64,000 nt of DNA from Rufibacter tibetensis (GTDB lineage Bacteria; Bacteroidota; Bacteroidia; Cytophagales; Hymenobacteraceae), in assembly GCF_001310085.1 (NCBI RefSeq), contig NZ_CP012643.1:4036001-4100000 (forward strand). The letters are read 5' to 3'. A program made the translations under genes and the position numbers. The notes beneath the pieces were generated by a model. It had not been told where the DNA came from and ran no database searches. It saw nothing but the letters and a program-made list of their open reading frames with translations. Shown here in pieces: positions 1-64,000 of the stretch; position 1 is the stretch's first letter, and the number at the start of each line of letters is the position of its first letter.

Positions 1-1273
1 GCACGGCCTTAATCAGTTTCTGATTGAAGGCATTCACCTCAACACCCTTCTTAGGCAAGTACCGGAAAATCACCACGGATAGTTCTGGCACCACGGGCAC
101 TTCAAAGTCAGGGTGTTGCTTTAGCTGTGAGTATGCATAGTTTGCTAACGTAAGTTTCTCCTCCAGGGCATCTCTAAAAGCACTTACTCCATGCAGTTTG
201 AGGGGAAGCCACAGCCGGAGTCCCCTGAAGTGTTTACTTAACTCTGGAGACAAATCTGCTGGCGAAGCCTCTTCTGTAGCTGAAAGTGCGTCCTGCATGT
301 AATTGGCCTGGTAGTGGTGTGTCTCTGCAGCTTGTCGTTTGTTTTTGATGAGGACTGCCCCTAAACCATACGGAATGAACAAGCCTTTGTGGGGATCCAT
401 TACCACTGAGTCTGCCTCTTCAATACCGGCTAGCCCTGGTTTACCAGAAGCTGCTAACGCAAAGAACCCGCCGTACGCAGCATCTACATGATACCATAAC
501 TGGTGCCGCTTCGCCACTTGGGCTATGGCTTGTAAAGGATCAATAGCTCCCACGTCAGTGGTGCCGGCTGAGGCAATGATAAGCCAGGGTTTTAGATCAG
601 CAGCGTTGTCTTCTACAATTGCCTGTTCCAGAGCTTCCGGGTTCATCCGGTACTGTTCATCCATGGGAATGTAGCGAATGGGGCATTCGCCTAGTCCAGC
701 AATGCGCAATGCTTTGTCAAGGCAATGGTGGGCGTGTTCGGTGGTATACACGACGGCATCAGGAATGAGACGGGCCTTAATCTCTTGGGCATCACGGGCG
801 GTAGCCAAGGCAATCAGGCTGGCAATACTTCCTCCGGAGGTGAGATTTCCCGCAACATCTGTCGGGAAGCCGATTAAATCAGCCATCCAGCGCAATAGCA
901 TGTTCTCCATGCGCACCGCTCCAGGGGCTGAGAAGAAGATACCGGCGTATTTGTTTGTCACGGCGGCTAAATAATCTCCTAACCCCGAGTAGTACAGTCC
1001 ACCGCCCGGAATGTACCCTAGGTGCCCACCTGAGGCAGAGTTGATACCAGGAATGTCCACCTCTGTTTTCAGTAAGCCCAAAGCCTCTTCTATGTCTCCG
1101 GGTTGTTCCTGAAAGGGACTTTCCAGTAGCCCAGCACCTTTACTTGGTGAATCAACAAAGGCCGGCAACGAAGGCAGTTCCTGCAGGAATGTCTGGACAT
1201 AGGTCTCAACTGCTTGCTGTACTCGCAGACGATCGGCTAGCTGAGGCTCAAGAGGGTAGGAGTGGGTATTCAT
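1..1273 (-). CDS. Pyridoxal-phosphate-dependent group II decarboxylase (3' end cut by window)
   Basis: About 424 codons are visible; the C-terminus lies beyond base 1. The protein starts MNTHSYPLEPQLADRL at the ATG ending at 1273. It carries the fold-type I PLP signature of aromatic-L-amino-acid/glutamate decarboxylases: HVDAAYGGFF (Asp that binds the pyridine nitrogen) and DPHKGLFIPYG, whose Lys would form the Schiff base with PLP. Members of this family remove the alpha-carboxyl group from aromatic or acidic amino acids. The substrate cannot be told from sequence. It stands alone, downstream of the lipoprotein gene on the same strand and separated from it by a large palindrome. Family assignment is secure, substrate is not. 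Confidence 0.93.
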   Translation of the reverse strand, partial: MNTHSYPLEPQLADRLRVQQAVETYVQTFLQELPSLPAFVDSPSKGAGLLESPFQEQPGDIEEALGLLKTEVDIPGINSASGGHLGYIPGGGLYYSGLGDYLAAVTNKYAGIFFSAPGAVRMENMLLRWMADLIGFPTDVAGNLTSGGSIASLIALATARDAQEIKARLIPDAVVYTTEHAHHCLDKALRIAGLGECPIRYIPMDEQYRMNPEALEQAIVEDNAADLKPWLIIASAGTTDVGAIDPLQAIAQVAKRHQLWYHVDAAYGGFFALAASGKPGLAGIEEADSVVMDPHKGLFIPYGLGAVLIKNKRQAAETHHYQANYMQDALSATEEASPADLSPELSKHFRGLRLWLPLKLHGVSAFRDALEEKLTLANYAYSQLKQHPDFEVPVVPELSVVIFRYLPKKGVEVNAFNQKLIKAV

Positions 1274-1367
1274 GAAGGTATATACTCTTGTTAGGTGGTA
1301 TTTTGAATATCAAAAAGGTTTCAAGATACTAAATATTGTCTGCAGGGCTTTCATTAGGTATAAACCT

Positions 1368-1437
1368 GTATACAGAAAAGGGGTGTTTTAAGGCCTGTTT
1401 CATGAAACAGGCCTTAAAACACCCCTTTTCTGTATAC
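1368..1437. repeat. Perfect 70-bp palindrome, probable bidirectional terminator
   Basis: Two 35-base arms with no mismatch and no loop, centred between 1402 and 1403. It begins GTATACAGAAAAGGGG and has the centre CTGTTTCATGAAACAG. It lies 10 bases after the stop of the minus-strand lipoprotein gene and upstream of the decarboxylase, so a terminator role is plausible. Its centre belongs to a dispersed family (see findings). Confidence 0.9.
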
Positions 1438-1447
1438 TTAGATGCTT

Positions 1448-2041
1448 CTAGTTGTTGGAAGAGTTTTCCCGCAAGTAACCTTTCCGGAATACCCTGTATT
1501 GGTCGAAGATGGTTCTAACGGCCCTGTTCAAATAAGCGGTACTTTCGGAAGTAGGGTCCGAAAGCACCCCCGAGGTATAGCCCTGCCAAACTGCATTTTG
1601 TTTTTTATGGTCTAGGAGAGTCACAAGCAAGGTTCCTTGGCTCATGTACATTTTGATGGGTTTGTACGCTTCGTGCTCTTTGGTAGGCTCTTCATTGTTA
1701 ACCAGCCAAATGTCGAACTCTTCCTGCTCATACCCCTTCATGTTAAGGTCATTGTAGTAAATGTAATAGCTTACCAGTAAGTCCGGCTTCTTGTCACTGT
1801 ACTCGTATCCCTGAATTTCAAGCCGCTCCCTGATGTATTTTTTCAGAACCTCGTAGTTCTTTAAGGTGACGCTATCCTCTTCAGAGGCATGGGTAATAAA
1901 GTTAAAGGTGCGGTATTTGTGAAAAGCCCCGTTATAGCTGTAGTCAGACCCAAATTTACGGTGCCCGAACCCTAGGCAGCTGCTTAACGCCCCTATTAAC
2001 AAGATTAGTAAGATAGTGGACAGATGGTAGTGCTTTCTCAT
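1448..2041 (-). CDS. DUF4136-type lipoprotein
   Basis: A 197-residue protein with a lipoprotein signal: charged MRKHYH, hydrophobic stretch, then lipobox LSSC with Cys at residue 22, so it is probably anchored in the outer membrane. The mature part (FGSDYSYNGAFHKYRTFNFI, then LEIQGYEYSDKKPDLLVSYY) matches the layout of DUF4136 proteins, which are common in Bacteroidota and have no assigned biochemical role. Start is the only ATG before the signal peptide. The gene stands alone and ends just before the perfect palindrome. Confidence 0.85.
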   Translation of the reverse strand: MRKHYHLSTILLILLIGALSSCLGFGHRKFGSDYSYNGAFHKYRTFNFITHASEEDSVTLKNYEVLKKYIRERLEIQGYEYSDKKPDLLVSYYIYYNDLNMKGYEQEEFDIWLVNNEEPTKEHEAYKPIKMYMSQGTLLVTLLDHKKQNAVWQGYTSGVLSDPTSESTAYLNRAVRTIFDQYRVFRKGYLRENSSNN

Positions 2042-2630
2042 TTCTCTTCGGCTTTAAAATTCTGTATCTCCGTTACTTACGACTTAATATTCTTAGAAGG
2101 TTTTCATTTATTAAAAGAAAATGAAAAAATAGGGTAATCACTTATTTCATCAGTATTTCTACTTTTTGGGAAGAGGTGACTTTATCTGAAGAGCAAATTT
2201 TTTCAGAATCTATCAAGTAGAAAAGCTCTTACAAGCTGATTTCTACCTGCAAACGAGATGCAGTAGCGGGCAACTGGGTGGGGAACCAGAATCTGCCTTC
2301 CTTAACTACTATATATTAACCAGTTTCAGAGGTAATTTCTTTCAAACCAAAGCTGACCTCCTGACAGGTCTTTTGGTTGGTAAGGGGCTTCAATTTAACA
2401 GTAGCGGTAGTAGCATTAGCCACCACTACAACAGTGGGTTTCCGCTGGTTGATTAAGACGGTAGCTGAGAGGTAGAGGTGATGTATCAGCATGATAACCA
2501 AATAGTTTAATTAACTGTCAAGCAGTCTCTTATTTTCAAGTTACAAAATAATATTGGAATTATTTTACTAAAAGGGCATAAAAAAGGCGGGAGATTATCC
2601 CGCCTTTTACTTCTATGCAATCTTGTTAGA
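2042..2630. other. 589-bp intergenic region, no convincing gene
   Basis: AT-rich spacer between the DUF4136 lipoprotein and the deoxyhypusine-synthase-like gene. A minus-strand reading frame of 61 codons at 2316-2501 is open and contains a V/T-rich segment, but it shows no signal peptide, known motif or promoter. It could be a gene remnant. A terminator sits at 2582-2608; nothing else is recognised. Confidence 0.6.
2582..2608 (-). terminator. Intrinsic terminator of the deoxyhypusine-synthase-like gene
   Basis: AAAAGGCGGG and CCCGCCTTTT form a 10-base stem around a short loop. It starts about 22 bases past the minus-strand stop codon at 2631; the minus-strand transcript would end in a U-run. 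Confidence 0.85.
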
Positions 2631-3611
2631 TTACATGTCTAATACGATAGCAAATACCAGAGGTGCTACAATGGTCGCATCTGATTCAATCACGAACTTA
2701 GGGGTATCAATTCCAAGTTTCCCCCAGGTGATCTTCTCATTCGGCACCGCCCCAGAATAAGAACCATAGGAGGTGGTTGAGTCAGAAATCTGAGCGAAAT
2801 AACCCCACAACGGAACCCCGGTGCGCTGTAAATCTTGGTGCAGCATAGGAACCACGCATATAGGGAAGTCACCGGCAATACCACCACCAATCTGGAAGAA
2901 ACCAATAGTGGAGTCTTCCTTGGCGGTGTTGGTGTACCACTCGGCTAGTTCCATCATGTACTGAATACCAGTACTCATGGTATGTACATTCTTGATATCA
3001 CCAGAGATCACGTGACCAGTGTAGATGTTACCCAAGGTAGAATCTTCCCACCCTGGTACGAAGATGGGCAGGTTCTTCTTGGCCGCTTCCAACATCCAGC
3101 TGTTTTTAGGGTCAATTTGGTAATACTGCTCCAGATCACCGGACAATAAGATTTGGTAGAAGAACTGGTGCGGGAAATATGCCTCACCGGCCTGATCTGC
3201 TTTTTGCCAGTATTTAAGAACCGTGTGCTCTAAACGGCGCATCGCTTCTTCCTCTGGAATACAGGTATCAGTTACGCGGTTCAGGTGGCGGTCTAATAAA
3301 TCTTGTTCGTCTTGTGGCGTTAAGTCACGGTAATTAGGAATGCGCTCATAGAAATCATGAGCCACCAGGTTGAAGATATCTTCTTCCAGGTTTGCGCCGG
3401 TACAGGTAATGGCCTGTACTTTGTCCTGCCGGATCATTTCAGCCAGAATAATCCCCAATTCAGCGGTACTCATGGCACCAGCCAGGGTGATCATCATTTT
3501 ACCACCCCTGTTTAAATGAGTCTTATAACCTTCAGCGGCATCAATCAGAGCGGCTGCGTTGAAATGCTTGTAATGATCTTTCAGGAACTGCGTTACCTTC
3601 ATGCTGTTCAA
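2631..3611 (-). CDS. Deoxyhypusine synthase-like protein
   Basis: A 326-residue homologue of deoxyhypusine synthase (DHS). The C-terminal SGAVPNEKITWGKL matches the DHS active-site segment, where the Lys of WGK carries the aminobutyl intermediate. The NAD-binding regions ITLAGAMSTAELG and ITCTGANLEEDI are also present. Eukaryotic and archaeal DHS modify eIF5A/aIF5A with spermidine; bacteria lack that substrate, and bacterial DHS-like enzymes are thought to act on polyamines (homospermidine-synthase-like). Translation may begin at residue 1 or at Met4. It is followed by its own terminator and preceded by hslV on the same strand, 90 bases upstream. Confidence 0.9.
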   Translation of the reverse strand: MNSMKVTQFLKDHYKHFNAAALIDAAEGYKTHLNRGGKMMITLAGAMSTAELGIILAEMIRQDKVQAITCTGANLEEDIFNLVAHDFYERIPNYRDLTPQDEQDLLDRHLNRVTDTCIPEEEAMRRLEHTVLKYWQKADQAGEAYFPHQFFYQILLSGDLEQYYQIDPKNSWMLEAAKKNLPIFVPGWEDSTLGNIYTGHVISGDIKNVHTMSTGIQYMMELAEWYTNTAKEDSTIGFFQIGGGIAGDFPICVVPMLHQDLQRTGVPLWGYFAQISDSTTSYGSYSGAVPNEKITWGKLGIDTPKFVIESDATIVAPLVFAIVLDM

Positions 3612-3701
3612 TTTTTATGAAATGGGTTGTTGGTTGTTGTAAATGTTTGCTTTTGACTACTATCAAAAAGGAGCCATGGAGCAAACAGGAAATTACTGGT
3701 G

Positions 3702-4241
3702 TTAGTTCGGTTTTTCTATTACCAGATTGTGATTCGTGTAAATACAAATATCAGCGGCAATGTTGAGGGCCTCACGTACCATTTCCTCAGCGGTGAGGTG
3801 CGGCGCGTGCTTTTTAAGAGCCAAAGCGGCTGATTGGGCATAGGTACTCCCAGACCCAATAGCGGCAATCTGGTGGTCTGGTTCCAACACGTCACCGGTT
3901 CCGGAGATAATCAATAGTTCTTCTTTATTGGCTACCACCATCATGGCTTCCAGTTTGCGCAGGTATTGGTCTTTACGCCAGTCTTTGGCTAACTCAATGG
4001 CGGCCCGTTTCATGTTGTTGCTGTAGGCAGCCAGTTTCTCTTCAAAGCGCTCCAATAGAGTAAAGGCATCGGCAGTAGAGCCGGCAAACCCAGTTACAAT
4101 TTTACCATCCTGCAGCTTCCGCACTTTGCGCACGTTGCTCTTAGCAATATATTTATCTATCGTGGCCTGGCCATCGGCACCCAAAGCCACTTCTCCGTTA
4201 TGGTAAATGCCCAACACGGTGGTAGAACGTATTTTCGTCAT
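3702..4241 (-). CDS. hslV: ATP-dependent protease subunit HslV
   Basis: A 179-residue proteasome-like threonine peptidase. STTVLGIYHNG aligns with the mature N-terminus of HslV, so Thr7 should be the catalytic nucleophile after removal of a short MTKIRS propeptide (as in ClpQ/CodW rather than E. coli HslV, which loses only Met). Family blocks ADGQAT, GFAGSTADAFTL, ELAKDWR, IGSGSTYAQSAA and DICIYTNHN are all present. HslV forms a double hexameric ring fed by the ATPase HslU, which is not in this window. A near-consensus -7 element (TACTTTCG) lies upstream of the start. Confidence 0.97.
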   Translation of the reverse strand: MTKIRSTTVLGIYHNGEVALGADGQATIDKYIAKSNVRKVRKLQDGKIVTGFAGSTADAFTLLERFEEKLAAYSNNMKRAAIELAKDWRKDQYLRKLEAMMVVANKEELLIISGTGDVLEPDHQIAAIGSGSTYAQSAALALKKHAPHLTAEEMVREALNIAADICIYTNHNLVIEKPN

Positions 4242-4579
4242 GATGTACCTTTCTTTATAAGAAGCCGTTGTGGCCCGTTTTACAGCCGCGAAAGTACGAC
4301 AAACTTTCCTAATACCCGAACCAGCTCCAGGAATGTCCGTTTTGCAGGTGTTTTATAAAAATGGAGCAGAAATAGACAAACAAAATCTGCAGTGATCAAC
4401 AAAACATAAAAGAGAGACTTTGAACATTAGTTTTAATGAATAGGATAATTGAGGAATAAGATGAGATATTTTTTAAATATATTTCAGTATAAATAACATG
4501 TTATTAAATTTTGTTAAATAGATAGACTTTATAAATTTGCTTGTTCCATACCTAAAAACCTACTAACCAGAATATAATT
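4242..4579. other. Divergent intergenic region between hslV and nagB-lmbE
   Basis: 338 bases holding the promoters of the two divergent genes. A GGCCCGTTTTACAGCCGC segment at 4272-4289 loosely resembles the dispersed palindrome family. The right half is strongly AT-rich and contains the plus-strand promoter at 4509-4539. No small gene was seen. Confidence 0.6.
4509..4539 (+). promoter_or_regulatory. Bacteroidota-type promoter of the NagB-LmbE gene
   Basis: A TTTTG -33-like element at 4509-4513 and an exact -7 element TAAATTTG at 4532-4539, separated by 18 bases. Transcription would begin near 4544, giving a leader of about 36 bases before the ATG at 4580. Confidence 0.7.
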
Positions 4580-6499
4580 ATGAGCAGGCTTAACCTATTG
4601 GAAGAAACGCGTTATGAGAAGGTGCCAGTTACGGTGTACCAAAATCAGCAGGAAGCTTCCAGAGCAGTGGCACACCGGATTGCAGCCTTAATCAGGGAGA
4701 AGCAGGGGCGGGGAGAAAAAACCGTACTTGGTTTGGCGACGGGTGCTACGCCAGTGGGCGTGTACGCTGAACTGGCTCGTCTGCACCGCGAGGAGGGCCT
4801 TAGCTTCCGGAATGTAATTACGTTCAACTTGGATGAATATTATCCTATGCAGCCAACCGCTCCCCAAAGCTACGTGCGGTTCATGGATGAGAACCTGTTC
4901 AACCACATAGATATTGACAAGGCCAACGTGAACATTCCAGACGGTACCTTATCATTGGAGGAGATTCCGGCTTTCTGCCTTGCTTATGAAAAGAAGATAG
5001 AGGAATTTGGTGGATTGGATTTGCAGGTGCTGGGGATTGGTAGAACTGGCCACATTGGTTTCAACGAACCAGGTTCTGCCCCTAACTCGGGAACCAGGTT
5101 AGTCACGCTAGACGACCTTACCCGCCGTGACGCTTCCCGTGATTTTGGAGGAAAGGAAAACGTGCCTACCAAAGCCATCACCATGGGCATAGGTACCATT
5201 TTCAAGGCCCGCGAAATAGTGCTGATGGCTTGGAATGCCAAGAAGGCCTCTATTGTAAGAAAAGCTGTAGAGGGGGAAATCTCCGGTGAAGTACCTGCCA
5301 CTTACCTACAGCACTCAGATAATGTGGAGTTTGTTTTGGACCAGGATGCCGCTGGAGATTTGACCCGTTTTGGCACCCCTTGGTTAGTGAAGGACTGTCA
5401 CTGGGACACAAAACTGACCAGAAAAGCAGTTATTTGGCTTTCTGATACCGTAAAAAAACCTATCCTGAAACTCACGGAGGAAGACTACAATGCCCACGGT
5501 ATGGCTCAATTAGCGGTAGACCGTGGACCCGTGTATAATATCAACATAGACGTATTCAACCAACTGCAACATACCATTACTGGTTGGCCAGGTGGCAAAC
5601 CCAACGCAGACGACTCTCAGCGTCCGGAAAGGGCTGCACCTGCAAAAAAAAGAGCTATTATTTTCTCCCCACATCCAGATGATGACGTGATCTCCATGGG
5701 GGGTACCTTCATCCGGTTGGTTGATCAGGGACATGATGTGCACGTGGCGTACCAAACCTCCGGGAACACTGCTGTCTGGGATGATGATGTGCTCCGATAC
5801 ATGGAATTCGCCATTGACTTCAGCAGAAGTATTGGCCACGATGGCATAAAGCTTTCCTCCGTGTACGATGACATGCGCACCTTCATTGAGCGCAAACACC
5901 CAAACCAGGTAGACACTCCTGAAATCCAGAACGTGAAGGCTTTCATAAGAAAGAGCGAAGCCATTGCTGGTGCCCGTTACGCCGGCTTAGAAGATGACCA
6001 TATCCATTTCCAGGCTCTGCCTTTCTATGAAAGTGGCAAAACCAAGAAAAACCCGGTAACCGATGTGGATGTGCAACTCACCATGGACCTGCTCCAAAAA
6101 GTGAAGCCGCACCAAGTCTTCGCCGCCGGCGATTTTGAAGATCCGCACGGTACCCACATTGTCTGCTTCAACATAATCGTAGAAGCGCTGCGCAGACTAC
6201 GCCAAACCGAAGATTGGGTGCAGGACTGTTGGCTCTGGATGTACCGCGGGGCCTGGCACGAGTTTGAAACCCACGAGATTGAGATGGCAGTGCCGCTTTC
6301 GCCTCAGGAAGTGGAGCGCAAAAAGATCGCCATCTTCAAACACCAAAGCCAGAAAGATCGTCCTGTTTTTCCTGGCGATGACGAGCGCGAGTTCTGGGTA
6401 CGCGCCCAGGAACGCAATCGCGCCACTGCTCGCCGCTACGACCAACTAGGTTTAGCAGATTATGAAGCGATGGAAGCCTTTGTGAGATTCAAGTTTTAA
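4580..6499 (+). CDS. nagB: Glucosamine-6-phosphate deaminase fused to LmbE/PIG-L deacetylase domain
   Basis: A 639-residue two-domain protein. Residues about 15-290 are a NagB/SIS-like deaminase (GLATGATPVGVY phosphate loop; FNLDEYYP with Asp85; GIGRTGHIGFNEPG with His158), which converts glucosamine-6-phosphate to fructose-6-phosphate and ammonia. Residues about 355-600 are an LmbE/PIG-L fold with the zinc motif HPDDD at 365-369 and GTH near the end, typical of N-acetylglucosamine-type deacetylases. The fusion could deacetylate and then deaminate an amino-sugar phosphate. This layout is seen in other Bacteroidota, so it is not an assembly artefact. No signal peptide, so cytoplasmic. A strong promoter lies upstream and a terminator downstream. 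Confidence 0.93.
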   Translation: MSRLNLLEETRYEKVPVTVYQNQQEASRAVAHRIAALIREKQGRGEKTVLGLATGATPVGVYAELARLHREEGLSFRNVITFNLDEYYPMQPTAPQSYVRFMDENLFNHIDIDKANVNIPDGTLSLEEIPAFCLAYEKKIEEFGGLDLQVLGIGRTGHIGFNEPGSAPNSGTRLVTLDDLTRRDASRDFGGKENVPTKAITMGIGTIFKAREIVLMAWNAKKASIVRKAVEGEISGEVPATYLQHSDNVEFVLDQDAAGDLTRFGTPWLVKDCHWDTKLTRKAVIWLSDTVKKPILKLTEEDYNAHGMAQLAVDRGPVYNINIDVFNQLQHTITGWPGGKPNADDSQRPERAAPAKKRAIIFSPHPDDDVISMGGTFIRLVDQGHDVHVAYQTSGNTAVWDDDVLRYMEFAIDFSRSIGHDGIKLSSVYDDMRTFIERKHPNQVDTPEIQNVKAFIRKSEAIAGARYAGLEDDHIHFQALPFYESGKTKKNPVTDVDVQLTMDLLQKVKPHQVFAAGDFEDPHGTHIVCFNIIVEALRRLRQTEDWVQDCWLWMYRGAWHEFETHEIEMAVPLSPQEVERKKIAIFKHQSQKDRPVFPGDDEREFWVRAQERNRATARRYDQLGLADYEAMEAFVRFKF

Positions 6500-6516
6500 T
6501 TTTTATCAAATGGACT

Positions 6517-6552
6517 AAAAAAGCCGCTCCAAAATTTGGAGCGACTTTTTTG
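6517..6552 (+). terminator. Intrinsic terminator after NagB-LmbE
   Basis: AAAAAAGCCGCTCC and GGAGCGACTTTTTT pair with one mismatch around an AAAATTT loop, 18 bases after the stop codon and followed by a T-run. Confidence 0.85.
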
Positions 6553-6961
6553 TTAAGTAGGGATAGGAGAGTACCTAGTAAATATGATTACTTGTTACTA
6601 GTGATTTGGATGTACCTGCAAAACTTTTCTGTAGCTGTCGCCTCACGGAAGTTGCAAACTTCCGGTCATTTTAGGTCCAAGTCATAGACTTGAACTATAG
6701 AGAGGGATTAACATGGAAAAGGCTGATCGACTTTCACCCATTCCAGTCTTTCCATCGAGCCCCTCGCTTTTGGCCATAGAAAGACTTGAACTAACAGAAA
6801 TGAACTTCTCAGGCCGAAAGGGCAGTGCGAGAGGGAAAGACGGGGCCTCGCGGCCGTGAGCGCACGAAGGGCAGCAATGCAAAGACCAAGCATAAGGGCT
6901 CTGCATTAACCAGCCACCACGCCAGCAACGGCAAACCACATTCACTACCAATACCAAAACA
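6553..6961. other. GC-rich, structured non-coding island of unknown origin
   Basis: About 410 bases without a credible gene. Two short hairpins lie side by side at 6646-6664 (CGGAAGTT, 3-base loop, AACTTCCG) and 6678-6692 (CAAGTC, ATA, GACTTG). The part from about 6720 to 6950 is richer in G+C than other spacers here and contains several small stems, for example GGCC-TCGC-GGCC and CGTG-AGCG-CACG near 6850, and AATGCA/TGCATT spanning 6876-6907. Short minus-strand reading frames exist but show no protein-like features. It may be a remnant of a REP-type or other mobile element, or a structured RNA. Confidence 0.5.
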
Positions 6962-6993
6962 AAAAGGCCGATGGAGTTCACCATCGGCCTTTT
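6962..6993 (-). terminator. Intrinsic terminator of aceF
   Basis: AAAAGGCCGATGG at 6962-6974 and CCATCGGCCTTTT at 6981-6993 form a perfect 13-base stem with a 6-base loop, 18 bases past the aceF stop on the minus strand. Confidence 0.9.
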
Positions 6994-7011
6994 CTATGAT
7001 TTAGAAAGAAC

Positions 7012-8730
7012 TTATACCAACATTCTCACCGGATCTTCCAGGAAGCCTTTCAGCGTCTGCAAGAAGGCAGAACCAACAGCTCCGTCAACCACACGGTGAT
7101 CACAGGAAAGCGTTACTTTCATGACGTTGCCAATCTGGATCTGACCATTCTTCACCACTGGTGTCTGCTTGATACCACCCACGGCTAGGATACATGCATC
7201 TGGTGGGTTGATGATAGCGGTAAATTCCTCAATGCCAAACATACCCAGGTTAGAGATGGTGAAGGTGCTTCCTTCCCAGTCAGACGGCTGTAGTTTCTTG
7301 GACTTGGCTTTTCCGCCTAAATCTTTTACTTCGGCAGAGATGGTTGAAAGTGACTTCTGATCAGCGTTACGCACTACTGGTACCAATAAACCATCTTCCA
7401 CAGCTACGGCTACTCCAATGTTCACCACGTTGTTGTAGCGGATCTTGTCGCCCAACCAAGATGAGTTTACAGCTGGGTGCTTGCGTAAAGCGGCGGCACA
7501 TGCCTTGATCACCATGTCATTGAAAGAAACTTTCACGGGAGCTACCTCATTCATGCTGGTACGAGCTTCCATGGCTTTGTCCATGTCAATCTCCATGGTT
7601 AGGAAGAAGTGCGGTGCAGTGAATAAGCTTTCAGAAAGACGACGGGCAATTACCTTACGCATCTGAGATACCGGAACCTCTGTGAAGGCTTCACCAGAAT
7701 GAACCGGAGCAGAAACCTGCGGAGCTGGAGCAGCGGCAGGTTTAGCTTGAGTTTGCGGAGCAGCGCTAGGAGTAAAGTTCTCCACGTCACGCAATACAAT
7801 GCGGCCGTTCTCACCGGAGCCTTTCACCTGGGTAAGGCTAATGCCTTTTTCCTGGGCAACTTTCTTCGCTAACGGAGAAGCCAATATGCGACCCTGGTTC
7901 GCTGATGCACCGTTGGCGCCTGCTTCAGCACCCTGACCTGGTACAGGAGCACCAACGGTTTGGTTTACCCCGTCACCGGATTGAGACTGCTCTTCGGTTT
8001 TATGTTCTTCGAGGCGAGTTGCTTCTTCGTTGTTTGCCGCTTCAGCAGGGTTAGCGTTACCGCCAGAATTGTTACCACCGCCGTTCAGCAAAGCCTGGTA
8101 GTCGGCACCTGCTTCACCGATAATGGCCAACACGCCGTCTACCTCTACAGAGGCACCAGCTTCTACGCCTATATATAAGAGTGTACCGTCTTCATAAGAC
8201 TCCAGCTCCATGGTGGCTTTGTCCGTTTCTACTTCGGCCAACAGGTCACCAGATTTTACTTTGTCACCTACTTTTTTGTGCCAGGCTACAATGGTACCTT
8301 CCTGCATGGTGTCGCTCATTTTTGGCATGCGAACCACTTCGGCATTCACATTGGCGGCAGGGGCTGACTGGGCAGCAGGAGAAGCGGCTTGTTTAGGTTC
8401 TTCCTTCGGCGCTTCAGCCTTAGGAGCTTCCTGGGCGGCAGGGGCAGCGCCTCCGCCGTTCACTTGGGCCATGAGGCCAGAGATATCTTCACCTTGTTTC
8501 CCGATGATGGCCAACACGCCATCTACGGGTACAGATTCACCATTTTTAGGGCCGATGTACAGTAACGTCCCATCTTCATAAGACTCCAATTCCATGGTCG
8601 CCTTATCGGTTTCCACTTCGGCAAGAACGTCCCCAGATTTCACAGAGTCACCAACTTTCTTTAACCATGAGGCAATGACCCCATCGGTCATAGTATCACT
8701 CATCTTGGGCATTCGGATGATTTCGGCCAT
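7012..8730 (-). CDS. aceF: Pyruvate dehydrogenase complex E2, dihydrolipoamide acetyltransferase
   Basis: 572 residues from the ATG at 8730 (MAEIIRMPKM); a TTG 19 codons upstream is unlikely because E2 proteins begin directly with the lipoyl domain. Two lipoyl domains repeat the motif VETDKATMELES, with lipoyl Lys at about 43 and 171, joined by Ala/Pro-rich flexible linkers. A peripheral-subunit-binding domain follows (RILASPLAKKVAQEKGI, residues 281-318), then the acyltransferase core ending with DHRVVDG (catalytic His about 545). It transfers acetyl groups to CoA. The E1 beta gene of the same complex lies far away at 61.1-62.1 kb; E1 alpha and E3 are not in the window. Confidence 0.96.
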   Translation of the reverse strand: MAEIIRMPKMSDTMTDGVIASWLKKVGDSVKSGDVLAEVETDKATMELESYEDGTLLYIGPKNGESVPVDGVLAIIGKQGEDISGLMAQVNGGGAAPAAQEAPKAEAPKEEPKQAASPAAQSAPAANVNAEVVRMPKMSDTMQEGTIVAWHKKVGDKVKSGDLLAEVETDKATMELESYEDGTLLYIGVEAGASVEVDGVLAIIGEAGADYQALLNGGGNNSGGNANPAEAANNEEATRLEEHKTEEQSQSGDGVNQTVGAPVPGQGAEAGANGASANQGRILASPLAKKVAQEKGISLTQVKGSGENGRIVLRDVENFTPSAAPQTQAKPAAAPAPQVSAPVHSGEAFTEVPVSQMRKVIARRLSESLFTAPHFFLTMEIDMDKAMEARTSMNEVAPVKVSFNDMVIKACAAALRKHPAVNSSWLGDKIRYNNVVNIGVAVAVEDGLLVPVVRNADQKSLSTISAEVKDLGGKAKSKKLQPSDWEGSTFTISNLGMFGIEEFTAIINPPDACILAVGGIKQTPVVKNGQIQIGNVMKVTLSCDHRVVDGAVGSAFLQTLKGFLEDPVRMLV

Positions 8731-8813
8731 AGTTTTTTGCTCGGGTTTTAAGGCCTCAAAAATAGAGGCAAAAATGCTGTAATACAAATATGCTTTTAAG
8801 AGATTCTACGTGG

Positions 8814-8850
8814 TATTTTGGCTTGTTTTCAAAAAATAAGGCCAAAAATA
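8814..8850. repeat. Imperfect palindrome of the GGCTTGTTTT family
   Basis: TATTTTGGCTTGTTTTC is followed by its imperfect complement ending AAGGCCAAAAATA. It lies in the 138-base spacer upstream of aceF and downstream of the histidine phosphatase gene. Confidence 0.6.
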
Positions 8851-8868
8851 AGAATCTTGTTCAATAAT

Positions 8869-9483
8869 TTAGGTCAAATGTGACACATCGGCAAAACGCT
8901 CAACCCAGAACATAGAGCCGGTAAAGTTAAGCTCATAAAGGCAAAGGTTCTGGTGCACAAACCTATCCATCTGGTGCAGCGGGTATCTGAGTAGTTGGGC
9001 CAGAAGAACCCGCATGGCTCTGCCGTGCATGCACACCAGAATAGTTTTCTCCTCGGGCCGGGAAAGAATCAACTCTACAACCGGCTTCTGGCGGTCGGCT
9101 ACCATCTGAGGGCTTTCTCCCCCTTCAATGGGCACATGAGTTTCTCCATTCTGCCAGCGGCGCAGCATGTCAAAGTAATACGCGTCTTCCTCTGGAGTGA
9201 TCCGGGTACCCTCACGATTCCCCCAACTGATCTCATTCAGGCCGGCGTGACGCTCATGCGGAATGCCCAGATCTATAAACCCCTGTACGCTCTGCACGCT
9301 GCGTTGCAGGACTGAGGTATAGATTTTATCAAAGGCAATGCTTTGATAGGCCTGAAAGAACTTATCGGCTTGCAAGCGTCCGGTTTCATTTAAGGAACTG
9401 TCAATGCCGCTTCCCTGCACAATCCCCTGCAAGTTGAGGTCGGTTTGGCCGTGGCGGACGAGGTAGATTTTTTTGAGGCTCAA
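8869..9483 (-). CDS. Histidine phosphatase family protein
   Basis: 204 residues with the branch-1 histidine phosphatase signature YLVRHGQTDLN near the N-terminus (phosphorylated His11) and the second catalytic His in VCMHGRAMRVLL. This superfamily includes phosphoglycerate mutases, alpha-ribazole phosphatase (CobC) and small-molecule phosphatases; sequence alone does not give the substrate. No signal peptide, so cytoplasmic. It is divergent from the hotdog thioesterase gene across a 52-base spacer, so the two promoters must overlap. Confidence 0.9.
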   Translation of the reverse strand: MSLKKIYLVRHGQTDLNLQGIVQGSGIDSSLNETGRLQADKFFQAYQSIAFDKIYTSVLQRSVQSVQGFIDLGIPHERHAGLNEISWGNREGTRITPEEDAYYFDMLRRWQNGETHVPIEGGESPQMVADRQKPVVELILSRPEEKTILVCMHGRAMRVLLAQLLRYPLHQMDRFVHQNLCLYELNFTGSMFWVERFADVSHLT

Positions 9484-9535
9484 TTTTAAGCTAATTTGCA
9501 GGCCCTAAGATAGGCCATAAATACGAGAACTACGG

Positions 9536-9955
9536 ATGAAAAGTCGCGCAGATGTGTCCCTGGAAAAGCTAAATGCCTGGAATAAAAACACCTTGGGCGA
9601 GCACCTGGGTATGGAGTACACTGAGATTGGCGAAGATTACCTCGTTGGCCGGATGCCGGTAGACCACCGTACCCACCAGCCGCTGGGACTTTTGCACGGC
9701 GGCGCCTCCGTAGCCTTGGCTGAAACCTTGGGAAGCGTTGGCGCCACCATGTACTTGGATCTGGAAAAACAGTACTGCGTAGGATTGGAGATTAATGCCA
9801 ACCACATCAAAAGTGTCCGCAGTGGGTATGTGTACGGCAAAGCCACTGCGATTCACGTAGGCCGCAAGACCCAAGTCTGGGAAATCCGTATTACCTCCGA
9901 AACCGGTGATTTGGTCTGTATCAGCCGCATCACCATGGCCGTTCTGGATAGATAG
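9536..9955 (+). CDS. Hotdog-fold thioesterase, probable 1,4-dihydroxy-2-naphthoyl-CoA hydrolase
   Basis: 139 residues of the PaaI/MenI hotdog family. The motif LLHGGASVALAETLGSVG supplies the helix and acidic residue (Glu) typical of DHNA-CoA and 4-hydroxybenzoyl-CoA thioesterases. It is the first gene of the menaquinone cluster; menF begins 6 bases after its stop, so co-transcription and a MenI role (releasing 1,4-dihydroxy-2-naphthoate from CoA) are a reasonable inference. A general phenylacetyl-type thioesterase remains possible. Confidence 0.85.
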   Translation: MKSRADVSLEKLNAWNKNTLGEHLGMEYTEIGEDYLVGRMPVDHRTHQPLGLLHGGASVALAETLGSVGATMYLDLEKQYCVGLEINANHIKSVRSGYVYGKATAIHVGRKTQVWEIRITSETGDLVCISRITMAVLDR

Positions 9956-9961
9956 AAGTAC

Positions 9962-11179
9962 ATGTCCCAAGATAACCGATCTGTTTTCCCACTTACCTCT
10001 GATTCTTCTCCTGAAGAAACGGCTTTCAAAATTTTTCAGGCAGCCTTGGGTGCAACTTTACCCGTGGCGCTTTGGCGATTACCTAATACCAGGGAAGCAC
10101 AAGCCTTGGTTTCTGCCGAAGTAAAGCACACCTTGCCTTCCATGGAAGGCCCACAGAGCGGATTCGCCTTTTATCCTTTTCAGTCTTCAGGAGCTGTCCC
10201 CGTTACTTTTTTACCTGCAGACTTGTACTTCTCAGGCAAGGCTGGTGTTTCCCCGCAGATAGGAGAGGCGGTACTGCCCACAAGCTTTTGGGCCGATTTC
10301 CAGAAAACGGGTCAAAAGCAAAGCAATATCCTGGAGTGGCCCAGCCACCCGGAAGGAACGGTGAAGCCCATTACCCGAGATGTGTTTGAAGTGAGCGGAG
10401 CCAAGGCAATTAAGGCCATGCAGTCCGGGTGCCTGGATAAAGTAGTATTATCCCGCACCAAAACGCTGCCTTTGTTTGAAGGCTTTGATTTGCTGCATGC
10501 CTTTACCCAACTCACCCAACTTTACCCAACAGCCTTTGTCTCCTTAGTCTCCATTCCGGGCATCGGAACCTGGTTAGGGGCAACACCCGAGTTGTTGGTG
10601 CAGGTAGACAGCTATCGGGTGTTTCGGACAGTGGCTTTGGCGGGCACCCAACCGGTTATGGAAGGTCTGACACCCGCTGATGCCATCTGGCGACAAAAAG
10701 AAATTGAGGAGCAGGCTTTGGTACAACGGTACATTGTAAGCTGCTTCCGGCACCTGCGCCTTCGGGAGTACGTGGAAATGGGACCCCGCACCATCATGGC
10801 CGGAAATTTGTTGCATCTCCGCACCGACTTCAGCGCTGCTATGGATGAAGTGGGTTTCCCAAAACTAGGTACTCAAATGCTGGAATTGCTGCACCCCACT
10901 TCAGCCGTAGGAGGAATGCCCAAAGCGGCCGCTCTGCAGATGATAGGTGAACTTGAACAACATGACCGGAGGTACTACAGCGGTTTTTTGGGTCCTGTAC
11001 AGCTGGGGCAGGAAACCAATTTATTTGTGAATCTGCGGTGCGTGGAGTTGGGTCAAGATACCGTTACCGCCTATGCCGGAGCCGGCATGACCGCTGACTC
11101 TATCCCGGCCAAAGAATGGGTTGAAACCGAACTCAAAATGCAAACCGTGCTTCGCCTTTTTCAAGCGTCTGAATCATGA
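9962..11179 (+). CDS. menF: Isochorismate synthase MenF
   Basis: 405-residue chorismate-binding enzyme. Conserved blocks include KVVLSRTKTLPL, GTWLGATPELLV, AGTQPV, and LHPTSAVGGMPKAAAL near the active site, all typical of isochorismate synthases. It turns chorismate into isochorismate, the first committed step of menaquinone synthesis. Its TGA overlaps the ATG of menD (ATGA), showing translational coupling. The N-terminal 100 residues are variable, as in other family members. Confidence 0.94.
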   Translation: MSQDNRSVFPLTSDSSPEETAFKIFQAALGATLPVALWRLPNTREAQALVSAEVKHTLPSMEGPQSGFAFYPFQSSGAVPVTFLPADLYFSGKAGVSPQIGEAVLPTSFWADFQKTGQKQSNILEWPSHPEGTVKPITRDVFEVSGAKAIKAMQSGCLDKVVLSRTKTLPLFEGFDLLHAFTQLTQLYPTAFVSLVSIPGIGTWLGATPELLVQVDSYRVFRTVALAGTQPVMEGLTPADAIWRQKEIEEQALVQRYIVSCFRHLRLREYVEMGPRTIMAGNLLHLRTDFSAAMDEVGFPKLGTQMLELLHPTSAVGGMPKAAALQMIGELEQHDRRYYSGFLGPVQLGQETNLFVNLRCVELGQDTVTAYAGAGMTADSIPAKEWVETELKMQTVLRLFQASES

Positions 11180-12888
11180 TTTTACAAGCTGTCATAGATA
11201 TTGCCGAGATCTGCGCCCGCAAGGGGGTAGAGGATATTGTGTTGTCGCCAGGTTCACGGTGTGCCCCTTTAACCTTAGCTTTTGCGAGACACCCGCAGCT
11301 GCGCGTGCGTACCGTGCCAGATGAGCGGAGTGCTGCTTTCATTGGCTTAGGAATAGCGCAGCAAACGGGCAAACCTGTAGTATTAGTTTGTACTTCCGGA
11401 ACGGCGGCGTACAACTACGCTCCGGCGGTTGCGGAAGCCTTTTACCAGAACATTCCCATGCTGGTTCTCACCGCAGACAGACCCCCTGAATGGATAGATC
11501 AGCTGGACGGACAGACCATCCGGCAATCTCATATTTATGGTGGGCACGTGAAACGGAGCTTTGACTTTCCGGTAGATACAGAGCATTCTGATGCCCAGTG
11601 GTATGCCAGCCGTTTGTTAAATGAAGCCTTGAATGAGGTGATGTCTTTTCCGGAGGGGCCGGTGCAGGTGAATATCCCGTTGCGGGAGCCGTTTTACCCG
11701 GAGCCGGGCGAGGAATTTGCGTACTCCTCAAACGTAAAGATCATAGAAGAGTTGCCTTCCGGCTTTGGATTGCCTTCAAACGTGTGGAATAACCTTAAGA
11801 AAGAGCTGCAGCAGTACAAAAGAGTGTTGGTGGTGGCTGGTCAGGGTAGAAGAAATGAACTTTTGTACTCAGCCATCCAACGTTTTTGTCAGGCAACTGG
11901 AGCTGTCTTTGTGGCAGATACCATCAGCAACCAGCAGGTGGCAGGGGAGACCATTAACTACCATGATGTTTTCCTGGGGGCAAAGCACCTGCACGAGGCT
12001 GAAAGGCTTAAACCAGATTTGTTTATTACCTTTCATAAATCGCTGATTTCTAAAAATCTGAAGTTGTTCCTGCGCAAGCAGAAAGGGTTGCAGCATTGGC
12101 ACGTGCAACAAGCCGGAATGGTAGCAGATACGTTCCAGTCCTTAACCCGAATCATCAGAACCACCCCACAGGATTTTTTTCAAAACCTAGGGCAAAATGG
12201 AGAGGGTTTGCAGGTCTCTCCAACTTTCAGCCATGCTTGGTTTGAGCTGGAAAATCAGGGTAAATCAGTTTTGGAGCGTTTTCTGAAAAACAGCTCTTTT
12301 TCAGAATTCAAGGCGTGCCATCAGGTGCTAAGAAGCCTGCCTTCCAATAGCCTCCTGCACTTGGCCAACAGCATGAGCGTGCGCTATGCCAACCTCATCG
12401 GCGTTGCTGAGATAGAAGGGGTGGAAGTATTTGCCAACCGGGGAACTAGCGGCATTGACGGAAGCACAAGTACGGCCGTTGGGTCAGCATTAAGCACTGA
12501 TAAACTTGTAACCTTGGTGACCGGCGACATGGCCTTTCTGTATGACCGGAATGCCCTTTGGCACAATTACCTCCCCAAGAACCTGCGCATTGTAGTTCTT
12601 AACAACCATGGCGGAGGAATTTTCCGGATGATTGAAGGCCCGCGCAGTCAGCCTGAGTTGCGTCCTTTCTTTGAAACCGAACAGCGGCAAACCGCCCAAA
12701 AAACAGCGGAAGACATGGGGCTGACTTATCACAGGGTTTCTGAGGAATTGGACTTGGCCGCATTGCTGCCATCATTCTTTGACCCCACGCAGGGTGCTCA
12801 GTTGATTGAAATTGAGACAGATAGCGCTGAAAACTTTGGTATTTTCTCTTCCTATAGAGAGCAGGTCGCTAAGGATATTAAGTTATAG
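11176..12888 (+). CDS. menD: MenD, SEPHCHC synthase
   Basis: 570 residues, the usual length for 2-succinyl-5-enolpyruvyl-6-hydroxy-3-cyclohexene-1-carboxylate synthase. It has the N-terminal SPGSRCAPLTLAF block, the thiamine-diphosphate Glu in CTSGTAAYNYAPAVAEAF, and the C-terminal ThDP/Mg motif GDMAFLYDRNALWHN continuing to LNNHGGGIF. It joins isochorismate and 2-oxoglutarate. The start overlaps the menF stop by four bases. The next gene begins about 100 bases further on. Confidence 0.96.
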   Translation: MILQAVIDIAEICARKGVEDIVLSPGSRCAPLTLAFARHPQLRVRTVPDERSAAFIGLGIAQQTGKPVVLVCTSGTAAYNYAPAVAEAFYQNIPMLVLTADRPPEWIDQLDGQTIRQSHIYGGHVKRSFDFPVDTEHSDAQWYASRLLNEALNEVMSFPEGPVQVNIPLREPFYPEPGEEFAYSSNVKIIEELPSGFGLPSNVWNNLKKELQQYKRVLVVAGQGRRNELLYSAIQRFCQATGAVFVADTISNQQVAGETINYHDVFLGAKHLHEAERLKPDLFITFHKSLISKNLKLFLRKQKGLQHWHVQQAGMVADTFQSLTRIIRTTPQDFFQNLGQNGEGLQVSPTFSHAWFELENQGKSVLERFLKNSSFSEFKACHQVLRSLPSNSLLHLANSMSVRYANLIGVAEIEGVEVFANRGTSGIDGSTSTAVGSALSTDKLVTLVTGDMAFLYDRNALWHNYLPKNLRIVVLNNHGGGIFRMIEGPRSQPELRPFFETEQRQTAQKTAEDMGLTYHRVSEELDLAALLPSFFDPTQGAQLIEIETDSAENFGIFSSYREQVAKDIKL

Positions 12889-12930
12889 AATCTATCTAAG
12901 GATTATTTGCAACATTTAACAAAGTTTTAA

Positions 12931-12960
12931 TTGACTTAAGCATAAATAAGATGTAAATTC
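12931..12960 (+). promoter_or_regulatory. Probable promoter of first doxX gene
   Basis: TTG at 12931-12933 and TAAATTC at 12954-12960, spaced by 20 bases, approximate the Bacteroidota -33/-7 pair. It suggests that the doxX gene has its own promoter inside the menaquinone cluster. Confidence 0.4.
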
Positions 12961-12966
12961 ATAATG

Positions 12967-12994
12967 GAGACGCTGCTGTAAAGGCGTGAAAATC
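12967..12994 (+). promoter_or_regulatory. Conserved hairpin leader before doxX-1
   Basis: GGAGACGCTGCTGTAAAGGC followed by GTGAAAATC and the ATG at 12995. It matches the leader of the second doxX gene (13635-13662) in sequence and in distance to the ATG. ACGC/GCGT can pair around a loop containing GTAA. Confidence 0.55.
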
Positions 12995-13516
12995 ATGGAG
13001 TTTACGAAAGACGTTGAGAAATGGCATCACAAACACAGAGTGGTGCTCTATGACTACGGCCGGATAGCGTTAGGGTGCTTTCTATTATTTAAGGGGGTGC
13101 AGTTTCTTTTCAATACAACTGCTCTTGAGCAAATCCTTTTAGACAGCCAACTGTATTCCATTGCCACTTTTCTGGCTTATACTATAGCCATCATCCACGT
13201 AATTGGTGGGTTGATGATTATGGTGGGATGGCATACCCGCATTGCCTGCATTGTTCAAATTCCTATTGTGATGTGCGCAGTCTTGTTTTTCAGTCCCGCA
13301 CACGACCTGTTCTCGCTTTACTCTCCCTTCGCGGTAGCCTTGTACACCCTGGTATTTCTTTGCATTTATGTAGTGGGTGGCTCCGGCTATTATTCTTTTG
13401 ACCATAAAGCGGTCATGGAAAAGAAGCACCTACTTAAAAAGCATAAATCTCAGGGGCTAAAGGCTCGCTTGAAAAAAGAAGACCATGTAATGAACACTGG
13501 TCTTCCTCAGTTGTGA
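12995..13516 (+). CDS. DoxX-family membrane protein (paralogue 1)
   Basis: 173 residues with four predicted membrane helices and the DoxX-like pattern YDYGRIALGCFLLFKGVQF, then HVIGGLMI, QIP and GGSGYYSFDH. The start is placed at the ATG at 12995 because the second paralogue begins the same way (MExx/MNxx then YDYGRI) at identical distance from the conserved leader; a GTG nine bases upstream is inside that leader. DoxX proteins are small quinone-linked or redox-linked membrane proteins in some systems (for example thiosulfate:quinone oxidoreductase), but most have no known role. The position between menD and menB suggests a link with menaquinone. Confidence 0.85.
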   Translation: MEFTKDVEKWHHKHRVVLYDYGRIALGCFLLFKGVQFLFNTTALEQILLDSQLYSIATFLAYTIAIIHVIGGLMIMVGWHTRIACIVQIPIVMCAVLFFSPAHDLFSLYSPFAVALYTLVFLCIYVVGGSGYYSFDHKAVMEKKHLLKKHKSQGLKARLKKEDHVMNTGLPQL

Positions 13517-13634
13517 TGGTTCACTGTGGCATAATCCTATCTGCTAAGGAGGATCAATCTCCGTTATTTGACTTTTCAAATTAAGTCAAATTGCTTATCT
13601 GCTTCACCAACTATGCTTCATGTATACTTCTTTG

Positions 13635-13662
13635 GAGGCGCTACCGTAATAGCGTGACAAAT
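13635..13662 (+). promoter_or_regulatory. Conserved hairpin leader before doxX-2
   Basis: GGAGGCGCTACCGTAATAGC then GTGACAAAT and the ATG at 13663. CGCTA and TAGCG form a perfect 5-base stem around CCGTAA. Nearly the same sequence, at the same spacing, precedes the first doxX gene. Confidence 0.55.
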
Positions 13663-14130
13663 ATGAATTGGGTACAGCAAGTAGATCAGTGGCAAAATCA
13701 ACACCGCCCCGTGGCCTATGACTACGGTAGAATTATTCTGGGCCTTTTTATCCTTTACAAGGGCCTTACATTTATTGCAGACACCTCGGCATTGGCAGAG
13801 ATCATCCAGAACAGCCAATTCAAGTTTCTGGCTCTAGGGTTGGCGCACTACGTGGCCTTTGCCCACCTGGTGGGAGGAGTCCTGATTGCCATTGGGTTGA
13901 TTACCCGAGTAGCGGTTGGCTTTCAGATACCAATTTTGATTGGTGCAGTATTTTTCTTTAATCCTGGCCAAGGCTTTTTCTCTGTTAACCCTCAGTTTGC
14001 TATTTCACTAATCACGCTCATTGCCCTTATCTTTTATTTTGTAGGCGGCTCGGGTTATTACTCAGTAGATCACAGATTTGAGTCGAACGAGAAAAAACTG
14101 CAACAGAAAAAAACGGGCTTGTCCGCTTAA
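13663..14130 (+). CDS. DoxX-family membrane protein (paralogue 2)
   Basis: 155 residues, clearly paralogous to the preceding gene: both share an xxYDYGRIxLG start, a KG segment, HxxGG, QIP and a GGSGYYSxDH end. Four membrane helices are likely. Translation from a TTG at 13591 would add a 24-residue stretch that covers the conserved leader, so the ATG at 13663 is preferred. The C-terminus is shorter than paralogue 1, which has a basic tail. Tandem duplication including the leader, followed by divergence, is the simplest origin. Function unknown; possible quinone link from context. Confidence 0.85.
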   Translation: MNWVQQVDQWQNQHRPVAYDYGRIILGLFILYKGLTFIADTSALAEIIQNSQFKFLALGLAHYVAFAHLVGGVLIAIGLITRVAVGFQIPILIGAVFFFNPGQGFFSVNPQFAISLITLIALIFYFVGGSGYYSVDHRFESNEKKLQQKKTGLSA

Positions 14131-14160
14131 AAATTTAGTGGCAGAACTCTTTTCTCCGCC

Positions 14161-14168
14161 TACCTTTG
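14161..14168 (+). promoter_or_regulatory. -7 element of menB promoter
   Basis: Exact TACCTTTG match. Transcription would start near 14173, leaving a leader of 24 or 57 bases depending on the chosen menB start. Confidence 0.6.
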
Positions 14169-14229
14169 TGTAATCCTGCAAGGGCATTGTACATTTATGC
14201 CCGCAAAAGTTTCACCAAAACTGAGGTTC

Positions 14230-15054
14230 ATGCAAAGCACATTCAACTGGACAACCCTAAAAGAATACCAAGAGATACTTTTTCAATTTTATAACGGCAT
14301 TGCCAAAATAAGCATCAACCGGCCCCACGTGCACAATGCGTTCACCCCCCGCACCGTAGCCGAGATGATAGATGCCATGAACATCTGCCGTGACAATGCT
14401 GAAATTGGAGTCATCATTTTAACCGGCGAAGGCGGCAAGGCCTTCTGCTCAGGAGGTGACCAAAGCGTACGCGGACACGGGGGCTATATAGGGGAAGATA
14501 CCGTTCCTCGCCTGAACGTGCTGGACCTGCAGATGCAGATCCGCCGCATTCCTAAGCCCGTGATAGCCATGGTGGCTGGTTGGGCTATTGGTGGCGGACA
14601 CGTATTGCACGTGGTTTGTGATCTTTCCATTGCTGCAGAAAACGCCCGTTTTGGCCAAACTGGTCCTAAAGTAGGTTCCTTTGACGGAGGTTTTGGGGCA
14701 TCTTACCTGGCCCGTATAGTTGGCCAGAAAAAAGCCCGCGAGATCTGGTACCTGTGTGACCAGTACAATGCCCAGGAAGCTCTTGACATGGGCTTGGTAA
14801 ATAAAGTGGTTCCATTAGAGCAACTGGAAGAGACTACGGTAGAGTGGTGCCAGAAAATTCTGGAGAAAAGCCCTCTGGCTCTGCGCATGCTTAAAGCCTC
14901 TTTCAATGCGGAGCTAGACGGCCAGTCAGGTATCCAGCAATTGGCCGGAGATGCCACTTTGCTGTATTATCTGTCTGACGAAGCTAAGGAAGGGAAGAAT
15001 GCTTTCCTTGAGAAGCGTAAACCTGATTTCTCCAAGTACCCTAAATTCCCATGA
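14230..15054 (+). CDS. menB: MenB, 1,4-dihydroxy-2-naphthoyl-CoA synthase
   Basis: 274 residues from MQSTFNW; an upstream in-frame ATG at 14197 would add 11 residues, but the family normally starts just before the FNW segment. Crotonase fold with oxyanion-hole blocks [12 protein letters not shown] and [17 protein letters not shown], and the MenB-specific [20 protein letters not shown]. It cyclises o-succinylbenzoyl-CoA. It has its own promoter and a strong terminator, so it is transcribed separately from menF-menD. Confidence 0.95.
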
Positions 15055-15085
15055 TTTAGATAATGAGATCTAGACATTAAATTCT

Positions 15086-15128
15086 AAAATGGCCTTGAAT
15101 CTTCCAAAGAGAGATTTAAGGCCATTTT
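15086..15128 (+). terminator. Intrinsic terminator after menB
   Basis: AAAATGGCCTTGAATCT and AGATTTAAGGCCATTTT form a 17-base, nearly perfect stem, 31 bases past the menB stop. Confidence 0.85.
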
Positions 15129-15220
15129 GTTTGTGCTCGCTTAAACTTATTTTACTGCTGGTAGTAAGTTTGCTCAAGACTCCGTCTCACATCCATTGTC
15201 TAACTTCTAGCGTCTGATAC

Positions 15221-16315
15221 ATGCCTGACCACCTACTTCTGAATGGTAAGAAATTTTACTTAGATGAAATTCAGCATTATTCCTTCCGCCAAAGTATTCC
15301 ATTGGATGGTTATGAAGCCAAAACCCTGGAGTTTTGCAAGAATTGGCTACAGGGAGTACAGGAGTACCCGGTGCAGACCTCGGGTAGCACGGGTGCGCCT
15401 AAGTTGATAGAACTTAGCCGTGACCGCATGGAAGCCAGTGCGCAGCGTACGTTGCGCATCTTTGACCTTCAGCCCGAAGACAAGGTTCTGGTGTGCATGA
15501 ACACTGAGTACATTGCGGGTATGATGATGTTGGTGCGTGGGTTTGTAGGAAAGCTGCACGTGACTATCATTGAACCCATTGGCAACCCCCTGGCAAGTGT
15601 TGACCCAGAGGCAGAATTTGATTTTGTGGCCATGGTGCCGCTTCAACTGCAGACCATACTGGAGCAGACTCCTGACAAAGTTTCTAAACTGAACCAGATG
15701 AAAGCCATTCTGCTGGGCGGAGCACCCGTAGGGAAAGCATTGGAAATGGCCGTGCAGGTATTAAAGGTACCTGTTTTCCAAAGCTATGGCATGACCGAAA
15801 CCGTTTCCCACATAGCGGTACGGCGTCTTAACGGCCATGAGAAAACAGACTACTACACTGCACCCCCAGAGGTTTTTTTAGGTACAGACAGACGAGGGTG
15901 CCTTACCATCTCTGCAGACGTAACGGGCGGTGACACAATCGTGACGAATGACCTGGTAGAACTGCTGGAAAATAATTCCTTCCGGTGGTTAGGCCGCGCC
16001 GATCATACCGTAAATTCAGGCGGGGTGAAAGTGCAGTTGGAGAAAGTGGAATCCGCACTAGGAGAGGCCCTGGCAGACATGGGCATCTCACGCAGGTTCT
16101 TTGCCGCCGCATTGCCAGATGAGGCGCTAGGTGAGCGCTTGATAGCTGTTTTGGAAGGAAGTCCGCTCACTGATGTGGAAGAAACGAATTTAAAAGGAAA
16201 ACTGAGCAAGTCCCTCTCAAAATACGAAATTCCTAAACAGTTCGGCTATTTGCCCAGGTTGCCAGAAACTGCTACTGGAAAACTTGATCGTCGTAATGGA
16301 ATAACTATGATTTAA
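15221..16315 (+). CDS. menE: o-Succinylbenzoate-CoA ligase type AMP-binding enzyme (MenE)
   Basis: 364 residues, a short adenylate-forming enzyme. It has the phosphate loop TSGSTGAPKLIELS, the QSYGMTETVSHIAVR motif, the hinge Asp region RWLGRADHTVNSGGVKVQLEK and the C-terminal catalytic Lys in TATGKLDRR. The compact size and the genomic position after menB support MenE, which activates o-succinylbenzoate with CoA. menC and menA are not in the window. Separated from menB by a terminator, so probably its own transcript. Confidence 0.9.
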   Translation: MPDHLLLNGKKFYLDEIQHYSFRQSIPLDGYEAKTLEFCKNWLQGVQEYPVQTSGSTGAPKLIELSRDRMEASAQRTLRIFDLQPEDKVLVCMNTEYIAGMMMLVRGFVGKLHVTIIEPIGNPLASVDPEAEFDFVAMVPLQLQTILEQTPDKVSKLNQMKAILLGGAPVGKALEMAVQVLKVPVFQSYGMTETVSHIAVRRLNGHEKTDYYTAPPEVFLGTDRRGCLTISADVTGGDTIVTNDLVELLENNSFRWLGRADHTVNSGGVKVQLEKVESALGEALADMGISRRFFAAALPDEALGERLIAVLEGSPLTDVEETNLKGKLSKSLSKYEIPKQFGYLPRLPETATGKLDRRNGITMI

Positions 16316-16322
16316 ACGTTTA

Positions 16323-16345
16323 GGGCCTGTTTTGAAGAAAGGCTC
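16323..16345. repeat. Degenerate palindrome of the GGCCTGTTTT family
   Basis: GGGCCTGTTTTGAAGAAAGGCTC eight bases after the menE stop; arms GGGCCT/AGGCTC pair imperfectly. May serve as a weak terminator. Confidence 0.45.
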
Positions 16346-16470
16346 TGCTTTGCGGTCGGGCGGATTAGTAGTATAGTTCATCCTCATTAATATAACAGCA
16401 AAGTAATATAGTGAAAGTTGGATTTAAACCCGCCTGACGTAAAGGTTTTGTTAGGCGTAGAGACTACTTT

Positions 16471-17076
16471 CTACTCCTTCTGACCTGTGTATACTGGTGG
16501 TGGCAAAGAATTAGGTGGCAAGGGGTGCAATGGCAGCACATGTTTTCTTACTATACTATCAAAAGCAGCTATTAGAGAAGCTGTGTCTACTGCTGCTGTC
16601 CTCATTTCTTCTGCTATCTTATGCCGAAGCAGGGAATCTGAAACTAATTTCAATGCTCCCTCAGCCTCGCTCGGGGCAAAACTGACTACTGTTTCTTTTC
16701 CCTTAGCATCTGTCAGCAGGAGCATGTACAGAAACCCATGGCTTAGCTCAGTGCCTTTTGTGTCAAACACTAACAACGATGTGTCAGAGGGATATTTTAG
16801 CAACAACTCAGTCAAGGACCCTGTCAGGTTTTTGGCAGTTGACGTATAGGTGCGAAGCGGAGCATTAAATTTGTCTCTTCTGACAAGTGAAACATTGCCA
16901 TCAGATGATAGTTGGTGAATGCTGGCCAGATAAAAATTATACCCACTTCTTTCTTCATTTTCTCTGTACGTGTACTCTACAAGAGCAACATTCTCAATAG
17001 ATATATGCTCCTTTTCTATTCGAATTGGGGAGCAACCGACCAAGAGCAGCAAAATAAGAATGAGGTTATTTTTCAT
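16471..17076 (-). CDS. Hypothetical lipoprotein
   Basis: 201 residues, unrecognised family. The N-terminus MKNNLILILLLLVGC is a short lipoprotein signal with Cys at residue 15. The mature part is mixed alpha/beta without obvious repeats and ends in a Pro-rich tail (HPLPPNSLPPPVYTG). A segment of charged residues at about 130-180 could form a helix. It is flanked by menE (convergent) and by a decayed gene upstream. The neighbouring region is AT-rich and appears recently rearranged. No function can be proposed. Confidence 0.75.
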   Translation of the reverse strand: MKNNLILILLLLVGCSPIRIEKEHISIENVALVEYTYRENEERSGYNFYLASIHQLSSDGNVSLVRRDKFNAPLRTYTSTAKNLTGSLTELLLKYPSDTSLLVFDTKGTELSHGFLYMLLLTDAKGKETVVSFAPSEAEGALKLVSDSLLRHKIAEEMRTAAVDTASLIAAFDSIVRKHVLPLHPLPPNSLPPPVYTGQKE

Positions 17077-17147
17077 CTATTTTCGTCTAAAAAGGCCCTA
17101 AACGTTTGTAGGGAATGTATTAAACCTGTATATCTGAGAAGACTGGA

Positions 17148-17690
17148 CTAGTTCTTCTTACGTTTTGGTTTGTTGTATTCCATCAAAGCGCCTAAGAAGT
17201 CTTGTTCGTATACCTTCATGGCAGCCTTGTGGTCATCGCCCACTAAGCTTTTTACCACTTCCATTTCTAGCTTCTGTAGTTGTCCGTTACCTTTCTGTAC
17301 AAACTTGAGATAGCCCGAATGAGGAACCGGAGAGGAAGGTAGAAAACTATAGGCGTTTACTTTTCCTCTTACAACTTTGAACTACCAGCAACTATCTGTT
17401 GGCAAACCCACCGGAGACAAAATACCACTTCTTCCACTCTGTGTACAAAACGGGTATCTGCTGGGTAAACCCGCTTCATTCGTAGAGGGTCTCCTTTTGT
17501 GAAGGATTTATTTTCTGCTTCCAGATAACTGATGTTACGTTCATCAAACATGATTTTAGATTTCACCTCAGTAAGGGTGCTATCCTTTTGCATGACCCTG
17601 TATTTGCATTAGGATTATGGAGAACGGTACTTCCCTTTGCCATATTGACACGCATTAGGTTCATCTGCATTTGTTGGTGCATTTAATTTT
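17148..17690 (-). pseudogene. Decayed gene of unknown function
   Basis: Protein-like sequence continues over about 540 bases but in shifting frames. The 3' part (17148-17382) encodes FKVVRGKVNAYSFLPSS followed by HSGYLKFVQKGNGQLQKLEM and ends NKPKRKKN. Further upstream, another frame encodes MQKDSTLTEVKSKIMF to KRVYPADTRFVHRVEE (about 17440-17593), and a third short frame, KWYFVSGGFANR, bridges them but hits a stop. At least two frameshifts and internal stops separate these pieces, and upstream of 17593 stops occur before an NACQYGKGKYR piece. It looks like a secreted or cytoplasmic protein gene now inactivated. The family was not recognised. Confidence 0.6.
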
Positions 17691-18057
17691 GGCTTAATAA
17701 AGCATTTACTGCCTGCATGTTTTGCCCTTGCACAGGGGGTGTAATAATTCCGTTCGAAATGCTGATAGCAAAGGAAGAAATAAGTAAACTTTCCATCATA
17801 GACAGATAGCGTGTTGATGAAAGGAGGGAATCTGGATTTGTATTTCAGGATGTTGTTCGTCTTCTGATTTTTGTTTCAAACTACAATATTAGCTGAGTAG
17901 AGATGATCAAAATATTTGATTGTCTAAAAGGGGAGTGTTTTAATATATTGAATATCAGGCTTAATTAATTTTTGTGATTCTTTTAGTTCTATCAAAGCTT
18001 CTTTTTTCCTTTTAGCTCGTAAAAAGAGGAGAAAAACTTACATATTCCCCTCTTATT
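17691..18057. other. AT-rich intergenic region
   Basis: About 370 bases upstream of the two-module lipoprotein. A minus-strand frame stays open over roughly 17700-17870 but has no start codon or recognisable motif; it may be the 5' part of the decayed gene. No promoter consensus was identified with confidence. Confidence 0.5.
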
Positions 18058-18786
18058 ATGAAGCGTCTTTTACCTCTGGCCTATCTAAGTGTAGCCTCTT
18101 GCTTTTTGTTTTCCTGTGAAAGAGAAATAGTTGAACCTTCCTTGAACGCCACTTCTGTCTCAGAAGCTCGTTCAGGAGCCTGCACCAACTACTCTTACTA
18201 CAATAAGATGTCTGAAGCGGTTAAATTTGGGAGAGCAAGAGGTGAACTGATTTTAGTTGGTTTTGCTGAGGGAATGTCACTCCAAGCCCGGCAGCAGGTA
18301 TTAGGTAGATTTCCGCAGTTCCAAAGTGTAGAGGGTGAAATTGCCGTTGATTCTGGTATAATTACGGTGGTTAGGTTAGCTCCTGGGTCTGAATGCTCAG
18401 ACGTTGAAAAGCTACTGACAAGATTAGTAAAAGAGTCTTCTATTTCTTTTGCAAACCCATTTTTTGAATCAAACTCCACTGATCCTGAGGCACCCATCAC
18501 AGGTTTGTCAAACGAGATTTTAGTTTTTATTGAGGAGGGCTCCTTGGATAAACTGGAGCAATTGGTAGCCCAGACGAATACCAAAATAGTTGCTTCTTAT
18601 TCAGATGAAATACATGTGCTAAGTGTCGATAAGAATTCATCCGGAAGTATATTAAACATAACCACTCTACTCAACCAACAGGCATTTGTTTTGGGGGCAG
18701 AGCCTAACCTAGTATACAGTTTTCCTGCTACAGCCACTTCAGGAGGAGAGATAAATTTTCAAACGACCAAAACTAGAAGGAAGTAA
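18058..18786 (+). CDS. Lipoprotein with two protease-prodomain-like modules
   Basis: 242 residues, lipobox LFSC with Cys at residue 20. The mature part holds two consecutive modules of about 75 residues: the first starts GELILVGFAEGMS and ends SSISFANPFFES; the second starts NEILVFIEEGSLDKLEQLV and ends FVLGAEPNLVYSF. Each resembles the inhibitor-like N-terminal prodomain of subtilisin-type proteases (strand EILVxF, helix, strand, then an xxAxPNxxY end), yet no protease domain follows. It could act as a secreted protease inhibitor or chaperone; this is inference. A terminator follows. Confidence 0.75.
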   Translation: MKRLLPLAYLSVASCFLFSCEREIVEPSLNATSVSEARSGACTNYSYYNKMSEAVKFGRARGELILVGFAEGMSLQARQQVLGRFPQFQSVEGEIAVDSGIITVVRLAPGSECSDVEKLLTRLVKESSISFANPFFESNSTDPEAPITGLSNEILVFIEEGSLDKLEQLVAQTNTKIVASYSDEIHVLSVDKNSSGSILNITTLLNQQAFVLGAEPNLVYSFPATATSGGEINFQTTKTRRK

Positions 18787-18818
18787 TCACCTATAGTATT
18801 TTATAGACACATGTATAG

Positions 18819-18855
18819 AAGCCAACCCAACCACTTATGATGGTTAGGTTGGCTT
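18819..18855 (+). terminator. Intrinsic terminator after the two-module lipoprotein
   Basis: AAGCCAACCCAACCA and TGGTTAGGTTGGCTT form a 15-base stem with one mismatch, followed by a T-rich tract. Confidence 0.85.
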
Positions 18856-19164
18856 TGTTTTTTAAGGGTCTGGTTTGTTGAGGATTTTATTGAAATGGCT
18901 TGAAAACCATAATAGGCACAGTAAAGAAATCTGATTTTTGCCTTTGTCTGACTACCTAATCATTGCTAAAAATACTTTTCTCAGAAAACTTTTGACCTGA
19001 AAAGTACTGGGGAGATCAAAAGAAGAAAGCACAGTTTTCCCACAGGTTTTAAATTTTTTAGTAAGAAGTGTTGGCTTCTGGTATCTTTTTCAAAAAGCCG
19101 CCATTATTAGGTTCTTTGGTTAAACAAAACCGGCCTTCTGAGTAGGAAAAAATCCTTTTTTGGT

Positions 19165-19172
19165 TAACTTTG
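19165..19172 (+). promoter_or_regulatory. -7 element of dnaN promoter
   Basis: Exact TAACTTTG match, placing the transcript start near 19177 and the leader at about 33 bases. No convincing -33 TTTG. Confidence 0.55.
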
Positions 19173-19208
19173 CCCGGTAATCGACCTTACCCAAACAAAC
19201 TATATCGG

Positions 19209-20333
19209 ATGAAATTCATTGTATCTTCTACGGCGCTGCTGAAGCAGCTTACCAGCATCAACGGGGTAGTGGCCAACAACCCGGTGGTGCCGATTTTGGA
19301 GAACTTCTTGTTTGAGATCAACGACGGTGTCCTGACCATCACGGCTAGTGATTTAGAGACGTCCATGATCACGGAGATACATGTAGAGGCGCGGGAAAAT
19401 GGCCGTATTGCTGCTCCAGCCAGAATCCTGATAGATACCTTGAAGAACCTGCCGGACCAACCGGTAACCTTCACCATTGACGAGGAAACCTACACCATCG
19501 AGATCAGCTCTTCTAATGGCCGGTATAAATTGTCAGGGGAAAACGCTACTGATTTCCCAAGAGTACCAGTAGTACGGGGAGGCAATGCAATTGAGATACC
19601 GTCAAACGTTTTAGGTCGTGCCATCAACAAAACCATTTTTGCGGTTAGCAATGATGAGTTGCGCCCTGCCATGACGGGTATCTTCGTGCAGTTGAGCAGC
19701 GGTAACATCACGTTTGTGGCCACAGACGGGCACCGCCTGTTGCGCTACCGTCGTCAGGATGTGAGCAGTGAAAATGCCGCTTCCATCATTATCCCTAAAA
19801 AAGCCTTTAACCTACTTAAGTCTACGTTGCCAAGTGAGGCTACAGCAGTAAGAGTAGAGTTCAATACATCTAACGCGTTCTTTAGCTTTGATAACATCCG
19901 GATGATCTGCCGTCTGATTGATGAGCGTTATCCAGATTACGAGAACGTAATTCCTACTCAGAACCCCAATAAATTAGTGATAGACCGCTACGATTTCCTG
20001 AGCTCAGTGAAACGGATCTCTATCTATTCAAACAAGACCACACACCAGGTACGTCTGCGTATTACCGGTAGCGAACTTCAAATCTCTGCAGAGGATCTTG
20101 ATTTCTCTAACGAAGCGAATGAGCGCCTTACCTGCCAGTATGATGGGGAGGACATGGAAATTGGTTTCAACGCCAAGTTCCTGACCGAGATGTTAAGCAA
20201 CATTGACTCAGACGAGATCTCCCTTGAACTGTCCACGCCCAACCGTGCTGGTTTATTGATGCCTTCTACTAATGACGAAGATGAAAGCATCCTGATGCTG
20301 GTAATGCCAGTAATGCTGAACAACTACGTATAA
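19209..20333 (+). CDS. dnaN: DNA polymerase III sliding clamp (beta subunit)
   Basis: 374 residues from MKFIVSSTALLKQL; an upstream in-frame TTG would overlap the promoter. The three-domain clamp pattern is complete, with FVATDGHRLLRYR, RMICRLIDERYPDYENVIP and the C-terminal MLVMPVMLNNYV (usual clamp end MPxR replaced by MPVML, as in Bacteroidota). It encircles DNA and tethers the polymerase. dnaA is not nearby, which is usual in this phylum. It is a single-gene unit with its own promoter and terminator. Confidence 0.97.
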   Translation: MKFIVSSTALLKQLTSINGVVANNPVVPILENFLFEINDGVLTITASDLETSMITEIHVEARENGRIAAPARILIDTLKNLPDQPVTFTIDEETYTIEISSSNGRYKLSGENATDFPRVPVVRGGNAIEIPSNVLGRAINKTIFAVSNDELRPAMTGIFVQLSSGNITFVATDGHRLLRYRRQDVSSENAASIIIPKKAFNLLKSTLPSEATAVRVEFNTSNAFFSFDNIRMICRLIDERYPDYENVIPTQNPNKLVIDRYDFLSSVKRISIYSNKTTHQVRLRITGSELQISAEDLDFSNEANERLTCQYDGEDMEIGFNAKFLTEMLSNIDSDEISLELSTPNRAGLLMPSTNDEDESILMLVMPVMLNNYV

Positions 20334-20352
20334 GCTATTTATAGTACATTTA

Positions 20353-20390
20353 AAAAGCCCTGGATGGAGTTTAATCCAGCCAGGGCTTTT
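20353..20390 (+). terminator. Intrinsic terminator after dnaN
   Basis: AAAAGCCCTGGAT and ATCCAGCCAGGGCTTTT pair over the full length except one bulged base, starting 19 bases after the stop. Confidence 0.87.
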
Positions 20391-20582
20391 GTTTAACTGT
20401 AGCACCAATTAGTTTAAAGGAGATTTCAAAGGTATGTGAACCACATCATTTAGGTACCGGTTTACTGAGGGATTTACTAAGGTATATCAAGCTTTTAACC
20501 TGTTTTGATCAAATTAGCTGTAAAATAGGAGAGAGGTTCATGATTGAGGGTGTATCTATCCGCAGAACTCCGAAAAACGTTT

Positions 20583-20590
20583 TACCTTTG
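20583..20590 (+). promoter_or_regulatory. -7 element of gldC promoter
   Basis: Exact TACCTTTG match about 45 bases before the gldC ATG; the transcript would begin near 20595. Confidence 0.6.
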
Positions 20591-20634
20591 TGCTTTGAAC
20601 AGAAACGCCATAGGCGTAAAAGCCCTTGAAACAG

Positions 20635-20988
20635 ATGAAAAAATCAGAAATACACTTCAGCATTGCTTTGGATGACCAACGCGTGCCGGAGGCCATCAGT
20701 TGGACCGCTACCGATGCTGGTACCGATATTCACTTTGCCAAAGCCATCAATATTGCCCTGTGGGACCGCAATGATTCTGGTACCATGAAGATAGACCTTT
20801 GGACCAAAGACATGCCTGTTGATGAAATGAAGTATTTCTACATTGACACCATTGGAGCCATGGCCCAAAGCCTTGAAACTGCTACCAATGATAAGCTAAT
20901 GGCTGAAAAAATGAGAAGCCTTTGCCAGGAGCTGATGCAGCACGTAGAAGAGCAGCAAAAGCGTAACACTGCGCAAAACCCTCAGTAA
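20635..20988 (+). CDS. gldC: Gliding motility protein GldC
   Basis: 117 residues from the ATG at 20635; a TTG nine bases earlier is less likely. The sequence (SEIHFSIALDDQRVPEAISW, then ALWDRNDSGTMKIDLWTKDM and DEMKYFYIDTIG) is that of GldC, a small cytoplasmic protein conserved across Bacteroidota, also in non-gliding species. In Flavobacterium johnsoniae gldC mutants glide poorly; the molecular role is unknown. It ends in a glutamine-rich helix. Convergent with the LTXXQ-type gene across a shared terminator. Confidence 0.93.
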   Translation: MKKSEIHFSIALDDQRVPEAISWTATDAGTDIHFAKAINIALWDRNDSGTMKIDLWTKDMPVDEMKYFYIDTIGAMAQSLETATNDKLMAEKMRSLCQELMQHVEEQQKRNTAQNPQ

Positions 20989-20993
20989 CCTAA

Positions 20994-21049
20994 ATATCCG
21001 CTAATGAAAAAAGCCGCTCCTAGAAGCGGCTTTTTTCATTAGCGGATAT
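20994..21049. terminator. Bidirectional terminator, 25-base perfect arms
   Basis: ATATCCGCTAATGAAAAAAG starts one arm and CTTTTTTCATTAGCGGATAT ends the other; the full 25-base arms are perfectly complementary around CCTAGA. A- and T-runs inside the stem allow termination in both directions for the convergent gldC and downstream gene. Confidence 0.92.
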
Positions 21050-21062
21050 GACTAGCTAAAGA

Positions 21063-21542
21063 TTAGTTTTTAGCTGAAGTTTCTTTGATAATGGCTGGTT
21101 GGGTTTGAGGGAAAGTCCGTTTGGCATCGGTTTTATCCTGCGCCACCAATGTTTTGGCCACTCTTCCGTTTTCTTTCTGCAGTTGCAAAGCATATTGACG
21201 GTCATAGCTGTTAAAGGCTTTACGCGCGCTGTAGTATTGTGAATACTGAGCGGTACTTAAAAGGCCTTCTAATTCTATGTCACGCTCTTTACAAACCCCG
21301 TTGATACATTTTTCCAGCTCAGTAGGGTTGTTTGAGAATTTGTTTTCAAACTCAACCATTTTCTGAGCATTCTTCAGGTTGATCTCACGCAGTTTTCTGG
21401 ACTGAAAGTTGTTCAACTGCAACTCACGGATCATTTTATCTGAAAGGTTCTTGGCACGTTGTTCAGCTGTTCCTCCACTTTGTGCAAAGGAGGTGATGCT
21501 TACTAGGAGAACAAGGGCTAAGGTATACACAAATCTTTTCAT
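21063..21542 (-). CDS. Periplasmic LTXXQ/Spy-like protein
   Basis: 159 residues with a Sec signal peptide (MKRFVYTLALVLLVSITSFAQ, cleavage near residue 21). The mature part is helical: RAKNLSDKMIRELQLNNFQSR, then KLREINLKNAQKMVEFENKF and YSQYYSARKAF, reminiscent of small Spy/CpxP-related or LTXXQ chaperone-like proteins (LQLNNFQSRKL as the variant motif). It probably works in the periplasm on folding or metal stress, though this is inference from weak similarity. Common in Bacteroidota, usually near unrelated genes. It shares a terminator with gldC. Confidence 0.7.
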   Translation of the reverse strand: MKRFVYTLALVLLVSITSFAQSGGTAEQRAKNLSDKMIRELQLNNFQSRKLREINLKNAQKMVEFENKFSNNPTELEKCINGVCKERDIELEGLLSTAQYSQYYSARKAFNSYDRQYALQLQKENGRVAKTLVAQDKTDAKRTFPQTQPAIIKETSAKN

Positions 21543-21762
21543 GGTCGTTCAGTTTTGAGAGTTATTACACAATTCCTGTGCCATCTTTTTTAGAACAAAA
21601 CCGACAGCAAAAAAGTTGGCTTCCTGTAAAAATGAACGTGCTACCCGGCCGTTTGTTTCCTTATAAACCTTATTTAACTGCTTGAAAATAAAGTTCTTTG
21701 TCTATTGCAAGGTAAAAGTTGGTTTTATGCAATTACTTAAACCAAGAGGTGAAATGGACAAT

Positions 21763-22299
21763 CTAGAACTTGTTCTTCCACATCATGGACTCCACGGGGT
21801 ACACTGAGCGTTGATTGTATTTGGCGTTGCTTTTTTGGTTGTAGTAGTTCTCAATGCCTCCGTTTACCACAAAGTAAATCAGCTGCCCAATGGGCATGTT
21901 ATGGTACACGCGTACTTTCTGGCTCACTGATATTTCTAAGGTCCAATGGTTACAGAACCCCACATCCCCTTTACCAGCGGTAGCGTGAATGTCAATGCCC
22001 AAACGACCTACACTTGATTTTCCTTCTAAGAAGGGCACATGCGCGTGGGTTTCAGTATACTCCTCTGTTACGCCAAGGTACAAGCGGCCGGGTTCCAGGA
22101 TGTAGCCTTCCTCCGGTATCTCAAATACCTCTATCTGGTTGTGCTTGCGGGCATCCAGCACCTCGTCTTTGTAAGAGGCCAGGTATTTGCCTAAATGGAC
22201 GTCATAGGAGTTGGTACCCAGGCAGGTGCGGTCATAAGGTTCAATCAGAATAGTGCCTTTTTCTATCTCTTCCAGAATCTGACGGTCGGTGAGGATCAT
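21763..22299 (-). CDS. dcd: dCTP deaminase
   Basis: 178 residues from MILTDRQILEEIEKGTI; this matches the family length, and an alternative start 10 codons upstream is rejected. Conserved blocks GTNSYDVHLG and EGKSSVGRLGIDIHATAGKG contain the nucleotide-binding Ser-Ser and Arg residues. It deaminates dCTP to dUTP (or to dUMP in bifunctional members, which cannot be distinguished here), supplying dTTP synthesis. No operon partner is evident. Confidence 0.95.
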   Translation of the reverse strand: MILTDRQILEEIEKGTILIEPYDRTCLGTNSYDVHLGKYLASYKDEVLDARKHNQIEVFEIPEEGYILEPGRLYLGVTEEYTETHAHVPFLEGKSSVGRLGIDIHATAGKGDVGFCNHWTLEISVSQKVRVYHNMPIGQLIYFVVNGGIENYYNQKSNAKYNQRSVYPVESMMWKNKF

Positions 22300-22507
22300 G
22301 CGGGTTGTGAGCTTAAATTCAAGCTGCAAGGTACACGTAAAATCCGGTTCTTGCCATGGCTGGAGAAGGGGAGAAGCGTTTTGAAGCCAGATCCTTTAAA
22401 ATAAGCTCAAAACCCCCGGCACTTCTTCTAAATGGAGGTTAGTACAGGGCGTTTTAAAAAGGACGTACTCTGAAGTTATGGCACTCTGTGCTTATGAAAA
22501 GGTAGCA

Positions 22508-23497
22508 CTACTTCCGCTTGGATTGATTTTTCTTTATAGGTTGAGAAGCGTACTTCCTGATCAACTCGCGGCTTTTAATGCCAGAGGGTTTTAAATCAGA
22601 GTTTTTCCACTGGCCAGTGGAAGAGGCAGAAGGAAGCAGCACCGAACAGGTCTCGTTCTTGTCTGACACCGACCAGGTCACCCAACTTATTTTATTTTTC
22701 TCCGCCCAATCAATCCATTTCTGCCATTCCTCTTCATTCAAAGGTCCGTCACCCGTGGCTTCCATCCCCGCCGATTCTGAAATAAAAAGTGGAAGGCCTT
22801 TGCTGAGGGCGTAATCTCCCCGGTTCCTAAGTTCCTGTTTGTGGGTGGCAGCGTAAAAATGCAGCGTGTACATTACGTTTGTGACTCCTTGTAGAGGATC
22901 ATCGGCGGCGAGGTGCACGTCCTGGTCCCAATGCGGGGTTCCTACCAAGATGATGTTGTCTGGGTCAATGGCCCTAATGGTCTTGATGAGTTCCTCTGAA
23001 TAAGCTTTGACCTCTGGCCAGGTTTCCTCATCGGGTTCGTTGAAGATCTCATAGATCACGTGCGGGTTCTTGCCGTAGGTTTGGGCCATTTCGGTGAAGA
23101 AGGCTTTGGCCTCTGGCAGGTTGATGTTATGGCTGTGCCAGTCAATGATCACGTAAATGTTTTCTTTGATGGCACCGTTTACCACGGCTCTAACTTTTTC
23201 TTTAGACCATTCAGGCTTTTGCTTGTACCCGTTATTGGGCTCAATGCCCATGGCTGCCCTAACAACGTTTATCTTCCAGTCTTTTTTCAACCAACTAACT
23301 GTCTCTGGGGTGTAGAAGCGAGGCCAGAAATTGTGCCAGCCAAAGCTCATGCCTCTCAGTACCACTGGCTGACCTGCTTTGTTTACCAATTGTGTCCCTT
23401 CAACGCGTAAAGCCCCATGTTCTTTTACCGCTTGTCCGGATGCTACATAACTACTTCCCACCAGTAAAAGGGCCGGAATAATCTTCTTGAGCGACAT
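22508..23497 (-). CDS. GH5 family glycosidase (endoglucanase-like)
   Basis: 329 residues from MSLKKIIPAL with a Sec signal (AALxxSYVASGQ). GH5 catalytic residues are visible: acid/base Glu154 in YEIFNEPDEE and nucleophile Glu241 in LFISESAGME; R80 in INVVRAAMG and HFYAATHK also fit subfamily 2-type cellulases. It probably hydrolyses beta-1,4-glucan or related polysaccharide outside the cytoplasm. No carbohydrate-binding module or T9SS tail. A basic C-terminal tail (KKNQSKRK) is unusual. The nearby GIY-YIG gene and esterase run in the same direction. Confidence 0.92.
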   Translation of the reverse strand: MSLKKIIPALLLVGSSYVASGQAVKEHGALRVEGTQLVNKAGQPVVLRGMSFGWHNFWPRFYTPETVSWLKKDWKINVVRAAMGIEPNNGYKQKPEWSKEKVRAVVNGAIKENIYVIIDWHSHNINLPEAKAFFTEMAQTYGKNPHVIYEIFNEPDEETWPEVKAYSEELIKTIRAIDPDNIILVGTPHWDQDVHLAADDPLQGVTNVMYTLHFYAATHKQELRNRGDYALSKGLPLFISESAGMEATGDGPLNEEEWQKWIDWAEKNKISWVTWSVSDKNETCSVLLPSASSTGQWKNSDLKPSGIKSRELIRKYASQPIKKNQSKRK

Positions 23498-23642
23498 AGT
23501 TTTGTATGTGATGAACTTCAAAGAAAATGAATTAAAGAAGGCAGGGCATAACACTTCTTTAGCATTTCTTAGTCTTTAAAAGAAACTCAGCGCTTCAATC
23601 AACCAAACAGAAAATAGAAAGGAATAACAGCTTTTGCTTTAG

Positions 23643-23664
23643 GCCTGTTTTCTTATAAACAGGC
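23643..23664. repeat. Palindrome of the GGCCTGTTTT family
   Basis: GCCTGTTT, 6-base spacer, AAACAGGC: perfect 8-base arms, between the GH5 gene and the GIY-YIG gene (downstream of the latter on its strand). Confidence 0.7.
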
Positions 23665-23681
23665 ATGAAACAGAATTAACC

Positions 23682-24002
<321 letters not shown>

Positions 24003-25985
24003 TTATTGTTCAGCTGTGGCGTTCCATTTATCTGTGCGGAAGGGGATAGCTGGTAGGCCGTCTTTATTGATGAGGTTGCAATCAGGATTATCGGCCCAGG
24101 CATAGCGTACCGCCACCGGGTTCTTTACCTTCTCAGAACTGACAAGTACCTTGTTCCCCTCTATGACTGCCGTTGCCCAGTAAAACTTATGGTCAGGACC
24201 AGCAATGGCAAATCCTTTTAGAGGTTCATTCCCATTGGCCGCTAACCCTGCGCCAGTCTGGGAGAACTGGACTTTAATCTTATCGTCTTCAATTTCATAG
24301 CTTTGGTACATAGGGCCAGAGGCCTGCACGGGCTTGTGGTAGACCAGGTTTTTGGCCACCAGGGCAAGCCTTCTGCCCACTTCCTGCTTGTTCTGCGGGT
24401 GAATGTTGTCAGCTTCCCCAATGTCAATGATGCTGGCCATTCCGGTATTGGGTTGGGCTAGTGCCATGGTCTGTGTTTCGCGGAGGGTTGCCCAATCGCT
24501 TTCTGAGGGTTCGGGCTTCACCTTCATGTAGTTGGCCAGTTGTACAAACAGGAAGGGCAAGTAACCCTGCTGCCACCTAATACGCCAATCACTAATCATC
24601 ATCGGAAACAAGGTGCGGTAATCCAGCGGAGCGGAAACATTGTCTTCCCCCTGGTACCAGATGAACCCCTTGATCCCGAAGGGGACAATGGGGTTGATCA
24701 TGGCGTTGAACAGAAAGGTAGGGGATCGGTGGTAGTTCTGGATTTTAGGGATGGTGGGTTCCAGGTCTATCCGGTATTTCCAAGGCCCGGTCAAGTTTAT
24801 TTTGAAGGTGCCGTCTGTAAGAAACATTTCTTCAGCCGGAGGGTTGAAGCCACCGCCTCCCCATAGAAATGCCATCCGGACGGCGATTACGTTTTCGCCT
24901 TGCTTCACAAATCTGGCCGGAATGCGGTACTGGTGCTTGAAATTAGCGTTCCATACATTCTTTGCAATCTCCTGGCCGTTGACGTACAAAGAGTAATTCA
25001 TCTCAGGGTGTCCAAGGTCAAGAGTCAATTCCTTCCCGATCATGTTCTGCGGAATGGTTATTTTCTTCCGCAACCACACCATTCCTTCATACCCCGCCAT
25101 GTTCATGTCTTTGAGGGTAGCGGGCATCACTACCTCCGGCCACTTTGAATCATTAAACCTCCGGTTAGGGATGGTCTTAGCTGTTTTGTTTTTGGGGTTG
25201 TAAACGATGTCCCAGAAGCGAACCAGATCCAGGCTATCCTGAATGAAATGCTTTTCAGATATAGAATCGTTGAGCAAAATTCTGTTGTGGGAGATGGGGG
25301 AGGAAAGCAATTGTTCCCGGCTGGTCCAGGCTTCAACAGGGGTGCCGCCCCAGGTTGCCTGCACTATGCCAATTGGTACCTTGAGGTCAAGGTGCAGATC
25401 TCTGGCAAAGAAGTAAGCCACCGCCGAAGCAGTCTTCACCCCAGCCGAGTCTAGCGGTATCCAGGACCCGCCAAGTACATCTTGCTGTACTTTCGTCTTT
25501 TTATCATGGGGAACATTGAATAAGCGAATGGCGGGGTAATTGGCATTCTTTATCTCAGTTTCTGCATTCATGGATTGCTGTACCTGCCATTCCATGTTAG
25601 ATTGCCCCGAGGCCAGCCACACATCCCCAATCAGCACATTGTTGAACGTGATGACGGGTTTAGTTTGGCTTCCTTCATACACCTTCATGACGTGCGGACC
25701 ACCGGCCTGCATCCGGGGCATTCGTAGTATCCATTTCCCATCTTGTCCGGGCGCCGCCTTTACTCTATTTCCGCCTAATTCAACCGTGATCTCCCCCGTA
25801 GCAGTGGAAGTACCCCAAACCGGAATATCAATTTCCCTCTGCAGGACCATGTTGTCACTGAATACCTTTGGTAACCTCACTTGCCCCATCACGAGAGTAT
25901 GAGCAGCCATTAAAATGATTGTGAAGGCTGTTCTCAGTAATTGGTGGTTGTATGATCCTCCAGCTTTACTCTTTTCTATATTCAT
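24003..25985 (-). CDS. Sialate O-acetylesterase family protein
   Basis: 660 residues from MNIEKSKAGG with an uncleaved-looking basic start followed by a signal helix (TIILMAAHTLVMGQ). The SGNH-type nucleophile is Ser129 in ASGQSNMEWQVQ, and the Asp-His pair is in EADNIHPQNKQ. A jelly-roll insert with LDLGHPEMNYSLYVNGQ lies between the two halves of the hydrolase. These enzymes remove O-acetyl groups from sialic acids, and in several Bacteroidota from xylan. Beside the GH5 gene, and with a GH8 enzyme in the same window, acetyl-xylan is a plausible substrate. Secreted. Confidence 0.92.
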   Translation of the reverse strand: MNIEKSKAGGSYNHQLLRTAFTIILMAAHTLVMGQVRLPKVFSDNMVLQREIDIPVWGTSTATGEITVELGGNRVKAAPGQDGKWILRMPRMQAGGPHVMKVYEGSQTKPVITFNNVLIGDVWLASGQSNMEWQVQQSMNAETEIKNANYPAIRLFNVPHDKKTKVQQDVLGGSWIPLDSAGVKTASAVAYFFARDLHLDLKVPIGIVQATWGGTPVEAWTSREQLLSSPISHNRILLNDSISEKHFIQDSLDLVRFWDIVYNPKNKTAKTIPNRRFNDSKWPEVVMPATLKDMNMAGYEGMVWLRKKITIPQNMIGKELTLDLGHPEMNYSLYVNGQEIAKNVWNANFKHQYRIPARFVKQGENVIAVRMAFLWGGGGFNPPAEEMFLTDGTFKINLTGPWKYRIDLEPTIPKIQNYHRSPTFLFNAMINPIVPFGIKGFIWYQGEDNVSAPLDYRTLFPMMISDWRIRWQQGYLPFLFVQLANYMKVKPEPSESDWATLRETQTMALAQPNTGMASIIDIGEADNIHPQNKQEVGRRLALVAKNLVYHKPVQASGPMYQSYEIEDDKIKVQFSQTGAGLAANGNEPLKGFAIAGPDHKFYWATAVIEGNKVLVSSEKVKNPVAVRYAWADNPDCNLINKDGLPAIPFRTDKWNATAEQ

Positions 25986-26087
25986 TATGTGATTTAATGC
26001 GAAACAATAGACCTGCTTGAATACTAAAGCTTTGGCCATTCAATTGCCAGTTATACTTTAAATGGTAACATCAGCTGTAGAGTTGGT

Positions 26088-26489
26088 CTATAGCAAATCC
26101 AGCATTTCTTTTTCAATGCGTTTGGGGCGCATGGATTGGGCATCTATTAAGCACCAGGTGGTTTTAGCCGCAGCTAACAGTTCCTGAGTACCGGCCCGGT
26201 ACAAACTTACGAAGCGCTCAAACTTGGCGCCTTGGTGCTCGCCCACCCAGGTATACCCTGTAATGGTGTCTTCCTGAAAAGCGGGTTTATGAAAATCTAT
26301 TTCGTGCCGAAGTACCACCCACAGATACTTCTCCTGCATTTGAGGCGGGGCTACGTGTTCCCAATGCGCCGTAGAAACCTCCTGCACCCACCGCACATAC
26401 ACTACGTTGTTCACGTGGCCCAATGCATCAATGTCGGCCTCAGACACTTTGATGTCTATGTTGAATTTATGCAGATGTTCTTTTGCCAT
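26088..26489 (-). CDS. Acyl-CoA thioesterase (hotdog fold, YbgC-like)
   Basis: 133 residues from MAKEHLHKF; the start 12 codons upstream is not favoured because the promoter lies at 26523-26530. EADIDALGHVNNVVYVRW contains the catalytic Asp of 4-hydroxybenzoyl-CoA thioesterase-type enzymes. Acts on acyl-CoA esters in the cytoplasm; substrate unknown. It runs with its neighbours on the minus strand but has its own promoter. Confidence 0.9.
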   Translation of the reverse strand: MAKEHLHKFNIDIKVSEADIDALGHVNNVVYVRWVQEVSTAHWEHVAPPQMQEKYLWVVLRHEIDFHKPAFQEDTITGYTWVGEHQGAKFERFVSLYRAGTQELLAAAKTTWCLIDAQSMRPKRIEKEMLDLL

Positions 26490-26522
26490 AGCTATTGAGG
26501 GGATAGTGAGAAACCTATAAAT

Positions 26523-26530
26523 CAAATATA
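26523..26530 (-). promoter_or_regulatory. -7 element of the YbgC-like gene promoter
   Basis: CAAATATA on the plus strand, i.e. TATATTTG read on the minus strand, an exact consensus. It sits 34 bases before the ATG at 26489. Confidence 0.6.
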
Positions 26531-26613
26531 GATTTCCTTTGGCATACTTTTAAAGAAAACGGCCCAAAAGCCTTTTCAGATGATTCCTTTAAGAAGATCA
26601 CAAAAGAAAGAAC

Positions 26614-27309
26614 TTAACCCCTGATGCTGGACACCCCGCCGTCTACGTGTAGGATTTGACCAGTCATCCAGGCAGATTTTTCTGATAACAAGAAAGCTGC
26701 CATCTCTGCAATGTCCTGCGGAGTGCCTAATTTTTTCAAGGGATGTCTTTGGGCATTGGCCTGTATTTTCTCCTCGGTGTTCAGGTATTTAGCCGCTAAG
26801 GGAGTATCGGTGAGGGATGGGGCAATGGCATTGACCCGAATGGAAGGAGCGAATTCGGCCGACAAAGCTCTGGTTAGTCCTTCAATGGCTCCTTTAGAAA
26901 CCGCCACCTGAGAGTGAAAGATGAATCCGGTTTGTACCGCCACCGTGGAAAAGAAAACAATGGAAGCTGTTCCTGCAGCCTTCAACTTGGGGAGAATGGC
27001 TTGCAATATCTTGATGGCTCCATTCACCTGCAGTTGAAAATCAGCCAGGAAATCTGAGGGTTTAATCCGGTGAAAAGGTACCAGGTTGATACTTCCGGGG
27101 CAATACACAAACCCATCCAGAACTTCAGGCAAAAAGGAGAGGTCCAGTTCCTCAGCCAGTACGTCCAAAAAATGGTATTCCGTTCCTGAAGCTTCTGCCT
27201 GTACAGGATGTTGGTTATAGGTGGCGTATATCCGGTTCTCTTCTTTTGAAAGAAGGTGTACCAATTCTTTACCGATATCCGATGAGCCGCCGAATACTAG
27301 ATAATTTTT
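26614..27309 (-). CDS. Short-chain dehydrogenase/reductase with no start codon
   Basis: The frame encodes a complete classical SDR: nucleotide-binding loop YLVFGGSSDIGKELV, YCPGSIN, active-site Ser in STVAVQTG, YxxxK equivalent replaced by HSQVAVSKGAI, then IRVNAIAPSLTDTPLA. But no ATG, GTG or TTG stands in frame before this loop; the frame is open back to a stop without a start. Inserting one G between 27309 and 27310 would create ATG AAA AAT TAT and give the normal MKNYLVFGGS start. So either the start codon was lost (pseudogene) or the base is a sequencing error. The first possible start is a TTG inside the loop at 27264, which would destroy the cofactor site. The product looks functional otherwise. 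Confidence 0.75.
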   Translation of the reverse strand, partial: KNYLVFGGSSDIGKELVHLLSKEENRIYATYNQHPVQAEASGTEYHFLDVLAEELDLSFLPEVLDGFVYCPGSINLVPFHRIKPSDFLADFQLQVNGAIKILQAILPKLKAAGTASIVFFSTVAVQTGFIFHSQVAVSKGAIEGLTRALSAEFAPSIRVNAIAPSLTDTPLAAKYLNTEEKIQANAQRHPLKKLGTPQDIAEMAAFLLSEKSAWMTGQILHVDGGVSSIRG

Positions 27310-27543
27310 ATTTTTCCCTTTCTTAAGTGTTTTGGTTTGGATGAATTAAAAGGAAAACCGACTAGCCGAAGACAAGTTTAACCGAAGGTTAGTTTTTATC
27401 TCATCTGGTAGCCAGATCCTTCATGAACAGGCAGAGCTGTGAACAGGAAAAAAGACGTAGTCTCGGAGAGGTATGGGAGAGAAACACTAGGGAGACCTTC
27501 TGCTTTGAGGCTATATTTTGAAAAACAGGGTTAAAGCAATCTA

Positions 27544-28857
27544 CTATTCCAGCACGAGGGCAAGGATACAGAATACATCTACAATGAGCAGAGGCAAGGT
27601 AACATCCTGCCGTTTGCCCGAGATGAGTTTCAAGGCTGTCCAGGAAAGGAACCCCCAGATAATGCCTTGGGTGATGGAGTAGGAAAAGGGAATGAGCACC
27701 ATGGCCAGAAAGGCTGGAATTGCCTCATCCAGTTGCTGCCAGTTTATCTTCGTCACCGGCCGCACCATGAACACGCCAACCAATACTACCGCCGGAGCAG
27801 TGGCAATTGCCGGGATTACCGAGAGGAGCGGAGCCAGGAAAAGGAACGGTAGAAAGAGCAGGGCACCCACTACCGCAGTGAGACCCGTCCGTCCGCCAGC
27901 CTCAATCCCTACTGCCGATTCAATGTACGCTGTACCGGGACTGGAACCCACCAGGCCAGCCATGGTAGTGGCAATGGCATCTACCATGAGAGAACGTTTT
28001 ACATTACGGGGTTCGCCGCGTTCATCCAGCAGGTTGGCAGCCTCGGCCAGCCCCACCAGGGTGGAGAGACTGTCAAACATATCGGTGAAGACAAAGGCGA
28101 AAATTATGGGCACCACCGCCCATTGCAGGGAGTTTACCAGGTCTAATTGGAAAAGCAGACTGAAATCAGGTGCCGCAAATAGGCCGTTCCAGTTAATGAG
28201 GGCACCTGCCCCGCCTGTTTCCACTCCCCACCATCTGCCAATGGGGTAAGCCGCCAGCGTGGTGAACAGAATCCCGATCAGAATACCTCCTTTTACCTGT
28301 TTTGTCACCAGCACGGCGGTTACCAAAAGCCCGGCAATAAACGTGAGCACGGCAGGCGTCAACTCTCCAACCCCAATGATGGTAGCCGGGTTAGACACCA
28401 CAAATTTAGCATTGGAAAACCCAATGAGGGAGATAAACAACCCAATACCTGCCGCAATTGCGTAGCGCAATGGACGTGGAATAGCCTTGATGATGTAGGT
28501 CCTGATATTAAAAGCTGATAGCAGCAGAAACACAATTCCAGACCAGAATACGGCTCCCAACGCTACAGGCCAGGGCACATTCAAGCCCAACACTGCAGTG
28601 AACGTGAAGAAAGCGTTTAAACCCATACCGGGTGCTACCAGAATCGGGTTCCTGGCATACACGCCCATGAGAAGACTGCTGAAGAAACAAACCATAACCG
28701 TAGCCGTCAAAACGGCCGCAAAAGGCATTCCGGCCTGGCTCAGGATACTTGGGTTCACCACAATGATGTAGGAAGTAGCCAGGAAAGAGGACACACCCGC
28801 AATGACCTCCGTTTGTACCGTTGTTCCGTATTTCTTCAGCTCAAAAAAGGACGTCAT
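27544..28857 (-). CDS. NCS2 family purine permease
   Basis: 437 residues from the ATG at 28857 (a TTG two codons upstream is weaker). Twelve or more hydrophobic segments are evident, and the AzgA-like subfamily marks GVSSFLATSYIIVVNPSIL, APGMGLNAFFTF and VGSSPGTAYIESAVGIEAGG are present. These permeases import hypoxanthine, guanine or adenine with protons. guaA, encoding GMP synthase, is 3.7 kb upstream on the same strand, but no purine riboswitch was recognised in the leader. It has an upstream -7 element at 28950-28957. Confidence 0.93.
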   Translation of the reverse strand: MTSFFELKKYGTTVQTEVIAGVSSFLATSYIIVVNPSILSQAGMPFAAVLTATVMVCFFSSLLMGVYARNPILVAPGMGLNAFFTFTAVLGLNVPWPVALGAVFWSGIVFLLLSAFNIRTYIIKAIPRPLRYAIAAGIGLFISLIGFSNAKFVVSNPATIIGVGELTPAVLTFIAGLLVTAVLVTKQVKGGILIGILFTTLAAYPIGRWWGVETGGAGALINWNGLFAAPDFSLLFQLDLVNSLQWAVVPIIFAFVFTDMFDSLSTLVGLAEAANLLDERGEPRNVKRSLMVDAIATTMAGLVGSSPGTAYIESAVGIEAGGRTGLTAVVGALLFLPFLFLAPLLSVIPAIATAPAVVLVGVFMVRPVTKINWQQLDEAIPAFLAMVLIPFSYSITQGIIWGFLSWTALKLISGKRQDVTLPLLIVDVFCILALVLE

Positions 28858-28949
28858 GGGCAAGTGTATTTATTTTAACTTGGTCTTTATTTTAGAAATA
28901 GCCTTTTGGAGGTACACCTGATGCTGTATACTTATGGCTTTACTACGAA

Positions 28950-28957
28950 CAAATATA
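28950..28957 (-). promoter_or_regulatory. -7 element of the purine permease promoter
   Basis: CAAATATA on the plus strand reads TATATTTG on the minus strand, exact consensus. The leader would be about 88 bases. Confidence 0.55.
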
Positions 28958-29070
28958 GTTTGCTGCTAAATAGAACAGGCACCACCTAAATAAGCTATTA
29001 ATGGAGCATATCCGTATTCATGAGGATTAGGTAAAATTAGCTTGATAGCTGTAATGAAGTACAGTGAGCT

Positions 29071-29316
29071 ATGAAAAGAGGTCAATTTATGGAAAACGGA
29101 AAGAAAACATGGGTAAGCCATCCAACCAAAAAGCAACTGGTGTTGGTGGTAGTAGTTTGGGTTATTTGTGTGGGGTTGATGGTAATGGCTATGACCGATT
29201 TCTTCAGGCAAAGTCTTTTCTCCAGAGGAAACCTTGTTTTCTTACTCCTGATGGTTACTTCTACCTTTATGGTGATAGGCTTCTGTCTTAACTACCTTCG
29301 TTCAAAGCTTGAGTAA
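29071..29316 (+). CDS. Small two-helix membrane protein
   Basis: 81 residues, unrecognised. Two hydrophobic helices (about 24-44: LVLVVVVWVICVGLMVMAM; and 55-75: NLVFLLLMVTSTFMVIGFC) are joined by an 11-residue loop, with a basic first part (MKRGQFMENGKKTW) and KLE at the end. An internal ATG at 29089 is the alternative start. Ends near a strong shared terminator with convergent hemL. Its function is unknown, but the membrane topology is clear. Confidence 0.6.
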   Translation: MKRGQFMENGKKTWVSHPTKKQLVLVVVVWVICVGLMVMAMTDFFRQSLFSRGNLVFLLLMVTSTFMVIGFCLNYLRSKLE

Positions 29317-29335
29317 AACCCTGCTCGTTTACCAT

Positions 29336-29383
29336 AAAAGCAGAAGCGGCACCTGAATATTTTCAAGTGCCGCTTCTGCTTTT
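29336..29383. terminator. Bidirectional terminator between the small membrane protein and hemL
   Basis: AAAAGCAGAAGCGGCACCTG and its partner CAAGTGCCGCTTCTGCTTTT form a 22-base stem with one mismatch, flanked by A- and T-rich bases on each side. Confidence 0.88.
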
Positions 29384-29398
29384 AGCTCGTTTTTAGAA

Positions 29399-30697
29399 TT
29401 AGGCCTTCAAAGCCTGTAGGGCTTCCAGGTTCGCTGCTAAATATGAATCAGCGAGCTCATCAGTGATGGCGGCAGAAACAAACAGGGTTTCAAACTGGGA
29501 GGGCGCCAGGTAAATACCTCGCTGAAGCATCTCATGGAAGTACCTTCCAAATAATTCCAGATCAGATGTCTTGGCTGAAGCAAAATCAGTGACAGGGTGC
29601 TCCGTGAAAAACAAACTGTACATAGAGCCTACCTGGTTGATGGTGTAGTTCAGCCCCAGTTGCTTCATGTTTAGCATGGTGCCATTCACCAGTTTGTCAG
29701 TGATGTGCTGTAGCTGGGTGTACACCTCAGGGTGTTCGTTCAGGTAAGACAAGGCCGCCATCCCTGCCGACATGGCAATCGGGTTGCCCGAAAGCGTACC
29801 CGCCTGGTACACAGGTCCGGCCGGAGCCACAGCGTTCATGATTTCTTTTTTTCCGCCGTACGCCCCAACAGGCATACCGCCGCCAATGATTTTACCAAGG
29901 GTGGTCATGTCAGGAGTCACACCATATAACTCTTGCGCTCCGCCTTTGGCTAATCTAAAGCCTGTCATTACCTCATCAAAAATCAAGACAATGTTTTCTT
30001 TGGTGCACAAGTCACGCAGCCCTTGCAGGAAACCTTCGGCTGGAGCAACCAAGCCCATGTTGCCTACTACGGGCTCCAAGATGATAGCTGCAATCTGCGC
30101 CGGGTTGGCGTCAATTAACGTTTGCACCGCCGCCAGATCATTATAGGGAGCGGTAAGGGTATCATTGGCAACGCCTTTAGTAACCCCAGGGCTATCCGGA
30201 ACCCCTAACGTAATGGCTCCGCTGCCTGCTGCAATCAGGAAAGAGTCCCCGTGGCCGTGGTAACAGCCCTCGAACTTAATGATCTTGTCTCTGCCGGTAA
30301 AACCTCGCGCCACCCGAATGGCTGACATGGTTGCTTCTGTACCAGAGTTCACCATCCGCACTTTCTCTACACTGGGCACCATGCTGATGATGAGCTCGGC
30401 CATTTCCACTTCGCGGCGGGTAGGGGCACCAAAGGAAAGAGAACCCGGTAAGGCATCCCGAACGGCTTTTTCTACCATCTCATGGGCGTGTCCCAAAATC
30501 ATAGGTCCCCAGGAATTGATCAAATCCAGATATTGGTTTCCGTCCTCGTCAAAAAGGTATGGGCCTTTGGCCGATTTCAGGAAAAGCGGCTGACCGCCTA
30601 CCGCTCTGAAAGCACGTACCGGAGAATTTACACCTCCCGGAATAGACTGCTGGGCACGGTGAAATAGATCCTGACTGGTTTTATGGATTAATGACAT
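29399..30697 (-). CDS. hemL: Glutamate-1-semialdehyde 2,1-aminomutase
   Basis: 432 residues, full-length class III aminotransferase. The PLP Lys is in TLGKIIGGGMPVGAYGGK; other diagnostic blocks are NSGTEATMSAIRVARG, YHGHGDSFL, LIFDEVMTGFR and GTLSGNP. It converts glutamate-1-semialdehyde to 5-aminolevulinate for haem. It is downstream of guaA and the TPR-PBP gene, 98 bases away, and may share the transcript or have a weak promoter in the gap. Confidence 0.97.
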   Translation of the reverse strand: MSLIHKTSQDLFHRAQQSIPGGVNSPVRAFRAVGGQPLFLKSAKGPYLFDEDGNQYLDLINSWGPMILGHAHEMVEKAVRDALPGSLSFGAPTRREVEMAELIISMVPSVEKVRMVNSGTEATMSAIRVARGFTGRDKIIKFEGCYHGHGDSFLIAAGSGAITLGVPDSPGVTKGVANDTLTAPYNDLAAVQTLIDANPAQIAAIILEPVVGNMGLVAPAEGFLQGLRDLCTKENIVLIFDEVMTGFRLAKGGAQELYGVTPDMTTLGKIIGGGMPVGAYGGKKEIMNAVAPAGPVYQAGTLSGNPIAMSAGMAALSYLNEHPEVYTQLQHITDKLVNGTMLNMKQLGLNYTINQVGSMYSLFFTEHPVTDFASAKTSDLELFGRYFHEMLQRGIYLAPSQFETLFVSAAITDELADSYLAANLEALQALKA

Positions 30698-30795
30698 GTA
30701 TAGTTATTGAGTAATTGATTGAAGGGGAGATTGTAAGAATGAGTGATAGAAAGAATTCTACACCTCACTATTCAAACAGTTATTTCCCCAATATG

Positions 30796-32484
30796 TTAAA
30801 GCACCGGGTTTACTACCAGCAAACGTCCATTCTCTATTTTTAGGATGGGGACGTATTGATTGTCCTGAGCTTGTCTTCCGTCTTGGGTTTGGTAGCCAAT
30901 GCCCTGGTAAAACACGGCGGGCTGCACGCCGCTTAATTTAGGCGGGGCAGAGTAGCCTGATTCCTGCAATTGACGTCCATAGTAGTTCATCAGCTCAAAG
31001 CCGGTATACGTGAATGCAGAAGGAGGTAATTTATAACGGGTGGTATAGGCTTGTTTGTAACTCTGTACCGCCGGGTTCTCCAGGTCAATGTACTTGGGTG
31101 CTATGAAATACATCTCCAGGAAATCTAACTGGTCAAACCCGATCTGGTTGTTTTCAAGCCAGCTTTGTGGAACCAGCACCGGAACTTTGGAAGCCCGTTG
31201 CTCCAGAAAGCTCACCGTACTACTGGCCACGTTTGCCGCCGTTGATTGCACTACCACAACCCCGGCATCTTTCAGGTTGGCAGCTCCCAAAGCGGTGCCC
31301 ACGTTACCGTTGGCTTTGGAATTGATCTTCTGGAAAGTCTGTACTTTTCCTCCCAAGACGGTGTAGGCGCGTCTGAAGTTTCCAGCAAAAGTGGTGTCGT
31401 TTTTCTCGCTGTCATACACAATCACCGCCGTTTTTTTAGGGAAGGTTTGGTACGCGTAGGCCGCGGCGCGTTGGCCTTGCGTAGCCACCGACGTTTCCAT
31501 GAGGTACAGGTACGGGTTGCCTTTGGTGACGTCAGCGTCATCAGAGAAAGGGTTCACCATGTTGAGGCTCCGTTTCTGGGCTATCTTGGCTGCAAATGCA
31601 CTGTTGCCTTTATAGATAGGACCAACAACTAAATCCATAGTACCCAACTCTGGGAGTTCCATGATTTGCCTCACCTGCGCGGTGTCATTGCTGGTGTCAT
31701 ACGGGTACACATTCACCTGCATTCCTTGCTTTGCCAAAGAATCTTTGGCAGAAAGTATCCCTGCGTAGAAATCTGTGATGAACAGGTTCTTTTTGTCTAC
31801 TTTTATGCCTTTGTCAGAAACATTGAAAGGCAAAAGCACCGCTACGTTGTAAGCGCTTTTCTTAATAGCCGCCGTCCTTTGCAGGTACCCACGATCTAAC
31901 TTGAACTGACGGACCAACGCCTCCAATTGCGGACGGTCCTGCTCTGTAAACCAGCCGGAAACCAATTTGTCTGCGTAGGCTTTCACCAGAGTGGCGTCTT
32001 CCGGGAACTGGCGCATCAGGTACTGGAACGTGGCTTTATCAGTGAGCAGCATCATGTAATGCCGCTTCATGGCCGCCACTTCATCGGCTAATGATTTTTC
32101 ATCAATAGAAGCCAGAGCGTTCAGGGCCCGCAGGTATTCTTTCTTTTCAAATAGTACTTGCCCGTGCAGGTATTGCGCATCGGCTAGCCCGCCCCAGTTG
32201 GAATGCTCAGAGATAAGTTGCGTGAGCATCTTATCTGCTTCGGCATATTTCTTTTGCCGCATCGCTGCCACACTGTACAGGTAAGCGGCATCAGGAGCAT
32301 AGTTTTTGCCGGTGGCAGAACTGGAAATGGGTAATAGTTCGGCCATGGCCAAGGCATACTTCTGCTGGTCTACCAACACCTTTCCGTTTTGCAGGCGGGT
32401 GTTAAGGTCAGCATTGGTTTGGGCCTGTACGTTCCAACACAGGGCTACACCGGCTAAGGCAAGTACTATTTGTTTCTTCATCAT
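30796..32484 (-). CDS. Periplasmic TPR plus type 1 periplasmic-binding protein
   Basis: 562 residues with a Sec signal (MMKKQIVLALAGVALCWNVQAQ). Residues about 30-200 are TPR-like helices (LQNGKVLVDQQKYALAMAEL; YLHGQVLFEKKEYLRAL). Residues about 225-540 are a type 1 periplasmic-binding fold (YNVAVLLPFN, DFYAGILSAKDSL, VVGPIYKGNS, AAYAYQTFPKKTAVIVYDS). This order matches LpoA-type activators of penicillin-binding proteins and some Bacteroidota peptidoglycan-linked proteins. It is 24 bases downstream of guaA and probably co-transcribed. Ligand and role are inferred only. Confidence 0.85.
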   Translation of the reverse strand: MMKKQIVLALAGVALCWNVQAQTNADLNTRLQNGKVLVDQQKYALAMAELLPISSSATGKNYAPDAAYLYSVAAMRQKKYAEADKMLTQLISEHSNWGGLADAQYLHGQVLFEKKEYLRALNALASIDEKSLADEVAAMKRHYMMLLTDKATFQYLMRQFPEDATLVKAYADKLVSGWFTEQDRPQLEALVRQFKLDRGYLQRTAAIKKSAYNVAVLLPFNVSDKGIKVDKKNLFITDFYAGILSAKDSLAKQGMQVNVYPYDTSNDTAQVRQIMELPELGTMDLVVGPIYKGNSAFAAKIAQKRSLNMVNPFSDDADVTKGNPYLYLMETSVATQGQRAAAYAYQTFPKKTAVIVYDSEKNDTTFAGNFRRAYTVLGGKVQTFQKINSKANGNVGTALGAANLKDAGVVVVQSTAANVASSTVSFLEQRASKVPVLVPQSWLENNQIGFDQLDFLEMYFIAPKYIDLENPAVQSYKQAYTTRYKLPPSAFTYTGFELMNYYGRQLQESGYSAPPKLSGVQPAVFYQGIGYQTQDGRQAQDNQYVPILKIENGRLLVVNPVL

Positions 32485-32508
32485 TTTTAGAAAACTACCC
32501 CCTAAAAC

Positions 32509-34038
32509 CTATTCCCACTCAATAGTAGCGGGTGGTTTAGAGCTGATGTCATAAACTACGCGGTTTACCCCACGCACTTTGTTGATGATCTCATTAGATA
32601 CATCCGCCAAAAACTCATACGGCAAATGGCACCAGTCGGCGGTCATACCGTCTACGCTGGTTACAGCACGTAGGGCAACTACCCGTTCATACGTACGCTC
32701 ATCGCCCATCACGCCCACGCTCTGGATAGGAAGTAGCATGGCGCCCGCCTGCCAAACCTGGTCATACAAACCGGTACGCTTCAGCGAAGAAATGAAGATA
32801 TGATCCACTTCCTGTAAGATGGCTACTTTCTCAGGGGTGATGTCGCCCAAGATGCGAATGGCTAAACCTGGTCCCGGGAACGGGTGCCGGCCAATGATAG
32901 TATCAGCAATGCCCAGAGTCTTGCCAACTAAACGCACTTCGTCTTTAAATAATGTCTTCAGCGGCTCCACTACTTTCAGTTTCATGAAGTCTGGCAGACC
33001 GCCCACATTGTGGTGTGATTTGATAGTGGCCGAAGGACCTTTCACCGAAACCGACTCAATTACGTCTGGGTAGATGGTACCCTGTCCTAACCATTTGGCA
33101 TCTTCTACCTGGTGCGATTCCTGGTCGAATACTTCAATAAACACCCGGCCAATGGCTTTACGCTTTGCCTCTGGATCAGTTAAGCCGGCCAATGAGGAGT
33201 AGAACTGGTCTTTGGCATCTACGCCTTTCACGTTCAAGCCCATGTCTTTGTAAGAATGGAGCACGTCTTCAAACTCGTTCTTGCGCAGCAAGCCGTTGTC
33301 CACAAAGATGCAGTACAGGTTCTTGCCAATGGCTTGGTGAATGAGCATGGCCGCTACTGAAGAATCAACTCCACCTGAAAGGCCCAGGATTACTTTATCA
33401 TTGCCAATTTGCTCGCGCAACTCGGCCACGGTACTTTCTATGAAGATATCTGGAGTCCAGTCCTGCGAGCAACCACTAATGTGCACCACAAAGTTACGCA
33501 GCAGGGTCTTGCCTTCAGCAGAGTGGGTTACCTCTGGGTGGAACTGGATGCCGTACGTTTCCTGGTCTTTTACTTTATAAGCCGCCACTTCCACTGAATC
33601 AGTGCTGGCGATGATCTCGAAGTTCTCAGGTACCTGCTTGATGGTGTCGCCGTGCGACATCCAAACCTGAGAGTCAATGGTGATTTCTTTGAATAAGCGG
33701 TTATGCTGATCAACATGGTTCAGCTTGGCACGGCCGTACTCCCTGATGGTAGAGGCAATTACCTCGCCGCCGCCTTCCTGCGCCATTAACTGGGCACCGT
33801 AGCAAACCCCAAGTACAGGCAAATTACCCAAAAACGGATTGATGTCTGGATTAGGATAATTTTCTTCCCGCACCGATGACGGGCTTCCGGAAAGGATCAC
33901 ACCCTTCAGATCTGGGGTGATTTCCGGAATTTTATTGAATGGGTGGATTTCGCAGTAAACGTTAAGCTCGCGGACGCGACGGGCAATCAGTTGGGTGTAC
34001 TGGGACCCGAAATCGAGGATGAGAATTTTTTCTGGCAT
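32509..34038 (-). CDS. guaA: GMP synthase (glutamine-hydrolysing)
   Basis: 509 residues from [17 protein letters not shown]. The N-terminal class I glutaminase has [11 protein letters not shown] (Cys nucleophile) and QFHPEVTHS; the ATP pyrophosphatase loop is [15 protein letters not shown]; the C-terminal dimerisation domain ends [13 protein letters not shown], as in the family. It turns XMP into GMP. The -7 element TACCTTTG lies so close (34042-34049) that the transcript likely starts at or beside the ATG (leaderless). The TPR-PBP gene follows after 24 bases. Confidence 0.97.
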
Positions 34039-34041
34039 GTG

Positions 34042-34049
34042 CAAAGGTA
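34042..34049 (-). promoter_or_regulatory. -7 element of guaA promoter, possibly leaderless
   Basis: CAAAGGTA on the plus strand, i.e. TACCTTTG on the minus strand. The final G is followed by only three bases before the ATG at 34038. Confidence 0.6.
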
Positions 34050-34309
34050 CGAGGCCTTGTTTATACTTGAAAATGAAATTGCAGGGGAGTAGGGGGGAAA
34101 GAGGGAGTACCTGTCAAGGATGTAAGTTGAAAGGTACTTTTGCCCGGTTGACAGAAATTTTCAAAAGTTCTATCAATCAAAATCCCTTTCTTCACGAAAT
34201 CAAAAAGAAGGCACAGCTTTTGTAAAGACAAATGCAGCCAAAAGTTGGAAGGCGAATCTTGCAAACTTCTTCCGCTTGAACAGATAAACTATCTCTTTAA
34301 ACATAGATT

Positions 34310-34960
34310 ATGTTAAAAGCTTTACTTCTTCCGTTGCGTGTCACCTTAGGCATTCTCTTGAGTGCCTCCTTTTTAGGGGCATGTGAATCTGACACTGAGC
34401 CAACTCCTGAGGCGGGTCCTATGCAAACCAACTTCTCTTTAGTAGACAGCATTAAACTGGATGCTAATTACAGGAACATGTATCCTGAAGCTTATGAGAA
34501 TTGGAGAGGCAAAACCTACAAAGTTTCTACTCAGAATAAACTGGAAGCTTACTTTATTGAGGAGAACAATGGCGTAACCCTTTACTTCAGGGATACTGCT
34601 ACCGTGAACGCCAGATCATGGGTGTCGCTCCACTTTAAAAACCGGACGGTGCTTAACTTACCCGCAAGCCTTAGCTTAAAGGATGCTTCCATAGTGTGCG
34701 TGCATAATGGCCAGACCTTTTCTGATGGAAGCGGCGCCATGTCGCCGGGTTGTGTTACCGTGCTGGATGGAACGGCCAACTTGCAATATGATGCCGCTAC
34801 CCAGGTTCTAAGCGGGTCTTTAACGAACTTGAAACTGGGCCTGGAGTACTACGTGCCTGAATACTCTTTTCCTAACCGGGAGGGAAATGCCTTAAAAAGC
34901 AGCGGCTCCAGCAGAAACCTGAACATTAGCTTTGAAAACATCAAAGTTTCAAAATCTTGA
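34310..34960 (+). CDS. Hypothetical lipoprotein
   Basis: 216 residues, unrecognised. The signal MLKALLLPLRVTLGILLSAS ends in lipobox LGAC (Cys25). The mature part looks like a secreted beta-rich domain: repeated aromatic/Asn/Ser strands (SWVSLHFKNRTVLNLPASLS; LSGSLTNLKLGLEYYVPE; LNISFENIKVS), and two cysteines that could form a disulphide (VCVHNGQ and PGCVTVL). No repeats, no enzyme motifs. It starts a plus-strand stretch and is followed by a terminator at 34991-35021. Confidence 0.75.
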   Translation: MLKALLLPLRVTLGILLSASFLGACESDTEPTPEAGPMQTNFSLVDSIKLDANYRNMYPEAYENWRGKTYKVSTQNKLEAYFIEENNGVTLYFRDTATVNARSWVSLHFKNRTVLNLPASLSLKDASIVCVHNGQTFSDGSGAMSPGCVTVLDGTANLQYDAATQVLSGSLTNLKLGLEYYVPEYSFPNREGNALKSSGSSRNLNISFENIKVSKS

Positions 34961-34990
34961 TCGTTTAAAGCTTCTTCAAAATGTAATGAG

Positions 34991-35021
34991 AAAGGGAGTT
35001 GTTATTTTAAAAGCTCCCTTT
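34991..35021 (+). terminator. Intrinsic terminator after the lipoprotein at 34.3 kb
   Basis: AAAGGGAG and CTCCCTTT pair across a 15-base loop, followed by T-rich CCCTTTTTATAA. Confidence 0.75.
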
Positions 35022-35146
35022 CCCTTTTTATAAACATTACTTTCGCCTAGCTGCTGCTGCGCTAAGCCAGAGAAAATGTAACTTCCTGATCTGTTGCGGT
35101 ATTACCTGTTTTTGGGGTAAATCTTTAAAATTAAAGCAGAAACAGC

Positions 35147-35176
35147 TTGCGCTGAACCAAAGCCTTCGTATCTTTG
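35147..35176 (+). promoter_or_regulatory. Promoter of the SRP RNA
   Basis: TTG at 35147-35149 and TATCTTTG at 35169-35176 separated by 19 bases; this is a good Bacteroidota promoter directly before the RNA. Confidence 0.7.
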
Positions 35177-35179
35177 CAA

Positions 35180-35273
35180 CGGCAAATCGGTACGGCCAGC
35201 TCCTGCTGAACTCCCCCAGGCCCGGAAGGGAGCAAGGGTAGGTGGTTGAGCGGCGCGATACTCGGTTTGCCGC
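35180..35273 (+). ncRNA. ffs: Small signal recognition particle RNA (4.5S-like)
   Basis: The universal apical domain of bacterial SRP RNA is unmistakable: CTCCCCCAGGCCCGGAAGGG followed by AGCAAGGGTAGG. The tips of the hairpin (GGAA tetraloop region) and the asymmetric internal loop AGCA bind the Ffh M domain. The ends pair as CGGCAAA (35180-35186) with TTTGCCG (35266-35272), and eight T bases after 35273 form the terminator. Length about 94 bases, like the short SRP RNAs. Ffh is encoded in this window at 49.7 kb. Confidence 0.95.
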
Positions 35274-35281
35274 TTTTTTTT

Positions 35282-35709
35282 GCCCTTACCCCAACGGATT
35301 CTCTTCCGGCTTTTTCCTCTTATACTGCTTGTTTATTGTTTTAAGGCTCTTTTCCGGAAGTTGATCTTGAAATAGAAGTCATTTCTCTCTACCCATTTCC
35401 ATGATTCTCCTGTTCTGGAATGCTTTATTTTTCTTCAATAATTTTTGCCAAGTTCAATACATTTCTTTTCCTGAAAAGCTCTGCACAGAAGAAAATAACT
35501 GCTTTTCCCAAAAAGCGTATTCACTTCAGAAAACACAGCTCTAATTAAATTAGATTATCTTTGAAAGGTACAGAACTAACAGGTAACCTGAGACCTTTAG
35601 GTTACATGGCACAACCTTTCCAACGTGTCTTCTTTTGTAAGCTGCATCAGCCCAATATTTAGAATAAAAGGTCCCCTTTTTTTCTATTCTTTACTTTAAA
35701 TCAGCATCT
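35282..35709. other. Long spacer and leader upstream of the PAS kinase
   Basis: About 430 bases. It holds a -7 element TATCTTTG at 35556-35563, implying a leader of about 140 bases, and a stem GTAACCT/AGGTTAC at 35583-35605 inside that leader. No small gene was found. Confidence 0.5.
35556..35563 (+). promoter_or_regulatory. -7 element of PAS kinase promoter
   Basis: Exact TATCTTTG, 147 bases upstream of the kinase ATG. No -33 TTG is obvious. Confidence 0.45.
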
Positions 35710-36954
35710 ATGTCAACCCAGAATAAACTTGAAGGCAACTTAATTGACAAGCAACGTCAGTTAGAGGAACAAAACCGAGTTCTGCGGGAAGAAAACAAAC
35801 AATTACGTGCTGATATAGCAGAGGCCCTGTTCAAGCTGAAAGAGCAGATTGCCATTGAAGACAGGTACGAGGAAAGCCAATCGCGCTTTGAGACTATTTT
35901 CAGTCAGTCTAAACTAGGCAATAAGATCATTGCGCCAGACCTTAAAATCATTCAGGTTAATAAATCCCTGCAGGACATGCTGGGCTACTCAGAGCAGGAA
36001 CTGGTGGGGTCCAAAGTGATTGACTTTGCCCACCCGGATTTTGTCCATCATTGGGTTGATCTACAGGAACATCTCTGGACAAGACAAATTCCTTCTTTCC
36101 AGATAGAGACCTGCCTTATCAAAAAAGACGGGGCAGGACTTTGGGTGCAGGTCACGTCTATGATTTTCAGGGATAATGGCGCTAACCTGGGGTATACCAT
36201 TGTAGAGAATATCAAAGACCGTAAAGCATTAGAGCAGAACCTCAAGAAACTGTATGAGGCTCAGGAAACCATTCTGCACATGGTGGCCCATGACCTTAAA
36301 AATCCCATTAATAACATAAGCCTCTTAACGGAGTACCTGAAGGAAAATCTGGTGAACTCTAAGGATTTGGTTGTAGAGGAGAAAAAGGAAAGCCTCACGT
36401 TTATTGGGCTAATCTCAGAAACCTGCAAAAAAGCATTTGCCATTATCAAAGATCTGTTGTTCATAGGAGACATGAACCCTAATGCTTATTTTGAAAAAAC
36501 AGAATTGAATGGGTTTTTTCAAACCGAGCTGGCAGCATTGGGAGTAGATGCCAAAAAGAAGGGCGTTGAAGTAAGTTTCAGTTACCCAGAATTGCCGGTT
36601 TATGCCAACATCAACCAGGAAAAATTTTCCAGGGTTATGGAAAATCTGCTTTCAAATGCGGTTAAATTTACAAAACCAGGTGGAAAGGTAGATATTACCT
36701 TAACCGAACAAGGAAAATACGCCTTGTTGCACGTGAAAGATAACGGCATAGGTATACCAGAAAAGTTGAAGTCCACTGTGTTTGATAAGTTCACCAATGC
36801 GAACCGGCAGGGCACCGAAGGGGAATCTACCACCGGTTTGGGGCTCTTTATTGTAAAGCAGATTGTAAACTTGCATCAGGGAAGAATCTGGATGGAAAGT
36901 CAGGAAAACGTGGGTACTTCCTTCTTTATTGAACTAGAGCGCAGCCAGGACTAA
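35710..36954 (+). CDS. PAS-domain sensor histidine kinase
   Basis: 414 residues, soluble, without membrane helices. Residues about 10-55 form a coiled coil (EEQNRVLREENKQLRADIAE). A PAS domain spans about 60-175. The HisKA helix is at LHMVAHDLKNPINN with phospho-His194. The HATPase_c core has the N box ENLLSNAVKFT and DNGIGIP with the TGLGLFIVKQIV G2 box. It senses an unknown cytoplasmic signal. No response regulator is adjacent, so it is an orphan in this window. Four other signalling genes are 17 kb away and unrelated in arrangement. Confidence 0.95.
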   Translation: MSTQNKLEGNLIDKQRQLEEQNRVLREENKQLRADIAEALFKLKEQIAIEDRYEESQSRFETIFSQSKLGNKIIAPDLKIIQVNKSLQDMLGYSEQELVGSKVIDFAHPDFVHHWVDLQEHLWTRQIPSFQIETCLIKKDGAGLWVQVTSMIFRDNGANLGYTIVENIKDRKALEQNLKKLYEAQETILHMVAHDLKNPINNISLLTEYLKENLVNSKDLVVEEKKESLTFIGLISETCKKAFAIIKDLLFIGDMNPNAYFEKTELNGFFQTELAALGVDAKKKGVEVSFSYPELPVYANINQEKFSRVMENLLSNAVKFTKPGGKVDITLTEQGKYALLHVKDNGIGIPEKLKSTVFDKFTNANRQGTEGESTTGLGLFIVKQIVNLHQGRIWMESQENVGTSFFIELERSQD

Positions 36955-37154
36955 TCTTCCTTTTACACCTGTTTTGGTAAAATAGCGCCAAAACACATTA
37001 ACAGGAATGTGCTTCCACTTAGGGAATCCTTCCTTAAGCTCTGGTATCATTTTAATGTACAGCAGAATTCCCTTCCTATGATGAACGTGTTCCAGAATAA
37101 GAGGCTGGGAGGAAAATACTTATAAAGGAGGTTCTGTTTTAAACAAGATTGAAC

Positions 37155-37162
37155 TAGATTTG
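37155..37162 (+). promoter_or_regulatory. -7 element of the aldolase promoter
   Basis: Exact TAGATTTG match, 22 bases before the ATG at 37184. Confidence 0.6.
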
Positions 37163-37183
37163 TGATCCAAACTCATTAGAACT

Positions 37184-37840
37184 ATGAAATTTTTCATTGA
37201 TACCGCAAACCTGAACGAAATTCGGGAAGCACACGATTTAGGTGTATTGGACGGCGTTACCACCAATCCCTCGCTTATGGCCAAAGAAGGCATTGTAGGC
37301 TATGACAACGTCATGAAACACTACAAAGCCATCTGCGAGATTGTAGACGGTGATATTAGTGCAGAGGTAATTGCCACTGACTTTGAGACTATGGTGAAAG
37401 AAGGAGAGGAGCTGGCTCAGCTGCATCCTAACATTGTGGTGAAAGTGCCTATGACCAGAGACGGCGTAAAAGCCATTAAATATTTCACTGACAAAGGCAT
37501 CAAAACCAACTGTACCCTCATTTTCTCGGCAGGTCAGGCAATTTTAGCAGCCAAAGCTGGTGCTACGTACGTTTCTCCGTTTGTGGGCCGTTTAGATGAT
37601 ATCGGGACCGATGGTCTTGACCTGATTGACCAGATTGTGAACATCTACCAGAACTACGGTTTCCCAACAGAGGTATTGGCGGCATCGGTTCGTCACGTGA
37701 TGCACCTTGTGAAATGCGCAGAGATTGGTGCCGATGTGGTAACCTGCCCATTGAACGTGATCACCGGCCTGTTGAACCACCCCTTGACCGACAGCGGTCT
37801 GGCTAAGTTCTTGGCAGACCACAAGAAAGCGAACGCCTAA
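37184..37840 (+). CDS. fsa: Transaldolase/fructose-6-phosphate aldolase family protein
   Basis: 218 residues, the short form of transaldolase (type 3/FSA). N-terminal [33 protein letters not shown], catalytic Lys in [22 protein letters not shown], then [11 protein letters not shown] are all hallmark motifs. Either a fructose-6-phosphate aldolase or a minimal transaldolase of the pentose phosphate pathway; sequence alone does not distinguish the activity. Full length and cytoplasmic. It is followed by the AATTAGAAATT repeat region, which may serve as terminator. Confidence 0.93.
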
Positions 37841-37843
37841 ATC

Positions 37844-37940
37844 AATTAGAAATTCAAAATTAGAAATTAGAAATTGGTGAGTTTATGAGTAGGCTGCGGC
37901 CTTCCTGAACATCATCATTTCTAATTTCTAATTTCTAATT
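37844..37940. repeat. Inverted and tandem AATTAGAAATT repeats
   Basis: The left arm 37844-37875 holds three copies of the unit AATTAGAAATT-like sequence; the right arm 37917-37940 is its complement (AATTTCTAATTTCTAATT). About 24 bases can pair around a 41-base loop. It lies between the aldolase and the small protein gene on the same strand. Confidence 0.75.
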
Positions 37941-37948
37941 AGTAAAAA

Positions 37949-38152
37949 GTGTACATCATAAAAGTAAAAGGCAAAGCCAAGATCCCGGATTACATTCAGC
38001 TGCGTGATGAAAACTTTGTGCTGATTGCTTATTTCCGGGCCGACCGGCCTTTGAAGAACCTTGACCGCTACGGCCTTGACAATAAAGAAGAGGCCCTGGC
38101 TTCGGTTATTGAAGGGCTGGAGTTTGGGAAGCTTCAGAAACTGGAGATTTAA
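37949..38152 (+). CDS. Small conserved protein of unknown function
   Basis: 67 residues from a GTG at 37949, eight bases after the inverted-repeat block. MYIIKVKGKAKIPDYIQLRD and the ending FGKLQKLEI suggest a compact alpha/beta domain. Homologues of this type occur in front of FtsE in related bacteria (from memory of family context, not checked). The gap to ftsE is 63 bases, so co-transcription is likely. No function can be given. The composition matches the surrounding coding sequence. Confidence 0.65.
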   Translation: MYIIKVKGKAKIPDYIQLRDENFVLIAYFRADRPLKNLDRYGLDNKEEALASVIEGLEFGKLQKLEI

Positions 38153-38215
38153 TCACTTTTGTACACCATTTTGTGCTGCCGTAAGGCAAAAGAGTAACCT
38201 TTATTTTACCCTGCT

Positions 38216-38926
38216 ATGGAATTTTCGTCTAACCCAGTGGTCTTGCTGCACAAGGTTTCCATCTTTCAGGATGTGAACACCATTTTGTCTGAGGTAACCT
38301 GTACAATTGAGAAAGGGGAGTTCGTGTACTTGGTGGGCCGCACCGGAAGTGGCAAGAGCTCTCTGCTCAAAACACTTTACGGCGACTTGCCTTTGAAAAT
38401 AGGTACAGCCCAAGTAGCAGGATTTAACATCCATTCTCTAACCTGGAACCAGGTACCTTTCCTGCGCCGTAAAATAGGGATAGTGTTCCAGGATTTTCAG
38501 TTGTTGTTTGATCGTACCGTGGCTGAAAATCTAAAGTTTGTGCTCAAAGCCACCGGCTGGAATGACAAATCACGTGTCAAAAACCGGATTTCTGAGGTGT
38601 TGATGCGCGTTGGGTTAGACTCTGTGGCGAACAAAATGCCCCATCAATTGTCTGGGGGAGAACAGCAGCGGGTAGTGATTGCCCGGGCCTTGCTCAACGA
38701 ACCGGTTATCCTGTTCGCAGATGAACCTACCGGTAACCTTGATCCAGACGTGACCCATGGTATTATGGATCTGTTTCAAGAAATCAATAACAGTGGTACG
38801 GCTGTTCTCATGGCCACCCACAACCACCATATCTTAAAGCGCTATCCGCGTCGCATTTTGAAATGTGAAAGAGGCCGGGTACTTGACTCAGCCCGCGAAG
38901 AGTTTACCCTTATAGATGGTTTCTGA
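38216..38926 (+). CDS. ftsE: Cell division ATP-binding protein FtsE
   Basis: 236-residue ABC ATPase: Walker [20 protein letters not shown]-loop [13 protein letters not shown], signature [16 protein letters not shown], Walker [14 protein letters not shown], and the switch His in ATHNHH. The closest family is FtsE, which couples the membrane protein FtsX to peptidoglycan hydrolases at the septum. ftsX is not adjacent, which is common in this phylum. Its 3' end overlaps the next gene by 11 bases, so translation is coupled. Confidence 0.94.
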
Positions 38927-39806
38927 GATTTCCATTCTCATTCCAGTTTACAACCAGAACGTTTTGCCTTTGGTGGAGGCCTTACTCCATGAAGCATCTT
39001 CTCTTTCTATACCTTTCGAGGTAAGGGTTTATGACGATGGTTCAGACCAAAACACGCTAGACCAGAACCAACCTTTACAATCTTTTTCTAAGGTAGTTTA
39101 CGTAAAACTGCCCCTAAACATAGGCCGGTCCCAGATCCGGTACAAGCTTGCCCAGGAGGCACAATACCAGCATCTTCTTTTCTTGGATAATGACGTGCTG
39201 CCCGTCCATTCAAATTTTCTGCAGCGATACCTTAGTCAGGCAAAGGAGGGGGTAGTGGTTGGCGGAATTTTTTACAAGAAAGAACGTCCTCTGCCTGGTA
39301 CAGAATTGCGTTGGGTATACGGAAAAGCACGTGAAGAAGCTCCGGCACACCATCGGCAGAAGGCACCTTATGAACGGGTGTTCTCAAGTAATCTGCTGGT
39401 GCCTCGTTCGGTTTTCCTGGAGCATTTCCCGCAAAACGAGATCTTTGGCTACGGCCACGAAGATACCTTGTTTGCCTGGCGGTTGAAGCAAAAGAGTATT
39501 CCGGTGCTTCATATTAACAATCCGGTTTGGCATTTAGGTCAGGAACCCAATGAGGTGTACCTACTCAAAACTCAACAGGCCATTCATAACTTAGTATTAC
39601 TGCACAAGAAGTACCAAGTTGGGGAAGAATCAAAGTTGTTTAAGGCTTACCGTAAAGTAAAGAACTGGAAATTAGATACCCTTCTCCATGAAAACAGGCA
39701 GTGGTTGTTTCCATTGTTAAAACGTAACCTTGTTTCTAAGAAACCTAGCCTTCGTTTATTTGATTTTTACCGGTTGCTGCTGTTAGAAATGTACCTGCCT
39801 AAGTAA
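38916..39806 (+). CDS. Glycosyltransferase family 2
   Basis: 296 residues with the GT-A fold: [29 protein letters not shown] and the DXD-like LFLDNDVLP, which binds the nucleotide sugar. A GYGHEDTLFAWRL motif and HLGQEPNEVYL follow, typical of the acceptor half of GT2 enzymes. It probably adds a sugar to a cell-surface glycan; donor and acceptor are unknown. No membrane helices are evident, so it is cytoplasmic or peripheral. It starts inside ftsE and ends with a short terminator. Confidence 0.92.
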   Translation: MVSEISILIPVYNQNVLPLVEALLHEASSLSIPFEVRVYDDGSDQNTLDQNQPLQSFSKVVYVKLPLNIGRSQIRYKLAQEAQYQHLLFLDNDVLPVHSNFLQRYLSQAKEGVVVGGIFYKKERPLPGTELRWVYGKAREEAPAHHRQKAPYERVFSSNLLVPRSVFLEHFPQNEIFGYGHEDTLFAWRLKQKSIPVLHINNPVWHLGQEPNEVYLLKTQQAIHNLVLLHKKYQVGEESKLFKAYRKVKNWKLDTLLHENRQWLFPLLKRNLVSKKPSLRLFDFYRLLLLEMYLPK

Positions 39807-39856
39807 CAGGGATTTAGGGCCAGTTTTCTTAAAAGAAGCTTAGAACATCATGTAAA

Positions 39857-39886
39857 AAAAAGCCCCTCCAAAAGGAAAGGCTTTTT
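39857..39886 (+). terminator. Intrinsic terminator of the GT2 gene
   Basis: AAAAAGCC at 39857-39864 and GGCTTTTT at 39879-39886, extended inward by a CC/GG pair. Convergent with the LEA-like lipoprotein gene. Confidence 0.8.
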
Positions 39887-39910
39887 GCTTTAATCTATGA
39901 TAAGGAAGCT

Positions 39911-40795
39911 TTATTTGTTATCATCTTCAACAGCTTTCTCTACTTTATTGGCTGCTTTCTTAGCGGTGTTTCCTACGGCTTTACCGGCCTTTTTTGCACC
40001 AGAGGCTACGTCTTTACCTACCTCTTTGGTAGTTTCACCCACCTTGCTGTTTGAAACGTCTTTGCCTACTTCTTTCACATCAGAACCAACTTTGCTAGCA
40101 GTATTGCCTGCCTTGTTGGCGTTCTTCATGGCAATGTACTTAGTTTTCGCTTTGGCAATCTCCCACTTGTCTTTGTCAGTTAACTGGCTTTGGATAGCGT
40201 TTTTGCGATCATCCAACTGGTTCCAGTATTTCTCTACGGTGTTCCAGTCTTTGTTGCTGAAGCCGGATTTGTGCATCTCCACATGGGCAACAAAGTCTTC
40301 GTAGGCTTTTCTAATGTCCGTAGCGGTATAGGAAGGAATTTTCTTTTCATCATAGGTAGACATGTCAATGCCTGAAGCCATCATGCCGCTACTTTGGTTG
40401 TTTTGTTTCCAAGTATTATACTGCCCTTCCCGTGTAGACCAGGCAGTGCTGTATCTTGACTGCAATTCAGCGTACTCCGCTTTGCGATCCTCATCTAAGG
40501 TGCTCTCAAACTCCATTACTGACATGCGGCGCTTGTTATATTCTGCGCTGTCTGTGGTCATACGCTGATCCCAATCTGTCTGGGTGCTGTCCCAGCCGCG
40601 TGCTACATTGGCTTCATAATCAGTAACGTATTTTTTGTAATCATTATAGGCTTGTTCGCGAGAGGGGCTAGAAGTATCAGAAGCGGCCATAGTATCAGTA
40701 CGTTCGGTTCTGCTACACCCTAGATGAGCAAATGCTAGCGTTAGAGATGCAGCGTAAACAACCGTATGTTTTTTAAATAAATTGGACATTTTCAT
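39911..40795 (-). CDS. Lipoprotein with LEA-like amphipathic repeats
   Basis: 294 residues. Signal with lipobox HLGC (Cys27). The middle is rich in charged and aromatic helices (DYKKYVTDYEANVARGWDST; KAEYAELQSRYSTAWSTRE). From about 225 to the end, 11-residue-like helical repeats with Lys, Ala, Gly and Val appear (KVGSDVKEVGKDVSNSKVGE; KEVGKDVASGAKKAGKAVGN), as in late embryogenesis abundant or apolipoprotein-like proteins. A stress-protecting, membrane-surface role is plausible but inferred. Low complexity makes homology judgments weak. Confidence 0.8.
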   Translation of the reverse strand: MKMSNLFKKHTVVYAASLTLAFAHLGCSRTERTDTMAASDTSSPSREQAYNDYKKYVTDYEANVARGWDSTQTDWDQRMTTDSAEYNKRRMSVMEFESTLDEDRKAEYAELQSRYSTAWSTREGQYNTWKQNNQSSGMMASGIDMSTYDEKKIPSYTATDIRKAYEDFVAHVEMHKSGFSNKDWNTVEKYWNQLDDRKNAIQSQLTDKDKWEIAKAKTKYIAMKNANKAGNTASKVGSDVKEVGKDVSNSKVGETTKEVGKDVASGAKKAGKAVGNTAKKAANKVEKAVEDDNK

Positions 40796-40988
40796 AGTTT
40801 ATGGATCGTTTGGTAAAAAGGAATTTACAGGTTATTGAACGCAAATAGGAGGTATAGGTTTCAAAATGCTGATTTTATGCATTTTGGCTTATTTGTAATA
40901 TTACTATATTAAGATTTTACCTGTGCTTATATCCTATTCCTGCAGATGATTAATGAGTGCTAGTACATAGGGTTCACCTTTCAATACC

Positions 40989-40996
40989 TATATTTG
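40989..40996 (+). promoter_or_regulatory. -7 element of the surface-sugar operon
   Basis: Exact TATATTTG match, 17 bases before the ATG at 41014; transcript start near 41001. Confidence 0.6.
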
Positions 40997-41013
40997 TCTT
41001 TTCAACAGAATAC

Positions 41014-42144
41014 ATGAACCAGCTCCAGATGGTAGACCTGAAAGGTCAGTACCAGCGTCTGAAAACTCAGATTGATGCCGCCATGCAAGCGGTGGTAGAC
41101 AGTACCGCTTTCATCAACGGACCACAGGTGAAAACCTTCGCAGGCAATCTGTCAAAGTATTTACAAGTGAACCATGTGATACCCTGTGCCAATGGGACAG
41201 ATGCTTTGCAGATTGCCTTAATGGCACTGGATCTACCCGCTGGGGGAGAAGTAATTGTGCCGGCCTTCAACTATGTGGCTACTGCCGAGGTAATCGCCCT
41301 TTTGGGTTTGAAGCCTGTGTTTGTAGACGTGCTGCCCGATACGTTTTGTATTGATCCGGCCAAAGCCCGTTTAGCGGTGACCGAGAAAACGATGGCTATT
41401 ATGCCGGTACACTTGTTCGGGCAATGTGCGCCAATGGAGGAGATCATGGACCTGGCCATTGCGCAGGAACTCTTCGTGATTGAAGACAACGCACAGGCCA
41501 TTGGCGCTCAGTACGTAGATGCCGAGGGCGGAACTTCCTTTGCCGGAACCATCGGGCACATTGGCACCACCTCCTTTTTCCCGTCCAAGAACCTAGGCTG
41601 CATGGGAGATGGGGGAGCTATCTTCACCCAAGACATAGACCTAGCCTCTACTTTGCAGCAGATTGCCAACCACGGGCAGCACAAGAAATACCACTACTCC
41701 CGGGTAGGCGTGAATTCCCGCTTAGACACCCTGCAGGCCGCCTTGCTGGACGTGAAACTTACCCAACTGGATGATTTCATTTACCGCCGGCAGAAAGCAG
41801 CTGGGGTGTATGATGCCTACTTTGCGGAAGTAGCGCAGATTAAGATACCGGCCCTAGCAACCTACAGCAGTCATGTTTTTCACCAGTACACGCTACAGGT
41901 TCCGGCTGACCAGCGCGAAGCGTTGAAATCCCATCTGCAAGAGAAAGGAATCCCCAGTATGGTATATTACCCGGCTCCGTTGCACCTGCACGAGGCTTAT
42001 GGGTATCTGGGCTACAAGGCAGGTGATTTCCCAGTGTCTGAGGAACTGTGCGGCAAGGTGATTTCCCTGCCCATGCACACCGAACTCACCGAGGAACAAC
42101 AGCAATACATTGCTGAGGCGGTGGTAAGCTTTTTCCAAAGCTAA
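41014..42144 (+). CDS. DegT/DnrJ/EryC1/StrS aminotransferase (WbpE-like)
   Basis: 376 residues from MNQLQMVDLKGQYQ; an upstream GTG start would read through the promoter and is rejected. PLP lysine is Lys192 in FFPSKNLGCMGDGG, with Asp158 in IEDNAQAIGAQ. The best match in layout is WbpE, which transaminates UDP-2-acetamido-3-oxo-glucuronate; its partner dehydrogenase gene follows directly, supporting this role. The pair would make a 2,3-diamino-2,3-dideoxy uronic acid precursor. It starts the block of surface-polysaccharide genes and has its own promoter. Confidence 0.92.
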   Translation: MNQLQMVDLKGQYQRLKTQIDAAMQAVVDSTAFINGPQVKTFAGNLSKYLQVNHVIPCANGTDALQIALMALDLPAGGEVIVPAFNYVATAEVIALLGLKPVFVDVLPDTFCIDPAKARLAVTEKTMAIMPVHLFGQCAPMEEIMDLAIAQELFVIEDNAQAIGAQYVDAEGGTSFAGTIGHIGTTSFFPSKNLGCMGDGGAIFTQDIDLASTLQQIANHGQHKKYHYSRVGVNSRLDTLQAALLDVKLTQLDDFIYRRQKAAGVYDAYFAEVAQIKIPALATYSSHVFHQYTLQVPADQREALKSHLQEKGIPSMVYYPAPLHLHEAYGYLGYKAGDFPVSEELCGKVISLPMHTELTEEQQQYIAEAVVSFFQS

Positions 42145-42238
42145 TCCAGCTCAGCTTCCGCTTATAATCAAGAAAATAAATACGCTGCTTTCGGGCTGAT
42201 TTCCGGAAGCTGAGGCGAAAACGAATAGAAGGCATCTG

Positions 42239-43252
42239 ATGTCAGAAAAGATAAAGTTTGCAGTAATAGGAGCGGGCCACATTGGTAAGCGCCACGCCAC
42301 CATGGTACAGCGCCATCCCGAAGGGGAATTGGTGGCCATGGTAGACACCGATCCAGCCCGGTTAGATGAGATGGAACCCTTTGGCGTGCCCTTCTTCACC
42401 AGCATGGAAGAGTACCTGGCCTCTGGCCCTAAGGCCGATGTCATCTGCGTTTGCACGCCCAACGGCTTCCACGCCGACCAAGCCATGCTGGCCCTGGAAA
42501 ACGGCTGCCATGTGGTTTGCGAGAAACCCATGGCCTTGAGTAAAGCCGACTGCGAGCGCATCATCTACAAATCGCTGCAGACCTCAAAGCTGGTATTCTG
42601 CGTGATGCAAAACCGTTACAGTCCCCCTTCGTTGTGGCTCAAGGAAATGGTTTCGGAGAAGCGGCTTGGCGAGATTTATTTAGTGCAAATTAACTGCTAC
42701 TGGAACCGTGACAACCGGTATTACAAAGCTGGTACCTGGAAAGGGAAGCAAGCCCTGGACGGCGGAACCCTGTTCACCCAGTTCAGCCATTTCATTGACA
42801 TCATGTACTGGTTGTTCGGAGATATCAAGAACATCCATGGCCGATTCATGGATTTTAACCACCAGCACCTCACTGATTTTGAAGACAGCGGCCTCATCCA
42901 CTTCGATTTTATGAACGGAGGCGCCGGTACGCTCAACTATTCCACCGCCGTCTGGGACACAAATCTGGAAAGCAGCATGACAATCATCGGGGAAAAGGGA
43001 AGCATCAAGGTTGGCGGACAGTACATGAACGAGGTGGAATACTGCCACGTGCAGGATTACGTCATGCCCAATCTTCCACCCAGCAGCCCTGCCAATGACT
43101 ACGGCCATTACAAAGGCAGTGCCGCCAATCACCATTTCATTTTTGAGAACGTGATTGACACCCTCAAAGGCAAAACCTTCGCCACCACCAACGCCCTTGA
43201 AGGTCTCAAAGTAGTGGAGATTATTGAACGCATTTACGCATTAAAGAAGTAG
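42239..43252 (+). CDS. Gfo/Idh/MocA oxidoreductase (WbpB-like)
   Basis: 337 residues. N-terminal NAD fold AVIGAGHIGKRHA, then CVCTPNGFHADQA and the catalytic EKP in CEKPMALSK. The motif CYWNRDNRYYKAGTWKGK is typical of WbpB-type UDP-N-acetylglucosaminuronate 3-dehydrogenases. With the WbpE-like gene 94 bases upstream it would oxidise and aminate UDP-GlcNAcA at C3. Other wbp genes (acetyltransferase, epimerase) are not in this stretch. Confidence 0.93.
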   Translation: MSEKIKFAVIGAGHIGKRHATMVQRHPEGELVAMVDTDPARLDEMEPFGVPFFTSMEEYLASGPKADVICVCTPNGFHADQAMLALENGCHVVCEKPMALSKADCERIIYKSLQTSKLVFCVMQNRYSPPSLWLKEMVSEKRLGEIYLVQINCYWNRDNRYYKAGTWKGKQALDGGTLFTQFSHFIDIMYWLFGDIKNIHGRFMDFNHQHLTDFEDSGLIHFDFMNGGAGTLNYSTAVWDTNLESSMTIIGEKGSIKVGGQYMNEVEYCHVQDYVMPNLPPSSPANDYGHYKGSAANHHFIFENVIDTLKGKTFATTNALEGLKVVEIIERIYALKK

Positions 43253-43278
43253 CGCCTTCCCGGCCATAGCAACCTATT

Positions 43279-43965
43279 ATGTCAGTATCTAACTTTTACG
43301 ACGAATATACCAAGCAGCAGTTCCAAAAAGGAATCCACATCCGGCACCGGACTATTCTGAAAAACCTGAAAGAAGCAGGGCTGAAGTCTGATTCAAGGGT
43401 GTTGGAGATTGGCTGCGGAATCGGGACCGTGACACACTTGCTGGCCAAAGCAACGCCGCAGGGGAAAGTCTTGGCCGTAGACATCAGCCCGAAGAGCATT
43501 GACATGGCCCGTCGGTTCAACCAGCAGTTTAACCACGTAGAGTTCGCCGTGTCTGACATGACTGATTTTGAGCGTCCGGAGAAATTTGACTTTGTGGTAT
43601 TGCCTGATGTGATTGAGCATATTCCGCTGGAGCAGCACCCCAACCTGTTTAAGGTGATTGCGAAGCACCTGCATCCTAAATCGGTGGTGACCATTAACAT
43701 TCCGCACCCGTTATACCTGACCTGGGTGCGCGAGCATCAGCCGGAGTTGCTGCAGGTAATTGACCAGCCCATCCATACTGATGAGTTACTGCGCAATACC
43801 TACGCCGCCGGTTTGTACCTGCACAAGCTGGAGAGCTACTCGCTGTTCTCACAGGTGGAGGATTACCAATGGATTGTTATGAAGCAGCGTCTAGTACCAG
43901 AGAAGGTGCAGCCCAAGTCTAAGGTAGACCTGAAACTGCAGGATTTGTCCTCTAAGTGGCTGTAG
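43279..43965 (+). CDS. Class I SAM-dependent methyltransferase
   Basis: 228 residues. The glycine-rich motif I VLEIGCGIGTVTHLLA, motif II VDISPKSIDMAR and the motif IV region FDFVVLPDVIEHIPLEQHP are clear. The substrate is unknown; context suggests methylation of a surface glycan or nucleotide sugar. It follows the dehydrogenase by 26 bases and precedes the GT4 gene by 21, so it is in the same operon. Confidence 0.92.
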   Translation: MSVSNFYDEYTKQQFQKGIHIRHRTILKNLKEAGLKSDSRVLEIGCGIGTVTHLLAKATPQGKVLAVDISPKSIDMARRFNQQFNHVEFAVSDMTDFERPEKFDFVVLPDVIEHIPLEQHPNLFKVIAKHLHPKSVVTINIPHPLYLTWVREHQPELLQVIDQPIHTDELLRNTYAAGLYLHKLESYSLFSQVEDYQWIVMKQRLVPEKVQPKSKVDLKLQDLSSKWL

Positions 43966-43986
43966 GCCGTTAACTGCTCTTCACCC

Positions 43987-45063
43987 ATGCCGGCGCGTAA
44001 ACCTGTTCTGCTTTATTTCTACCCCGCCCAGTCTTCCTTTGTGGTGAAAGACCTGCGGCTGATGGAGCAGCGGTACGAGGTCCGGCACAAAGGTTTTTTG
44101 CCAGCCAAAAAATGGCAGACTCCGCTGGTATGGCTGGGACAAGTTATTTTCCTACTGCGTCACATCTGGCAAGCCGAAGCGCTGGTTTGCATGTTTGCCG
44201 GGTACCATTCCTTTTTTCCTGCCCTGTTCGGGAAACTAGCCCGAAGTCCCTGTCTGATTGTTGCTGGTGGTACCGATTGCGTCTCCTTTCCCAGCATTGG
44301 CTATGGGGTCTTCTCCAATCCCCTTTTAGGTAAGTTCGCCCGCTGGTCGTATCAATTAGCTGCGCATATTGCGCCGGTGCATGAAAAGCTGGTGTGGCAG
44401 GACTACACCTATCAGCCCAACGACTTCCCGCACCAGGGATTCCGCTATCATTGTCCCGATTTGAAGACGCCCCATACCGTGGTGTACAACGGGTATGATG
44501 CTACTTTCTGGAAACCAATCCCAAACGTGGTGCGGGAGTCCAACACGTTTTTGACCGTCTGCGCGGGCTTGAACATGCGCTTCACCCAGCGATTGAAAGG
44601 AGTAGACCTTATTTTGGAAGCCGCCCGCAAAGTACCCCATGCCACTTTCACCATTGTTGGTGCCCCAGAAAATTTCCAATTCACAACCCAACCTGCCAAC
44701 GTTCGGCTACTGCCCAAAATGCCTCTGGCTGATTTAATTGAAGTCTACAGTGGGCACACGTTCTACCTACAACTATCCATGTCAGAAGGCTTCCCTAACG
44801 CGCTGAGTGAAAGTATGCTGTGCGGCTGCGTGCCCGTGGTTAGTAAGGTAGCAGCTATGCCAGATTTGATTGAGGATAGCGGGTTCTTGCTACCGCAACG
44901 AAGCCCAGATCTACTGGAAGAACTGATTCTGGAAGCAATCGGCACCAAAGAGCTCTTTCAATTGGGGCAGAAGGCCAGAGCTATAATTGCCGGGCAATAC
45001 CCAGAGCAGCGGAGAGAACAGGAACTCCTTGGCTTGTTGCAGAAACTAACTTCAGCAAGTTAA
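43987..45063 (+). CDS. Glycosyltransferase (GT4-like)
   Basis: 358 residues with a GT-B fold. TVVYNGYDATFWKP, TFLTVCAGLNMRFTQRLKGVD and the donor-site end SMSEGFPNALSESMLCGCVPV, with two Glu in the EX7E spacing, identify a GT4-type retaining enzyme. It probably extends a surface glycan using a nucleotide sugar. Last gene of the plus-strand operon and convergent with the flippase gene across 27 bases. Confidence 0.9.
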   Translation: MPARKPVLLYFYPAQSSFVVKDLRLMEQRYEVRHKGFLPAKKWQTPLVWLGQVIFLLRHIWQAEALVCMFAGYHSFFPALFGKLARSPCLIVAGGTDCVSFPSIGYGVFSNPLLGKFARWSYQLAAHIAPVHEKLVWQDYTYQPNDFPHQGFRYHCPDLKTPHTVVYNGYDATFWKPIPNVVRESNTFLTVCAGLNMRFTQRLKGVDLILEAARKVPHATFTIVGAPENFQFTTQPANVRLLPKMPLADLIEVYSGHTFYLQLSMSEGFPNALSESMLCGCVPVVSKVAAMPDLIEDSGFLLPQRSPDLLEELILEAIGTKELFQLGQKARAIIAGQYPEQRREQELLGLLQKLTSAS

Positions 45064-45090
45064 CTTAAGGGCTGAGTTAAAAGGTTTGTT

Positions 45091-46584
45091 TTACCCCTGT
45101 TTTGCCAAACCGAAGCGTAAAAGAGTCTTTTGAATTCCGTTATTCAGTTCCGGGGAAACCTTTAGACCAATCGCAAACCCTCCGTACACCGCGGTGATCA
45201 GGATGGATCTTACGGCTATATCCAAAAACAAATTCGGTAATTGAGGCAACATCCAGGAAGCGAGGTACGCGACACCCCCAATTAATAGCAACAGCAGTGA
45301 ATTCCAGCCAAACGGTTGCATTTTGAAGAAATAGCCTACAAATGCCACTCTAAATACATTGATCAGGATAAACACCAACATGGAGGCAAAGGCGGCTCCG
45401 CTGATGCCATAGGGTGGTATGAGCAGGTAATTGGTAACAATGACCAGTGCCACCATCAAAATGTTCAATATCAGATCATATCGGTATTTATGAGAAGTCA
45501 CCAGAATCATGGCGTTTAAACCGGTAGCTAGTTCAAAGATTCGGGCAATGCCCATGAACAAGATCACGTACCGTCCGGCACTGTACTCTTTGGGCATCAA
45601 AGTGAAGATGTTATCTACGTTGCACCAGATGCCTAAGAATAGCAGCAGGCCTATGAGTAGATTAACCCGGGTCATGTTCTTGTACAGCTTTCCTAAAGCC
45701 GTAAAGTTTTGTTGCTTAAAAAGATCAGCTACCTGCGGACTTAAAATCTTGTTCATGGACCGGTAAGGCACCAAGATAGCGCTGGTGATAAAATAACCGG
45801 TGGTGTAGTAGGCCACATCAGAAAGTCCATTATACGCCATGATCATGGCCGTATCAGTGAACGTAATAATTGTACCTGAGATATTTCCCAAAAAAGCATA
45901 CAGGCCGTATTGCACCACTTCTTTGATGGGAACAATCTGGAACATGTTTCGGCCGGGCCGCACAAAGAACTGACGCAGCCAAAGCAGATAGATGATGCAG
46001 ATAAAGGCCGTGCAAGAATTAGCGGCAATGAACAAAATGACAAACTGCTGAAAATCTACAAAGCCCCAATAAAAGAGAGCGGCGGTTGCCATGGTTAAAA
46101 TCCGCACCAAAAAATCTTGCAAGAAGGTCTGCACAATGGTTTTGTAAAGCGAGCGCAGGTATGCATCCAGCAAGAGAAACAGCAACGTGAAGAAACTCAG
46201 CGGGATAATGTAGTAGTAGTACTCTACCGCCAACGGTGAGGTGACCCGGTACAAATCAAACACAGCGGGCTTTAGCAGCAGGAACAAGACTGTGACCACC
46301 GCAAAACCCAGCATGGGGATGGTGAGCATCAGGAAAAGAAAGCCGTTGTGCTGCTTGTCACGATCGCGGAAATAGGGGAAATACCGGGCACTGGTATTGG
46401 TGAACCCTAAAGCGGCAAACTGAGCGAACACCGGAGAAACAGCGATCAGAAAACGGGTAAGCCCCACTTTGTCCGGATCGGCGAGAAAATAAGGAAGAAC
46501 CAAAACGGTGTTCAGGTACCCAATGACCATTCCAACGGTGGAGATAATGGTGTTCAGATAACCCTGCTTGCGGATAACATCCAT
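45091..46584 (-). CDS. Polysaccharide flippase (Wzx/MATE superfamily)
   Basis: 497 residues with about 14 predicted membrane helices and the internal layout of the oligosaccharide flippase family (RKQGYLNTIISTVGMVIGYL at the start, YGLYAFLGNISGTIITF in the middle). It should move lipid-linked oligosaccharides to the periplasmic face. The genes around it make or modify surface glycans. A short basic C-terminus follows the last helix. The terminal part carries GVAYLASWMLPQLP and IGLKVSPELN. No frame defects. Confidence 0.9.
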   Translation of the reverse strand: MDVIRKQGYLNTIISTVGMVIGYLNTVLVLPYFLADPDKVGLTRFLIAVSPVFAQFAALGFTNTSARYFPYFRDRDKQHNGFLFLMLTIPMLGFAVVTVLFLLLKPAVFDLYRVTSPLAVEYYYYIIPLSFFTLLFLLLDAYLRSLYKTIVQTFLQDFLVRILTMATAALFYWGFVDFQQFVILFIAANSCTAFICIIYLLWLRQFFVRPGRNMFQIVPIKEVVQYGLYAFLGNISGTIITFTDTAMIMAYNGLSDVAYYTTGYFITSAILVPYRSMNKILSPQVADLFKQQNFTALGKLYKNMTRVNLLIGLLLFLGIWCNVDNIFTLMPKEYSAGRYVILFMGIARIFELATGLNAMILVTSHKYRYDLILNILMVALVIVTNYLLIPPYGISGAAFASMLVFILINVFRVAFVGYFFKMQPFGWNSLLLLLIGGVAYLASWMLPQLPNLFLDIAVRSILITAVYGGFAIGLKVSPELNNGIQKTLLRFGLAKQG

Positions 46585-46600
46585 GGAGTGCGTGTGGCGT

Positions 46601-46630
46601 TTAGGGGCTGTTTTCTAGAAACAAGGCTAA
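46601..46630. repeat. Palindrome of the GGCTGTTTT family
   Basis: TTAGGGGCTGTTTTCTAG and AAACAAGGCTAA pair imperfectly (TTAG/CTAA, CTGTTT/AAACAa), in the spacer upstream of the flippase and downstream of the deacetylase. Confidence 0.6.
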
Positions 46631-46712
46631 ATCCAGCCATAGCCCTAAAAGCAAAATTAACAGGTTCTCACTTGGCTATCGCTATCTGCAGCAAAATTGA
46701 GCCAAGGCAAGT

Positions 46713-48035
46713 TCAGGCTTCGGTTTGCTTTACTACCTCATGGATAGTGAAAAAACCTGTTCCTTGTTTCTGAAGAAACTGGGTAATCTCCTGAAACATC
46801 TGTAAACCACCTTGCAAGCCATACGCACTGAAGTTCTCGTTATGCCACAGCAGCGTAAAAACTCCATTGAACCTGATAATTTCATTGAGCATGGGAGTTA
46901 TAGCAGGCAGTACTTGAAGTGGCATTAGCTGCAGATAGTTGGGATGGTTGAGGGTGACATCCATTAAGTTCAGGGGCACTTCCCAGGTGTCTGTGCTTTG
47001 GCCCGAATTGAAATTAAACAGCTTAAATGGATGGCAGTAGCTGTTTCTAAAGCCAAAGTGCTCCGGAAAACCCAGGGTGCTGTCATAAGTGAAACCCAAT
47101 TCATCTACTACTTCTGGCGTTCTATCCGGATCAAAGCGTAAGTAGTGAAACCGGTTGCCAGTTACCGGAATAGCCAGCTTTTCCTTTTCAGATTTCAATT
47201 GCTCAAGATTGATGCTACTGCCATGGCTGCCGTGTACCGCAATTTCATGTCCTGCTTGCTGCAAACGGTTTATTTGTTGCTGGGTTAAATTAGAGCAAAC
47301 ATTATAATCAGCGTTAGGATGGCCTTGGTAGTTGCCTTGCTCAGGTAAAAAGAAAAAGGAGGCTTTGGCATTTAGCTGCTCTAATTCCTGTTCTACTTGC
47401 TGAAAGTTAAACCAAGCATCTTTCCCCAAGGCTTTTTGTGCGGCTAGTTTTAAGAACAAACCTAATCTGCCTTTCTGTAAAGCTGGTTTTCCGGCTACTT
47501 TCCAGGCGCTTTGGCAATAATCAATGTCGTGGGAGAGGCAGGTAGCAAAGGGTTTTCCGTTCCAGGTTTTTTGTGTAATCTTTTGCCCGTATGCAAGTTC
47601 CACCGCGGCCCGCAAAACCTCAAAGTAGTAGTTTACGATGGGTTTGGTGATGAACTTATGCCTTGCCTGCACCGAAGAAGCGTAAGGAAACCGGCCAAAT
47701 TGATCACGGTTGCTGCTGTAAAATTCCTGCCAGCCGCTTAACAGGTAAAAACCAGAGGCAATGAGATCATAATTGACTACTACTGTTCCGGAGGCAGTTT
47801 GGGTAAGCCAGTCTAACTCAGTAAAAGAAACAAAGAAGAGGGGAAGAGAAGTGCCTTGCCAATCTTTCCAAATTACACTTTCCGGTTGCGCTTCTTTTTG
47901 GGAGAAAAAGGTAGTTGAGGATTGCCTGATCTGAATTCGGCTACTGTTCTGAAAGCCATAGCTTATATCAAGCGGCTCTGGTAAGTGGTAGACCCGCTTG
48001 AAATGGAAGAGCACATAATCAAAGAGGACTTGCAC
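46713..48035 (-). CDS. Polysaccharide deacetylase family protein with DUF7033
   Basis: 440 residues starting at a GTG (no ATG in frame upstream). The N-terminal 150 residues fit DUF7033, found in front of NodB-like deacetylases in Bacteroidota; the catalytic part follows: CLSHDIDYCQSAWKV (zinc Asp), HEIAVHGSHGSS (His-His) and LRFDPDRTPE, then TLLWHNENFSAYG. It probably de-N-acetylates a glycan chain. It is 143 bases downstream of the next gene (GT), same strand, with an inverted repeat and a promoter between. Confidence 0.9.
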   Translation of the reverse strand: MQVLFDYVLFHFKRVYHLPEPLDISYGFQNSSRIQIRQSSTTFFSQKEAQPESVIWKDWQGTSLPLFFVSFTELDWLTQTASGTVVVNYDLIASGFYLLSGWQEFYSSNRDQFGRFPYASSVQARHKFITKPIVNYYFEVLRAAVELAYGQKITQKTWNGKPFATCLSHDIDYCQSAWKVAGKPALQKGRLGLFLKLAAQKALGKDAWFNFQQVEQELEQLNAKASFFFLPEQGNYQGHPNADYNVCSNLTQQQINRLQQAGHEIAVHGSHGSSINLEQLKSEKEKLAIPVTGNRFHYLRFDPDRTPEVVDELGFTYDSTLGFPEHFGFRNSYCHPFKLFNFNSGQSTDTWEVPLNLMDVTLNHPNYLQLMPLQVLPAITPMLNEIIRFNGVFTLLWHNENFSAYGLQGGLQMFQEITQFLQKQGTGFFTIHEVVKQTEA

Positions 48036-48059
48036 AAGTAAAGCTTTTGCGGTTCATGT

Positions 48060-48136
48060 AGATGCATCTCCTTGTGATTGTTCTTACACTTCAAGTAAAC
48101 CTAGTTACAAGAAGGATAACCAAAGGAGATGCATCT
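48060..48136. repeat. Long-loop inverted repeat upstream of the deacetylase
   Basis: AGATGCATCTCCTT at 48060-48073 and AAGGAGATGCATCT at 48123-48136 are exact complements around a 49-base loop. It lies between the deacetylase gene and the GT gene and may be a terminator or an operator. Confidence 0.7.
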
Positions 48137-48154
48137 TTAATAAGTAATAAAAAC

Positions 48155-48168
48155 CAAATATACCTTTG
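48155..48168. promoter_or_regulatory. Overlapping divergent -7 elements
   Basis: CAAATATACCTTTG contains TATATTTG on the minus strand (toward the deacetylase, 120 bases away) and TACCTTTG on the plus strand (no gene follows). They share two bases. Confidence 0.5.
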
Positions 48169-48177
48169 CTTTGCCTC

Positions 48178-49500
48178 TTATTGCAAGATCAACTTAGCCA
48201 GTTGCTCTGTGAGGGAGCGGCGGGAATATTGCGTGTAATTGATGATAGGTAAATCAAGGTTGTGGTTTACCTTCCAGGTTTTGCTGAGTTGCATTAGGTA
48301 ATCAACTATCAACTCAAACCCAGAGTAGTGGAACACACGCCCAGCACCGCATTCATCCAGAATCTTGTCCACATCACCTTGAACGGGACCGATGCAGATA
48401 ATTGGTTTGTTGGAGGCCAGGTACTCAAACAACTTGCCCGTTAGAATTCCAAAGTTGTTAGGTACATCAGGAATAGCCATAAACAAGACGGTGCTAGCCA
48501 TGAGGTACTTGATGGATTCCTCATGCGGCACGTAGTCAATGTACTCCGTAATAAGGGGCAACCCGGCTTCTTCTATCTGCTGTTTAATGCCTGCTGATAC
48601 CTTACCTACAAACCGAAGGCGGTACCGCATCAACGGGTTTTTGGTCATAACCTCACAAACTGCCTGAAAGAAACCGGTCACATTGTAGGCCTCGGTAAGC
48701 GTACCCGTATAGGTAATCACAAACTCCTCCGAGGAAGGAGTGGAGGGGTGCACAAAATCGGCTTCATCGTACCCGTTCGGAATTACGTGAATCTTCTTGG
48801 GGTCTAAGTTAGTAGACTTGTTTAGGAACAAACGCTTCATATCCTCAGAGACCACTACTACCGCATCGGCTTGCTCCAGCGCCTCGCGCTCGTAGCGGGC
48901 ATCCAGTTTCTGCGCCAGTGCGGTGTGGTTCAGGTCCTGGTAATAGTAAATATCGGTCCAGGGATCACGCATGTCAGCAATCCAACGCAGACCCGCAAAT
49001 TGCTTTTTTAGCTTCAATCCAATAAGTTGGGTAGAATGCGGCGGACTGGACGTGACAATCGCCTTCACCTGCTGTTCCTGAATGGATTTTTTAGCAGCGG
49101 CAAGCGCAAAGCGGTTCCAACCTACCCTTGGGTCAGGGATAAACAGGTTGCCCCTCAGAAATTTGAAAAGCTTCTGTTTCCAGGTTTCCTGTCCTGTGTT
49201 AGCGAATCCTCCAAAAGGAATGTCTTTCTTGCCCGTAATCTTCTTGTAAAATTCAAACGGTTCACGGGTAGCAGTCCGGATGACCTTGACTTCTTTGGGC
49301 ACCTCCGCTAACAAAGATGTATCCAGCACCGGATAGGAGGCCTGTTGCTCATCTACGGTGATAACGGTGGGTGTAACCCCAAATTGAGGCAGGTGCTTCA
49401 CAAACTTAAGGCAGCGTTGTACCCCGGCTCCTCCGGAAGGCGGCCAGTAATAAGTGATCAGTAATGCGTGCGCAGGAGAATGTGTGCCAGTTGATTTCAA
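48178..49500 (-). CDS. Glycosyltransferase (GT4-like)
   Basis: 440 residues of a GT-B enzyme: PSGGAGVQRCLKFVKHL for the acceptor side; DMRDPWTDIY; VIPNGYDEADFV; ITYTGTLTEAYNVTGFFQAV; and LTGKLFEYLASNKPIIC as donor site with the conserved Glu. It probably builds a surface polysaccharide. It shares its strand with the deacetylase and flippase genes but is separated from them by an inverted repeat. No membrane helix is predicted. Confidence 0.9.
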   Translation of the reverse strand: MKSTGTHSPAHALLITYYWPPSGGAGVQRCLKFVKHLPQFGVTPTVITVDEQQASYPVLDTSLLAEVPKEVKVIRTATREPFEFYKKITGKKDIPFGGFANTGQETWKQKLFKFLRGNLFIPDPRVGWNRFALAAAKKSIQEQQVKAIVTSSPPHSTQLIGLKLKKQFAGLRWIADMRDPWTDIYYYQDLNHTALAQKLDARYEREALEQADAVVVVSEDMKRLFLNKSTNLDPKKIHVIPNGYDEADFVHPSTPSSEEFVITYTGTLTEAYNVTGFFQAVCEVMTKNPLMRYRLRFVGKVSAGIKQQIEEAGLPLITEYIDYVPHEESIKYLMASTVLFMAIPDVPNNFGILTGKLFEYLASNKPIICIGPVQGDVDKILDECGAGRVFHYSGFELIVDYLMQLSKTWKVNHNLDLPIINYTQYSRRSLTEQLAKLILQ

Positions 49501-49558
49501 AAGCTTTCGGATCTTCAGGTAATTAAACTAGTTGAACGAACGGAAACCGTTTTTAGGG

Positions 49559-49574
49559 TGTTTTAGGTAAAACA
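49559..49574. repeat. Short palindrome of the GTTTT/AAAAC family
   Basis: TGTTTTAGGTAAAACA, in the divergent spacer between the GT gene and ffh. Confidence 0.5.
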
Positions 49575-49668
49575 GCACAAAAGCAGTTTAATTATCAACC
49601 CAATGTATAGTTAAGCCCGAATATACGTACCTATGGGTAAAAGATGCTGAACTTCCGCAAATTCTGCG

Positions 49669-49676
49669 TATTTTTG
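49669..49676 (+). promoter_or_regulatory. -7 element of ffh promoter
   Basis: Exact TATTTTTG match 47 bases before the ffh ATG. No clear -33. Confidence 0.5.
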
Positions 49677-49722
49677 TCTTTGTCACACATCGAAAAATAT
49701 CTAACTCAGTCATATATCCCAC

Positions 49723-51060
49723 ATGTTTGAGAATTTAAGTACCAAGCTGGACCGCGCCTTTAAAACCCTGAAGGGACAAGGCAGCATCACCGAGATCAAC
49801 GTTGCCCAGACCATCAAAGAAGTGCGCCGCGCCTTAGTGGATGCCGACGTAAACTACAAGGTGGCCAAAACGGTAACCGACAAGATCAAGGACGAGGCCA
49901 TGGGCCGCGACGTTCTGATTGCGGTTTCTCCGGGCCAGTTGATGGTGAAAATCGTGCACGAAGAACTCACCGAGTTAATGGGTGGCGAGAAGAAAGACAT
50001 TAACATCAACGGTTCTCCCGCTATTGTATTAATTGCTGGTCTGCAAGGTTCTGGTAAAACCACTTTTACTGGTAAACTGGCCAACTTCCTGAAAAGACAA
50101 GGAAAAGGCGTGATGGTGGCTGCCTGTGACGTGTACCGTCCGGCTGCGATTGACCAGTTGAACGTGTTAGCAGACCAGGTAGGCGTAGACTTCTATGCCG
50201 AGCGCGAGTCAAAAGATCCGGTTTCTATTGCCCGCAATGCGGTAGAGCACGCGAAGCGTACCGGTAAGAAAGTAATCATCATTGACACTGCTGGTCGTTT
50301 GGCCGTGGATGAGGCAATGATGCAGGAAATTTACGACATCAAGGAGGCCATTAGGCCAACGGAGACTTTGTTTGTGGTTGACTCCATGACGGGTCAGGAT
50401 GCTGTAAATACTGCCAAAACCTTCAACGAGCGCATCAACTTTGATGGCGTGGTGTTGACTAAGTTGGATGGTGACTCCAGGGGTGGTGCTGCCCTCTCCA
50501 TCAGAGCCGTAGTAGAGAAACCAATCAAGTTTATTTCTACCGGTGAGAAAATGGAAGCCCTGGACCTGTTCTATCCAGACCGGATGGCCCAGCGTATCTT
50601 GGGTATGGGTGACGTAATCTCCCTGGTAGAGCGTGCGCAGCAGACCTTTGACGAGGACGAAGCCAAGCGTATCAACAAGAACATCCGTAAAAACCAGTTC
50701 AACTTTGATGACTTCTTGTCGCAGTTAGAGCAGATCAAGCGGATGGGTGATATCAAAGACCTGGTAGGCATGATCCCGGGGGTAAGCAAAATGCTGAAAG
50801 ACGTGGACATTGACGAAAGCGCCTTTGCCCCAATTGAGGCAATCATCAAGTCTATGACCAAGGAAGAGCGCCAGAACCCAGATATGATCAGCGGCAGCCG
50901 CCGTAACCGTATCGCAAAAGGTTCAGGAACTACTATTCAGCAGGTGAACAATCTTATGAAGCAGTTCAACGACATGCGTAAAATGATGCGCAGCATGAAC
51001 AAGATGGCTGGTACCAAAGGCGGTCTTGCCAAGTTGGGTAACATGATGGGACGTCGCTAG
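49723..51060 (+). CDS. ffh: Signal recognition particle GTPase Ffh (SRP54)
   Basis: 445 residues, full length. The N domain is followed by the NG-domain GTPase with GLQGSGKTTFTGKLA, DVYRPAAIDQL, IIDTAGRLAVD, TKLDGDSRGGAAL. The C-terminal M domain is methionine-rich (RKMMRSMNKMAG), with GSGTTIQQVNNLMKQF, and binds the small SRP RNA encoded at 35.2 kb. It delivers nascent membrane proteins to FtsY/SecYEG. It stands alone with promoter and terminator. Confidence 0.98.
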   Translation: MFENLSTKLDRAFKTLKGQGSITEINVAQTIKEVRRALVDADVNYKVAKTVTDKIKDEAMGRDVLIAVSPGQLMVKIVHEELTELMGGEKKDININGSPAIVLIAGLQGSGKTTFTGKLANFLKRQGKGVMVAACDVYRPAAIDQLNVLADQVGVDFYAERESKDPVSIARNAVEHAKRTGKKVIIIDTAGRLAVDEAMMQEIYDIKEAIRPTETLFVVDSMTGQDAVNTAKTFNERINFDGVVLTKLDGDSRGGAALSIRAVVEKPIKFISTGEKMEALDLFYPDRMAQRILGMGDVISLVERAQQTFDEDEAKRINKNIRKNQFNFDDFLSQLEQIKRMGDIKDLVGMIPGVSKMLKDVDIDESAFAPIEAIIKSMTKEERQNPDMISGSRRNRIAKGSGTTIQQVNNLMKQFNDMRKMMRSMNKMAGTKGGLAKLGNMMGRR

Positions 51061-51087
51061 TCGTCGTACTTTTCCCTTATATTTTTC

Positions 51088-51130
51088 AAACAGAAAGGCT
51101 CGTACCACTTAGGTGCGAGCCTTTCTGTTT
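51088..51130 (+). terminator. Intrinsic terminator after ffh
   Basis: AAACAGAAAGGCTCGTACC and GGTGCGAGCCTTTCTGTTT form a 19-base stem with one G-U pair, followed by a T-run, 28 bases after the stop. Confidence 0.9.
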
Positions 51131-51233
51131 TTATACTATCTTTCGGGAAAATAGTACCGAAAGGCTGAGGAATGTTCTGTCCGCTAGTTACTCTTGAAAC
51201 ACTTCGGGAGCTTACCAAAGCTTCATTCAATTT

Positions 51234-52559
51234 ATGAAAGCAATATCTTTGTTCTTCCCATTTAAAAAACATTTTAAAATGGCTTGCCACCTTGTGATAG
51301 GTGGTAGTCTTTTACTATCCATGTTGTCCTGTTCTCCGCAGGCAAACTCCTCCTTACAAACAGGTAAAGGAGCATATGCCACCAGGCAGTACCGTAATCT
51401 ATTCAAAGAAAATGGGCATGCGGAAGAAGAAGTCCTAAGGAAGATACAAGCAGGTTATCAGCAGTTATTTGAGGGCGACTCTGCCACCCAGGCTATCTAT
51501 TTTGCGGCGGGGAAGAACGAGAAAGGGCCTTTGGCCTATATCTATGACGTGTACAACAAAGACGTGCGTAGCGAGGGCATGTCATACGGGATGATGATTG
51601 CCGTGCAAATGGACAAGAAAACAGAGTTTGATGCCCTCTGGAACTATGCCATGACACACATGTACATAGACCAGCCAGGACACCCTTCAGAGGGATATTT
51701 TGCCTGGTCTGTGAAGCCAGATGGCACGCGCAACTCAGAAGGCCCGGCTCCGGATGGCGAAGAGTACTTTGTGACCGCCCTGTATTTTGCCTCTGGCCGA
51801 TGGGGCAACGGGCAGGGAATCTACCAGTACAAAGAGTGGGCTGATAAGATTTTGACTACCATGCGGCACCACCCTGAGACGTCTGGTACTACCAAGTTCG
51901 GTCCGCAAATCTCTGGTCCTATGGTGAACGAGGAGAAAAGAATGATTCTTTTCGTGCCCACAAACCAGGGCAGAAAGTTTACTGACCCATCGTACCACTT
52001 ACCCGCCTTTTATGAACTGTGGGCCCTCTGGGGACCAAAAGCCGACCGCGAATTTTGGAAAGCAGCCGCTGATACCAGCCGGGCTTTTATTCAGAAAACT
52101 ACCCATCCTAAAACTGGTCTGGCTCCTGATTACGCCCACTTTGACGGGAAACCAGTGACTACTCCTTTCAACCCAAACTCCCATCACTTTGCCTATGATT
52201 CCTGGCGTACTGCCATGAACTGGAGCGTAGACTGGGCCTGGTGGCAGAAAGACCCTAAAGAACAAGAACTCAGCAACAGAATTCAAGCTTTCTTCGCCTC
52301 TGAGGGACTTACGTCTTATGGACACATCTATACCCTTGACGGAAAAAAGGTAAGTTCCGGACCTTCGGCGGGGTTGATTTCTACAAACGCTACCGTAAGT
52401 CTAGCCTCCACTCATCCTGTGGCCAAGGAATTTGTAGAAGCCCTCTGGAACTTGCCGGTTCCACATACCGTAGGGGACCGTTATTACGGTGGTTTGCTGT
52501 ATCTGATGAGTTTGCTGCATTGCAGCGGCCAGTTTAAGATTTACAAACCTAAGAAATAG
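51234..52559 (+). CDS. GH8 family glycosidase, exo-oligoxylanase-like
   Basis: 441 residues. Lipoprotein signal ending LSMLSC (Cys33, counted from the first Met; an ATG at 51279 would make a shorter but still valid signal). The GH8 acid Glu is in [16 protein letters not shown] and the base Asp is in [17 protein letters not shown]. This form resembles reducing-end xylose-releasing exo-oligoxylanase (Rex). As a lipoprotein it probably acts at the outer membrane or periplasm on short xylo-oligosaccharides, alongside the GH5 and the esterase in this window. Confidence 0.92.
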
Positions 52560-52722
52560 CTTACTTTAGGCTTTTATTGCTGAAATCAGCATTGAAGCAT
52601 CAATGCTCCTGTTCCGCCACATCAATTAAGCCAAGCGGAATCAGTTTTTCCTAATTGCTGTGCCAGAGTTTACTCTCCAAATACTTGGAGGCTGATTATA
52701 TAAAAGAGGCCTGTAAGTGGCA

Positions 52723-53208
52723 TCAATAATCAGTTCTTCCCTCATGCTGTTCCCATGCTTTGAACCCTTCCAAAGCCTCTTCGTGCAGAAGCTGTTCCAT
52801 GGAAAGCGAACGGGAATGAAGCGGTAGTTCCAGTTCTTCATAGATGAAGGCATCGTCAAAACCTACCGCGGCGGCGTCTGCTTTGGTGTTGCCATAATAG
52901 ACTTTGTCTAGGCGTGCCCAGTAAATGGCGCCTAAGCACATGGGGCAAGGTTCGCAGCTGGTGTAGAGTTCACAGCCCGTGAGCTGAAAAGTGCCTAAAA
53001 CCTGGCAAGCCTTTCTAATAGCATCTACCTCAGCATGGGCAGTAGGGTCATTGCTGGAGGTGACATTGTTGAACCCATGCGCAATGATTTCTCCATTTTT
53101 GACCACCACGGCTCCAAAAGGACCACCTTTGCCTTCTCTCATTTTTTCTATGGATAGCCGGATGGCTTCACGCATAAAGTTTTCTTTGGAAGAAGTCGAA
53201 TCAGCCAT
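52723..53208 (-). CDS. Nucleoside/guanine deaminase
   Basis: 161 residues from MADSTSSKENFM; a 16-codon upstream extension is unlikely. Zinc site: HAEVDAIRKA (His, Glu) and CEPCPMCLGAIYWA (two Cys). The length and the GGPFGAVVVKNGEII block match guanine deaminase of the CDA superfamily, with related tRNA-adenosine deaminases as alternatives. Cytoplasmic salvage enzyme. Same strand as the DinB-like gene, 75 bases downstream of it, and 163 bases from GH8 (convergent). Confidence 0.88.
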   Translation of the reverse strand: MADSTSSKENFMREAIRLSIEKMREGKGGPFGAVVVKNGEIIAHGFNNVTSSNDPTAHAEVDAIRKACQVLGTFQLTGCELYTSCEPCPMCLGAIYWARLDKVYYGNTKADAAAVGFDDAFIYEELELPLHSRSLSMEQLLHEEALEGFKAWEQHEGRTDY

Positions 53209-53283
53209 GGGGAGTAGCAAATTTGATGTGAAAGTAAATACGCGAAATTTATTCAAAATGGCTGCTAAGATAATAAAGGCTTC

Positions 53284-53805
53284 TTAAGAAAGAAGCCGAC
53301 GCATTTGCCTTCTGTGGTGTTCTGTATGCTCTACCAGAAAGGTAAGGGTTTGAGGCATGGTCAGCATACCCGCACGGGGATGAAAGAAGACCTCTTTTCC
53401 TAGCTGCTGCGTGGGGTAGGCAGTTAAGATGTTGTGAAGTTTTTCCCGGGTTTCTTTCCATTCCTGCATGACTGAAACTAAGTCTACCTGCTCGGGCACC
53501 TCTCGTACCTGGGGTGGGGCTTTGAATTTGATAGGTAGTTTAAGGAGCAGGTTCAGCAATAAAGACCTGACTTTTGTAGCCAGCTTCAATGGCTTTAGCG
53601 CCTTCCTGGTTTTAAGCCTGTTCTCCAACCCATTTACTACCTGCTGGTCAACCCTGGCCAGGTGAAACAACACCTGAGCAGCGGACCATTGATTTGGGCC
53701 TGGTTGCTTGTGTTGAAGAGGCGCAGGAGCTTTTTGTACCCATGCGCAGAATTCTTCCCGTTGTTTTTCTAGCCGCAGGAAAGTTGGTTCAAGCAAAGCG
53801 TTCAT
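53284..53805 (-). CDS. DinB-family protein
   Basis: 173 residues of the four-helix DinB/YfiT-like fold. The metal-binding His residues are at WSAAQVLFHLARVDQQV, the EVFFHPRAGMLT turn, and HTEHHRRQM at the end, a typical H-x(n)-HxxxH layout. The family includes bacillithiol and mycothiol S-transferases and proteins of unknown role; no reliable function can be given. It is 75 bases upstream of the deaminase gene, possibly in one transcript. Confidence 0.87.
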   Translation of the reverse strand: MNALLEPTFLRLEKQREEFCAWVQKAPAPLQHKQPGPNQWSAAQVLFHLARVDQQVVNGLENRLKTRKALKPLKLATKVRSLLLNLLLKLPIKFKAPPQVREVPEQVDLVSVMQEWKETREKLHNILTAYPTQQLGKEVFFHPRAGMLTMPQTLTFLVEHTEHHRRQMRRLLS

Positions 53806-53877
53806 GGCGGTAGATTTATAAAGTTGTGCCCTTTAGAGGCTGTTTTGGGCAAAGGAGCTTGAAACTGAGAAGAAAGC

Positions 53878-56208
53878 TTAAGCTTCTTTCAGGTTCTCCA
53901 ACTCCTTTTTCAACTGGTGAATAGAATGGGACACCAGTGTAACCATCTGCTGAGCCAATGCTGGCAATTCCTCGGTATTGGTGCGGTTCAACGCCGATTG
54001 CTCAATAGTCGTGTTCAGTTCCTCTAGTTGCTGAATGCCTACCAATGCAATAGAAGGCTTTATTTTGTGGGCCAGGGTTCTGGTCTCTGTCCAATTAGCA
54101 ACTGCAACGGCTCTGGTCAGTTCCTGCACTAACCCCGGGGTCTGGTCAATGAACAGTTTTAAGATGTCACGCATGAACTCCACGTTTCCATTCGCGAAGT
54201 TCTCAAGATAGGTAAGATCAACCTGCAGCGTCTCCTTCTGCGAGAAAGGAGTAGTTTCTGATGCAGTTTCAACATTCCTTGTCCTTAGTAAGGAGGTCAT
54301 CTCGTGCAAAAGATCCTCGGCCTTAAAAGGCTTGGAAACATACGTGTTTGCGCCGGCTGAAAGGCATTTGGTGATTTCCCCCTCTGAGGCATGGGCCGTC
54401 AAGGCAATGATAGGAATGTCTCTGTGGGACGGAAGTTGCTGCCGGATGTACTGCATGGCTTCATAACCATCCATCTCGGGCATCTGCATGTCCATCAAAA
54501 CAAGATCAAAGGATTGCTGCCGAAGGAGGTTAATCGCTTCCTGGCCATTGTTGGCCATGGTCACCAGTACCTCTTTGTCCCGCAGAACTTTGTTGACCAG
54601 CATCTGGTTCACCGCGTTGTCTTCCACCAACAGGATCTTGGCGTTCTTAAGCACTTTGGTGCTCAGTTGGTCTGCTTGTTGATTAGCCGTTAGTTGAGTG
54701 CTTTTCCCTTCTATTTTCCCAAAAGGCAGGACAAACCGGAAACAACTGCCTTTGTCCTTCTCACTTTCCACTGAAATTTGCCCGCCTTGAGCTTCAATGA
54801 GCTCCTTTGCAATAGATAATCCTAAGCCTGTTCCACCAAACCGACGGGTGGTGTCACTGCTGCCTTGGGTAAACTTCTCAAAGATGGTTTCCAGTTTATC
54901 TTTTGCAATGCCTATGCCGGTGTCTTTCACCGTGAATTCCAGTTGAAGCTGGTCTTCTTTCTGGGTAATGACTTCAACTTGCAACCTAATTGTGCCATCT
55001 TGGGTGAACTTAATGGCATTGCCAATAAGGTTGTTCAGGATCTGGCTTAACCTGAAAGGGTCACCTTCTACCATTTGAGGAATATCTTCATCAAACAGGA
55101 GTTTGAGGGTGTTTTTCCGCTCATGGGCCCTAATCTCAAGTATGTCCAGCAGCTGTTTGATTAGTAACTTCAGATCAAAGGGGATAACCTCAAACGTAAT
55201 CTTGCCGGCTTCTATTTTAGAGAAATCCAGCAGGTCATTGATGATGACCATAAGGTTATTGGCCGAGGTATGAATGCCCTGCAGGTACTCTTTCTGGTTT
55301 TCGTTTAAAGGTGTTTTTGCCAAAACCTCGCTTAAGCCCAAAATGCCGTTCATGGGAGTCCTGATTTCATGACTCATGTTTGCCAGGAATTGCTCTTTCA
55401 CCTGGGCCATGCTCAAAGCCTCGTCTTTCGCCCTTTTCAGTTCTTCCTCAATCTGAATGCGTTCTGTAATGTTGTAGCAAACACTGATTAAACCGTTCAC
55501 CTCACCGCTAGGGGTTTTCAGAGGAAGAAACAGGCAATCAAACCAGACGCCTCTAACCTCAACGGTGCAGGTAGATCTTTTTCCGTTGAGGGTGCGTTTC
55601 GCGCATTTGACGATAACAGGATAGTCTTTGTAGGCTTCAAACAAAGAACTACCTACTGACTGAGAATCCACCTTTCCAATCAGAGATAGGCCTCTTCCCC
55701 GGCTCATGGTAAAGATGCCGTTCTTATCTGTGGCTACCAGGATAATGGGAGCTCCATTGATAACCGTTTCCAGTTGCTCCTGGGTTCTGGCTAGCTGTTC
55801 TTGTGTCTGGAGGCGTTCCTGCTCAATTTTGTGGAGCCGGATGGCGGTCCTGATGCTTTGGGAGATACCTTCCGGGGTGAGCAGGGTCTTAGGCAGGTAA
55901 TCGGAAGCACCGGTTTTGATGGCTTCTACGGCAATACGCTCATCGCCTTGGGAGGTAACAATTTGTACAGGGGTAGAAATACCTTTTTCCCTTATCTTCT
56001 GCAGCAACTCCAGCCCGTTCATATCGGGTAACATGAAGTCAATGAAAATAAAATCAAAGGTCTCCTGGTCTAGTGCCTCCAAGGCTTCTGAGCCCAACGA
56101 GGCATTTTTGATAGAGGCTTCTACCTGGGCTGTGCGGAGAGACCGCTTTATAATCATCCGGTCTACTTCATCGTCATCAACAATCAGAAGTCTTACCGGA
56201 GCATCCAT
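53878..56208 (-). CDS. Hybrid histidine kinase, REC-PAS-HK-REC-HPt
   Basis: 776 residues. Receiver 1 (about 5-125; phospho-Asp57 in FIFIDFMLPDMNG), PAS (about 140-260), HisKA (His280 in FLANMSHEIRTPMNG), HATPase_c (about 385-505; ENAIxF-like GNAIKFT, DTGIGI, GTGLGLSIAKEL), receiver 2 (about 525-640; LVLMDMQMPEMDG) and a C-terminal HPt with ARTLAHKIKPSIALVG-like His. This is a full phosphorelay in one chain. It ends the array that starts with the CHASE3 kinase and lies 12 bases after the small receiver gene, so they are co-transcribed. No membrane segment. Confidence 0.95.
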   Translation of the reverse strand: MDAPVRLLIVDDDEVDRMIIKRSLRTAQVEASIKNASLGSEALEALDQETFDFIFIDFMLPDMNGLELLQKIREKGISTPVQIVTSQGDERIAVEAIKTGASDYLPKTLLTPEGISQSIRTAIRLHKIEQERLQTQEQLARTQEQLETVINGAPIILVATDKNGIFTMSRGRGLSLIGKVDSQSVGSSLFEAYKDYPVIVKCAKRTLNGKRSTCTVEVRGVWFDCLFLPLKTPSGEVNGLISVCYNITERIQIEEELKRAKDEALSMAQVKEQFLANMSHEIRTPMNGILGLSEVLAKTPLNENQKEYLQGIHTSANNLMVIINDLLDFSKIEAGKITFEVIPFDLKLLIKQLLDILEIRAHERKNTLKLLFDEDIPQMVEGDPFRLSQILNNLIGNAIKFTQDGTIRLQVEVITQKEDQLQLEFTVKDTGIGIAKDKLETIFEKFTQGSSDTTRRFGGTGLGLSIAKELIEAQGGQISVESEKDKGSCFRFVLPFGKIEGKSTQLTANQQADQLSTKVLKNAKILLVEDNAVNQMLVNKVLRDKEVLVTMANNGQEAINLLRQQSFDLVLMDMQMPEMDGYEAMQYIRQQLPSHRDIPIIALTAHASEGEITKCLSAGANTYVSKPFKAEDLLHEMTSLLRTRNVETASETTPFSQKETLQVDLTYLENFANGNVEFMRDILKLFIDQTPGLVQELTRAVAVANWTETRTLAHKIKPSIALVGIQQLEELNTTIEQSALNRTNTEELPALAQQMVTLVSHSIHQLKKELENLKEA

Positions 56209-56220
56209 GAGGAGGGAAGT

Positions 56221-56649
56221 TTAGTTAGGCAGTTCAATTAAATTCCAGAAAGATTGCAAAGTGCCAATTTTCTCTACAAAGGAAGAATATTGAAGTGGTT
56301 TTACAATGTAACCTGCCACGTTTAAGTCATAAGCCTCCAATAAATCCTGCGATGAACCTTGCCCGGTCATAACAAACACACTACAGGCTTTCAGTTGTGG
56401 GTTCTTTCTGAGCTCCTTTAAAAACTCAAGTCCACCCATTTCAGGCAGGTTCAGGTCCAGCAAAATGATTTGGGGAATGGGAGAAAGAGCTGTCATTCCT
56501 CTCCCTAACAGCATGTCCAGCGCCACCTTTCCGTTAGGAGCAACGTGAATGGGGTTTTCAACTCCTTTGGCTTGAAAGGCACGTTTGGTAGTGGCAACAT
56601 CCACTGGATCATCCTCCACCAACAGAATATGGGCATGTTTGCTGTTCAA
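56221..56649 (-). CDS. Single-domain response regulator (Rcp1-like)
   Basis: 142 residues, CheY-like receiver without an output domain. Acidic pocket EDDPVD at 12-17 and phospho-Asp65 in IILLDLNLPEMGG; Thr and Lys of the switch in VMTGQG and VKPLQY. Such proteins with a long insertion between beta-3 and the Asp relate to Rcp1-type partners of phytochrome-like kinases. It likely relays phosphate between neighbouring kinases. Paralogous to the next receiver, which it resembles in length and order. Confidence 0.93.
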   Translation of the reverse strand: MNSKHAHILLVEDDPVDVATTKRAFQAKGVENPIHVAPNGKVALDMLLGRGMTALSPIPQIILLDLNLPEMGGLEFLKELRKNPQLKACSVFVMTGQGSSQDLLEAYDLNVAGYIVKPLQYSSFVEKIGTLQSFWNLIELPN

Positions 56650-56709
56650 AACGAATCAATTAGAAGGTATAACGGAGGGGGATGGTAAAAATACGTATTT
56701 TTTATTTCT

Positions 56710-57123
56710 CTATGGTCTCTCGCACAATTTCCAGTAACGGTTAAGGGTGGCTACGGAGCTCAGAAACTTCTCAAAGGAAAGGGGCTTCAAGATGTATCCG
56801 GCTACGTTTAAGTTGTAGGCGTTTATTTTGTCACTGTCTTCATTAGAGGTAGTCATCACAAACACACTGATACGGTTTAAGGTAGAGTCTTTCCTTAATT
56901 CCTGTAGAAATTCTATGCCGTTCATTTTGGGCATGTTGATATCCAGAATGATGATGGGGGGCATAGGTATAGTGCCAGATCGCAACACTTCAAGAGCTTC
57001 CAGACCATTACGTGTGATGTGCAGCGGGTTGGTGATGTTGTTTTTCTTGAAGGCCCGTTGCACGTTCATGATATCTACTTCATCATCTTCAACGAGGAGA
57101 ATGTGTACTTCTTTATCTTCCAT
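56710..57123 (-). CDS. Single-domain response regulator (Rcp1-like)
   Basis: 137 residues, a second CheY-like receiver. Acidic residues EDDEVD at 12-17, phospho-Asp61 in PPIIILDINMPKMNGIEF, then VMTTSNED and YILKPLSF. It is the closest relative of the downstream receiver in this window, suggesting tandem duplication. It is 101 bases downstream of the two overlapping kinase genes and 60 bases upstream of the second receiver, in one direction, so it likely receives phosphate from one of the kinases. Confidence 0.93.
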   Translation of the reverse strand: MEDKEVHILLVEDDEVDIMNVQRAFKKNNITNPLHITRNGLEALEVLRSGTIPMPPIIILDINMPKMNGIEFLQELRKDSTLNRISVFVMTTSNEDSDKINAYNLNVAGYILKPLSFEKFLSSVATLNRYWKLCERP

Positions 57124-57224
57124 GGTTTAAGTTATAACAGAGGATCGCAAAAATCCTTATCTTTATCTTAAGTGAGCAGGTTCTACGGAAAATGCCCCCG
57201 AAACTGATATTTATTAAGGTGAAA

Positions 57225-57956
57225 TTATTGGGGTGCAACAAAGCTGGTTTCTAGTGACTTTGGCCAAAGGAAGGTGAAAACTGAGCCTGTACCCGGTTCT
57301 GATTCCAACCAAATAGACCCACCTACAAACTGGAGAATCTTGCGGCAGATGGTGAGGCCCACGCCTAAATTCGCCTGCAAGTCTTTGGGTTGTATAGAGT
57401 AAAACATCTTGAATACTTTTTCATGGGCTTCGGCCGGAATGCCAATCCCATTGTCTTTTACCTTAAACAAAAAATGTTCTTCCTGTTCTGTAGCCTCTAC
57501 CCAGATTTCAGGGGTAACCTGTTGTGTGTATGTTATCGCATTCTGCAGCAAGTGGACAAAGACAGTCTCTAACTTTTTGGAGTAGGTGGTAAGGGTAGGC
57601 AAGTTGCTAGCGTGAACTACTACGTTTTGTTCCTTATCTAAATTGGTCACAACTAGTTCCAGTAGTTCCTGCACGTTTACGGGCTTGATTTCTAGATCAT
57701 AGCGCGGAACACGGGAAAAAACAAGCAAGCCGTTGATCATTCGTTCCATCCGTTCAGTGCGGCTCTGCAGAAGGGTGATGTTCTGTTTCACATCAGGTTC
57801 CAGGTTTTCGCCCAGATCTTCCCGTATCCACTCAGACAAATTGCTGATGGCCCGCAGAGGAGCTTTCAGATCATGTGAGACAATATAGGCGAACTCCTCA
57901 TATTCCTTTTTAAGTTCTTCCAACTGCTGCTGACAGGTTTGCTCTGCGTTTTTCAT
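57225..57956 (-). CDS. Sensor-less histidine kinase
   Basis: 243 residues with hardly any sensor: a short coiled coil (QQQLEELKKEYEEF) then HisKA with His28 in EFAYIVSHDLKAPLRAI, and HATPase_c (LLQNAITYTQQ N box, KDNGIGIP, GVGLTICRKI). It belongs to the phytochrome-type kinase class like its neighbour. Its start codon overlaps the stop of the CHASE3 kinase (four bases), so the two are translationally coupled; it may be the kinase partner that lacks its own input. Confidence 0.94.
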   Translation of the reverse strand: MKNAEQTCQQQLEELKKEYEEFAYIVSHDLKAPLRAISNLSEWIREDLGENLEPDVKQNITLLQSRTERMERMINGLLVFSRVPRYDLEIKPVNVQELLELVVTNLDKEQNVVVHASNLPTLTTYSKKLETVFVHLLQNAITYTQQVTPEIWVEATEQEEHFLFKVKDNGIGIPAEAHEKVFKMFYSIQPKDLQANLGVGLTICRKILQFVGGSIWLESEPGTGSVFTFLWPKSLETSFVAPQ

Positions 57957-59461
57957 AAGCTTACGGTAGGAGAAGTGCTAACAAGTGAAGAGGCTTTTGG
58001 CCAGGTAAACAGGAATGTGGTGCCTTTCCCTTTCTCAGATTCTATCCAGATTTTACCGCCTTTTTCTTCTACTATCTTTTTTACAATGGAAAGCCCTACT
58101 CCGGTGCTTTCTTTCACGTCTCGGGCTTCCATGGTTTGGAACATTGCAAATACTTTGTCCTGGTATTCTTTAGGAATACCGGGGCCGTCGTCCTTAATCT
58201 CAAACTGGAAGAAGTTCGGCAGTTCTTTTGCCCGCACCTCTATTTTTCCTTCCTGCCGGTGGTGGTACTTGAAGGCGTTACTTAACAGGTTTGAGAAGAT
58301 CTGGTAAAACAAGGTGCGCTCACCCGTAATGGTAGGCAATGGGGCGGGTGTGGTGACGGTGAACGTGGCAGGAGGTGCCAGGTTCTCCAAGGTTTCTTTA
58401 AGCAAATCCTGGGTAGAAAAAGTGCTTTGGGAAAGTGATTGGCGCCCCACCCGGGAATAATCAAGAATCCCGTTGATGAGGTTTTCCATGCGTTGAACCC
58501 GGCCCCGCAAGATGGTTAAGTTATTGATGATATCATCGTCTTTGGTAACCAGGTCTTCGGCAATCCATTCGGCTAGATTGTTGATGGCTCTAAGAGGGGC
58601 TTTCAGGTCATGGGAAACTACATAGGCAAACTGGTCCAGCTCTTTGTTCATTTTGGTGAGGTGGGTAAAGTTACTTTGCAGTTGGGCTGCCATCACGTTC
58701 AATGACTGAGTCAGGCTGCTGATCTCATCATTATGCTTGTCTACCACTGACACGCTGTAGTCACCTTTGGCAATGCTGTTGGCCAGGCTGTTCATGCGCT
58801 GGAACCTCTTTCTGATCGTTTTTCCCAGAATATAGGAAATCAGGCTGCCCGCTAGAATGGAAAGCAAGGTAAGTCCAACCGCCAGGTAGTTGGTGCGGGC
58901 GAAGGACGAATTCAATTCATTTAACCTGGTTACTTTCGTGCGTTCTTCTTCCTTCTTGATCAACTCAAACCGGTCCCGTGCCCGGTCCATGATGCGCTTA
59001 CCTGTTCCCTGCGCCGCCGTAGCGTTGAATAAGGAATCATAGCGGGCTTTGTCACGGGCGCTCTTTGTTGCATTGGCCCTACTTTCCAGCAAAGGGACCG
59101 CAAACGTCTTCAACCATTTGTTCGCATCTTCCCTAATCAGGTGAACCTGTTTATTTTGCTCTGGGTAGGCCTCAGTTAAGGAGTCGAGGTGATGGAGACT
59201 TATGTTGAATTGTTTTTGGCCCTCACGGTAGGGTTCGAGAAAAGGACCCTTGCCAATCAGCAGAAAGCCCCTAAGGCCGGTTTCCATATCCAGGATCAAC
59301 TTTTGAGCACGTTCAGCCTCCCTGATGATGCTGGCCGTGTAGAGAACGTCTTCTATGCTGTTCTTGACTTTTTTGGTTTGTTGAATGTAGCCCATCGTCA
59401 CAATGCAAAACATGGCCAGTATCAAACCGATGGCTGTGTAGATGGTAGTAATTAATTTCAT
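57953..59461 (-). CDS. CHASE3-HAMP histidine kinase
   Basis: 502 residues. Two membrane helices (about 7-25 and 191-213) frame a periplasmic CHASE3 domain (RGFLLIGKGPFLEPY; DANKWLKTF). A HAMP domain follows (about 214-265), then HisKA with His284 (AYVVSHDLKAPLRAINNLAEW) and HATPase_c (FSNLLSNAFKYHHR, KDDGPGIP, GVGLSIVKKIV). CHASE3 senses an unknown extracellular signal. It starts the five-gene array and is preceded by a 342-base spacer. The kinase core is closely related to the next kinase. Confidence 0.95.
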   Translation of the reverse strand: MKLITTIYTAIGLILAMFCIVTMGYIQQTKKVKNSIEDVLYTASIIREAERAQKLILDMETGLRGFLLIGKGPFLEPYREGQKQFNISLHHLDSLTEAYPEQNKQVHLIREDANKWLKTFAVPLLESRANATKSARDKARYDSLFNATAAQGTGKRIMDRARDRFELIKKEEERTKVTRLNELNSSFARTNYLAVGLTLLSILAGSLISYILGKTIRKRFQRMNSLANSIAKGDYSVSVVDKHNDEISSLTQSLNVMAAQLQSNFTHLTKMNKELDQFAYVVSHDLKAPLRAINNLAEWIAEDLVTKDDDIINNLTILRGRVQRMENLINGILDYSRVGRQSLSQSTFSTQDLLKETLENLAPPATFTVTTPAPLPTITGERTLFYQIFSNLLSNAFKYHHRQEGKIEVRAKELPNFFQFEIKDDGPGIPKEYQDKVFAMFQTMEARDVKESTGVGLSIVKKIVEEKGGKIWIESEKGKGTTFLFTWPKASSLVSTSPTVSL

Positions 59462-59803
59462 AAAAGTATCTCTTAGAAGAGGGGCTAGGGGGTTCTAAGT
59501 AAGATATAAAGATAACCGATGCGAATCATTCCTGCTGTCTCTTCCCTTTTTAGTTAAAGACCACGGAATTAATGTGAAAAACTTATTCTTCTCCCTGTAA
59601 TCATGATTTTGGCCCATTAACAAGGAAGGTAAACTGAACTGAGGTGCAAAACTCTTCAAATTCTATTTTCCTTAATACCCTTTTCGTTGAACAAGGGAGT
59701 TCAGACGATGGAGGATTACTGAATTCAGCAGAGGCGGACTTGTTTAAAATAAATGGGAAGGCTCACACGGAATAGGTAAATTTGAGAGTTTACATGCTTT
59801 CAT
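59462..59803. other. Divergent spacer between the kinase array and the methyltransferase
   Basis: 342 bases, AT-rich, with the methyltransferase promoter element at its right end. No convincing -7 element was found for the kinase array on the minus strand. No gene recognised. Confidence 0.55.
59777..59784 (+). promoter_or_regulatory. -7 element of the methyltransferase promoter
   Basis: Exact TAAATTTG match, 20 bases before the ATG at 59804. Confidence 0.5.
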
Positions 59804-60520
59804 ATGCTAAATGAGAAACCAGATCCCATGGGCGGCGCCATCAAAGCCTACTTGGAAGGAAATAATAATGCTTCCATCACCGTCTACTCAGACCAGATGG
59901 AAGCCGATGAATTGCCTGCTGCTTATCTGTTTCGGGAGTTTTCAGAAATGCCCGAGCGGGAGCAGTTTGCCCTGAAAGAAGCTAGAGGGAAGGTGCTGGA
60001 CATTGGGGCTGGGGCAGGTTCGCATGCGTTAGCTTTGCAAACGCAGGGGCTAGAGGTAACTGCCCTGGAGATTTCAGGCAAAGCCGTGGAAGTCCAGAAA
60101 GCCCGCGGAGTGAAAAACGTGTTGCACGGCGATTTCTTTACCCTTCCGGCCACGCCGCATGATACCCTGCTGCTGCTTATGAACGGGATAGGACTAGCCG
60201 GAACGTTAGAGGGGCTGCCTCATTTTCTTGAAACTTGTAAAAAATGGCTCGCTCCCGGTGGACAGATATTGCTGGAGTCTTCAGACATTCTTTACCTGTA
60301 TGAAGAGGAAGACGGATCAGTTTTGCTGGATCTGAACGGCGCCTACTATGGGGAGCTCACCTACATGATGGAGTTTGAAGACGAGAGAACTGATCCTTTC
60401 CCATGGCTTTTCATCAATTTTGACCTGCTTCAACAATACGCTGAGGAAGCGGGCCTAAAGGCTGAGTTGCTTCTGCAGGAGGAGGATGATCATTACATAG
60501 CACGTCTGACCCAAGTTTGA
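59804..60520 (+). CDS. Class I SAM-dependent methyltransferase
   Basis: 238 residues. Motif I is GKVLDIGAGAGSHALALQ, motif II VTALEISGKAVEVQKARG, and the motif IV/V segment is TLLLLMNGIGLAG. The C-terminal part has acidic clusters (YEEEDGSVLL, EEAGLKAELLLQEEDD). The substrate cannot be inferred. It stands alone, with its own promoter and a strong terminator. Confidence 0.9.
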   Translation: MLNEKPDPMGGAIKAYLEGNNNASITVYSDQMEADELPAAYLFREFSEMPEREQFALKEARGKVLDIGAGAGSHALALQTQGLEVTALEISGKAVEVQKARGVKNVLHGDFFTLPATPHDTLLLLMNGIGLAGTLEGLPHFLETCKKWLAPGGQILLESSDILYLYEEEDGSVLLDLNGAYYGELTYMMEFEDERTDPFPWLFINFDLLQQYAEEAGLKAELLLQEEDDHYIARLTQV

Positions 60521-60535
60521 CCTACTTCCAAATCA

Positions 60536-60602
60536 AAAAGCCAGTGCTCTGGTTTACGCTCCGTTTTCATGAAACAGGGCATAAACCAGAGCACTGGCTT
60601 TT
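60536..60602. terminator. Bidirectional terminator with GTTTTCATGAAAC core
   Basis: AAAAGCCAGTGCTCTGGTTTA and its complement TAAACCAGAGCACTGGCTTTT form a 21-base perfect stem, and inside lies GTTTTCATGAAAC, the core of the dispersed palindrome family. It serves the convergent methyltransferase and lipoprotein genes. Confidence 0.88.
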
Positions 60603-60626
60603 CAAAACAAAATAAAGGAGTACTAA

Positions 60627-61043
60627 TTACCGCGCTTCTACAGAATCTACCAAAAAGGTATTGTCAGCCTGCCAGAAGCGGAACTTGTGCCAACCTGGAG
60701 TAGTGAATTTGTACCGGAACGTAAACGAAATTTGTTTTGAGATGTCAGCGCATACGGCTTGCAGGTCCTCTACCGGGTAAGCGGCATAAATGGTGATATT
60801 GGTTCCTGAAGGAGTAAGTACAGAGTCTGCCCGGGAGAATCGTCCGCACCCATTGTTGGGTCTGAAGAGCACCCGGAGGTTGAGCGTGGTATCTACTTTT
60901 ACCGGCACCCGCGGGAACCCCACAGTTTCTTCCACCGGGGCAGGCAACACCACCTCCTGTAATTCAGATTTCTCTGTACACGCTGCCACCGTTCCCACAA
61001 GAAACAAGACAGCAGCCACAAGCTTTACCTTTTTCTGGATCAT
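60627..61043 (-). CDS. Hypothetical lipoprotein
   Basis: 138 residues from MIQKKVKLVAAVLFLVGTVA; the upstream extension (17 codons) would put coding before the signal and is rejected. Lipobox VAAC with Cys22. The mature part has Cys at two further places (NNGCGRFSR and AVCADI), which could form a disulphide, and a C-terminal FRYKFTTPGWHKFRFWQ beta-rich end. The family was not recognised; probably a small outer-membrane-attached beta protein. Same strand and upstream of a terminator shared with the methyltransferase. Confidence 0.75.
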   Translation of the reverse strand: MIQKKVKLVAAVLFLVGTVAACTEKSELQEVVLPAPVEETVGFPRVPVKVDTTLNLRVLFRPNNGCGRFSRADSVLTPSGTNITIYAAYPVEDLQAVCADISKQISFTFRYKFTTPGWHKFRFWQADNTFLVDSVEAR

Positions 61044-61091
61044 CCTCTTTAAAGGCTCATTTTGTAAAACCAAGCCAAAAGCCCGGAAAAG

Positions 61092-61126
61092 CAAGAGCCG
61101 ACCATTGGTATAAAGGTCGGCTCTTG
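61092..61126 (-). terminator. Intrinsic terminator of pdhB
   Basis: CAAGAGCCGACC and GGTCGGCTCTTG form a perfect 12-base stem with an 11-base loop, just past the minus-strand pdhB stop at 61145. Confidence 0.85.
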
Positions 61127-61144
61127 AAATTTATTGTAGGTGGC

Positions 61145-62128
61145 CTACGCTTTTGCGTACGTCACGTCTTTTACGGCTTGGATTACGCGCTTCACGTTTG
61201 GCAAAGAAGCCTCAATCAGAGTTGGGGCATAAGGCAGCGGAACATCGCGGCAGGTAACGCGTTTCACTGGAGCATCCAGGTAATCAAACGCGTTGTGCTG
61301 TACATGGAAAGCGATCTCAGAAGAGATAGAAGCCAATGGCCATGCTTCTTCTACCACCACTAAGCGGTTCGTTTTCTTTACAGACTCTACGATGGCTTTG
61401 TAGTCAATAGGACGAACAGAGCGAAGGTCAAGAACTTCAGCATCTACACCGTCTTTGGCTAATTCCTCAGCCGCTTGCAAAGCCAGTTTTACCATCTTCC
61501 CGAAAGAAACAATGGTTACGTCTTTTCCTGAGCGCTTGATATCAGCTACGCCGATAGGAATTAAATATTCTTCCTCTGGCACTTCGCCTTTGTCACCGTA
61601 CATCAACTCAGACTCCATGAAGATCACCGGGTCGTTGTCACGGATGGCAGACTTCAACAAACCTTTGGCGTCATACGGGTTAGATGGAACCACTACTTTC
61701 AAGCCTGGGGTGTTAGCATACCAGTTTTCGAAGTTCTGAGAGTGCTGAGAAGACAACATACCAGCGTTACCAGTTGGGCCTCTGAACACCATAGGAGCAG
61801 AGTACTGTCCGCCTGACATGGACATGATTTTAGCAGCGGAGTTGATGACCTGGTCAATGGCCACCAAAGAGAAGTTGAAGGTCATGAACTCGATGATTGG
61901 CTTTAAACCGTTCATGGCAGCACCCACGCCAATACCGGCAAAGCCCAGCTCAGCAATAGGCGTGTCAATCACGCGCTCTGGCCCAAACTCATCCAGCATG
62001 CCCTGGCTCACTTTGTAAGCACCGTTGTATTCGGCAACTTCCTCGCCCATCAGGAACACTTTTGGGTCGCGGCGCATTTCTTCGCTCATTGCCTCACGCA
62101 ATGCCTCTCTGAATTGTATGGTTCTCAT
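61145..62128 (-). CDS. pdhB: Pyruvate dehydrogenase E1 component, beta subunit
   Basis: 327 residues from [18 protein letters not shown]. The transketolase-like pyrimidine and C-terminal domains are complete: [36 protein letters not shown] (Glu that activates thiamine), [19 protein letters not shown] and [13 protein letters not shown]. It works with E1 alpha (absent from this window), aceF (7.0-8.7 kb) and E3 to make acetyl-CoA. It lies 134 bases downstream of the TPR/OmpA lipoprotein gene. Confidence 0.96.
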
Positions 62129-62239
62129 AGTAAGATTTTCAACGTCTATCTAAAGGGTAAAATTAAGACATGCGGCACAAATAAAAAAACGCATCTCTGT
62201 TTAGTAGCAATATGATGAATGGGTTTCTGAATCCAGCCT

Positions 62240-62256
62240 TAATTTAGAAAAACAAG
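62240..62256. repeat. Member of the GGCTTGTTTT repeat family
   Basis: Read on the minus strand this is ATTTTGGCTTGTTTTTC, sharing 15 consecutive bases (ATTTTGGCTTGTTTT) with the element at 8814-8850. Confidence 0.5.
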
Positions 62257-62262
62257 CCAAAA

Positions 62263-64000
62263 TCAACGTTTCTGTTTCAGGGCATCAGCAAAAGCAGTTG
62301 TTTTATGGTACTTTCTGAACTCTAGATCTTCAATGGCCTTTCCTGCAAGCGTCGGTTGAACTTTGATGGCTTCTCTTAAATGCTGGGCCATCAGTTCCTC
62401 TTTTTGGCTGCGGGCACCAATCACGGCCATCAGATAATGTGCATTAGCATCCTGTGGGTAAGTGGCAAGTAGTTTTTGGCCAAGCTCAGCAGCGCCTTCA
62501 TAATTTTCTTTCAGGAAGTACAGCAGCGCCATGTTGAATTGGGCAGCATACCCGGTTCCGGCAAACGAAAGGCTACGCACCGCATCATCATATTGACCAA
62601 TGCTTAGTTCCAGGGCGGCTTTGTCTGTGAAAACCTGTTGCAGCACAGGTAATGGTCCTCCTAACCTGATGGCATAATCATAGCTCTGCAGGGCCTCCAG
62701 TGGGTCTCCGTGTTGGTGATGGGCTACGGCCAGGTTATAGAACTGCTGCGCCTCTGGTTTGCGGTGAGCAGCGTAGCGAAGGTTCAGAATTGCTTTCTCC
62801 AGCAGTGCTTGCTTCACCTTGGGCCGAATCTCTTTCTGAGCCTGCTCAAAAAACACCATACCAAGGTTGTTCAAAGACTGCCAGCCCATGTACGTTTCCA
62901 CGGCAGATTCATAGATGCGTCTTTTCTCCGCCAGCAGGGGAGTTAAGGTGGCGGCGTAGCGCATTTCTTCGGCAGTAAGCGCATCTGCATTGGCCCGGTT
63001 CTCTACAATCTTCTTAGCCAGAAGATACACCTCGTAGTCACGTTTCGGATTGGTTTTGGAATCTACGGTGACCTCCGCGAAGCGTAACACAGGGTACACG
63101 TATGTTTCCAGGTAGTCATAGGCGGGAAGGGCCTGTAATTTTTCCTCTTTTTCTGAGAAAGACCCCGGACCATTCACAATGGCTAGAATTTGCTGTTTTT
63201 GTTCCTCGGGCAGGGCTGAGCTTTGCACCCGACCCAGCATGGCTTGCCAGTTGTTTTGCACTGTACGCACGTCAAAGTTGATATCAGAGACGGTGTTGTT
63301 ATACCCTTCAGTATCTATTTTCTGCTTGATGAAGCGCTCAACCGCTACGGCTCTTCGGGTGGCCAGGTTGCGGGTTGAGGTTTCCATCTGGTCTGGAGAG
63401 TGCATGGCCACAATCTCAATCTTAGTTGTTTTTTGGTTTGATTTTATAAATTCATCCAATAACTGCAGATTGGTGCCATAGCCCTGGCGCAAGGTGGCTA
63501 GCCCCTGGTCAAAATAGATGGGAAAGCGCAAAGGGCCAGCGGAGTCACTTTTAACGGGTTCAGGAGCGTAGGCGGGGGCATGCACGGTCTGGATCAAGGT
63601 TGGAGTAGTGATGATGCCTTGCGCCAGAACCTTTGCTTTGGTATATTTTTTACGGCCTTTGGGGTCTGTTATCACTCCCTGTGCCATCAACTGCCCGGTG
63701 ATTTTGGAAGGCGAATACGGAAAAGCAAAAGAGCTCATCATGGTGGGTTTGCCTTCTACGAAATTGTAGTTCCCAAAGTCAAAGCCCAGGGAGCCTACGT
63801 GCTCTTCAATTCCCTTAGTGCCCTTGTAGTAAATCCTGATACCGTAACGATAGTCATTGTTCAGCAGATTCTTAGGTAATTGCGCCTGCACTTCTACCGG
63901 AACCTGGTTCCCTCGTATCATGAGAACCTCCGGCTGGGCCGTGATTATCTGCTCCTTCTCTGCTTTTCGGGCCATTCTGGAAAGGGTACAACCGGTAATT
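62263..64000 (-). CDS. Lipoprotein with OmpA-like and TPR regions (5' end cut by window)
   Basis: At least 578 codons. The frame continues past the ATG at 63975 to the window edge, reading ITGCTLSRMARKAEK, so a lipobox (TGC) lies just before and the true start is outside. Residues about 20-130 form a beta domain; about 150-230 resemble an OmpA-like peptidoglycan-binding domain (FPIYFDQGLATLRQGYGTNL, VAMHSPDQMETSTRNLATRR); then TPR helices (NLRYAAHRKPEAQQFYNLAV; AHYLMAVIGARSQKEELMAQ). Such lipoproteins link outer membrane and cell wall in this phylum. It is followed by pdhB. Confidence 0.85.
   Translation of the reverse strand, partial: ITGCTLSRMARKAEKEQIITAQPEVLMIRGNQVPVEVQAQLPKNLLNNDYRYGIRIYYKGTKGIEEHVGSLGFDFGNYNFVEGKPTMMSSFAFPYSPSKITGQLMAQGVITDPKGRKKYTKAKVLAQGIITTPTLIQTVHAPAYAPEPVKSDSAGPLRFPIYFDQGLATLRQGYGTNLQLLDEFIKSNQKTTKIEIVAMHSPDQMETSTRNLATRRAVAVERFIKQKIDTEGYNNTVSDINFDVRTVQNNWQAMLGRVQSSALPEEQKQQILAIVNGPGSFSEKEEKLQALPAYDYLETYVYPVLRFAEVTVDSKTNPKRDYEVYLLAKKIVENRANADALTAEEMRYAATLTPLLAEKRRIYESAVETYMGWQSLNNLGMVFFEQAQKEIRPKVKQALLEKAILNLRYAAHRKPEAQQFYNLAVAHHQHGDPLEALQSYDYAIRLGGPLPVLQQVFTDKAALELSIGQYDDAVRSLSFAGTGYAAQFNMALLYFLKENYEGAAELGQKLLATYPQDANAHYLMAVIGARSQKEELMAQHLREAIKVQPTLAGKAIEDLEFRKYHKTTAFADALKQKR

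Follow-up and report, generated by a model that had tools for sequence, protein, structure and literature searches.

The window, that is, the whole stretch of 64,000 nt from the Rufibacter tibetensis genome that was analysed, carries two neighbouring doxX genes placed between a menD-like and a menB-like gene, in the order menF-menD-doxX1-doxX2-menB-menE. The men names are those we presume from the gene order and from general knowledge of such clusters. The DoxX1 and DoxX2 proteins share 45% identity. In window coordinates, the features of the locus are:

9962–11179, + strand, menF-like chorismate-binding enzyme (PF00425)
11176–12888, + strand, menD-like TPP enzyme (PF02776, PF16582, PF02775)
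12931–12961, + strand, putative doxX1 promoter, with TTGAC at 12931–12935 and the −10-like element TAAATTCA at 12954–12961
12966–12994, + strand, doxX1 leader (29 nt), with a putative transcription start at or near GGAG
12970–12987, + strand, predicted doxX1 leader hairpin with the arms ACGCU and GGCGU and the 8-nt loop GCUGUAAA (genus alignment A3)
12995–13516, + strand, doxX1, DoxX family membrane protein of 173 aa (PF07681, E 1.5e-10)
13623–13630, + strand, putative doxX2 −10 element TATACTTC, its TA 11 nt before GGAG
13634–13662, + strand, doxX2 leader (29 nt)
13638–13655, + strand, predicted doxX2 leader hairpin with the arms GCGCUA and UAGCGU and the 6-nt loop CCGUAA
13663–14130, + strand, doxX2, DoxX family membrane protein of 155 aa (PF07681, E 2.1e-10)
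14197–15054, + strand, menB-like enoyl-CoA hydratase family enzyme (PF00378), its start taken as the first ATG and possibly wrong
15221–16315, + strand, menE-like AMP-binding enzyme (PF00501)

The same men cluster is present in nine named loci retrieved with the DoxX alignment (Rufibacter species and Sabulibacter ruber), which form one genus group, g1, together with the window genome; the exceptions are R. immobilis, which has no doxX1, and one locus in which menF lies past the edge. Of ten aligned relatives, four do not share the menB ATG at 14197 (they have GCG, TAC and, in two cases, ACG), which is why the true menB start is probably downstream. A 17-nt inverted repeat between menB and menE (15086–15128, 94% complementary, 9-nt gap) is perhaps a terminator, and a small SRP RNA lies at 35173–35276 on the + strand (RF04183, 75.6 bits).

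Both doxX genes are preceded by a similar short leader. GGAGACGCTGCTGTAAAGGCGTGA occupies 12966–12989 (+) and is followed by AAATC and the doxX1 ATG at 12995, and GGAGGCGCTACCGTAATAGCGTGA occupies 13634–13657 (+) and is followed by CAAAT and the doxX2 ATG at 13663; the first-pass annotation, made from the sequence of this stretch, had described the same leader at a fixed spacing before both genes, and this is borne out at both sites. The doxX1 stem would consist of the pairs A12970-U12987, C-G, G-C, C-G and U-G, the doxX2 stem of G13638-U13655, C-G, G-C, C-G, U-A and A-U, and the doxX2 loop also measures 8 nt if it is counted from the shared CGCU/AGCG core. Searching the window with a consensus pattern at up to 3 mismatches returned the two leader sites only (mean 0.00 in 100 dinucleotide shuffles), which shows recurrence and not discovery, as the two copies themselves had supplied the pattern. 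A somewhat looser pattern matched two sites of the 5.4 Mb genome exactly and six more at 3 mismatches, leaving none beyond the pair at 2 mismatches or fewer; since a reversed control pattern gave eight matches, only the exact pair stands out. A pattern requiring GCGNTA had no match in the genome because both of its own copies read GCGTGA.

The first-pass annotation had made its reading depend on conservation of the motif outside this duplicated pair. We collected upstream regions from doxX homologues that were found by protein and not by leader, in 16 Rufibacter genomes, 13 of which have doxX in the men cluster. The leader is present at all 22 intact men-cluster doxX copies of these 13 genomes, with the layout purine block, CGCT (CGCA in one copy), loop, NGCG, 7–9 nt and ATG or GTG, where the first ATG was counted as the start in two copies with a doubled ATG. 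The purine block begins 27–33 nt upstream of the start codon and reads GGAGA or GGAGG next to the stem in 19 copies, GAGGA in one and TAGGG in two. Loops of 7 nt are found in 5 copies, of 8 nt in 13, of 9 nt in one, of 10 nt in two and of 12 nt in one, and GCG stands 8 nt from the start codon in 20 of the 22 copies, 7 nt from it in one and 9 nt in one. Because length changes sit in the loop and rarely between the arm and the start codon, the hairpin appears to be positioned relative to the start. The GTAA of the loop, initially described as kept, occurs at the same place in only 6 of the 22 leaders. A 23rd copy, doxX2 of Rufibacter sp. XAAS-G3-1 (L070, 2936–3437), is frame-shifted and lacks the start region but retains the hairpin arms. 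Some of the genomes contain further DoxX-like matches elsewhere, weak and distant ones, and the count of 22 covers the men-cluster copies.

In the three other Rufibacter genomes menD is directly followed by menB, with neither doxX nor leader in between. A covariance model of 39 positions built from the 22 copies (R1) was blank in two of these genomes at E 5 and gave one match at E 2.2 in the third (G060), before an OsmC-family gene. This gene was rejected as a second target, since OsmC orthologues in other Rufibacter carry no GGAG hairpin. The OsmC-family starts have a conserved leader of their own, unrelated to that of doxX: in 13 of 16 Rufibacter genomes, AAAACCG stands 8–9 nt ahead of the ATG (L111–L124). 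Across the genus R1 found just the 22 known sites below E 0.2 (150 candidates scored per genome), which says only that no others emerged among the scored candidates, as the model was built from those 22. Seven further genus matches lie at E 0.46–4.4: five fall inside frames of 279 to 585 codons that are open through the match, one has no visible gene start nearby and one is the OsmC case.

A spread across Bacteroidota, as considered at first, is not supported. R1 was run on 291 genomes of the order with strict filters and 22 candidates scored per genome, a setting in which weak or much altered relatives could be missed; four Rufibacter genomes matched below E 0.01, and the other 287 genomes gave no match below E 0.1, with 11 of them at E 0.10–0.49. 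Downstream of these 11 weak matches, within about 30 nt, no frame of at least 60 residues starts, apart from frames already open further upstream. Allowing 2 mismatches, a loose pattern matched 25 times in 59 relatives, against 28 matches of its reversed control; doxX leaders make up 7 of the 25, and the others do not exceed chance. In g2, g3 and g4, too, doxX adjoins men genes, and inspection by eye of upstream regions from four further genera of the family (18 doxX loci in g3, 8 in g4, 2 in g2 and 4 in g6) showed no such hairpin. Rfam gave no match at gathering score in the leaders of the window or of nine relatives, and relaxing the cut-off to E 10 brought no match overlapping the leaders either. 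A riboswitch is defined by a conserved aptamer of several helices or a pseudoknot, in which the pocket nucleotides are invariant. A riboswitch or known RNA family was rejected for the doxX leader, which has one stem of 4–6 bp, a loop variable in sequence and length and no Rfam match. Of the functional RNA leader proposed at first pass, the conserved element thus stands, being kept at every intact copy in the genus, while ligand sensing finds no support in a single stem with no Rfam match. Among the matches listed for literature on Rufibacter and Hymenobacteraceae leaders, DoxX and Bacteroidota leader structure, none was seen to concern the doxX leader. Judged by these sequence searches, the leader is a real, small, doxX-dedicated element that is genus-specific within what was searched, and it should be taken as local and not as a riboswitch of wide distribution.

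In a protein tree of 54 rows, the single, leader-bearing doxX of two genomes (G012 and G017) branches as the sister of a group that unites doxX1 and doxX2 from the remaining Rufibacter (support 98/83); doxX2 as one clade has weak support (65/82), and long branches call for caution. As this early-branching single-copy lineage carries the leader, the leader predates the duplication and was copied with it. Tandem duplication of doxX has apparently occurred separately in three genera, g1, g3 and g4 (L009–L020, L021–L038 and L128–L135), although long branches make the tree uncertain. In the nine genomes with both copies, the leaders of doxX1 and doxX2 have a similarity of 0.636 within a genome and 0.633 between genomes, compared with 0.715 among doxX1 leaders and 0.658 among doxX2 leaders. 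Gene conversion between doxX1 and doxX2 left no trace in these similarities and was rejected, as the value within genomes equals that between genomes; for the same reason recent copying is not the explanation of the likeness. A single tandem duplication, which the first-pass annotation had set against function, therefore accounts for how both genes came by the leader but not for their likeness today. On these comparisons, the leader is kept separately in both doxX lines after the duplication.

The bases upstream of menB are at least as conserved in the same genomes as the leader, and conservation of the leader alone is thus ordinary. It would fit an explanation by ordinary constraint only, in which the duplication passed on a transcription start and the usual adenines, and the arms pair only by coincidence. 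Against this, the likeness of the doxX1 and doxX2 leaders has outlasted the divergence of the proteins to 45% identity without gene conversion. The pairing itself gives a mixed picture. Three core stem pairs are invariant in all 22 copies; 7 copies lack pairing at the outer position and 13 at the inner, sixth one. The core pair 18-31 is UG, UA or AU and is paired in 22 of 22; the core holds one double change, in R. psychrotolerans doxX1, where the 5′ arm CGCA meets a matching 3′ arm UGCG. Two pairs are changed on both sides (shuffled mean 0.9, reached in 12 of 500 shuffles) and 6 further pair types occur (reached in 9 of 500), the paired cells amount to 84.8% versus 83.8% in shuffled alignments (160 of 500 reach it), and the covariation score is reached in 37 of 500. 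Strong covariation of the stem is not supported, as three of six pairs are invariant and the core has one double change.

Folding energies are likewise unremarkable when taken alone: compared with shuffles, z is −1.48 for the doxX1 and −1.78 for the doxX2 hairpin. The 29 nt upstream of the start fold with −7.0 kcal/mol for doxX2 and −6.2 kcal/mol for doxX1, versus a median of −1.15 kcal/mol for 48 window genes (both included), 5 of which reach −6 kcal/mol. The folds of the 22 leaders span −4.4 to −7.0 kcal/mol, which is within the shuffled range for most of them (mean shuffled fraction 0.10). The weak covariation and these energies speak for ordinary constraint. With 33 nt of coding sequence added, the stem probability exceeds 0.5 in 13 of the 22 copies; it is 0.95 for doxX2 of the window and 0.01 for doxX1, for which a longer fold hiding the AUG is preferred over the leader hairpin. 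Folds of 81 and 91 nt are of little use because they take in bases upstream of the likely start site. Taken together, a hairpin structure is likely, not proven.

We compared the leaders with what is known of translation initiation in this class. According to the available parts of the respective papers, Bacteroidia ribosomes fail to recognise Shine-Dalgarno sequences (PMC9976891), initiation in F. johnsoniae is determined by A at −3, −6, −12 and −13 with bS1 placed to touch −12 to −15 (PMC9976891, PMC6847099), and base pairing is reduced from −20 to +20 (PMC6847099). In the 22 leaders adenine is found at −6 in 22, at −3 in 19, at −14 in 21 and at −15 in 18 copies, at −12 in 6 and at −13 in 7, and positions −9, −10 and −11 are G or C in 21, 22 and 21 copies. 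For 46 other window genes, whose starts are first ATGs and hence approximate, the fractions are 0.35–0.41 for A at −3, −6, −14 and −15 and 0.37–0.43 for G or C at −9 to −11. The Kozak-like context described for F. johnsoniae and Bacteroidia (PMC6847099, in the text available) is therefore shared in the adenines of positions −3 and −6, in further adenines upstream between −12 and −15 and in the lack of a Shine-Dalgarno sequence; it differs in that the upstream adenine pair of doxX lies two bases further out, at −14/−15 and not at −12/−13, and in that a G+C stem arm occupies −9 to −12, inside the −20 to +20 stretch that is less paired than average there. The GTAA of the first-pass annotation is, from these positions, best read as this upstream adenine pair, which the stem arm displaces by two bases. 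The excess of G or C at −9 to −11 over the other window genes is hard to reconcile with ordinary constraint only, an explanation that we regard as distinctly unlikely.

A plain Shine-Dalgarno leader was rejected, as the purine block stands 27–33 nt before the start codon and not at the roughly 5–13 nt needed. The hairpin could still bring GGAG within reach of the AUG as a split Shine-Dalgarno sequence: with the hairpin looped out, about 9 nt are left to the AUG, and GGAG complements the usual 16S tail, GGATCACCTCCTTT, detected in 6 of 16 Rufibacter genomes, of which the window's own is not one. We give this arrangement hardly any credence, given the failure of Bacteroidia ribosomes to use such signals reported in the accessible text of PMC9976891. 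SD-like tetramers are absent 5–16 nt upstream of all 49 window genes, doxX included, and within 25 nt of the rpsU ATG in 16 of 16 Rufibacter genomes; moreover, 3 of the 22 leaders have TAGGG or GAGGA instead of GGAGR beside the stem. A leader peptide was also rejected: an NTG-GAG-RCG-CTN-NNN-TAA frame with an ATG or TTG start is found in some copies, but by eye its start is lost in others and the frame is broken by loops that are not 8 nt long.

Each doxX copy appears, from its upstream sequence, to have its own promoter. The TA of the −10-like element lies 12 nt before GGAG at doxX1, where TTGAC is kept in 9 of 10 aligned copies; at the position of the doxX2 −10 element most orthologues have CGTATAA, and a YGTA −10-like element lies 10–12 nt before the purine block in 19 of the 22 leaders. 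In Flavobacterium psychrophilum the sigma-A −7 box is located at −12 to −5 (PMC9723704), and the median leader length is 24 nt in this species and 32 nt in B. thetaiotaomicron (PMC9723704, PMC7366714), as given in the portions of these papers at hand. From the YGTA spacing, this −7 box and the median leader lengths we infer a transcription start at or next to GGAG and a leader of ∼29 nt. The −10-like element of the doxX leaders does not match TAnnTTTG; the menB upstream region has TACCTTTG. In other genera of the family, CGTATA precedes the first doxX in 8 of 8 g4 loci (L128–L135) and in 6 of 7 g3 loci (L021, L025, L027, L028, L030, L036 and L037). The CGTATA/YGTA element upstream of doxX may be an alternative-sigma promoter shared across genera.

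These promoter data bear on two further explanations. The conserved sequence could act in the DNA or in the initially transcribed region: GGAGRCGCT ... RGCG, at roughly +1 to +21, would then be an operator or a promoter-downstream element to which a regulator or RNA polymerase binds, and the inverted repeat would represent two half-sites. The nearly invariant arm sequence and the spacing of 10–12 nt between the purine block and the −10-like element in 19 of 22 leaders fit well with it, and the Caulobacter sigma-F regulon includes a DoxX-family gene (PMC3511200, in the part available), which makes alternative-sigma control conceivable. However, the gap between the half-sites takes values of 7, 8, 9, 10 and 12, which a rigid DNA dimer should not tolerate, and the 3′ half holds its place relative to the start codon; we consider such a DNA element possible, if rather unlikely. 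The second explanation, a 5′-terminal stem-loop that shields the mRNA from decay so that the doxX message outlives the rest of the men cluster, would suit a transcription start 4–5 nt before the stem. A start a few nucleotides before a 5′ stem is the arrangement of ompA leaders. The doxX stem has only 4–6 bp (−4.4 to −7.0 kcal/mol), though, and protection does not need a near-exact distance of 8 nt to the start codon, so that we judge this role improbable.

The explanation we prefer, and to which we give about an even chance, is a genus-specific 5′ leader with a weak hairpin that would tune translation initiation of men-cluster doxX. The mRNA would begin with a short purine overhang, followed by a small CGCU...RGCG hairpin, an 8-nt A-rich single strand and the AUG. 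The adenines at −3/−6 in the spacer and at −14/−15 on the 3′ side of the loop would serve as ribosome signals instead of a Shine-Dalgarno sequence, and the 3′ arm of the stem would occupy −9 to −12. Folding and unfolding of this weak stem would most probably tune how often the 30S subunit starts on doxX. We infer from the position and pairing of the leaders that the hairpin forms in the cell and acts on translation. In a further variant, which seems unlikely to us, the hairpin would present the upstream adenine pair to the ribosome, perhaps specifically to bS1, and fix the spacing of this pair from the AUG, with the structure helping or gating initiation and not just hindering it; a DoxX-linked redox factor or another protein might act as the switch.

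Small hairpins near the start codon are known as translational operators, for example the coat-protein operators of phages. The doxX hairpin resembles these in its size and its fixed distance from the AUG; its loop, in contrast, is conserved neither in sequence nor in length. Structured 5′ regions, including the Flavo-1 motif, have been described for Flavobacterium psychrophilum (PMC9723704, as far as its available text goes) and are similar in being structured leaders of Bacteroidota mRNAs, whereas the doxX leader is a single short stem that matches no Rfam family and belongs to one genus and one gene family. The doxX leaders provide an example of an element that is older than a tandem duplication and kept in both copies. 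With paralogous neighbours carrying the same leader, natural loop-length variants and one natural arm swap, they offer a compact natural system for asking how upstream adenines and structure together determine translation in Bacteroidota, whose initiation dispenses with Shine-Dalgarno sequences.
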